A program made the translations under genes and the position numbers. This document shows positions 1 through 34,299 of a stretch of DNA of 34,299 bases, piece after piece. Numbering within the stretch: the first letter of the stretch is position 1; every line of letters starts with the position of its first letter. The notes under the pieces were generated by a model, which had not been told where the DNA came from, did no database searches, and worked only from the letters and a program-made list of their open reading frames with translations. The DNA comes from Henriciella sp. (lineage in GTDB: Bacteria > Pseudomonadota > Alphaproteobacteria > Caulobacterales > Hyphomonadaceae): positions 1-34,299 of the forward strand of contig JABSQA010000020.1 of the NCBI GenBank assembly GCA_013213825.1, in the 5' to 3' direction.

Positions 1-695
1 AACCACCCTGTCAGATCATAGGCTAAGCCTTTCTGCCAGAACACGGCATAGAAGCTGCCAAGATAAACGCCATTATAGATGAGCAAGACTGCGGTTGGGA
101 TGCCGAACGCGAATCCAAGTGCAAAGGCGAAAATGGCAATACCGCTATTATGCGAGAAGAGCTGCGCTGCGAACGCGCCGAGCATATCAACGATGTCGCG
201 ATCTTCAGTATAGAGCGTTGCGCGCAACTCATCATAGGTGGCGTTTGGATTGCGGGAATCCCAGCCGCCATGAAATGTCCAATACCACTCATTATCATTC
301 AGCGTCAGAAAGAAGGCGAGCAAAGCGCCGCCGAACAAGCAGAGAAAGGCCAGCAATGTTGGCCCCCGCGCCGCGCTAACCGCGGCGGCCCAGTCGCGCG
401 AAAAGAATTGCGCGATCCGTTCACTCATTCGCGCGCGCGTACCATAGACAAAAAAGTAAGCCCGGGCGCACAGCGTCTCTAAATAGGCCACGACATTCTG
501 ATCCAACGAGATACTCCGCGCCACGGAGAGTGACGAGACGGCTTGCCGGTAAAGGTGAGGCAGGTCCGCAATGTCATCATCTGACAGGCCTCTGACCCCC
601 TTATTCTCAGCTTGTTTAACGATCCGCTCGAGGGCGGCCCAATCGGCTTCGCGTTCCTCGCGGAAGCGATAGGATTTCATGATGCGATCACTCAC
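1..695 (-). CDS. SpoIIM-like (stage II sporulation protein M family) membrane protein, 3' end outside window
   Basis: About 231 codons are visible before the window edge cuts the gene. The start chosen is GTG at 695, which overlaps the stop of the upstream DUF58 gene (GTGA); ATG at 680 is an alternative. The N-terminus (RFREEREADWAALERIV) matches the usual opening of SpoIIM-domain proteins. A soluble helical part follows, then hydrophobic segments (around TLLAFLCLFGGALLAFFLTL and later GIAIFAFALGFAFGIPTAVL), and a glycine-rich NGVYLGSFYAVF stretch typical of the family. In non-sporulating bacteria these integral membrane proteins sit in MoxR/DUF58 operons, as here. Their biochemical role is not established; membrane assembly or stress functions are only inferred. 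It is the last visible gene of the minus-strand operon starting at 4984. Confidence 0.8.
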   Translation of the reverse strand, partial: MSDRIMKSYRFREEREADWAALERIVKQAENKGVRGLSDDDIADLPHLYRQAVSSLSVARSISLDQNVVAYLETLCARAYFFVYGTRARMSERIAQFFSRDWAAAVSAARGPTLLAFLCLFGGALLAFFLTLNDNEWYWTFHGGWDSRNPNATYDELRATLYTEDRDIVDMLGAFAAQLFSHNSGIAIFAFALGFAFGIPTAVLLIYNGVYLGSFYAVFWQKGLAYDLTGW

Positions 696-2005
696 AGCAT
701 TTCCCTCCGCTTAATGTCGAGATAGCGCGATACAAGGTCGGCGCTAAACCGTTCCGGTCTCGTCTCGATGACTTGCACGCCGAGATGCTCAAGTTTGCGC
801 AACACGACTTCGCGATCCTTGAGCAGAGAATCGGCAATCACTGCCCGCGAGACCAAGTCCGCCGTTTTCGGTTCGGCTTCAATCATCTCCGAGAGTTGCG
901 CATCTTCGAAAGAGGCAAAGATAATCAAATGCCGATCCATCAAGCGTTTGACATTTTCCAGCATCAGTTCAGCCGAGATCGTATCAACAAAGTCCGTGAA
1001 CAGGATGATCAGGCTACGCCGCTCCAATCGCGCCGCAAGCGAGGTCAGGGCGAGGGTATAATTTGCATCCTCGGTCGAATAATCGAGCTGAGCGGCGAGG
1101 TATTGCATATGAGGGAAAGCACCAGCACCGCTTAATACGTTGCTGGTCACCGTAGGCTTGGCATCGAAACCATAAAGCGCAGTCTTATCTCCAGACCGGA
1201 GCGATACATAAGCTAGGAGCAGGGCGGCATTGATCGCCCGGTCAATCTTGGGCACCCCGCCTAAGGGCTCGCACATCAGCCGTCCAGTATCGAAAGCGAA
1301 GACGATATTGTGATTGCGCTCGGTGCGAAATTCTTTGGCGAGGAGCTGGCGATGGCGGGCGGAATGTTTCCAGTCGATCGAACGGCGATCCATGCCCGTT
1401 GAGAATTCGCGCAAAGCGTCAAACTCTGACCCCCTGCCGCGATCGATTTGCATTTTGATGCCAAAGTCGGCGTCGCGCGTGTACAATCGGACAGCTTCTT
1501 CCTGCACCCAGCGTGTATTCGGGGTGACCGGCACGTCTTGGTCCAATCGTTCGACGCGTTTGATACGGATCAGGCCAAGCGGGCCCGTCCAATTCAGCCA
1601 GAGTCTCTCCAGTCGCCCCGTTCCACGCCGGATTGGGACGAGTGTGCGGGAAAAGGCATGGCGGCGATTGGACCAGCCTTTCAAAATCGTTTGCGCAGGC
1701 GGTTCGATAAAAGCGTTGGTTTCGAGCAGCGCATTCACCTGTTTTGGCAAGGGCCCGCGTTCGAAGCGAAGGTCTATCTCCACCGGGTCTGAGCTATTCA
1801 TGTAGAGCACGGAAGGCGGATCAATGGTGACCGATAACGCGCCACGCCGCGCGGCCAATGCAATATCAGCCAGGATCAAGCCAAACAGAATGCCGATCCA
1901 CGCGCCAGCCAGGCCCCAAAAAGCAGGGGCCAAGACGGCGATCACGAGCAGCACCGGCAAACCGAGCAACATGAGCCAAATGGCGCGGAGGGTCGGGGCG
2001 ATCAT
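692..2005 (-). CDS. DUF58 domain-containing membrane protein
   Basis: A 437-residue protein. Two hydrophobic segments near residues 7-27 and 30-52 anchor it in the inner membrane. The DUF58 core is recognisable at about residues 192-240 (GSEFDALREFSTGMDRRSIDWKHSARH is split here only for length), with the conserved run R-E-F-x-x-G-D/M-x-R-x-I-x-W-K-x-S-A-R. A von Willebrand A-like beta strand follows (IVFAFDTGRLM), in which the usual DxSxS metal site is degenerate (D-T-G-R). DUF58 proteins are standard partners of MoxR AAA+ ATPases and are thought to be clients or adaptors of that ATPase. The start ATG lies 15 bp after the MoxR stop, and its stop overlaps the SpoIIM-like start, so translational coupling is likely. 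Confidence 0.88.
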   Translation of the reverse strand: MIAPTLRAIWLMLLGLPVLLVIAVLAPAFWGLAGAWIGILFGLILADIALAARRGALSVTIDPPSVLYMNSSDPVEIDLRFERGPLPKQVNALLETNAFIEPPAQTILKGWSNRRHAFSRTLVPIRRGTGRLERLWLNWTGPLGLIRIKRVERLDQDVPVTPNTRWVQEEAVRLYTRDADFGIKMQIDRGRGSEFDALREFSTGMDRRSIDWKHSARHRQLLAKEFRTERNHNIVFAFDTGRLMCEPLGGVPKIDRAINAALLLAYVSLRSGDKTALYGFDAKPTVTSNVLSGAGAFPHMQYLAAQLDYSTEDANYTLALTSLAARLERRSLIILFTDFVDTISAELMLENVKRLMDRHLIIFASFEDAQLSEMIEAEPKTADLVSRAVIADSLLKDREVVLRKLEHLGVQVIETRPERFSADLVSRYLDIKRREML

Positions 2006-2020
2006 AGCGCGTTGATCCTG

Positions 2021-2977
2021 TTAGCGCGGCGCCGCGGTTTGTTCGATAATGTCCATCAAAGTCTCATCTGTTGTGCGGCCTTCAATCTCTGCGGCGGGAG
2101 ATAGAATGACGCGATGGCGCAAAGCGGGCAAAGCCAGCGCTTTGACATCATCGGGGACCACATAATCGCGGCCATCCAATGCCGCACGCGCGCGCGTGGC
2201 CGCTGCAATCGCCGCCGCTGCGCGAGGGCTAGCGCCATGGGACAAAGCTGGCGTTTCGCGTGTGGTGCGGACAATATCGACGATATAGGCCACCACATCA
2301 TCCTGCACGCGAACCTGTTGAACCGACCCGACGGCTTCCGCGAGCTGTTCCGGCGAGACCACAGCATCGACGCCAAAGGCTGAAGTGGTTTTCATCCCGC
2401 TCCGATTGCCATGACTGCTGACAATCGCAAGTTCCTCTTCGCGGCTTGGGAAAGCCAAGACATGTTTGAACAAGAATCGGTCGAGTTGCGCTTCTGGGAG
2501 CGGGTAAGTGCCTTGCTGCTCGATCGGGTTTTGTGTCGCGATGACCGTGAAACGATCATTCAAAGGATAAGTGTCCCCATCAATCGTGACTTTGCGTTCT
2601 TGCATGGCTTCGAGCAAAGCGGCCTGCGTTTTCGGAGGGGTCCTGTTGATTTCGTCCGCTAGCAATATGTCCGTGAAGATCGGACCTTTGGTCAGCGTGA
2701 ATTCATTGGTCGAGAAGTTGAACAGATTGGTGCCGAGCACATCTCCCGGCATCAAATCTGGGGTGAATTGGATCCGCCCGAAATCGAGTTTGATCGCCGA
2801 AGCAAAACACTGCGTGAGCAATGTTTTCGCCGTTCCTGGTGGGCCTTCCAAAAGAATATGACCCCCAGAGAATAGCGCGGTGAGCATCAAATCCACGGTC
2901 TCAGCTTGGCCGATGACCGCTTTGCTGACTTCCGCGCGGATCTGGCCCGCGAGCGTCTTGATTGCCTCAATGTCCAT
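2021..2977 (-). CDS. MoxR family AAA+ ATPase
   Basis: A 318-residue cytoplasmic AAA+ ATPase of normal length for the MoxR family. Walker A is GPPGTAKT (residues 45-52) and Walker B is ILLADEINR (D108, E109). It is followed by the family hallmark [15 protein letters not shown] and by sensor 1/arginine-finger text [25 protein letters not shown]. MoxR proteins act as chaperone-like ATPases that help mature or insert metal cofactors or remodel membrane complexes; the client here is unknown. The ATG at 2977 has a good Shine-Dalgarno (AGGAG) and overlaps the end of the DUF4350 gene by 11 bp. It is the only energy-using member of this operon. Confidence 0.93.
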
Positions 2978-4208
2978 CTTTCATCTCCTGTCGCCACCGC
3001 CAAAGGGCGAGGGCTTTGTCTCTTAAGTCACCGCGGCTGAGGGCCGGCTGGTTGAGGATTTCGCTTTGTTCACTCCAGGTCGTGGAGAGGTCTTTCTGTT
3101 CGGCCAGCCGATCCGCTGTGCGCGCGAACGCTTCGGATTGAGCTTGGGGCGGCAAGCCGAGCTGCCGCGCAAGGTTGCGCTCTGTCATCTGCAAATAGGG
3201 CGTCGCCATCTGGCCTTCGCGACGGGCCATCGAGACCAGGCCCGCGGAGCTTTCGGCGAGGGCTTTCTTACCGAATGAGAGCACGCGGGTTTCCGGCAAA
3301 GGGGGGCCAAATCGGATAAAGGCCGCCCACATGATTAGGAGCATCGTAGCCAGTGCAATCAGTGTAGCGCCCAAAAATGGCTTATCGAAAATGGCCCGCA
3401 GCAAGCTCTCTGAGCGTGCAAAACCGTGTACGGTCGCATCAAACGTGATCGTTCGGCTGGGGAAAAAGTCCAACTGTTCTGAGTCGACAAGCAAATAGTC
3501 GAACAGCTCAAGCGCAGTACGCGCATTTTCGCGGGTCGAGAGCCCGAACGTGTTGAGCAGATCTGGGTCGCTCAATACATAGATTTCGCTACCAGGAAGT
3601 TTCGCCAGCAGGGTTCCGCCTGGTCGTTCGATGACCGGCTCTAAGCTGTCACTGTCAATCACTTGCATCTTGTTTTCGAAGCGTGGGGAGATGCGCCCAA
3701 ACGGGGTCGACATGGAGCCTGGATTGCGTAGGCGCCAGATTTTCAAATCGGAATCGAATTCTTGCGCAATCGATTCTACGCGCCATGTCTCGAGGAGCTC
3801 CGTGTCTTTCTCCCAACTCGGTTTCTCCCTGTCGGCATACCCCGCCCATTTGGGCAAGACATAGAGGGCGGGTTCAGAGACATAGCCAATCTCCACATCC
3901 TCTGGCGCGCGATTGAAGCCATAGTCAGGAATGGTCACGACGAGCAGGCCCTGAGAATAGTTCAGGGAACTTTCTAGTCTTGAAATATTCACCGTGTGAC
4001 CATCGGCTTCAAGCAGACGGATCAATCCGGCATAGCCCAAAGCGGACTTCGAATAGGGATGTTCGCCGGCATAATCTTTCCGGGCCAAGTCAGGCGACCA
4101 AGCGAGCAAGGCAAAAATGGCAATGAAGGCCAAGGTGCCGATGCCAATCATGATCATTGCCGCAATGCCGGAGAATGGATTGGTTTGGTTTGGTAGGCGC
4201 TCGCTCAT
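2967..4208 (-). CDS. DUF4350 domain-containing membrane protein
   Basis: About 413 residues. I place the start at ATG 4208 because GGGGAGG sits 7 nt upstream and the ATGA there overlaps the stop of the DUF4129 gene; the in-frame GTG at 4214 is too close to that Shine-Dalgarno. There is an N-terminal hydrophobic segment ([17 protein letters not shown]), then a periplasmic-type DUF4350 region containing the [13 protein letters not shown] motif and a [18 protein letters not shown] stretch typical of the family. A second hydrophobic segment ([19 protein letters not shown]) follows, then a cytoplasmic tail. The family is a regular neighbour of MoxR, DUF58 and DUF4129 genes; no enzymatic activity is known. 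Confidence 0.82.
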
Positions 4209-4984
4209 GTCCACGCCTCCCCAAAGGCGAAGGACTCATATGAGTCTCTGGCTTGGCGCCAGCCCGCTTCGTCGACCGCTTGGCCGCCAAAGAAGCTGCG
4301 TTCAACGATGCGAATGATCGGGGCCAAGGCATCGCGGATCCAGTCCGGTAGAACCCCTAAGGCACCAATTTCGCGCGCGGTCAGGGCACGGGTAATGGCG
4401 CCGGTCTTCTTCTCTTGGATCTCGTCAATGGATCGAAACAGGAGCAAATGCACCGCTTCAGCAAACTGTCCCTTCGCGGCAAGCGCATCCGCGTCTTCCA
4501 GCAATGCGCGGGCCCGTGCCGCTTCTGGCCTCAAGTCGGGGACGATGGAAACGTCTGGTCCGGCCGTTTTCTCTTTTTGCTTCAATCGGAAGGTCAGGCT
4601 TTCGCCAAATACCATGTACAGCCCGGCTAGAATGGCCACCAGGATCAACCCGGCGAGGAGGTATCCTAGGATGCTGCCAATTGCCTCGAAAAAGGATGCG
4701 ATCGCCTCAATAATTGGGTTCGGACGTCGTGGTTCGCGTTCATCCAATTCGAGGGGTTCAGGCTGCCATTCCGGGCGCTCGCGTTGAAAACTGTCATCGG
4801 CCTCAAAAGCGGCGAGGGCGCGATCTAAGCGTTCATCACTGATTGGCGTGTGCTCTGTGAACTCATCTTCAATGGCGACAGGATCGGCCGGTGTTTCAAC
4901 GGTATGCTGCGCAACGGCGATCATCCCGAAGCTGCTCGCGAGGAGCAAAAGGAGAAATTGATGCCAAACCCTAATCGCGCTCAC
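4205..4984 (-). CDS. DUF4129 domain-containing membrane protein, first gene of the MoxR operon
   Basis: A 259-residue protein that starts at GTG 4984. The start is well supported by GGAGG seven to eight nt upstream. The N-terminus has a signal-like hydrophobic stretch (FLLLLLASSFGMIAVAQ). It is followed by an acidic, proline-rich linker of roughly residues 25-90 and a transmembrane helix (ILGYLLAGLILVAILAGLYMVF). The C-terminal DUF4129 region of about 130 residues contains ADALAAKGQFAEAVHLLLFRSI, TAREI and the closing arginine/serine-rich segment IVERSFFGGQAVDEAGW. In other proteobacteria this domain is found next to MoxR ATPases or fused to transglutaminase proteins. It probably opens the operon, transcribed from the 4985-5103 gap. 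Confidence 0.82.
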   Translation of the reverse strand: MSAIRVWHQFLLLLLASSFGMIAVAQHTVETPADPVAIEDEFTEHTPISDERLDRALAAFEADDSFQRERPEWQPEPLELDEREPRRPNPIIEAIASFFEAIGSILGYLLAGLILVAILAGLYMVFGESLTFRLKQKEKTAGPDVSIVPDLRPEAARARALLEDADALAAKGQFAEAVHLLLFRSIDEIQEKKTGAITRALTAREIGALGVLPDWIRDALAPIIRIVERSFFGGQAVDEAGWRQARDSYESFAFGEAWT

Positions 4985-5103
4985 GCAGTTTGCCTCCGAT
5001 CGCTTCCATCTATTTCAGAGCCTGCGGTTCACGTCTATTCATATCTTGTAGATTCCGAAGTCAAAGCCGATATGAAGTAAATCTTTCAAATCAAGGCAGA
5101 GTG
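4985..5103. promoter_or_regulatory. Divergent intergenic region with candidate promoter
   Basis: This 119-bp gap separates the MoxR operon from the sulfoxide reductase, so promoters for both should lie here. On the minus strand TTGACT (5064-5059) is followed after 15 bp by TATGAA (5043-5038). The match is fair to sigma-70 boxes but the spacing is short. On the plus strand TTGTAG (5046-5051) and TATGAA (5071-5076) are a weaker pair with 19-bp spacing. Assignments are tentative. Confidence 0.3.
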
Positions 5104-5571
5104 ATGGATCGCGCGCGGCAATACGAAGACTTAAAGATGGAAATTGAAAGCGTCGTGGCGGGCGAGACTTATACGCCTGCCCGCTATGCCAGTGCGGCTT
5201 GCTTGCTCTCTCAAGCTTTCGCCCCGCGATTCTTCTGGACCGGCTTCTATGTGGTCGATCCGATCAAGCCGACTGAGCTTGTGGTCGGGCCTTATCAAGG
5301 CACACTTGGATGTTTGCGCATTCCCTTCGGCAAAGGCGTGTGCGGGACCTGTGCTGAGACAGGCGAGACCCAATTGGTGCCAGACGTTCATGCTTTTCCG
5401 GGGCATATTGCATGCGACAGTCGCAGCAATTCGGAAATCGTCGTCCCGGTGTTTGATGCGCAAGGTCAATTGGCCGCTGTCCTTGATGTCGATAGCGAAC
5501 AGTTGGACGCCTTTGACGAGGTCGATCGCCTAGGGTTGGAGGCGATTTGCAGCAACCTCCTCACCGCCTGA
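5104..5571 (+). CDS. msrC: Free methionine-(R)-sulfoxide reductase (GAF domain)
   Basis: A 155-residue cytoplasmic protein that reduces free methionine-R-sulfoxide, an oxidative-stress repair reaction. It is a single GAF domain of the fRMsr/YebR type. All three redox cysteines of the family are present, in GCLRIPFGKG, GKGVCGT and HIACD, together with the signature SNSEIVVPVFD. I choose ATG 5104, which has AAGG 7 nt upstream; the open frame extends 5' to 4990, but that extension looks non-coding. The last 42 bp overlap the convergent esterase gene. The plus-strand gene stands alone and is divergent from the MoxR operon. Confidence 0.93.
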   Translation: MDRARQYEDLKMEIESVVAGETYTPARYASAACLLSQAFAPRFFWTGFYVVDPIKPTELVVGPYQGTLGCLRIPFGKGVCGTCAETGETQLVPDVHAFPGHIACDSRSNSEIVVPVFDAQGQLAAVLDVDSEQLDAFDEVDRLGLEAICSNLLTA

Positions 5572-7326
5572 GACAGGAACAGGAGCGTCCGTCACCGGCG
5601 TGATTTGAGGCACCGCTTCAGCCACGCGCGCGATCAGCGCACGTTCCATAATATCGAGTTTTTCCGACCTGATTTCGGACTTCACCTCAATCTCTGGATT
5701 GAAGGTCATCCATTGATCCTGTTCTGCATTATATGACGGCCATGATGGCAGACCGGCGCCATTCGGGTCGCCCGTCTTCGCAAAATTGGTCCAATACATT
5801 CCCATCGCCTCGGTCAGAGCTGCATCCGCGTCGGAGAGCCCTGCCAATGGGCTATGCGAGCCAAACACGAAGAAGATTTCCGACGCGTGAAACGCTCCGA
5901 TGGTCTGTGTTTTAGATGGTGGTACGCGGGTGAAGTGATAGAGATAGGTCGGGGCGCGTTGAGAGACATTGCCCTTGGCAAGATAGCGCATGTGAACACC
6001 GAACAGATCATCGCCTAGCATATCGGTTTCGGCTTTTTGATATGTGTCTGGATCATCCAAGCCATAGAGCCGGATCAGCGCCGCGGCATCAGCTTCGCCA
6101 TAGAGCGTTTGCAGAAGTTCGAGACGGTCCTCGAGTGCTGACGGGAAGGTTGGCGTTAATACGGTTGGCTTCTGAATGCCGGGATAAAACAGCGTGGCTT
6201 CGTCTGCATTATAGCCTGCCAGCATTGGCACATTGTGGATGCTGCCATCGGCGAAGGCCTGTCCCATCAATTTCGGAATTACGACGCCGTCCACAGTCGG
6301 CAGCGCATACCCGCCGAGATGCATTTTATTGGGAATATGGGCGATGATCTCTTCCGCGCTCAGCGCTCTAAGGTCAGATGCGCTCGCGGTTGCGGGTGCC
6401 AAACCATCGAAAAAATCCAAGCCCGCCTCATGCATGGTCAAGCGGCCCTCAATCGCTGTGGTGAGCCCGTTCGCATTATAGGAGGATGCGCCGCTTTGCA
6501 GGATGGCTTTGTGGAACAGTCCTTCGCTGAGCGGCGTGGACATAATCTCGCTAACGGACTGTGCGCCAGCGCTCTCGCCGAAAATGGTCACATTGTTCGG
6601 GTCGCCGCCAAATGCTGCGATATTGTCCTGTATCCAGGCGAGGGCAGCGACTTGATCGAGCAAGCCATAATTGCCGGATACGCCGCGTGGATCGTCAGCG
6701 CTTAAAGCTGGGTGCGCGATATAGCCAAACACGCCGAGGCGGTAATTGATCGTGACCAGGACGACGCCATTCTCAACCAGCTGATTGGCTTGATAGATGC
6801 TTTGTGAGCCCGCTCCGCTTTGGTGGCTGCCGCCATGGATCCAGACCATGACCGGCTGCAGCGCCTCTCCGCCCGCATTGGCGGTGCGAACGTTCAGGAA
6901 CAGACAGTCCTCGCTTTCAAGTGGCGGCGGCCCGCTTTCCAAGGCAATCGTGGCGAGGTGTCGCTGGACCATGTTCAGGCCCATGCCATTCAGCAAATCA
7001 TTGAGAAACTCGCCACTGCCATTGCGGTCCTGCGTGCATTCAGCGCCGAATGGGCGACCGTCTCTGATGCCGTCCCAGCTTGGGGCCGCGGTGGGCGGGC
7101 GCCAGCGATTGTCGCCGCCTGTGTCGCCAGCAAAGGGGATACCATTGATCTGAAGAATCTCGGGATTGTCGCGATCAAGACCGGCTTGGATTTCACCTTG
7201 TGACAGACTCAGAACTGGCCCGGTTTCAAGGGGGGGCGCAGGCTTGGTGATCATCCAGATCAGACCATAATAGGCGATCGCGAGCGGCGCCGCGATGGCC
7301 GCTAGAATAATGAATAGGCGTTTCAT
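5530..7326 (-). CDS. Type-B carboxylesterase (alpha/beta hydrolase), exported or membrane-anchored
   Basis: A 598-residue esterase of the carboxylesterase/p-nitrobenzyl esterase family, of usual size. The N-terminus is a signal peptide or anchor (MKRLFIILAAIAAPLAIAYY). The family signature EDCLFLNV is at about 139-146. The oxyanion-hole HGG lies near 164-166 and the nucleophile elbow FGESAGAQS places the catalytic serine at 252. A probable acid lies in the NADEATLFYPG segment and the catalytic histidine in GAFHASEIFFVFG. It hydrolyses carboxylic esters in the periplasm or outside; the substrate is unknown. It is the last gene of the minus-strand hydrolase operon, 19 bp after the DUF1330 gene, and its 3' end overlaps msrC. 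Confidence 0.92.
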   Translation of the reverse strand: MKRLFIILAAIAAPLAIAYYGLIWMITKPAPPLETGPVLSLSQGEIQAGLDRDNPEILQINGIPFAGDTGGDNRWRPPTAAPSWDGIRDGRPFGAECTQDRNGSGEFLNDLLNGMGLNMVQRHLATIALESGPPPLESEDCLFLNVRTANAGGEALQPVMVWIHGGSHQSGAGSQSIYQANQLVENGVVLVTINYRLGVFGYIAHPALSADDPRGVSGNYGLLDQVAALAWIQDNIAAFGGDPNNVTIFGESAGAQSVSEIMSTPLSEGLFHKAILQSGASSYNANGLTTAIEGRLTMHEAGLDFFDGLAPATASASDLRALSAEEIIAHIPNKMHLGGYALPTVDGVVIPKLMGQAFADGSIHNVPMLAGYNADEATLFYPGIQKPTVLTPTFPSALEDRLELLQTLYGEADAAALIRLYGLDDPDTYQKAETDMLGDDLFGVHMRYLAKGNVSQRAPTYLYHFTRVPPSKTQTIGAFHASEIFFVFGSHSPLAGLSDADAALTEAMGMYWTNFAKTGDPNGAGLPSWPSYNAEQDQWMTFNPEIEVKSEIRSEKLDIMERALIARVAEAVPQITPVTDAPVPVSGGEEVAANRLQP

Positions 7327-7345
7327 ACCTGCATCCCCGAAAAGT

Positions 7346-7768
7346 CTATTGCGGTTCCCCGTGTAACCAGATCGGCCGGGTCACAATCAAGTCCTGACAC
7401 AGCAATCCAGCCTCACGATGGCGTGACATGGATTTATAGTCCGGGTGATTTAACGTGGTGATAAACGCTTGGCGGCTCGGGAATGAATTGACCAGGACGC
7501 CGTCCCAATTCCCACCACCGATAAAGTAGCGCTCCACCGTGGCCAGTAAAGTGGTGGTGCCGCCGACTTCCGCTGCGGCTTTGGTGAAGGCTTCAGAATA
7601 GCGCATATAGGCGGTCTCGCCTGAGCAGTCCTCACCATATTCTGGGTCGCCTTCGGCATATTCAGCTTTGACGCGAAACTTGAGCAAATTGACCTGACTG
7701 ACAGGGCCATCATGTGGGTCATCTCGAAAGGCGCGGAATTGATCCGCGGTCGGTTGGAAGGCGGGCAT
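7346..7768 (-). CDS. DUF1330 domain-containing protein
   Basis: A 140-residue cytoplasmic protein with a ferredoxin-like (dimeric alpha/beta barrel) DUF1330 fold, to judge by VSQVNLLKFR near the start, then GGNWDGVLVNSFPSRQAF and HPDYKSMSRHREAGL. These mark strand-helix elements of the family. Function is unknown; related proteins often accompany catabolic enzymes. Start ATG 7768 has a strong AGGAG seven nt upstream. It sits between the Nudix pair (59-bp gap) and the esterase (19-bp gap) on the same strand and is probably cotranscribed. Confidence 0.85.
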   Translation of the reverse strand: MPAFQPTADQFRAFRDDPHDGPVSQVNLLKFRVKAEYAEGDPEYGEDCSGETAYMRYSEAFTKAAAEVGGTTTLLATVERYFIGGGNWDGVLVNSFPSRQAFITTLNHPDYKSMSRHREAGLLCQDLIVTRPIWLHGEPQ

Positions 7769-7827
7769 ATTTGCGCTCCTGATCTAAGTTCCGTCATTAG
7801 CCTGAAAGAGCGGCGCGCTGGCAAGCC

Positions 7828-8397
7828 TCACGGCGCGACAGGTCGCAAGTCTGGATTCTTCTGGAAGTACCGTTCCGCATAGAACAATCCGGTCGCATGA
7901 AGCGCATGTTGCACTTCTAGAGTTTCATAGGCCAGGAAGTCTGCATAGGGCATTTCCAGGACTTCAATCTGTTCATTCGGATCAAGCGCCTGACCCCGGC
8001 TGGGGGTGCAGCCGAGCGCCAAGTAGAAGTGTAGTTCATCGTCCTGGATCGCGGGATTAGGATAGCAGGTTGCGATGCGGTGATAGGCGCGGGCGGCATA
8101 GCCGGTTTCTTCTGCCAGTTCGCGCGCGGCGACCCTTTCCCAGTCCGTCTCGCCTGGGTCAGAGACACCGCCGGGGAGGCCAATCATGACCTTTCCAGCC
8201 GCGTGGCGATATTCGCGGACAAGGACGATATTGCCAGTGTTTGTCACCGGAATGATCGTCACCCAAGGCGTTTGCTGGATGACATGATATGTCGGCACAA
8301 TATGCCCATCCTCGCGCTCACAGCGATCCGTGCGAATGCCGAGATATTGGTCGCGAAAGGTCTGAACACTTTCGAGGATTTTCCAGGGTTTGATCAT
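7828..8397 (-). CDS. Nudix hydrolase (ADP-ribose pyrophosphatase-like), paralogue A
   Basis: A 189-residue Nudix enzyme, probably cleaving a nucleoside-diphosphate-linked compound such as ADP-ribose or a nucleotide sugar. The Nudix box is at about residues 80-104 (GGVSDPGETDWERV then AARELAEETGY). The REL-x-EE metal-binding core is intact. The spacing from the leading glycine to the REL is one residue longer than the canonical GX5EX7REUXEEXGU. The VREYRHAAGK text upstream of the box is typical of ADP-sugar pyrophosphatases. Its ATG overlaps the stop of paralogue B by 4 bp (ATGA). It shares the N-terminus MIKPWKIL with B, so the pair is a tandem duplication. Confidence 0.9.
   Translation of the reverse strand: MIKPWKILESVQTFRDQYLGIRTDRCEREDGHIVPTYHVIQQTPWVTIIPVTNTGNIVLVREYRHAAGKVMIGLPGGVSDPGETDWERVAARELAEETGYAARAYHRIATCYPNPAIQDDELHFYLALGCTPSRGQALDPNEQIEVLEMPYADFLAYETLEVQHALHATGLFYAERYFQKNPDLRPVAP
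8374..8396. repeat. 23-nt exact repeat, copy 1 (start of Nudix paralogue A)
   Basis: These 23 bases are identical to 8934-8956 and cover codons for the first eight residues (MIKPWKIL) of Nudix paralogue A. The paralogues otherwise differ at many positions, so this is a conserved remnant of the tandem duplication, or has been kept by conversion or by translation-initiation constraint. Confidence 0.9.
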
Positions 8398-8957
8398 ATT
8401 GGACGTTTTTCCGGATGGGTGGAGAAATAGCGCTCTACAAAGAATAATGCTGCCGCATGGTGGGTCTGTTTAGGCCCGTCAAAATCGTATGAAAGGAACT
8501 CGCTATACGGCATGAGTATAGGTTCTATGTCTTCATTTGCATCGAGTTTCTGTATGCCAGTTTGAGTCGCCCCAAGGGCTAGAAAATAGCTGATTTGATT
8601 GTTCTGATTGGCCCAATTTGCATAGGCGCGACCGACAGGAATCAACTCGCGCGCACGGTATCCAGTCTCTTCTTCTAGTTCGCGGTGAGCGGCCGCAAGT
8701 GTATCTTCGTCTTCGGCTTCCTGAATACCGCCGACAAGACCCAGTGTGACTTGATCCGCACCGACGCGATATTCATGGATGGCAACAACGTCTCCTTCAT
8801 CTGTCAGAGCGCAAATGCAAACCCACTCGCTGCTTTCAATGATGTGAAAGGGCTCGACCACAATATCGTTTGGGCGTTTCAAGCGATAAGACCGAATGGT
8901 CAGCCATTGATCACGATATGTCAGCGCACTGGAGAGGATTTTCCAGGGTTTGATCAC
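8394..8957 (-). CDS. Nudix hydrolase, paralogue B
   Basis: A 187-residue paralogue of the gene at 7828-8397, similar along its whole length (same opening MIKPWKIL, same RDQWLTIR/RDQYLGIR, same LALG and ERYF blocks). Its Nudix box reads GGIQEAEDEDTL then AAAHRELEEETGY. As in paralogue A, it has one extra residue between the leading glycine and REL, and the first acidic position is E-D-E-D rather than P-G-E. It probably acts on a related nucleotide substrate in the cytoplasm. The start overlaps the stop of the peptidase gene by 4 bp (ATGA), which suggests translational coupling. Confidence 0.9.
   Translation of the reverse strand: MIKPWKILSSALTYRDQWLTIRSYRLKRPNDIVVEPFHIIESSEWVCICALTDEGDVVAIHEYRVGADQVTLGLVGGIQEAEDEDTLAAAHRELEEETGYRARELIPVGRAYANWANQNNQISYFLALGATQTGIQKLDANEDIEPILMPYSEFLSYDFDGPKQTHHAAALFFVERYFSTHPEKRPI
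8934..8956. repeat. 23-nt exact repeat, copy 2 (start of Nudix paralogue B)
   Basis: This is the second copy of the 23-nt repeat, 560 bp from the first and at the same position relative to the start codon of paralogue B. Confidence 0.9.
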
Positions 8958-11542
8958 TCAACTGGCGCCTTCAAATGACGATCCAGGAAAGTCATCCGCG
9001 ACTTCATCAGATGCGTCCCTAAAGCCTGGCCGCGAATGCCATGCCTTTGGCCAGGATAGGTCATCAAGTCAAAGATTATGCCGCGCTGCTGCATCTCCGC
9101 CATGAGGCGGGTGGAATTGTCGAATGTGACATTGTCATCGGCCATGCCGTGAATGAGCAACAGGTTTGGCAGCTCTGTCTCGAGGCGCTCGAGATGGTAG
9201 AAGACTGAGGATTTGTCATAGCCGTCCGGATTGTCCTGCGGCGTGTCCATATAGCGTTCGGTGTAGAATGTGTCGTAAAGAGACCAATCCGTGACGGGAG
9301 CGCCGGCAACCGCTGCTGCAAACGTATCCTCTGGCGCCTGCAAGATGGTCATCATCACCATATAGCCGCCATAGGACCAGCCTTGAATGCCGACCCGGTC
9401 GCCATCGATGAAGGGTTGCGATTTCAGCCAGTCCACGCCCACCAAAAGATCGCGCACTTCGGGTCCGCCTGTCTGGCGATAGATCACGTCTTCGAACCGC
9501 TTGCCACGATTGGCCATGCCACGATTGTCGAGCCGGAAGACCACATAGCCTTGGCGTGAGTAGAACTGATCCGACAGACGTTCCCAATTGCGATTGACGG
9601 TTTGCGCGTGCGGTCCGCCATAGGTTTCGACCAAAGCTGGATAGGTTTTGTTTGGGTCGAAATCTGAAGGGAGCTGAATGGAGTAATAGAGCGTCTGACC
9701 ATCTTCCGCCGTCAGCGTGCCATATTCGGGCACCGTATGGTCCGCGAGATAGGGCGCATAAGGATGCGTCTCGTCGAGCCTGTTCTCTTCGATCCAAGTG
9801 ATCAGCGACCCATCATCGGTGCGATAGAGTCCGGTTTGAGCTGGTTGGGTGGGTGAAGACGAGGTGCCAACAAAGGACTGGCCATCGGGGGCCATGGTGA
9901 TGGACCAAGATTTTCCAGGTTCGGTCATCAAAACGGGGTCATAGGACTCGCCCTCTTCCCCCGCGCTGTGGCGATAGAGGTGCCGTTCCAGCGGCGTATC
10001 CATATAGCCTGTAAAGAAGAAATGGCTGCCATCGCCCGCGACATAATTCAACTGGTCAATCGCCCAGTCGCCTTCAGTCAGCGCGCGCTTATTTTGCTCT
10101 GTGTCATTCGCGCCCGAAAACTCAGACACATAAACATGCCGATAGCCGCTCTCTTCGGAGGAATAGAAGACGCGCTCGCCACGTTGGCTTCGATCGAAAG
10201 ACAGATTGGCGAATTGGTCTTGCGTTTCGACGCGCCAGGCGTTTTGAGGCGCACCATTTGACGATGCGGCCATGTCAAAGGCCACTTCTTCAATATGTTT
10301 CTGCTTGCGGTCGACCCTTTGGACGAAGACGTGATTGTTCGCCCAGTTTACCCGGGTCAGATATTGATCTGTGGCCGGGCCCCAATCGTCGCGGCGCCAA
10401 TTCACTTCGGTCACCTCACCGGTGTCCATATCGCGCACGAAAAGGTCGACAATGGCGTTCGGACGACCGGCCCGGGGATAACGCTGATTGATGACGGTGA
10501 CGTCTTCGGCGGCAATGTCGAAACGTGGGATGATATCGACCGTGCTTTCATCCACTTTGGTGTAAGCGAGATAACGATCATCGCCGCTCCACCAATAGCC
10601 GGTATAGCGGCTCATCTCTTCTTGAGCGACGAATTCAGCGACCCCATAGGCGATCGCATTGTCCGGATCCGCCAATGGGGTCAGGCGGGATTCTTCACTC
10701 GTTTTGACATCAATCGCATAGACGGCGCCATCGCGAATAAAGCTAACATAGCGGCCACCTGGGGAGACTTTGGCATCATATTCGAAGGCGTCGGTGGCCG
10801 TCAGTTGTTGGACTTTTACGGCTCCTGCGGTCGGTTGATTTGTTCCGACCGCAACATCTGAAAACCGAATGGCCTGCCCATCTTTGACCGATATCACCAC
10901 GTTGCGCAGGTCTGCAGGATCGATATTCGTGGTTGAAGGTCTTGGTATCTCACCACCGCGGGGAAGGCGTTGCACTTCTTCGCCAAAAAAGGATTCCCGG
11001 ATTGCCCGAGATACATCCGCTAGAGATACACCATATTGATCAGCCTCGGGCTTCAGTTGAAAGCTAAACTTTGTATCTGACCCTGCAGCCGGAACGGTGA
11101 CCAGATGCAAATCGCCACCAATGGGCACCAAGATCGTGCTGGCTGTGCCCCAATCATAAGAAACAATGCCTTTGCGGCCGGCGATACGTTTGCGCTCACG
11201 CAGGGCTTTTTCTTCCTCGGACAGCTCAACTTCTTCGGGTTCGAGCAGTTTCGAATCGACCAGCATGGATTGCTCGCCAGTCGCGACATGGAATTGCCAG
11301 AGATCATATCGGTTGGCTTCATCTTCACGGGCTTTCAAAAAGGTCACCCGGGTGCCATCTGGGCTGTACTGAACACCACTCGGCGTTGGGCCAGACAGGC
11401 TGGGGCTGGCAAAGAGGCGTTCAATCGTGAGCGGTTTCTGATCGACCATGGTTTGAGAGTCTTCCGAGAGAGGCTGGGCGAGCGTCGTTGCGCAAGCGGA
11501 AAGCAAAAGCGCAGCGGCGGGCATGAATAGCGTTTTCAACAT
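8954..11542 (-). CDS. Dipeptidyl peptidase IV family (S9B) lipoprotein with RND-like insert
   Basis: An 862-residue serine peptidase releasing N-terminal dipeptides, probably on the cell surface or in the periplasm. I choose ATG 11542 because it gives a lipoprotein signal (MLKTLFMPAAALLLSAC); the frame is open to GTG 11632, but that extension (LTKPALRASPAC) looks non-coding. No Shine-Dalgarno is seen before 11542. The beta-propeller includes the double-Glu motif AQEEMSRYTGYWWS (E308-E309), which binds the substrate amino terminus. The hydrolase domain has GWSYGGY (Ser723), GMADDNV (Asp802) and QRHG (His834). Residues of about 155-240 do not belong to the family and resemble an AcrB-type pump. 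It heads the hydrolase operon, with ATGA coupling to Nudix paralogue B. Confidence 0.93.
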   Translation of the reverse strand: MLKTLFMPAAALLLSACATTLAQPLSEDSQTMVDQKPLTIERLFASPSLSGPTPSGVQYSPDGTRVTFLKAREDEANRYDLWQFHVATGEQSMLVDSKLLEPEEVELSEEEKALRERKRIAGRKGIVSYDWGTASTILVPIGGDLHLVTVPAAGSDTKFSFQLKPEADQYGVSLADVSRAIRESFFGEEVQRLPRGGEIPRPSTTNIDPADLRNVVISVKDGQAIRFSDVAVGTNQPTAGAVKVQQLTATDAFEYDAKVSPGGRYVSFIRDGAVYAIDVKTSEESRLTPLADPDNAIAYGVAEFVAQEEMSRYTGYWWSGDDRYLAYTKVDESTVDIIPRFDIAAEDVTVINQRYPRAGRPNAIVDLFVRDMDTGEVTEVNWRRDDWGPATDQYLTRVNWANNHVFVQRVDRKQKHIEEVAFDMAASSNGAPQNAWRVETQDQFANLSFDRSQRGERVFYSSEESGYRHVYVSEFSGANDTEQNKRALTEGDWAIDQLNYVAGDGSHFFFTGYMDTPLERHLYRHSAGEEGESYDPVLMTEPGKSWSITMAPDGQSFVGTSSSPTQPAQTGLYRTDDGSLITWIEENRLDETHPYAPYLADHTVPEYGTLTAEDGQTLYYSIQLPSDFDPNKTYPALVETYGGPHAQTVNRNWERLSDQFYSRQGYVVFRLDNRGMANRGKRFEDVIYRQTGGPEVRDLLVGVDWLKSQPFIDGDRVGIQGWSYGGYMVMMTILQAPEDTFAAAVAGAPVTDWSLYDTFYTERYMDTPQDNPDGYDKSSVFYHLERLETELPNLLLIHGMADDNVTFDNSTRLMAEMQQRGIIFDLMTYPGQRHGIRGQALGTHLMKSRMTFLDRHLKAPVE
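10824..11092 (-). other. In-frame RND (AcrB/HAE1)-like segment inside the DPP IV gene
   Basis: Between VTVPAAG and VQQLTATDAFEYDAKVSP, which are adjacent in ordinary S9B peptidases, lie about 86 extra codons. Their translation contains FQLKPEADQYGVSLADVSRA, IRESFFGEEVQRLPRGG, DPADLRNVVI and DGQAIRFSDVA. These match in order the porter/docking subdomain of RND efflux permeases (LxPEAxxxGLTLxDVxRxVRxAFFGEEVQR...ADLxNxxI...DGxxVPFSxVA). The middle stretch (EIPRPSTTNI) does not match, but a neighbouring frame at 10953-10945 reads V-R-Y, as in the RND motif VRYP, hinting at compensating indels. Both ends carry a similar 11-mer (11082-11092 and 10824-10834, 9 of 11 identical) exactly 258 bp apart. 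The family resemblance is recalled, not computed. Confidence 0.7.
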
Positions 11543-11551
11543 GCAAGCAGG

Positions 11552-11579
11552 GCTAGCGCGCAGAGCGGGCTTTGTCAGC
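11552..11579. repeat. 28-bp direct repeat, copy 1 (left edge of GDP-fucose cassette)
   Basis: A perfect 28-bp match to 13932-13959 in the same orientation (starts GCTAGCGCGCAG, ends GGCTTTGTCAGC). It lies 9 bp upstream of the DPP IV start codon. Its 3' part can fold as a short hairpin (GGGCT/AGYCC around TTTGTC). See copy 2 for the interpretation. Confidence 0.95.
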
Positions 11580-11656
11580 ACTAATGTATGATGTTGGCTA
11601 GGTTGCCAGCATTCGCCAAGTCTATTGAGCACATAGCTTCGTAACTGAAATTCGGC

Positions 11657-12640
11657 TCAGATTATCCCTTGCAAACCCTTAAAATCACCCTGATGTTCCA
11701 AAAACCAAGCATAAGTCTGCTCGAGCCCATTTCTCAGCGAAATGCTTGCGGTCCATCCCAAACGTTCAAGCTTTCCTACATCCATGAGCTTTCTCGGAGT
11801 GCCATCCGGTTTGCTCGCGTCAAATTCCAATCGGCCTTCAAACCCTATCACCTCCGCAAGTGTCTCGGCCAATTCCCGAATGGTGCAATCAATTCCTGTG
11901 CCAACATTGATATGGCTGAGCATTGGGTCTGTGATCTCGGCATAAACCTTATCATCCATATTCATCACATAGATGCTGGCCGCAGCCATGTCGTCCACAT
12001 GTAGAAACTCACGCATTGGCGTGCCGCTTCCCCAGACCGTGACAACCTCGTCGCCACGCTCTTTGGCTTCGTGAAAACGGCGCATCAATGCGGGTACGAC
12101 ATGACTGTTTTCGGGATGGAAATTATCGCCTGGGCCATACAAATTGGTCGGCATGACACTGCGATAATTACGGCCATACTGACGGTGATAACTCTCGCAC
12201 AGTTTGATCCCAGCAATTTTGGCAATCGCATAAGGCTCATTTGTTGGTTCCAATTGACCGGTCAACAATGCGTCTTCACGCATCGGCTGTTCAGCGAATT
12301 TTGGATAGATGCAAGACGAGCCCAAGAATAAGAGATCCTGAACACCATTTTGATGTGCAGCCTCAATGATATTGGCTTCGATCATCAAATTCTCGTAGAT
12401 GAACTCAGCTGGATAGGTATTGTTGGCGTGTATCCCGCCAACTTTCGCGGCAGCCAGATAAACTTGATCAATGCCATTCTCGGCAAAGAATGCATTGACC
12501 GAGGCTTGATTAGCGAGATTCACCTCATCGCGCGTCCGCGTGATAATCTCACTATCTGTATTGGCTTCCAAGTTGCGGACCAGAGCCGAACCGACCATGC
12601 CACGGTGACCCGCTACAAAAATTCGCTTGGAGTGTCCCAT
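11657..12640 (-). CDS. fcl: GDP-L-fucose synthase
   Basis: A 327-residue NADPH-dependent epimerase/reductase that converts GDP-4-keto-6-deoxymannose to GDP-L-fucose in the cytoplasm. It is an extended SDR with the Rossmann motif [11 protein letters not shown] at the N-terminus. SSCIYP supplies the catalytic serine region, [13 protein letters not shown] the Tyr-x3-Lys, and [22 protein letters not shown] follows, all characteristic of Fcl/WcaG. Length is normal. It lies 5 bp downstream of gmd on the same strand, so the two form an operon making GDP-fucose from GDP-mannose. Confidence 0.95.
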
Positions 12641-12645
12641 ACCGC

Positions 12646-13764
12646 TTAATTTTCCAGCGAAATTGGCGTGTCATAGCCATGCGATTTCAAGAAGGCGTGC
12701 CGTTTTGCTGTTTTCAAATCTTCTTCGATCATTTCCGCGCACATTTCTTCAACGGTAATTTCTGGTTCCCAGCCGAGTTCCGCCTTGGCTTTGGCGGGAT
12801 TACCCAGCAAGGTTTCCACCTCCGCTGGACGGAAGTATCGAGGATCGACCGCAACGATGCGATCACCGACTGAAACGGCTGGGGCTTTGTCAGACGTAAT
12901 CGCGTCTACGATTGCATATTCATTCTCGCCTGAGCCTTCAAAACGCAAAACAATACCGAGCTCCTTGGCGCTCATCGCGACAAAGTCGCGAACTGAAATT
13001 TGTTTGCCCGTGGCAATCACAAAGTCATCTGGTTCGTCTTGCTGCAACATCATCCATTGCATGCGGACATAGTCTTTGGCGTGCCCCCAATCTCGTAACG
13101 CATCGAGGTTGCCAAGATACAGGCACTTCTCAAGACCTTGTGCGATATTAGCCAAACCGCGGGTAATTTTTCGGGTGACAAAGGTTTCGCCCCGTCGCGG
13201 ACTTTCATGATTGAACAAGATCCCGTTGCACGCATACATGCCATAGGACTCGCGATAATTTACGGTAATCCAATAGGCATACAGTTTGGCAACACCGTAC
13301 GGACTGCGCGGATAGAATGGCGTCGTTTCCGTTTGCGGTGTTTCTTGAACAAGACCGTATAATTCAGAAGTGGACGCTTGGTAGAAGCGAGTTTTCTTTT
13401 CTAGTCCCAAGAAGCGGATCGCCTCGAGCAGTCTAAGTGTACCGATTGCATCGACATCCGCTGTATATTCAGGCGCTTCGAAGCTTACAGCAACGTGGCT
13501 TTGTGCACCTAAATTATAGACTTCGTCGGGGTTCACCTCTTTGATCAACCGGGTCAAATTGGATGTATCAGTCAAATCACCATAGTGCAGAATAAACTGC
13601 TGATTATCAGTGTGCGGGTCCTCATAGATGTGATCAATACGTTGCGTATTGAATGATGAAGCACGGCGTTTCAGGCCGTGGACTTCGTATCCTTTCTTGA
13701 GAAGGAATTCGACAAGATAAGAGCCATCTTGGCCCGTTGTACCGGTGATGAGGGCGCGTTTCAT
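12646..13764 (-). CDS. gmd: GDP-mannose 4,6-dehydratase
   Basis: A 372-residue extended SDR enzyme that makes GDP-4-keto-6-deoxy-D-mannose, the first step toward GDP-L-fucose and GDP-rhamnose. The NADP-binding motif [10 protein letters not shown] is at residues 8-17. [20 protein letters not shown] and [12 protein letters not shown] give the Thr/Ser, Glu, Tyr and Lys catalytic residues. The nucleotide-binding run [20 protein letters not shown] is fully conserved. It is followed at once by fcl. Its GDP-mannose could come from the guanylyltransferase fusion at 26684. The upstream 13765-13931 gap should hold the promoter. Confidence 0.96.
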
Positions 13765-13818
13765 AATATTTGGCTTAAGCTCAAGTTTAGAATCGTTTTT
13801 GAGGGGCGTAATACGTTC

Positions 13819-13848
13819 TTTCGACTACGCAAGTAGAAATTGTCGAAA
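13819..13848. promoter_or_regulatory. Inverted repeat upstream of gmd (candidate operator)
   Basis: TTTCGAC (13819-13825) and GTCGAAA (13842-13848) form a perfect 7-bp inverted repeat with a 16-bp spacer. Inside it, CTAC-GCAA-GTAG is a nested 4-bp hairpin. The element begins 54 bp upstream of the gmd start codon in a gene-free, AT-richer stretch. This suits a repressor or activator site, or a structured leader, for the gmd-fcl operon. No matching regulator is recognised. Confidence 0.3.
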
Positions 13849-13931
13849 CTCGCGTATCCTTAACATCTCTTGTCCATCGCACCGTGAACGACTCAAAATG
13901 ACAAATTCCCGTATATTTTTTGAACGAGAGA

Positions 13932-13959
13932 GCTAGCGCGCAGAGCGGGCTTTGTCAGC
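13932..13959. repeat. 28-bp direct repeat, copy 2 (right edge of GDP-fucose cassette)
   Basis: Identical to 11552-11579. The 2.38 kb from 11580 to 13959 contains only gmd, fcl and flanks plus one repeat copy. Removing it would join the stop of the 13976 gene to the DPP IV start through a single repeat, with about a 60-bp spacer. That fits insertion or excision at a 28-bp attachment-like site. Here the 3' part forms a perfect hairpin (GGGCT-TTGTC-AGCCC, 13947-13961), so it might also act in termination of the 13976 gene. Confidence 0.95.
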
Positions 13960-13975
13960 CCTCGATTCTCTCGGG

Positions 13976-14575
13976 TCAGGTTTCATTCTCTTCCAGCAAG
14001 CTTTCCAGCAATTTCTGGATTTCTGCGTTTGAGTCGCCGCCGCCAAAGCTCATGCCACCGGAAGAATAAGTGGTGCCATAGGTTTTGACCAAGGTGACCG
14101 TCTGCGCCAGAGCAGAGACAAAATCATCTTGAGTCAATGAGGTCAGCGGGTGGATGAAAGTGGCCCAAAGCTGGCCTTGCGCAATCGCATAGCGGGCGTC
14201 CAATGCGGTGTCGAAATTGGCTTGCATCAGGCGTCTCAATTGGGGACCTGACAGACCATCGCTGGCGCCGATTTGCGAGAATAGCCGCATGCGATCTGCG
14301 TTAATGTCGAATACGAGCGTGACCACCGTTTCATCAATCGTGAAGGTCGCGCCATTGCCCGTGAACTGCATATCTTCGTCAATGGTTGCGACAATGCCCA
14401 GAAGCGCTGAAGCCGCTTGAACCTTGGGCGGAACTTCAGTGTTTTCATCTGGAGTCTCAGGGGCAGCGTCTTCGCTGGGTGTCTCGTCAGCGAGTTGAGC
14501 TTGGGCGGGCATGTTAAGCGCCGAGGCCCAAACTAATCCCAATAGAAGGGCGGCGGATATCGTGACAGTGCGCAT
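13976..14575 (-). CDS. Secreted hypothetical protein, possibly YbjN/CesT-like fold
   Basis: A 199-residue protein. I choose ATG 14575, with AGGAG about 10 nt upstream and a clear signal peptide (MRTVTISAALLLGLVWASAL, cleavage near PAQA). The open frame extending to 14830 would bury that signal. After an acidic Pro/Glu/Asp linker (about residues 30-50), a domain of about 120 residues reads FTIDETVVTLVFDINADRMR, LSGPQLRRLMQANFDTALDA, QGQLWATFIHPLTSLTQDDF. It resembles the type III chaperone-like YbjN superfamily in pattern, so a periplasmic protein-binding role is a guess. The C-terminus is Gly/Ser-rich (SSGGMSFGGGDS). The gene is divergent from the metallo-hydrolase at 14736. Confidence 0.72.
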   Translation of the reverse strand: MRTVTISAALLLGLVWASALNMPAQAQLADETPSEDAAPETPDENTEVPPKVQAASALLGIVATIDEDMQFTGNGATFTIDETVVTLVFDINADRMRLFSQIGASDGLSGPQLRRLMQANFDTALDARYAIAQGQLWATFIHPLTSLTQDDFVSALAQTVTLVKTYGTTYSSGGMSFGGGDSNAEIQKLLESLLEENET

Positions 14576-14686
14576 GACTGAAAAGCTCCTGGATTGGTCC
14601 CAAAATCCTATGAGTCCTTCCGCGGAGAACAAGACGCATTGGCCCCACGGGCGATCATCTCTTTGTGATCCTGACGAATAAATGAA

Positions 14687-14715
14687 TTGATTATTGTTCA
14701 ATTTACGGCTAGGGT
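14687..14715 (+). promoter_or_regulatory. Candidate promoter for the metallo-hydrolase gene
   Basis: TTGATT (14687-14692), a 17-bp spacer and TAGGGT (14710-14715) form a plausible sigma-70 pair. The -10 lies in GGCTAGGGT, which resembles the GCTANAWC type of Caulobacterales housekeeping promoters. Transcription would begin about 14 bp before the ATG at 14736, leaving just the GGGAGA ribosome binding site in the leader. Confidence 0.4.
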
Positions 14716-14735
14716 AAGAACGTTGGGAGACGAAA

Positions 14736-15671
14736 ATGTTGAAATGGATTTTGCGCATTGGCGGCGGACTCGTGGTCGTGATTGGCCTCTTATTCTGGTG
14801 GTTGCTGTTAAGCAGCTCGAATGCCTCCAAAACCGCGCCGGGCGTGTTCGATCTCGCCGACTGGCGCGAAAAAGCTCAGGCGCCGATTTCCTCCTTACCG
14901 ATTGGAATTGAAGTGATCGAAGTCGGTCGCGACACAGCCCCGCCCTTCGCGGCGCAAGCTGGTCGTTTCGGGGCGCCCGTTGAGATGTCCTATAATGCGG
15001 TTGAAATCCAATACCCCAATTCCAGCATCATTATTGGCGGCGCCATCGATCGCCCGACGGCGGAAGAGATGCGCTTAACCGCTCAGAATTGGCGGTTCGA
15101 TGATGGGGCATATCAAACTCTGACCGAGCGGATGTTGAGCGCCAATCAAGTCCTGATGACCCACGAGCATCTCGACCATGTCATGGCGATTGTTCGGCAC
15201 CCAGAGCCTGCCATCTTGGCGCCTAATCTCGTTCTGAACGCGCCTCAGATTGACGCCTTACCCTTGTTCGCATTGGACGCTCTCGATCCAGCTCTGAGTC
15301 AAATAGTCCCCGAACTTACCGGCGAGACGCAGCCGATCGCTCCCGGTGTCGTCATCGTGCCCGCGGCCGGTCACACGCCTGGCAGTCAAAATGTTTTTAT
15401 CAGCCTGCAGAATGGCGAAGAGATTTTACTCATCGGCGATACGGTTTGGAATATGGGCGCGATAGAGGCGTTGAAGACGCGTCCTGTGCTGACCCAATAT
15501 ATGGTCTTCCGCCCAAATTATGAGGATCGCGCAGCGGTCAAAGATCAAGTCCGCGCCCTGCACGATATCATGGCGGCAAATCCAGACCTATTAGTGCTGG
15601 CGGCACATGACCGGGCTTGGCTCACTCAAGCTGCGGATGCAGGACGGATTTCCTTTCTGCCGGCCAATTAG
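14736..15671 (+). CDS. Metallo-beta-lactamase-fold hydrolase, membrane-anchored
   Basis: A 311-residue protein with an N-terminal membrane anchor (residues 7-26, GGGLVVVIGLLFWWLLL), so the enzyme probably faces the periplasm. The zinc site is intact: THEHLDH gives H143, H145, D147 and H148, AAGHTPGS gives H213, LIGDTVW gives D235 and AAHDRAW gives H291. The family covers lactonases, esterases, phosphodiesterases and others; the substrate cannot be told from sequence. ATG 14736 follows GGGAGA. The stop codon overlaps the stop of the opposing membrane-protein gene (shared TTAG at 15668-15671). Confidence 0.9.
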   Translation: MLKWILRIGGGLVVVIGLLFWWLLLSSSNASKTAPGVFDLADWREKAQAPISSLPIGIEVIEVGRDTAPPFAAQAGRFGAPVEMSYNAVEIQYPNSSIIIGGAIDRPTAEEMRLTAQNWRFDDGAYQTLTERMLSANQVLMTHEHLDHVMAIVRHPEPAILAPNLVLNAPQIDALPLFALDALDPALSQIVPELTGETQPIAPGVVIVPAAGHTPGSQNVFISLQNGEEILLIGDTVWNMGAIEALKTRPVLTQYMVFRPNYEDRAAVKDQVRALHDIMAANPDLLVLAAHDRAWLTQAADAGRISFLPAN

Positions 15672-16355
15672 CCGGCAACGAGGTTGCGACCAATCCAAAT
15701 CCCCGACCCAAAATTGGTCAAAACCGCTATGAACAAATCGGCGATAATAACAATTACGCCAGTGAGCAAGGCGCGCCACCACAATCCAAATCCCGAGTGA
15801 ACGTCGGCAACACCCCGAATATAGGTGACGATGTAGGCGACGAAGCCAGCCCCTAGGGTAGCGATCGTATAATACATCAATTGGTCTGTAGTCAGGAATG
15901 GTAAGACGACCATTGAAAACAGAGACAGACTCATACCGACTGCGAGCAACGAGAAGTGCATACGAAGGCGGGTCGTCCAGGTAAAGCCTTTGCCCCAAAC
16001 GAATAGAACGGACCCCACAAAAAAAATGCACGAACATGTAAATCAATGGAAAGGCAAAGGAATATGCCGCAAACCATCCCGCCGCCAAATCTTCTGCGGG
16101 CGGTAATTCTGGGTTCTGTTCGACCAAAACTTCAAGCTGAGAGAGCAGACTTTGATAGAGCGGCCCATCTTCCGCGGCCCAAAAGAAGCCGAGCAGCATA
16201 TAGACCGTGATCAAAGAGAAGGTCAGTCGGATTGTTGGTGTATGCTGATTGGCCCAATCTATGACCCGCGCATTGTCAAAGACTTTGCGCGGCGCAACGT
16301 ATAAATGACCAAGCGTTCGCAAGCCCCGCGCGTTCAATCCAAAAACATCTTCCAA
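15668..16355 (-). pseudogene. Multi-pass membrane protein (DUF3667/Yip1-like), frameshifted
   Basis: Two adjacent frames together make one protein. Frame one (from TTG 16355) gives GLNARGLRTLGHLYVAPRKV and hydrophobic helices up to FPLIYMFVHFF. Frame two continues as VGSVLFVWGKGFTWTTRLRM with four more hydrophobic segments to the stop at 15668. The switch lies in a run of eight T on the coding strand (A8 at 16019-16026); seven would restore the frame. The LRT...P...W..Q.TP.IRL pattern suggests DUF3667. The start is unclear: coding-like text (IREVAPPGFNALLEDVFGLN) continues upstream of 16355 to a possible rare start near 16400. It could be a true pseudogene, a slippage-controlled gene or a sequencing error. 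Confidence 0.65.
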
Positions 16356-16499
16356 GAGAGCGTTGAATCCGGGGGGCGCGACCTCTCGAATTGAGTCTAT
16401 TGTGTTTTGGATAATCCCGTTTCGTCCCCTCTTTACCTCTTGAACTATTCTAGTGCGTCAGTAACACACGGCAAAATTTACTGATTTGGAGCAGATCCT

Positions 16500-18164
16500 A
16501 TGGCTGGACCGCAATATGTTTATCACATGCAGGGTGTCTCAAAGACTTACCCCGGTGGCAAACAGGTGTTTGAGAACATCCACCTCTCATTCTTGCCAGA
16601 TGCAAAGATTGGCGTCGTCGGCGTCAACGGTGCGGGTAAATCAACTCTGCTCAAGATCATGGCGGGCGTCGAAACCGAGTTTAACGGAGAAGCCTGGGCG
16701 GCAGACGGCATCAAAGTTGGCTATCTGCCGCAAGAGCCACAGCTCGATCCAGATCTGACCGTGTTCGAAAATGTCGCCTCTGAATGTCCTGAGAAAAAAC
16801 TGCTCGATCAATTCAATGCCATCTCCATGAAGCTGGCCGAGGACTATACGGACGAATTGATGGAGGAAATGACGGCGCTTCAAGAGCAAGTCGATGCGGC
16901 CGATGCTTGGGATATTGATTCGAAAATCGAAATGGCGATGGAAGCGCTCCGCTGTCCTCCTGACACGGCCGATGTGAAGGCACTCTCCGGAGGTGAGATC
17001 CGCCGCGTCGCGATTTGCCGCTTGTTGCTGTCGCGCCCTGATATGATCTTGATGGATGAACCGACCAACCATTTGGATGCGGAAACCGTTGCATGGTTGC
17101 AAAACTATCTGATCAATTTCAAAGGCTGCGTCATCCTGGTGACGCACGATCGCTATTTCCTTGACGATATTACCGGCTGGATCCTCGAGCTCGATCGCGG
17201 TCGAGGCATTCCTTATGAAGGCAATTATTCGGCCTGGCTGGAACAAAAAGCCAAACGAATGGAACAAGAAGCCCGCGAAGACAAAGGCCGCCAGCGGGCT
17301 TTGGCCAAAGAACTCGAATGGGTCCGCTCCAGCCCGAAAGCGCGGCCGGCCAAGTCGAAAGCGCGGATCCAGGCCTATGAAGAAATGGCTAATAAGGCGG
17401 AGCGCGAGACGGTGTCTTCGGCGACAATCCGGATCCCCCCCGGGCCGCGACTTGGCAATAAAGTCCTCGAAGCCGAGAAGCTACGCAAAGGCTTCGGCAA
17501 CAATCTCTTGATCGAAGATCTCGATTTCAAATTGCCACCAGGCGGCATTGTTGGCGTTATCGGACCCAACGGGGCGGGCAAGTCGACCCTGTTCAAAATG
17601 ATCCTGGAGCAGGAACAGCCAGACGCAGGCACGCTGGAGCTCGGCGATACGGTCAAGCTCGGCTATGTCGATCAGAGCCGCGATAAGCTCGATGACAAAA
17701 AGAATGTCTGGGAAGAGATTTCAGACGGGCTCGACGTCATCAAGCTTGGCAATGTCGAAATGAATTCTCGGGCCTATGTCAGCGCGTTCAATTTTAAGAA
17801 AACAGATCAGCAAAAACCGGTGGGCAAACTCTCAGGCGGTGAGCGCAATCGGGTTCATTTGGCAAAGATGCTCCGCGAAGGCGGCAACCTTCTCTTGCTC
17901 GACGAGCCGACCAATGACCTCGACGTTGAAACGCTGCAAGCGCTGGAAGAGGGCTTGGAAAGCTTCCCAGGCTGCGCCGTGGTGATTTCACACGACCGCT
18001 GGTTCCTTGATCGTATGGCGACGCATATCCTGGCCTTTGAAGGCGACAGTCATGTCGAGTGGTTCGAAGGCGATTTCAGCTCATATCTGGAAGACAAAAA
18101 GCGCCGCCTTGGCCCTGATGCCGTAGAACCGAAACGGGTCAAATTCAAAAAGTTCGACCGATAG
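16500..18164 (+). CDS. ettA: Energy-dependent translational throttle protein EttA (ABC-F)
   Basis: A 554-residue ABC-F ATPase that binds the ribosomal E site and gates early elongation according to the ADP/ATP ratio. It has two nucleotide-binding domains and no membrane segment. NBD1 has Walker A GVNGAGKST (41-49), signature LSGGEIRR and Walker B LMDEPTNHLD. NBD2 has GPNGAGKST, LSGGERNR and LLDEPTNDLD. An arm/linker rich in Lys and Glu lies between the domains. The opening MAGPQYVYHMQGVSKTYPGG and the end YLEDKKRRLG are characteristic of EttA rather than of Uup or YheS. ATG 16500 follows GGAG by about 9 nt. Confidence 0.96.
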   Translation: MAGPQYVYHMQGVSKTYPGGKQVFENIHLSFLPDAKIGVVGVNGAGKSTLLKIMAGVETEFNGEAWAADGIKVGYLPQEPQLDPDLTVFENVASECPEKKLLDQFNAISMKLAEDYTDELMEEMTALQEQVDAADAWDIDSKIEMAMEALRCPPDTADVKALSGGEIRRVAICRLLLSRPDMILMDEPTNHLDAETVAWLQNYLINFKGCVILVTHDRYFLDDITGWILELDRGRGIPYEGNYSAWLEQKAKRMEQEAREDKGRQRALAKELEWVRSSPKARPAKSKARIQAYEEMANKAERETVSSATIRIPPGPRLGNKVLEAEKLRKGFGNNLLIEDLDFKLPPGGIVGVIGPNGAGKSTLFKMILEQEQPDAGTLELGDTVKLGYVDQSRDKLDDKKNVWEEISDGLDVIKLGNVEMNSRAYVSAFNFKKTDQQKPVGKLSGGERNRVHLAKMLREGGNLLLLDEPTNDLDVETLQALEEGLESFPGCAVVISHDRWFLDRMATHILAFEGDSHVEWFEGDFSSYLEDKKRRLGPDAVEPKRVKFKKFDR

Positions 18165-18172
18165 GCCGAACC

Positions 18173-18771
18173 ATGGCGCGCCCGGTCACGTTCTGGTTCG
18201 AGTTCGCGTCCACCTATTCCTATCTCTCAGCCATGCGCGTGGATGATTTCGCGCGCATGGCGTGGAGGTGATTTGGAAACCCTTCTTACTGGGCCCGATC
18301 TTTAAAGCCCAAGGCTGGGACACATCACCCTTCTCAATCTATCCTGAAAAGGGTGAAAATATGTGGCGCGATCTTGAGCGCCGGGCTGAAAAATACGGCC
18401 TCCCTTTTAATCGCGCCGCTGAAGACTTGTTCCCGCAAAACAGCGTCCTCGCCGCGCGCGCGGCCATTGCCTGTTTGCATGAGGATTGGGGGCACGAATT
18501 CTGTCGGCGCGTCTTTCACGCAGCTTTTGTCGAAGCGCGCGACATTTCAGATCCAGACACGATTGCAGATTGTGTTGAAGCGTGCGGGGGTGTGCCGCGA
18601 ATCTATCTGCACATGGCCTATGCCAATGCCCAAAAAGACGCCTTGCGTGCAAATGTCGAAGACGCCCGATCACAAAGAATTTATGGCGCTCCGAGTTTTG
18701 TCGTAGACGACGAGCTGTTCTGGGGCGATGATCGTTTAGAAGATGCTTTTGAATGGGCAAAACGGGTCTAG
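18173..18771 (+). pseudogene. 2-hydroxychromene-2-carboxylate isomerase family (DsbA-like), frameshifted near the 5' end
   Basis: The start ATG 18173, 8 bp after ettA, gives FWFEFASTYSYLSAMRVDDF, the standard N-terminus of this glutathione-dependent thioredoxin-fold isomerase family, but runs into TGA after 32 codons. The other frame resumes exactly where expected (HGVEVIWKPFLLGPIFKAQG) and continues to the stop at 18771, including GAPSFVVDDELFWGDDRLED. The break lies in an alternating GC tract at about 18249-18256 (CGCGCGC); restoring one or four bases would make a normal protein of about 200 residues. It is a genuine pseudogene or an assembly error. A shorter product from ATG 18262 would lack the active-site strand. 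Confidence 0.8.
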
Positions 18772-18782
18772 GGAGATGATCA

Positions 18783-20405
18783 ATGAAACACTTACTGATG
18801 GGCGTCGCGCTTGGCGTTCTGTGCGTGGCTTGCAGTTCGGTGGCGGACGTCACCAATACAGCCGAAGCAGACATCGAGGCGACTATGCCTGAACGGGCGG
18901 AACAGCTGGTTCTCCAAACGCTCCCAGATATTGCGGCGGCATTGGAGGCGGCCGAGGTGTCTTCAGAAGAACTCGTCACCGCATACTTGATGCGAATCGA
19001 GCAGATCGACCGATCTGGTCCGACTTTGCAATCCGTTTTGGCGGTCAATCCAAACGCCATGGCTGATGCCCAAGCCAGCGATGCCCGCCGTACTATGGGG
19101 AAAGCTTGGGGGCCGCTGGATGGCGTGCCAATTCTTCTTAAAGACAATATTGAATCGCTCGATCCTATTGCCACGACTGCTGGTGCCTTGGCGCTCAAGG
19201 AGAATGTCACGGGTCGCGACAGTCCGCTGGTGGCAGGCATGCGCGCCCAAGGGGCGATCATTCTTGGCAAAACCAATCTCAGCCAATGGGCGAATTTCCG
19301 CTCGAATGATTCCATGAGCGGCTGGTCCGCTTTGGGTGGACAGGTGCGTAATCCGCATATGTTGGATCGCAATCCATGTGGCTCAAGCTCAGGGTCAGGC
19401 GCAGCCGCTGCGGCATCGCTCGCGGCGGGAACCGTTGGGACGGAGACCAATGGCTCAATCATATGCCCGTCCAATGTGAATGGCGTGGTGGGCTTCAAGC
19501 CTACAGTGGGTCTGGTCGCACAGGATTATATTGTGCCCATCTCCTCGTCACAGGACACAGCAGGCCCGATGACCAAGTCGGTAAAAGGCGCGGCCATGAT
19601 GATGAATGCCATGGCGACCGGTGATGCCAAAACGGATTATGTCGCCGCGCTCGATTCAGGCAGTCTGGCGGGCAAACGCGTGGGCGTGATGCGGTTCTCG
19701 CAAGGGTCCAATGCGGACATTCTCGATCGTTTTAATGCGGCGCTCGCCGTTCTCGAAGCGCAAGGTGCGACTTTGGTCGATATCGACTCATTCTCCCCAG
19801 ACGCCGAGAATTTCTGGGGTGATGCCCTCAGCGTCCTGCAATATGAGTTTAAGCACACGCTCAATGAATACCTTGCCAGCACGCCAGAGACAGTGACGGC
19901 ACGGACCCTGGCCGATCTGATCGAATTCAATCAAGCCAATGCAGAGATTGAATTGGCGCTGTTTGATCAAAGCCTATTTGATGCGTCGCAAGAGAAAGGC
20001 GCCATCACCGATGAGGCCTATACAACCGCGCGTGACACCGTTCAGCGCGCCTCTCGCGATGCTGGGATCGATCGATTGATGGCGGACTATGACGTGCAAA
20101 TGTTGGTTTCGCCATCCGGACCTGTCAGCCCGCGCGTCGACGCCATCAATGGCGACACATGGCCGGCTTGGGCCGGGGCGGGCTATCTCGCCGCGATTGC
20201 GGGCTATCCGCATATCACCGTTCCGATGGGCGACGTGCATGGCGTCCCCATTGGGTTTTCGATCATGAGCGGGAAAGACGCCGATGCAGAAGTTTTGTCT
20301 TGGGGCTATGCCTATGAACAAGCCAGTCAGATGCGGGTAGAGCCGCAATATCTCGAAACGGCAGAGGCGCGTCCGGAAATCGCGGCTGCGATGAAAGCTA
20401 AGTGA
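18783..20405 (+). CDS. Exported amidase (amidase signature family)
   Basis: A 540-residue amidase signature enzyme hydrolysing a carboxamide, probably in the periplasm. The N-terminal signal (MKHLLMGVALGVLCVAC) ends in a possible but non-ideal lipobox. The catalytic triad is intact: Lys120 in PILLKDN, cis-Ser201 in CGSSSGSGAAAA, and nucleophile Ser225 in GTETNGSIICPSN, followed by GVVGFKPTVG. Other conserved blocks are AWGPLDGVP, LGKTNLSQWANFRS and the C-terminal AGYPHITVPMG. The natural substrate is unknown. It starts 11 bp after the isomerase remnant and ends 1 bp from the opposing rfbA gene. Confidence 0.93.
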   Translation: MKHLLMGVALGVLCVACSSVADVTNTAEADIEATMPERAEQLVLQTLPDIAAALEAAEVSSEELVTAYLMRIEQIDRSGPTLQSVLAVNPNAMADAQASDARRTMGKAWGPLDGVPILLKDNIESLDPIATTAGALALKENVTGRDSPLVAGMRAQGAIILGKTNLSQWANFRSNDSMSGWSALGGQVRNPHMLDRNPCGSSSGSGAAAAASLAAGTVGTETNGSIICPSNVNGVVGFKPTVGLVAQDYIVPISSSQDTAGPMTKSVKGAAMMMNAMATGDAKTDYVAALDSGSLAGKRVGVMRFSQGSNADILDRFNAALAVLEAQGATLVDIDSFSPDAENFWGDALSVLQYEFKHTLNEYLASTPETVTARTLADLIEFNQANAEIELALFDQSLFDASQEKGAITDEAYTTARDTVQRASRDAGIDRLMADYDVQMLVSPSGPVSPRVDAINGDTWPAWAGAGYLAAIAGYPHITVPMGDVHGVPIGFSIMSGKDADAEVLSWGYAYEQASQMRVEPQYLETAEARPEIAAAMKAK

Positions 20406-20406
20406 G

Positions 20407-21267
20407 TTAGCGGACTAAGCGTTCGAGATAGTCGCCATACTCATTCTTGTGATCGGCTGCGAGCTTGAGCACTTGCTCGCTGTCGATCAGTCCAAGATGG
20501 AACGCCACTTCTTCGGGACAGGCAATCTTACTGCCCGTTCGTTTTTCGACCGCGTGAACATATTCAGCCGCCTGTAGGAGGCCGTCAAACGTGCCGGCAT
20601 CGAGCCAGGCTGTGCCGCGCGGGAGGACTTTCAAATCAAGTGCCCCATTTTCCAAATAGGCATTGTTGATACTGGTAATCTCTAACTCGCCGCGTTTCGA
20701 TGGCTTGATGGTTTTCGCGATCGAGACGACATCATTATTGTAAAAATACAGCCCGGTGACCGCAAGATTGCTTTTTGGCGCTTTCGGTTTTTCTTCGATG
20801 GAAAGAATTTTGCCGTCTGGCCCTTGTTCGACAATTCCGAAACTGGAGGGGTCGGCGACCGTGTAGCCGAAAATCGTCGCGCCCTGATTGGCCGCATTGA
20901 TGGGTTGCAATTGTTCGCCCAATCCAGTGCCGTGAAAAATATTGTCACCCAGCGCCAACGCACACGGATCATTTCCGATGAAGCTTTCGCCGATCAGAAA
21001 CGCATCCGCCAAGCCGCGTGGCTCGCTTTGCTCAGCATACTGAAAATCGAGACCCCAATTCTGGCCGTTGCCCAATAATTCTTTGAACATTGGCAGCGCT
21101 TGCGGCGTTGAAATGACCAAAAACTCCGTCACGCCCGCAAACATCAAGGTCGTGATCGGGTGGTAGATCATCGGCTTATCATAGACCGGGAAGAGCTGTT
21201 TCGAGATTCCGCGCGTGATCGGATAGAGCCGCGTGCCGCGGCCGCCCGCCAGAATGATACCTTTCAT
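20407..21267 (-). CDS. rfbA: Glucose-1-phosphate thymidylyltransferase
   Basis: A 286-residue cytoplasmic nucleotidyltransferase forming dTDP-glucose from dTTP and glucose-1-phosphate, the first step to dTDP-L-rhamnose. The N-terminus KGIILAGGRGTRLYPITRGI holds the nucleotide-binding loop, followed by SKQLFPVYDKPMIYHP. LALGDNIFHG gives the metal-binding Asp, SIEEKPKAPKSNLAVTGLYF the sugar-binding region, and GTAWLDAGTFDGLLQA closes the domain. Length and motifs are those of short-form RmlA. It is the third gene of rfbC-rfbD-rfbA, 4 bp after rfbD. Confidence 0.97.
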   Translation of the reverse strand: MKGIILAGGRGTRLYPITRGISKQLFPVYDKPMIYHPITTLMFAGVTEFLVISTPQALPMFKELLGNGQNWGLDFQYAEQSEPRGLADAFLIGESFIGNDPCALALGDNIFHGTGLGEQLQPINAANQGATIFGYTVADPSSFGIVEQGPDGKILSIEEKPKAPKSNLAVTGLYFYNNDVVSIAKTIKPSKRGELEITSINNAYLENGALDLKVLPRGTAWLDAGTFDGLLQAAEYVHAVEKRTGSKIACPEEVAFHLGLIDSEQVLKLAADHKNEYGDYLERLVR

Positions 21268-21271
21268 GGCG

Positions 21272-22159
21272 CTAAAGCCCCTCGTCGATAAGTCTGTTTA
21301 CTGTTGTCCGGACGCGTGCAGTCCAGTCGTACGGTTTGACGTCAAATGTCCGTTCAATCTTCGTGGTGTCTAATCTCGAATTCAACGGTCGTTTAGCCGG
21401 TGTGGGATAGTCTGAACTTGGGATAGGTTGCAATCCAATCTTACAGCCCATTCTTTGTTCGTATGTCTCAAATATCAGGTCGGCGACATCTGCCCATGAG
21501 ACGGCACCGCTTGCAGTATAGTGATAGGTGCCAAATAGGGCGTCATCCGGGGCTTCGCGCACACGATCAGCGATTTGCAAGATGACATCAGCAATATCGA
21601 GCGCGCTTGTCGGACTGCCGATCTGATCATCGACCACACGTGCCGCCCCTTTGTCTTTGGCCAAACGCAGCATGGTTCTGACAAAATTCGTTCCGAACGG
21701 GCTGTACACCCAGCTCGTGCGTAGGATGATATGTTGTTGCAGGTGCTCTTTGATGGCGATTTCACCGGCAAGCTTTGAAGCCCCATAGATATTGATTGGT
21801 GCTACGGGATCCTCTTCGCGATACGCCTCGTCGCCTTCGCCTGCGAAGACATAATCGGTTGAGAGATGAAGCAGCGGGAGATCGCGTGCGACACAGAGCT
21901 CTGCCAGCGTTGCTGCACCATCGGCATTGATCGCAAATGCCACATCACGATTGGTTTCAGCGGCGTCTACCGCCGTATAGGCGGCGGCATTGATGACGAA
22001 ATTGGGCCGGACTGAGTCGATGGCGCGCTCGAGGCTGGCGCGGTCTTGCAAGTCGGTATCCGGGCGTCCCAGACACTTGCATGGTGTCTCAAGTGCGCGG
22101 GTTCGCTCTGCCAGCGCGGTGGCCACTTGGCCGGATTTTCCGATGCATAAAAGAGTCAT
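21272..22159 (-). CDS. rfbD: dTDP-4-dehydrorhamnose reductase
   Basis: A 295-residue NAD(P)H-dependent SDR enzyme catalysing the last step to dTDP-L-rhamnose. The cofactor motif is GKSGQVATAL. VINAAAYTAVDAAE, LHLSTDYVFAG and the Tyr-x3-Lys pair in PINIYGASKLAGE are all diagnostic of RmlD. It is followed by LRTSWVYSPFGTNFVRTMLR. It lies 20 bp downstream of rfbC and just before rfbA. Normal length. Confidence 0.96.
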   Translation of the reverse strand: MTLLCIGKSGQVATALAERTRALETPCKCLGRPDTDLQDRASLERAIDSVRPNFVINAAAYTAVDAAETNRDVAFAINADGAATLAELCVARDLPLLHLSTDYVFAGEGDEAYREEDPVAPINIYGASKLAGEIAIKEHLQQHIILRTSWVYSPFGTNFVRTMLRLAKDKGAARVVDDQIGSPTSALDIADVILQIADRVREAPDDALFGTYHYTASGAVSWADVADLIFETYEQRMGCKIGLQPIPSSDYPTPAKRPLNSRLDTTKIERTFDVKPYDWTARVRTTVNRLIDEGL

Positions 22160-22179
22160 GACGGGTCTTGGGCGTCTGC

Positions 22180-22731
22180 CTAATCAAACCAGGTTTCGAG
22201 CGCGCTCAAAACGGGTAAAGCTGCATCCTTCTCCGATAAGATCGGCGTCTGTCCGACGAGTGGCCAATCGATATTTAGAGCAGGATCATTCCAGGCGATG
22301 CCACGCTCATGTTCAGGGCTATAATAGGCGCTGACTTTATACTGGACCAGGCAGTCTTGGGTCAGCGTCAGATAACCGTGCGCAAAGCCTTCGGGAATGT
22401 AGAGCTGTTCGCCATTTTCGGCCGAAAGTTCGGTGCCGACATATTGGCCATAGGTTGGGGACGACGCGCGAACGTCCACGGCCACATCAAAGATTCTCCC
22501 ATGGGCGCAGCCGACCAGTTTGGCTTGGGCGGCAGGTGGGATTTGAAAGTGCAAGCCCCGGATAATGTCGGTCTGACTTGAGAAGGCACTATTGTCTTGA
22601 ACGAAGGGCCCCGGAATACCAGCAGCGGCATAGTCGCTTTCACGATAGGTTTCGCTGAAATAGCCGCGCGCGTCGCCATGGCGTTTTGGCGTGACCAGGA
22701 TGACATCTGGAATCGCGAGGCGTTGAAACAT
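22180..22731 (-). CDS. rfbC: dTDP-4-dehydrorhamnose 3,5-epimerase
   Basis: A 183-residue cupin-fold epimerase acting on dTDP-4-keto-6-deoxyglucose. Key blocks are RHGDARGYFSETY, VQDNSAFSSQTDIIRGLHFQ with the catalytic-site histidine, GRIFDVAVDVRASSPTYGQY, IPEGFAHGYLTL and VQYKVSAYYSPEHERGIAWN. All are typical of RmlC. It is the first gene of the minus-strand rfb operon, with AGGA before the ATG. No dTDP-glucose 4,6-dehydratase (rfbB) is present in the window. Confidence 0.96.
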   Translation of the reverse strand: MFQRLAIPDVILVTPKRHGDARGYFSETYRESDYAAAGIPGPFVQDNSAFSSQTDIIRGLHFQIPPAAQAKLVGCAHGRIFDVAVDVRASSPTYGQYVGTELSAENGEQLYIPEGFAHGYLTLTQDCLVQYKVSAYYSPEHERGIAWNDPALNIDWPLVGQTPILSEKDAALPVLSALETWFD

Positions 22732-22768
22732 ATTCGTCCTGGCTTTGGGTAGTCTACTTGATGACCCG

Positions 22769-22803
22769 CCTAGAGAATGTCGCGCGAAAAGTCACCCTCT
22801 AGG
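22769..22803. promoter_or_regulatory. Inverted repeat between divergent rfbC and small membrane-protein gene
   Basis: CCTAGAG (22769-22775) and CTCTAGG (22797-22803) form a perfect 7-bp inverted repeat with a 21-bp spacer in the 81-bp gap between divergent genes. The right arm overlaps the ribosome binding site (AGGGG) of the gene starting at 22813. It may therefore be an operator or a leader hairpin that hides the ribosome site. A chance match is possible. Confidence 0.25.
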
Positions 22804-22812
22804 GGATGAAAA

Positions 22813-23232
22813 TTGCGGTTACGCGTCTTATCTCTTGAGAACATGCCCCCGGACGAAGAAAAGCGCAGAAAATCCATCGCCTATATTTTACGCCGCCGAA
22901 AACGCGGCCGGAAAGTGGGCGCGAATTCCGGTGAGGTGGTGAAGAGCTGGGCTGAGGCGAGTGAGGTCAACTTCAAGCCCACGGGTGCGAAATCGAATAG
23001 TTGGCGTTGGTTGGTTTTCCCAGCCTGGCTGTCTGCAGTCACTTTGCCATGGATGTTCTTCGTGGTCGCCCGTATCCCGTTTAACAGTCATGCGGAAGAT
23101 TTGGCGCATCCAGAGTTACATCCAATTGGCTGGGTCCTAGTGATTGTGGCTTGCTTATTGATCATTGCCATTTGCGGATTCGCTCTCGCATATATTGGGC
23201 TAACGGTTTGGCGCCTCGTCCGCTCGCTCTGA
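22813..23232 (+). CDS. Small two-helix membrane protein of unknown function
   Basis: A 139-residue protein I do not recognise. The start chosen is TTG 22813, because AGGGG lies 7 nt upstream; ATG 22843 has no good ribosome site. The N-terminal third is very basic (DEEKRRKSIAYILRRRKRGR) and could bind nucleic acid or lipid head groups. Two transmembrane segments follow, WLVFPAWLSAVTLPWMFFVV and WVLVIVACLLIIAICGFALA, separated by a short His/Glu-containing loop. The cytoplasmic basic end gives an N-in topology by the positive-inside rule. It is divergent from rfbC and ends 2 bp from priA. Confidence 0.65.
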   Translation: MRLRVLSLENMPPDEEKRRKSIAYILRRRKRGRKVGANSGEVVKSWAEASEVNFKPTGAKSNSWRWLVFPAWLSAVTLPWMFFVVARIPFNSHAEDLAHPELHPIGWVLVIVACLLIIAICGFALAYIGLTVWRLVRSL

Positions 23233-23234
23233 CC

Positions 23235-25397
23235 TCACAAAAATGAGTAAGGATCGATATCGACCGCCGCGCGGGCAGCGTTTGGCAGTTTCAGATCTTT
23301 CATCCAAGCAGCCATATAGGCGGACAAGTCGACCTCTCGCGGCGCTGTGATTAGGAAGCGCAATCGGTGGCGGCCGCGCAAGATGCTGATCGGGGCGGGC
23401 GCTGGGCCATAGACGGTCACGCCATCGCCATGTGGCGCCGTTTTACCCGCGATCAGTCCAATCTCTTTCGCCATGGCCGGGTCGGGCGCTGACATGACCA
23501 AAGCCGCCATACGTCCAAAGGGGGGCAAAGTGAGTTCTTCGCGCACATCACGCTCAATCTTCAAGAAGCCATCACGATCCCCGGCGGCGAGGGCTTGCAT
23601 GGCGGGATTGTCTGGTTGGTAGGTTTGGATCAGGGCCCGGCCAGGCCGTTCCGCGCGTCCGGCGCGCCCCGCGACTTGGCTGAGCAATTGATACGTGCGC
23701 TCACCCGCCCGCAAGTCACCGCCTTGCAGACCGCTATCAGCATCCACGACGCCGACCAAAGTCAGGTTCGGGAAATTATGACCTTTGGCGACAATTTGCG
23801 TGCCGACCAAGACATCAATCTCGCCTTCGGCCATGCGCTCGACAATGCCGCGCGTAGCCTCTCCGCCCATGGCCGTGTCGGAAGAGAACACTTCAACATT
23901 CGCCTCTGGCAATAAGACTCGCACCTCTTCAGCCACGCGCTCGACCCCGGGGCCGACCCCCATCAACGAGTCCTTTGCCCCGCACATGGGGCAATTGTCA
24001 GGCTTCGGCATAGACCAGCCGGTGAGATGGCAAACCAAGCGGTTGGTGTAGCGGTGTTCCGTCAGCCAACTCTCTGTTCCTGGGCTTTTCAAGCGCTCAC
24101 CACAGGCTTTGCAAATGACCAAAGGCGCATAGCCGCGGCGGTTGAGAAAGAGCAGGCTTTGCTCCCCCTCGGCGTGAGTCTGCACCAAGGCTTTTGACAG
24201 CACAGGCGACAGCCAGTTGCCTTTTTCGGGCGTATTGGTGCGCAAATCGACGAGCTGCATATCTGGCAGTTTGGCGGCGCCGGGGCGGGCCGAGAGTTTC
24301 AATCGCTGATAGCGGCCCGCTTCTGCATTCACGACAGTTTCCAACGCCGGTGTGGCGGAGGCGAGTATGACCGAAGCCGCTTCCAATTTGGCCCGCATCA
24401 CGGCCATGTCGCGCGCGTGATAGCGCACGCCGTCTTCTTGCTTGAAACTGGTATCATGTTCCTCATCGACAATGATCAGTTTCAAATTGGCGAAGGGCAA
24501 AAACAGGGCGGACCGCGCGCCCGTGACAATGCGGGCGCGGCCATGCGCGGTCTCGCGCCAGGTGCGGCGACGCTGTTGGTCGCTCAAAGACGAGTGCCAA
24601 GGTGCGGGCCCGGCGCCGAACCGGCTCTCAAACCGATCGAACACGGCTTGGGTGAGCGCGATTTCAGGCAGCAGTACTAAGACTTGCGCCGTTGGATCAG
24701 CGGCCAGCGTTTCCGAAATCGCTTCGAAATAGACTTCCGTTTTGCCGGACCCGGTAATCCCATCGAGCAGGAAAGGTTGGTATCCGCCCTGCTTAACCGC
24801 GTTTCGGAGCGCTTGACCGGCTGAAGCCTGTTCCACGGTCAGGTCGGGTCCCGTTCGGGACGGATCAGGTGACGGGTAAGGCAAATCTGTGGGAAGGGCA
24901 TTCGCGGCGAGACTGCCTGTCTCAGCGAGCCCTTTAATGACCGAAGCGGACACCCCCGCTTCGCGTGCGAGGTCAGCGGCACTGGCTGGGCCAAGCTGCT
25001 CCGCCGCCGCTAGGACTTTCTCTCTCGCTGCCGTCATCCGATTGGTACGGTGCCCCGTCAGCGCATAGACCGTCTGGGTGGGCGAGGGTGATAATCCTCC
25101 ACGCGATCGTAGCGCCATGCTCAACACTTGTCCGGGGCCGGAAACGGTATAGCGCGCGCAAAATGAGATGAATTTGCGCATCGCGGCAGGCATTGGCGGG
25201 GTCGGAAACACCGCTTCAATCTCTTTCAATATCCGTTCGGGGTCCGACTCTAAAACCTCCCAAACGACACCGGTGCGGGCATATTTCCCAAGTGGCGCGC
25301 GCACATAGCTTCCAGGCTCGACCGTCAATCCGTCTGGAATGGCATAATCGAACGGTTCTGGCAGAGGCAAAGGAAAGAGGATTCGCGCCGTCAGCAT
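23235..25397 (-). CDS. priA: Primosomal replication-restart helicase PriA
   Basis: A 720-residue SF2 helicase that reloads the replisome at stalled forks. The N-terminal DNA-binding domain opens with ILFPLPLPEPFDYAIPDGL. Walker A is GITGSGKT (213-220), the DEAH-type box is DEEH (311-314), and motifs TGARSALFLPF, LNRRGYAPL, GTQIVAKGHNFPNLTLVGVV and QVAGRAGRAERPG are intact. The zinc-binding insertion retains C429, C432, C456, C469 and C472. The second CxxC pair and the partner of C456 are replaced (RLKSPGTESW, CHLTG), so only five of the usual eight cysteines remain. It is divergent from xerC with a 69-bp gap. Confidence 0.95.
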   Translation of the reverse strand: MLTARILFPLPLPEPFDYAIPDGLTVEPGSYVRAPLGKYARTGVVWEVLESDPERILKEIEAVFPTPPMPAAMRKFISFCARYTVSGPGQVLSMALRSRGGLSPSPTQTVYALTGHRTNRMTAAREKVLAAAEQLGPASAADLAREAGVSASVIKGLAETGSLAANALPTDLPYPSPDPSRTGPDLTVEQASAGQALRNAVKQGGYQPFLLDGITGSGKTEVYFEAISETLAADPTAQVLVLLPEIALTQAVFDRFESRFGAGPAPWHSSLSDQQRRRTWRETAHGRARIVTGARSALFLPFANLKLIIVDEEHDTSFKQEDGVRYHARDMAVMRAKLEAASVILASATPALETVVNAEAGRYQRLKLSARPGAAKLPDMQLVDLRTNTPEKGNWLSPVLSKALVQTHAEGEQSLLFLNRRGYAPLVICKACGERLKSPGTESWLTEHRYTNRLVCHLTGWSMPKPDNCPMCGAKDSLMGVGPGVERVAEEVRVLLPEANVEVFSSDTAMGGEATRGIVERMAEGEIDVLVGTQIVAKGHNFPNLTLVGVVDADSGLQGGDLRAGERTYQLLSQVAGRAGRAERPGRALIQTYQPDNPAMQALAAGDRDGFLKIERDVREELTLPPFGRMAALVMSAPDPAMAKEIGLIAGKTAPHGDGVTVYGPAPAPISILRGRHRLRFLITAPREVDLSAYMAAWMKDLKLPNAARAAVDIDPYSFL

Positions 25398-25466
25398 CCG
25401 CTCTCCTTAGCAGAGCTCGCGGCGCCGGAAACCCGCCATTAAGCATGTTCGACGACACTCAGTCGC

Positions 25467-26363
25467 ATGACGCTGATTGATGGCTTTCTGGACTATACCC
25501 AACGCGAACAACGCCTCGCCGACAATACGGTCGAGGCTTATCGCAGCGATCTTGCGGAATTTATCGGCTTTTTGCGCGGACATTTCGATCAAGAGCCAGG
25601 CATCCGCGCCTTTGCTGAATTGCAGGCGCGGGATATTCGAGCCTTTCTGGCGGCGCGACGCCGAGATGGCTTGGCAGATGCCTCGATTGCGAGATTGCTG
25701 TCGGCGATTAAGAGCTTCTATCGCTGGTTAGACCGGGCGCATGGCGTTGAGAATCCCGAAATCGCGTTCCTTAGTGGGCCGAAGCGCGGGCAGCGTTTAC
25801 CCCGCCCTGTTTCCGAAGTGGCGGCCAAAGACTTGCTGGAGCAGGCGGAATTGATTCAAGAAGAACCTTGGATCGCCGCTCGCGATGTGGCCGCGCTCAG
25901 CCTGATGTATGGAGCCGGCTTACGGATTTCTGAAACACTCGACCTGGCGGGCGACGCGAAAGTTGGGCCGCAACGTCTCCGCATAAAAGGCAAAGGCGGC
26001 AAAGTTCGAGTTGTGCCGCTTATCCCTGCTGTGCAAGACGCCATACGCGCCTATACGCGGCTATGCCCTTACAAACTCACTTCGATGACACCGCTCTTCT
26101 ACGGCGCCCGCGGTAAACGTCTGCAAGCGCCCGTTTTGCGCAAACAAGTACAAATCTTGCGCGGCGCCTTGGGCCTTACAGAGACTGCCACACCACACGC
26201 TTTGCGTCACAGCTTTGCTACCCATTTGCTCGCCCATGGCGCAGATTTACGAGCGATCCAGACCCTGCTGGGACATGCCAGCTTGTCGACGACACAGGTT
26301 TATACCGGCGTTGAAGCAGGGCATTTGAGGAAGGTGCATGCGCGGGCGCATCCGCGGGGGTAG
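25467..26363 (+). CDS. xerC: Tyrosine recombinase XerC
   Basis: A 298-residue recombinase that, with XerD, resolves chromosome dimers at dif. The N-terminal SAM-like core-binding domain (about 1-95) includes TVEAYRSDL. The catalytic residues are all present: R153 (GAGLRISE), K176 (IKGKGGKVR), H244 and R247 (HALRHSFATHLL), H270 (LLGHASLSTTQ) and Y279 (QVYTGV). Housekeeping length and position beside priA argue for the chromosomal XerC rather than an island integrase. However, the AT-richer polysaccharide region begins right after it. Confidence 0.92.
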   Translation: MTLIDGFLDYTQREQRLADNTVEAYRSDLAEFIGFLRGHFDQEPGIRAFAELQARDIRAFLAARRRDGLADASIARLLSAIKSFYRWLDRAHGVENPEIAFLSGPKRGQRLPRPVSEVAAKDLLEQAELIQEEPWIAARDVAALSLMYGAGLRISETLDLAGDAKVGPQRLRIKGKGGKVRVVPLIPAVQDAIRAYTRLCPYKLTSMTPLFYGARGKRLQAPVLRKQVQILRGALGLTETATPHALRHSFATHLLAHGADLRAIQTLLGHASLSTTQVYTGVEAGHLRKVHARAHPRG

Positions 26364-26683
26364 ATCGAAGACAACGAGTGAGCTCCTATCCGGGGACCCT
26401 ACCGTCGATTGAGACGATGCGTTTGTTTTCGTCCGGCGAAACCATATCGTAAAATAGACTCAAATGGAATGAGTGCCGGTCCGATGTCGTCATTCAAAGG
26501 ATCACTCTTGACTATCCTACAAAGCAGGCGGTTATTACGGGCTCACCAGTTTAACGGAATATGCTCTAAATCCAAATCCTTAGCTTAATAGTCCATCAAA
26601 ATGTGAAAACCCTACTGGTATCGAATCCCGAGATTTGGTTTAGGTGATCCAAGCTACATAAGACCCCTTAGGGAGCGACATGC
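26364..26683. other. 320-bp intergenic region upstream of the polysaccharide genes
   Basis: I see no gene, tRNA or repeat here. It is more AT-rich toward the 3' end and should hold the promoter of the 26684 gene. A TTGACT at 26508-26513 could be a -35 box, but only a poor -10 (GTTATT, 26531-26536) is at 17-bp spacing. The last bases contain GGGAG (26671-26675), the ribosome binding site for ATG 26684 or 26687. No hairpin with a T-run was found to terminate xerC. Confidence 0.6.
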
Positions 26684-28855
26684 ATGATGTCTATCAAACC
26701 AGTTATTTTGTGTGGAGGCTCCGGCACCAGGCTATGGCCTCTATCTACGCCAGAGGCGCCAAAACAGTTTCAGACGCTCGTTGGTAACGAGACAATGATT
26801 CAGCAGACTGTTCGTCGAGTTGTTTCAAAAGATCGTGATGGGCCGATTTTCGAACGCCTTTTGGTAGTCGGTTCTGGGCGCCACGAATCCCTGCTCGCAA
26901 AGCAACTTCCAGGCGCAGATCTGATTCTAGAGCCATTTGGAAGAAATTCCGCGCCAGCTGTGGCCGCCGCCTGTCTCGCAGCTTCAGAAAATGAGTTACT
27001 TCTCATTATGCCGGCAGACCATCACATCGAGAAACCAGAACAATTTCTTAGAGCCGTTCAAATTGGTCAAACGGCGGCGGAGGGCGGATCAATCGTGACC
27101 TTCGGGATTAAACCTACCCATGCTGCGACGGGGTATGGTTACATAGAAAGTGATGGTGATGCAGAAAACGCTGCAATCGGACGAGTTAAGAGGTTTGTCG
27201 AGAAGCCGCCAAAAAAAGATGCAGAAGTCTATTTAGAAAAGGGAAACTACTCCTGGAACTCCGGGATCTTTTTGTTCAAAGTTTCGGTCATGCTTGACGC
27301 ACTCCGCAACTACTTACCTGATATGTTATCGAAAATGCAGAGCATGTTGCCCGACAATCAAGATGGTCGGTGGGAATTGGATCCCGAGATATTTCGGAAT
27401 GTTGAAGACATATCAATTGACTATGCTGTGATGGAGCGCGAATCCAACATAATGGTCGTGCCAGTTAATATGGGGTGGAGTGATCTTGGGGGGTATGCCG
27501 CTCTTTGGGATTTGCTTTCAGATCCATCACGCACGACCGTCGCGTCAGGGCCCGTTTTGGTAGACGATTCGGTCAATGTTTTTGCTCGGTCCGATGGTCC
27601 AATAGTTGCGGCTTCAGGTTTGAAAGATGTCTCGATCATCGCAAAGAACAATTTGATTATGGTGGCACCCCTGAGTGATCCCAACGCAGCCAAATCGCTG
27701 GGCAAGATGGTTCAGTCGCTAGGAGCCGCGATCAATATTTCAGATGAGAGCTCTCGAGTTGTGCGCGATCTTTTGTCTGTGTCCTTCAAAAAGTGGGTTG
27801 AGTGCGCATGGGATGACCAAAATGGTGGCTTCGTAGAGTGCTTGTTTATGAATGGCCAACCGGACAAAACCTCTGACCGTCGTGTTCGTGTTCAAGCGCG
27901 CCAGATTTTTAGCTTCGCTGAGTCGATTCGTCTTGGCTTGATAGACTCAGCTAAACCAATGACGCTCATCGAGAAAGGACTGGACTTTCTTGACACCACG
28001 TGCCGAAATCCGGAGGGTGGATGGCACCATCGGCTTTCGGCGACAGGCGACGCAATAGATAAAACGCGTGATTTGTACGATCACGCTTTTATAATATTAG
28101 CCGGTGCCACAGCGTACGCAGCGACCCATCAAGAACGCGCCCTGCGGATTGCGATTGAGTCAATAGATTACATTGATGCGAATTTAAAAGATCGTGATGG
28201 AGGCGGTTACGTCGATTCTGTTACGGATCAAACGGTTCGGCGTTCTAATCCTCACATGCATTTGCTCGAGGCGTTTTTGGCCATGTACCAGGCGACCCAG
28301 GATAAGCAGTACCTCGATCGAGCGACCGAAATTGTCCTACTCTTTGAAACACGCTTCTTTGATTCAAAATCAAATATATTGAGGGAATACTTTGATGGCA
28401 ATTGGGCCCCTGCCGATGGCGCAGAAGGCGAGCTATTTGAGCCCGGACATCACTATGAGTGGGCAACGCTTCTCGCCATGTATGACGAAGTGGCCGCCCG
28501 CGATACTCGGAGTTGGCGAACTCGACTGATTAGAACCGCGGATCAATATGGACGCTCTTCGACAACCGGTTTTGCCCACAACTCGGTGCTATTCGACGGA
28601 ACGCTGCTGGATTCAAACTGTCGTATTTGGCATCAGTTGGAAATGTTTCGTGCGAGGCTATTTCATCCAGATACAGATGCACCGGGCGCAACTGATAGAG
28701 TATTGGCCGACTTGATCGAAGGTTATTTCAAACCCGCGATAGAAGGCACTTGGATTGATGAGGTTGACTCAGAAGGAACAGTTTTGTCAGATCGAGTGCC
28801 AGCAAGCATTCTATACCACTTGGTGACTGCGTTCTCGCCCGCGTTACGAAAATAA
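26684..28855 (+). CDS. Fusion of mannose-1-phosphate guanylyltransferase and AGE-family sugar isomerase
   Basis: 723 residues in two domains. Residues of about 1-350 are a GDP-mannose pyrophosphorylase: ILCGGSGTRLWPLSTPEAPK loop, LLIMPADHHI, ATGYGYIE, RFVEKPPKKDAEVYL, YSWNSGIFLFK and MGWSDLGGYAAL. Residues of about 365-720 are an N-acylglucosamine 2-epimerase (AGE)-type (alpha/alpha)6 barrel with HMHLLEAFLAMY, EPGHHYEWATLL and SNCRIWHQLEM. The epimerase half probably acts as a phosphomannose isomerase, so the protein may carry out fructose-6-P to mannose-6-P and mannose-1-P to GDP-mannose; phosphomannomutase is not in the window. The cytoplasmic product would feed gmd. The start is ATG 26684 or 26687. 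Confidence 0.9.
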   Translation: MMSIKPVILCGGSGTRLWPLSTPEAPKQFQTLVGNETMIQQTVRRVVSKDRDGPIFERLLVVGSGRHESLLAKQLPGADLILEPFGRNSAPAVAAACLAASENELLLIMPADHHIEKPEQFLRAVQIGQTAAEGGSIVTFGIKPTHAATGYGYIESDGDAENAAIGRVKRFVEKPPKKDAEVYLEKGNYSWNSGIFLFKVSVMLDALRNYLPDMLSKMQSMLPDNQDGRWELDPEIFRNVEDISIDYAVMERESNIMVVPVNMGWSDLGGYAALWDLLSDPSRTTVASGPVLVDDSVNVFARSDGPIVAASGLKDVSIIAKNNLIMVAPLSDPNAAKSLGKMVQSLGAAINISDESSRVVRDLLSVSFKKWVECAWDDQNGGFVECLFMNGQPDKTSDRRVRVQARQIFSFAESIRLGLIDSAKPMTLIEKGLDFLDTTCRNPEGGWHHRLSATGDAIDKTRDLYDHAFIILAGATAYAATHQERALRIAIESIDYIDANLKDRDGGGYVDSVTDQTVRRSNPHMHLLEAFLAMYQATQDKQYLDRATEIVLLFETRFFDSKSNILREYFDGNWAPADGAEGELFEPGHHYEWATLLAMYDEVAARDTRSWRTRLIRTADQYGRSSTTGFAHNSVLFDGTLLDSNCRIWHQLEMFRARLFHPDTDAPGATDRVLADLIEGYFKPAIEGTWIDEVDSEGTVLSDRVPASILYHLVTAFSPALRK

Positions 28856-28881
28856 TGTCAGCGGAACTTGGGTGACTGAGA

Positions 28882-30099
28882 TTGTTTAGCGTAGTTGCAA
28901 ATAAAATAGAGAAAGTGAAATGGAGAGCGAGATCTCTTCTTCTGCCAAAACCTCACAGTGCAGAAAAACCTTTCTACAGAAAGGATTACGGACGAATCGG
29001 TGTTGCCGGCTTGTTTCGAACTGCCAGCGGTATCGGGGAGGCGGCTAGGAGTTGTTTTCGCGGGCTCCAGAGTACCGGATTTGATGTTGTCGCGATCGAT
29101 TTAAGTGCGCGTTTCGATCAAGTCGATATGCAGTTTGATGAAGCGATATCGTGTGATCAACGCGCAGAGTGCGACACAGCGGTTATCTTTCTGAATGCGC
29201 CAGAACTTGAAGTTGCGCTATTTGAAATAAGGCACGCATTTCGCGCTCGATTCAACAAACGCCCTTATTTAATTGGGGCTTGGGCTTGGGAGCTAAACTC
29301 TTTTCCAAAGGGATGGTCGGACCCAGCAAAGTTGTTGTCCGAGCTTTGGGTGCCCAGCAATTTTGTTCGAAATGCCTTTTCGGAACATTTGCACTTGCCT
29401 ATAAAAGTTGTCCCACATTATGTGGAGAGTGCGGGAGAGCGCCTGACTAGACAACCCTCTGACGCAAAGATCCATCCCTTTCGTTGTCTAATCATGGCTG
29501 ATGGTCGTTCCTCTGCAGAAAGAAAGAACATAGAAGGCGGTATTCATGCGTTCCAGAGAGCCTTTGGGAATGACTCGAATTGTCAACTGATCGTAAAGAC
29601 TCGAAATTTTTCAGAGTACCAGGCCACTTGGAAAGCGTTGTCTCAATATGCCGACCGAGACAGTAGAATTGAATTTATTGATAGCTCGTTGCCCCGCTCA
29701 GATGTGCGAGAACTGATCGCCAGCTGTAATGTTTTAATATCGCTGCATCGAGCCGAAGGGTTTGGACTTCATTTGGCGGAGGCGATGGCCATAGGCATTC
29801 CCGTTATTGCTACGGCTTGGTCTGGAAATTTGGAGTTTATGAACCAAGAGAATGCTTATTTGGTAGACTACGAGCTCATAGATGTTCCTAGTACCGATCC
29901 TGTTTACGGCGGCAATGAAAATGCGGTTTGGGCGGATCCAGATCTGGATCTCGCTGCCCAATATTTGAAATCGATCCGGCGCGGTGACCCCGAAGTCTTG
30001 GCCAAGCGAACGGCGGCGATTGAAAGCGTTCAAAATACGTTAAATTGTCGGGTTTATCAGAGTGCTTTAGCTGGCAGTGCTGCTCATCAGTTAAGCTGA
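28882..30099 (+). CDS. Glycosyltransferase, GT4-like (GT-B fold)
   Basis: A 405-residue predicted GDP- or UDP-sugar-dependent glycosyltransferase, cytoplasmic. The N-terminal Rossmann part starts with GRIGVAGLFRTASGIGEAAR. The C-terminal donor site has the E-x7-E pattern in HRAEGFGLHLAEAMAIGIPV and the acceptor-side TAWSGNLEFM, typical of GT4 mannosyltransferases. The start is uncertain: TTG 28882 and GTG 28915 are both weakly supported by ribosome sites. It lies 26 bp after the guanylyltransferase fusion, so the two are probably cotranscribed and mannose is a reasonable donor guess. Its last 9 bp overlap the convergent methyltransferase gene. Confidence 0.87.
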   Translation: MFSVVANKIEKVKWRARSLLLPKPHSAEKPFYRKDYGRIGVAGLFRTASGIGEAARSCFRGLQSTGFDVVAIDLSARFDQVDMQFDEAISCDQRAECDTAVIFLNAPELEVALFEIRHAFRARFNKRPYLIGAWAWELNSFPKGWSDPAKLLSELWVPSNFVRNAFSEHLHLPIKVVPHYVESAGERLTRQPSDAKIHPFRCLIMADGRSSAERKNIEGGIHAFQRAFGNDSNCQLIVKTRNFSEYQATWKALSQYADRDSRIEFIDSSLPRSDVRELIASCNVLISLHRAEGFGLHLAEAMAIGIPVIATAWSGNLEFMNQENAYLVDYELIDVPSTDPVYGGNENAVWADPDLDLAAQYLKSIRRGDPEVLAKRTAAIESVQNTLNCRVYQSALAGSAAHQLS

Positions 30100-31350
30100 T
30101 TGATGCAGCGAGGCTTGGAATCCAATTTTTCGAGCGTCAGCGGGGTTGCCCAAATAGTCAGAAGCACGAAGTGAATTTTCAGTGGTTATAAATAACCACG
30201 TTCCGTGGTCGTGGATCGGAATTTCTAAGCTTGGTGCATTGTCTTTTATATTGACTGTTTGGCCATAATTGTTGTGATAAATTGAAATAGGATACGGGTC
30301 TGAGTTGCTATGTTGACTGTGTATAGGGGCGATTTTCAAGAAAAAGGATTCAGCGCTCCCAGCAATGTAGTAAGCACAGGATATGTCCTCGTCGTGTCCT
30401 ATGCGCTCTGTCGACCAAAAATCTAAATCGATATTGAGCGCGAAGCCTCCGTAATGATCGTCGACGAACGGGGTAATCTGCAAATCTGTTCGACGCCGCA
30501 GAAACTCTGCCTGTGTAATAATGAGTTGCCGAAGTTCAGCACTCGGGTTCTTGCAACACAATAGATCATCAACTGGATAACCAAATAACATCACCGATCT
30601 AAGCTGTGCTAAGCTGTCAACTTTTAGAAGCGATCCTTCCCTGGTTATCAAAAATACGTAATCGAAAGTATTCAACAGGCGAGAAATCAACGCGAGGCCA
30701 CTATGGGTTGAGCCCATTACCTTTTCCCGAGCGGTTTGTCCGTAAACAGAGAATTCAATAATCCAAACAGCTTCCGGATTAGCCATTTGAATCCTGGTAG
30801 CTCCGTCCAGCACGTCCTCTTCGAAGCCTTCTACGTCGATTTTGATGAGATCAATCGATCCATCGAGCTCTTGATCGACCATATTATCGAGGCGTTCAAA
30901 ACTCACTTCCGCGATGCGATCGGTGTCGCGAACAGTGTCGAATTCGTCTTTAACTCTATGGGATTGTCCCAACCCTCGCGCGTCAATGCGCATGTATCCA
31001 CTCTGGTTGCGACTTGAAGCCGCAAATGATTGTGTGACAATGTTGGTGTGACCGCTTCGAGCCACATTTCTACAAAGAAGCTCGTAGGTCTCGTGAACTG
31101 GCTCAAATGCTATTACAGTTCCTTCTCGAGCATAATGACTCATCGATACGCTATTTATTCCAACATTCGCTCCGACGTCCAAGGCGACAGAATCAGATTT
31201 AAGAATGATTTCATAGAGCTTGATTTGCCAAGGCTCCCATGTGGGGTGATCCTTCAAATATATCGCAATATTTTGATCGTCCGAGCGCATCTCAATATGA
31301 TACGCGACATCTCCTACGAGATGACTTAGTATCTTGGTTTCTAATTTCAT
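30091..31350 (-). CDS. FkbM family SAM-dependent methyltransferase with C-terminal extension
   Basis: 419 residues, well above the 220-280 usual for FkbM enzymes. The methyltransferase domain covers about 30-260: SAM-binding motif I ALDVGANVGINSV, then AFEPVHETYELLCRN, and the family signature LIKIDVEGFEEDVLDGA. Residues of about 290-419 form an extra region with many short beta-like stretches (FALNIDLDFWS, DISCAYYIAG, PYPISIYHNN) that I cannot assign. In polysaccharide clusters FkbM proteins usually O-methylate a sugar of the glycan. It is downstream of the exporter genes on the same strand (102-bp gap). Confidence 0.88.
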   Translation of the reverse strand: MKLETKILSHLVGDVAYHIEMRSDDQNIAIYLKDHPTWEPWQIKLYEIILKSDSVALDVGANVGINSVSMSHYAREGTVIAFEPVHETYELLCRNVARSGHTNIVTQSFAASSRNQSGYMRIDARGLGQSHRVKDEFDTVRDTDRIAEVSFERLDNMVDQELDGSIDLIKIDVEGFEEDVLDGATRIQMANPEAVWIIEFSVYGQTAREKVMGSTHSGLALISRLLNTFDYVFLITREGSLLKVDSLAQLRSVMLFGYPVDDLLCCKNPSAELRQLIITQAEFLRRRTDLQITPFVDDHYGGFALNIDLDFWSTERIGHDEDISCAYYIAGSAESFFLKIAPIHSQHSNSDPYPISIYHNNYGQTVNIKDNAPSLEIPIHDHGTWLFITTENSLRASDYLGNPADARKIGFQASLHQSA

Positions 31351-31452
31351 AACTGATCTTTGATTTGCCTAGCTTTGATCATGGATCATATACACGACTC
31401 CGTCGCCTGATTAGTTTTTAATCTTCTCTCACTGTTTCAATCTTGCGCCGGG

Positions 31453-32283
31453 CTAGGACAGTAAGAAAATTATTCGCCGCCCATAAACCGAAGATGCCAG
31501 AATGGCACACAGCGCCAGCACGAGCGTCCAGATACCAACAGAAATGAGGTCAGTTTGTTGGATCCAAACGCCGTTAATGATTGGATCTCTGAACAATTGA
31601 ATAAGTGGCGACAGTGGATTCAGCGTGTTGAGTAGTTGTAGATTCGGTTGGTCCAAAACTTCCTTCGGCAGCATGATTGGAGATAAGAAGAAAAGCGCTT
31701 GCAGCGAAAGCTGAACAATATGGTTTGCATCTCGAAACTGTGCACCCACAATAGACATCAAGACCGCGAGTGGGATGGAAAACACGAACAACGCGGCGAG
31801 CGCAATGGGAACGCCTAAAAGATGCAACCCCGGCTCGGGCATCCTGCCAAGTATTAGCAACATGACGAAAACACCGATCGTCCCAAACACCGCCACGGCC
31901 ATTGTTGTTAGTGGGGGACGCAGTTGAAACACTAGCAGTGGTATTCTGGCTTGCCTCAGATAGCCTCCTGAGCGCATCAGAGTATCCATTGAAGTGCTTG
32001 TGACCGTTGCAAAGTACTCCCAGACGACGAGCCCACTAAACAAATACATGGTGAATTCCCAGTAGGATTCATACCGTAACACAACCGCCCAGGTAAACGC
32101 GATTACGAGAGAGTATCCTAGAGGCTGAATCACCGCCCAAATAATGCCTAATCGACTGCGTCGAAACCTGGCTCTCAAGTCAGATCCGACAAGGTTAAAA
32201 CAAAGGTGTCGGTAACGAGCCAATGCGGTTAAGTAGGAGACCGCTGGTAGTGTCGTCGCGTTTAGGTTGTTTCGATAGCTCAA
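31453..32283 (-). CDS. wzm: ABC-2 type polysaccharide exporter permease
   Basis: A 276-residue inner-membrane permease with six predicted helices. The N-terminal cytoplasmic amphipathic stretch reads YRHLCFNLVGSDLRARFRRS, followed by RLGIIWAVIQPLGYSLVIAF, as in Wzm/KpsM/TagG proteins. The conserved QFRDANHIVQLSLQALFFLS and the LNPLSPLIQLFRDPI segment confirm the ABC-2 polysaccharide exporter type. It forms the channel that flips or exports the finished lipid-linked glycan. Its ATG overlaps the stop of the ATPase gene by 4 bp (32280-32283). Confidence 0.93.
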   Translation of the reverse strand: MSYRNNLNATTLPAVSYLTALARYRHLCFNLVGSDLRARFRRSRLGIIWAVIQPLGYSLVIAFTWAVVLRYESYWEFTMYLFSGLVVWEYFATVTSTSMDTLMRSGGYLRQARIPLLVFQLRPPLTTMAVAVFGTIGVFVMLLILGRMPEPGLHLLGVPIALAALFVFSIPLAVLMSIVGAQFRDANHIVQLSLQALFFLSPIMLPKEVLDQPNLQLLNTLNPLSPLIQLFRDPIINGVWIQQTDLISVGIWTLVLALCAILASSVYGRRIIFLLS

Positions 32284-33134
32284 CGTGCCGTATCCTCATC
32301 CTTTGTTTCGGAACTTCGTTCTCGAACGAGGGCATTGAAAGCGTCGATTGCATCAGCGGGCGCGCCGTCAAATACGATCGATCCATCATCAAGGAGCAAA
32401 GTTCGGGTACAAAGGTTTTGCACGAGTCCAAGATCGTGCGTGGCTATAACAACGATGCCAGCTTGTTCTACAATTTCGTGCATGCGCGCCAATGCGCGTT
32501 TTTGAAAAATTGCGTCGCCCGCGCCAAACACTTCGTCGATCAGAAGAATATCAGGTTTAAACTGGGTGGAAACAGCAAATCCCAATCGAACAAACATACC
32601 GGTGGAGTAAGTGCGCATCGGTAAATCAATAAAGTCTCCCAGCTCCGCGAAATCGATAATTGCCTGCTCGTGTTTTTTCATTTCCTTGCGCGAGATACCC
32701 ATAGACATACCGCGATAGTAGATATTCTCTCGGCCTGTCGACTCAGGCTCGAAGCCAAGCCCAACATCCAATAGTGAACCGACTTGCCCTGAAACGGTGA
32801 TAGATCCAGATTTTAAAGGATAGATGCCAGCCAGTGCTCTAAGCATTGTCGATTTGCCTGCACCATTATGCCCTATTATCCCGATCCGCTCACCTTGTGC
32901 GACATCGAAGGAAACGTTTTTGATCGCATTTACAAATGGCATAGGCAGCGACGCTTCTCGATGCCCAAATAGCGAAAACAATAAGGTTTTTAGGCTACCG
33001 CGTGTAAATTGCCCCAAAGGAAATTCTATCCGCGCTTCAGAAACTTCGATCGCCAATGGCGACTTTTCGGTTTCTTTATATGTGGAAACATCACCCAAAA
33101 TCGAAGAATCGCTCTTTTGCGCTATACTCAACAC
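32280..33134 (-). CDS. wzt: ABC transporter ATPase for polysaccharide export
   Basis: A 284-residue ATPase of the Wzt/TagH/KpsT type. Walker A is GHNGAGKST in IGIIGHNGAGKSTMLRALAG, the signature segment reads MRTYSTGMFVRLGFAV, and Walker B is ILLIDEVFGAGD, the characteristic polysaccharide-exporter form. It starts at GTG 33134 after AGGTGGGG. At this length it lacks the C-terminal carbohydrate-binding domain of long Wzt proteins, so export need not depend on a chain-end cap. A non-family N-terminal tail of about 25 residues precedes the ABC domain. It is coupled to the permease gene by ATGA. Confidence 0.93.
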   Translation of the reverse strand: MLSIAQKSDSSILGDVSTYKETEKSPLAIEVSEARIEFPLGQFTRGSLKTLLFSLFGHREASLPMPFVNAIKNVSFDVAQGERIGIIGHNGAGKSTMLRALAGIYPLKSGSITVSGQVGSLLDVGLGFEPESTGRENIYYRGMSMGISRKEMKKHEQAIIDFAELGDFIDLPMRTYSTGMFVRLGFAVSTQFKPDILLIDEVFGAGDAIFQKRALARMHEIVEQAGIVVIATHDLGLVQNLCTRTLLLDDGSIVFDGAPADAIDAFNALVRERSSETKDEDTAR

Positions 33135-33174
33135 GTGGATTCCCCACCTAGTTTGTTAACTTAAACCTAGCCAA

Positions 33175-33190
33175 GCAGACATGGGTCTGC
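33175..33190. other. Short hairpin in the 116-bp gap before the exporter ATPase gene
   Basis: GCAGAC-ATGG-GTCTGC is a perfect 6-bp stem with a 4-nt loop. No T-run follows on either strand, so it is not a convincing intrinsic terminator. It could be part of the leader of the exporter operon. Confidence 0.2.
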
Positions 33191-33250
33191 AAGCAGATTG
33201 TCTCTCAAGAATTCACCGGCGGTCGCGTATTCAATCTAACTTCGCGCTGC

Positions 33251-34299
33251 TTACTCAGCGCGTTTGGCCAGGGCATTTGCAACCCTGTTCTTAAGGGCGA
33301 GAGGGACCATACTCTTGATGTTTCTCCAGCCTGGGACTCGGTTCATTCTGGCGCGAACCAAATCAATGGCGCGGTCACCGTGAGAAAACTCAATTTTGTT
33401 TAATAGAGCGGGGCTAACTAGCGCGGCTGGACCTGACTGCAGACCAAGGCTTTTTTCCGATTCTTCCGTATCGTCCGCATCTTTTATCTCACTGATATGT
33501 TTCGCGTGTTCAGTGTAAGCTGAAAAATCGCTGAAGTATTGCCGTACTAATAGGCGCGCCGATTCGATCGGAACTTCCAATTTTGTGGGCCTTACAGAGC
33601 AGTCCTCCAGAAACTCCGTGATGGAGGCTTTCTGTTCGCACCAGTTTCTGTATCCATCCTCCACCCCGATTCTTGCCATGTCGCCTAGGGACTGGACCAT
33701 ACGTAGATCTAGCGGTTCGTAGTTGTTGTGGTCGAACAGGTAGCCGTTTATCCCGTCGGCGATGTACTCTGTATGGGTGGCATCGCGGTTAGCAATCACG
33801 CACATGCCTCGCGCGAGGCCATCGAGCATGTTCATTCCTATCCCTTCGGAAAGGCGGGGACATACTAAGACATTGAATTCGTCCAAGAGTTTATCAAACT
33901 CATCTTTCGACTTGAACCATCTGGATGTCGTTACATTATAGCTTGAGGCTTCTACTGGCAGCGAAATATTTTGCGCTCCAGAATCGGGACTAAGGTGGAC
34001 GTGGATCCTGTCGAAGCCCCCCCGTACCATCCGAAGAACAGCTTCGAAATCGATATCTTCAGGGCGTCTCAGCCAGAAAAACACTCGATTTCCGTTCGAG
34101 TGATCACATTTACGATAAGCCGCAGGATTTGGAAAATATTGAACTAGCTTTTGGTGAGTGATGACTTCTTTAGTCCGCGCGTGCAAGTTGTATGAAAAGC
34201 TTATCATTGAGCATTGCTCAAGATGACTCCAAAGGTAGGGAGGGTTATTCGCGCAGCCATCATACATTGGAATCAACACTGTCGGAATTCCATAAATCT
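33251..34299 (-). CDS. Glycosyltransferase (GT4-like), 5' end outside window
   Basis: At least 349 codons. The frame is open to the window edge and the codons before GTG 34279 read IYGIPTVLIPMYDG, clearly coding, so the true start lies outside. The donor-binding half is recognisable: VLVCPRLSEGIGMNMLDGLA, then CVIANRDATHTEYI and GINGYLFD, as in GT-B enzymes of family 4. The C-terminal about 120 residues after EFLEDCSVRPTK form a charged tail (KDADDTEESEK) and helices that I cannot assign. Probably a cytoplasmic enzyme building the glycan exported by the neighbouring ABC transporter. Confidence 0.82.
   Translation of the reverse strand, partial: IYGIPTVLIPMYDGCANNPPYLWSHLEQCSMISFSYNLHARTKEVITHQKLVQYFPNPAAYRKCDHSNGNRVFFWLRRPEDIDFEAVLRMVRGGFDRIHVHLSPDSGAQNISLPVEASSYNVTTSRWFKSKDEFDKLLDEFNVLVCPRLSEGIGMNMLDGLARGMCVIANRDATHTEYIADGINGYLFDHNNYEPLDLRMVQSLGDMARIGVEDGYRNWCEQKASITEFLEDCSVRPTKLEVPIESARLLVRQYFSDFSAYTEHAKHISEIKDADDTEESEKSLGLQSGPAALVSPALLNKIEFSHGDRAIDLVRARMNRVPGWRNIKSMVPLALKNRVANALAKRAE

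Follow-up and report, generated by a model that had tools for sequence, protein, structure and literature searches.

An S9B dipeptidyl peptidase IV (DPP IV) encoded in the window (the whole 34,299-nucleotide stretch of Henriciella sp. DNA analyzed here) carries an in-frame segment of 86 codons in its propeller, which most likely goes back to a single capture of an HAE1-type RND gene fragment by illegitimate recombination and is tolerated as a lobe. The segment occupies about positions 10835..11092 (− strand) of the peptidase gene (8954..11632, − strand). In near relatives VTL and QLT are separated by eight residues, whereas the window protein has 95 residues between VTV and QLT, a net gain of 87 over the eight-residue turn. 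The initial annotation had reported approximately 86 codons splitting the propeller and encoding a series of RND-like peptides, and the translation of ORF 8954-11632(−) bears out both their presence and their order: FQLKPEAD (11039-11062), GEEVQRLP (10961-10984), IDPADL (10907-10924), KDGQ (10874-10885), and SDVA (10850-10861), all on the − strand. The 80 insert codons examined have a GC3 of 0.425, the remaining gene 0.625.

The segment is not common to S9B relatives, in agreement with the earlier suggestion that it is unusual for this family. It is missing from all 108 orthologue rows that span the site, none of which has more than five residues in the insert columns; the underlying alignment comprises 109 rows from two sets (29 and 80, partly from the same species), and the one remaining row (L054) does not span the junction. 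In a search of 24 other genomes of the genus, DPP IV was matched at E ≤ 1e-60 in 23 (the exception being G021), and the listed matches from the genus that extend to the site stop at residues 181-188 or start at residues 269-274. Around the junction, L055 and L069 (Henriciella aquimarina) have identical sequences, as do L039 and L065 (Henriciella sp.), which points to a Henriciella-like member of the Hyphomonadaceae as the probable host. Searches with the insert covered 29 genomes of the genus (E ≤ 0.01), 385 of the class (1e-8), 398 of the phylum (1e-7), and 398 of the order (1e-9), and none of the matches listed places it in the DPP IV of another genome. The other matches listed in these four samples lie in RND-sized frames or in shorter ones possibly cut by contig ends; two of the short frames were read, G000:C262 and L185 (the latter the sole short frame of the order sample read whole), and both are RND genes.

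The insert follows the PC2/docking segment of HAE1-type RND pumps collinearly, with recognizable homology over about 70–75 residues. The best match to an RND gene listed in the order sample has an E value of 1.5e-15 at 44% (tblastn), and a separate tblastn search gave E 1.4e-14 at 46%; in the latter, once the insert and the truncated RND frame G000:C262 are set aside, matches outside RND-sized frames are at E 0.0575 or weaker. The two halves differ in how well this ancestry has been preserved. The first half (10949..11062, − strand; FQLKPEAD...GEEVQRLPRGGE) shows clear PC2/docking homology: its RND score of 138 compares with a maximum of 56 in 300 shuffles, its DNA matches an RND gene of G001 at 71% over 122 nt (E 7.2e-11), and it keeps 12 of the 13 RND columns conserved at ≥90%. 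Compared with eleven RND genes, its differences fall mostly at third codon positions (second 0.13–0.21, third 0.50–0.76). Homology of the second half (10850..10948, − strand; IPRPSTTNIDPADLRNVVISVKDGQAIRFSDVA) is weak but collinear. Against 38 distinct collinear RND segments its mean score was reached by none and its maximum by four of 2000 shuffles, while 11 of 300 shuffles score as well once the restriction to collinear segments is lifted. This half keeps only six of 15 RND columns conserved at ≥90%, and its differences to the same eleven genes are high at first (0.52–0.64), second (0.48–0.58), and third positions (0.67–0.88). Aligned with RND pumps, the insert shows a five-residue gap where its halves meet, in the strand following GE (DVRVMVR region).

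Profile methods see the same relationship less clearly. The comparison with ACR_tran proposed in the initial annotation does match the expected RND region (positions 724-822 of the 1021-position Pfam model), but its 18.5 bits stay below the curated cut-off of 28, the similarity to individual RND genes being significant nonetheless; the first half by itself has no ACR_tran match. NCBIfam models gave weak RND matches, one to the first RND half (E 0.023) and another at E 0.13, and a PDB sequence search with the insert found an RND pump first (E 0.35) and an unrelated foldase second (E 0.94). The insert contains no transmembrane part, and what is present is a fragment and not a full-length two-half pump. 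Taken as sequence similarity, these data support descent of the insert from an RND gene, strongly for the first half and moderately for the second. In-frame capture, in the reading frame of the RND gene itself, had been postulated before and is supported by the shuffle-tested collinear similarity together with the empty site in relatives. A VRY in a neighboring frame had also been pointed out; the codons GTG AGA TAC are indeed there, but nothing RND-like follows them by eye, and we rejected a frameshift reading built on these three residues.

The recipient has the domains and catalytic residues of its family. Both the N-terminal DPPIV_N propeller and the C-terminal Peptidase_S9 domain are present according to Pfam, with which the structural model and fold comparison agree. 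The protein has 892 aa from the first GTG, and the real start may be the ATG at 11540-11542 (residue 31). The sequence LLSACA (11489..11506, − strand) is presumably a lipobox-like signal. The catalytic residues Ser753 (GWSYGG; 9374..9376), Asp832 (ADDNV; 9137..9139), and His864 (RHGIRG; 9041..9043), and the double-Glu motif E338-E339 (10616..10621), all on the − strand, lie in invariant columns of the 48-row alignment A1 (whose numbers run one lower), so that triad and motif are complete. Their roles follow PMC5807507, and Asp832 is probably the catalytic Asp, as judged from an alignment with Asp689 and Asn691 of PmDAP IV (PMC5807507). The enzyme is probably active. No sign of decay was found in the host gene, whose branch length is 0.171, compared with 0.221 in L034, its sister at a support of only 0.63; its dN to L034-L039 is 0.19–0.22, with dS saturated, and its evolutionary rate is unremarkable. 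Outside the insert, it clusters with its relatives from the genus.

Several other features of the window were recorded. Directly downstream of the peptidase gene lie two tandem NUDIX genes with a four-base overlap (7828-8397 and 8394-8957, − strand). An antisense ORF of 188 aa (10295-10861, + strand) overlaps the peptidase gene, including the insert's end, and is probably a by-product of the coding strand. A single 723-aa ORF at 26684-28855 (+ strand) combines a nucleotidyl-transferase domain with a GlcNAc 2-epimerase domain, and an ORF at 13976-14830 (− strand), which overlaps an ORF on the opposite strand, has a weak CesT-like chaperone match (27.2 bits, cut-off 22).

In the predicted model, the insert sits between a strand ending at residue 178 and the strand 272-275. 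Judged against what is described for PmDAP IV, the modeled insertion site probably falls between the last two strands of blade 2, in the final hairpin of that blade. The model has pLDDT values below 50 at the borders of the insert (186-188 and 263-268) and in its middle (218-236), and ten-residue blocks at 191-210 and 241-260 average 72–77. The structure prediction suggested in the initial annotation therefore fits a semi-independent lobe on flexible hinges, but with borders and middle of low confidence. RND pumps have docking and porter subdomains that PMC8277102 describes as modular alpha-beta units, and therefore the captured piece might fold by itself; the model of the isolated insert is of low confidence, and the structural neighbors listed for it are RND pumps.

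Such a lobe could have been selected rather than tolerated, if it kept a docking-domain-like fold through which the peptidase contacts a further protein, such as an efflux assembly in the same periplasm. The conserved columns of the first half and the concentration of its differences at third codon positions point in this direction, and both the docking part of RND pumps and the host peptidase would be expected in the periplasm. However, the second half has lost most of its own conserved RND columns and differs strongly at all codon positions, the middle of the insert is of low confidence in both models, and the constraint visible in the first half of this one sequence may predate the capture, when it acted on an RND gene. 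Overall, we consider a selected lobe unlikely. Even less probable is the more specific case of a captured segment that still folds and has been kept for a new docking surface, e.g., towards an efflux assembly or an outer-membrane channel; if true, a docking module would have passed naturally from a transporter to an enzyme. The role of a tolerated passenger, to which our preferred reading assigns the lobe, seems more plausible. As the reading frame of the insert must stay open for the peptidase downstream, its openness does not show that the insert has a function.

The initial annotation had also considered a short element able to enter coding genes. The insert would then be a copy of a mobile element with an RND-like ORF that inserts into genes in frame, like the Rickettsia palindromic elements described in PMC10969869. 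The intragenic, in-frame position would fit this scenario, as would the flanking direct repeat. Its 11-mers, CCGGCTGCAGG on the left (11082..11092, − strand) and CCGACCGCAGG on the right (10824..10834, − strand), do match at nine of 11 positions with starts 258 bp apart, as had been noted. The repeat is marginal, though: with flanks of 30, 40, and 50 nt, shuffling equalled it 82, 107, and 147 times in 2000, respectively, and 59 of 60 shuffles contain a pair of 11-mers with at least nine matches somewhere in the 381-nt region. The repeat itself exists; a short duplication left by the capture is no more than a possible reading of it. A 14-nt direct repeat (12/14; 10941-10954 and 11069-11082), whose inner copy coincides with the end of the DNA match to RND genes, was rejected as an alternative boundary (six of 60 shuffles were as good). 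Inverted arms near the ends of the insert are 12 nt long, with a raw match of 83%. Searches of the Henriciella genome (93.82% complete) by protein, Pfam profile, and DNA revealed no further copy, which largely refutes such an element there: the profile search retrieved six RND genes and, besides the insert, a single stretch at E 0.287, and the next best DNA matches after the insert were two of the RND genes. The nearest matches listed in other genomes are likewise RND genes. A mobile element is highly improbable.

Less probable still is an assembly artefact by which an RND fragment was mis-joined into the peptidase gene: the genome is in 276 contigs and the insert was seen in no other genome examined, but both junctions are in frame, the remaining gene groups with its genus relatives, and no source for a mis-join was found, because the genes found in the genome reach at most 44% in comparison with the insert protein.

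We therefore return to a one-off capture as the most likely explanation. In this event, a piece of an RND gene encoding the PC2/docking part of the second periplasmic loop would have entered, in its own frame, a propeller hairpin of DPP IV in one Henriciella-like lineage, most likely by illegitimate recombination from some RND gene. The peptidase probably kept its fold and activity, because the insertion point is a short turn in relatives, and the insert would ride along as a small lobe whose second half has lost most of the RND constraint. Over at least 70 residues, no match listed in the class, phylum, and order samples exceeds 48%, and first-half matches reach up to 61% over 46 residues (G935 and G781, among the matches listed for the order sample). 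No plasmid matched the insert at E 1e-5. By hand reckoning, even drift since capture from a C57-type RND gene of the genus seemed to fit the codon-position figures of the whole insert; this reading was dropped because the two halves differ strongly. Ku-dependent capture is unlikely, since no Ku gene was found at E 0.01 in the genome (93.82% complete), unless this gene has been lost or lies in the missing part.

The peptidase is a clear example from nature of a sub-domain piece from a membrane transporter that resides, in its own frame, within an enzyme unrelated to it; 108 aligned orthologue rows show the site empty. It shows that a propeller loop can take up about 85 residues, and it offers a case for testing how fragments of genes turn into parts of proteins in bacteria when no mobile element is recognizable, in a genome with no Ku found. 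Its weight is limited by the facts that the chimera was seen in a single genome and that the searches turned up no donor gene.

Compared with the bacterial DAP IV type (5yp1, 2ecf), the window enzyme belongs to the same S9B family but differs by 86–87 extra codons in a propeller hairpin. With HAE1-type RND permeases the insert shares collinear homology; unlike them, it is a fragment with a five-residue gap and a strongly diverged second half. As with the Rickettsia palindromic elements (PMC10969869), the insertion is in frame and in a protein-coding gene, whereas the insert was found in a single copy, stems from a known gene family, and has no established palindrome. According to PMC2884548, short variable segments that likely arose by illegitimate recombination are common between strains. 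They are likewise short and linked to no known mobile element, and in-frame fusions are mentioned there; those segments distinguish strains of one species, whereas here the donor family is recognized and the event is visible at the genus level. Among the titles and abstract openings surveyed, none describes an RND fragment inside a peptidase. The event is of a known kind, and what is unusual is the pairing of an efflux-pump docking fragment with a peptidase propeller.
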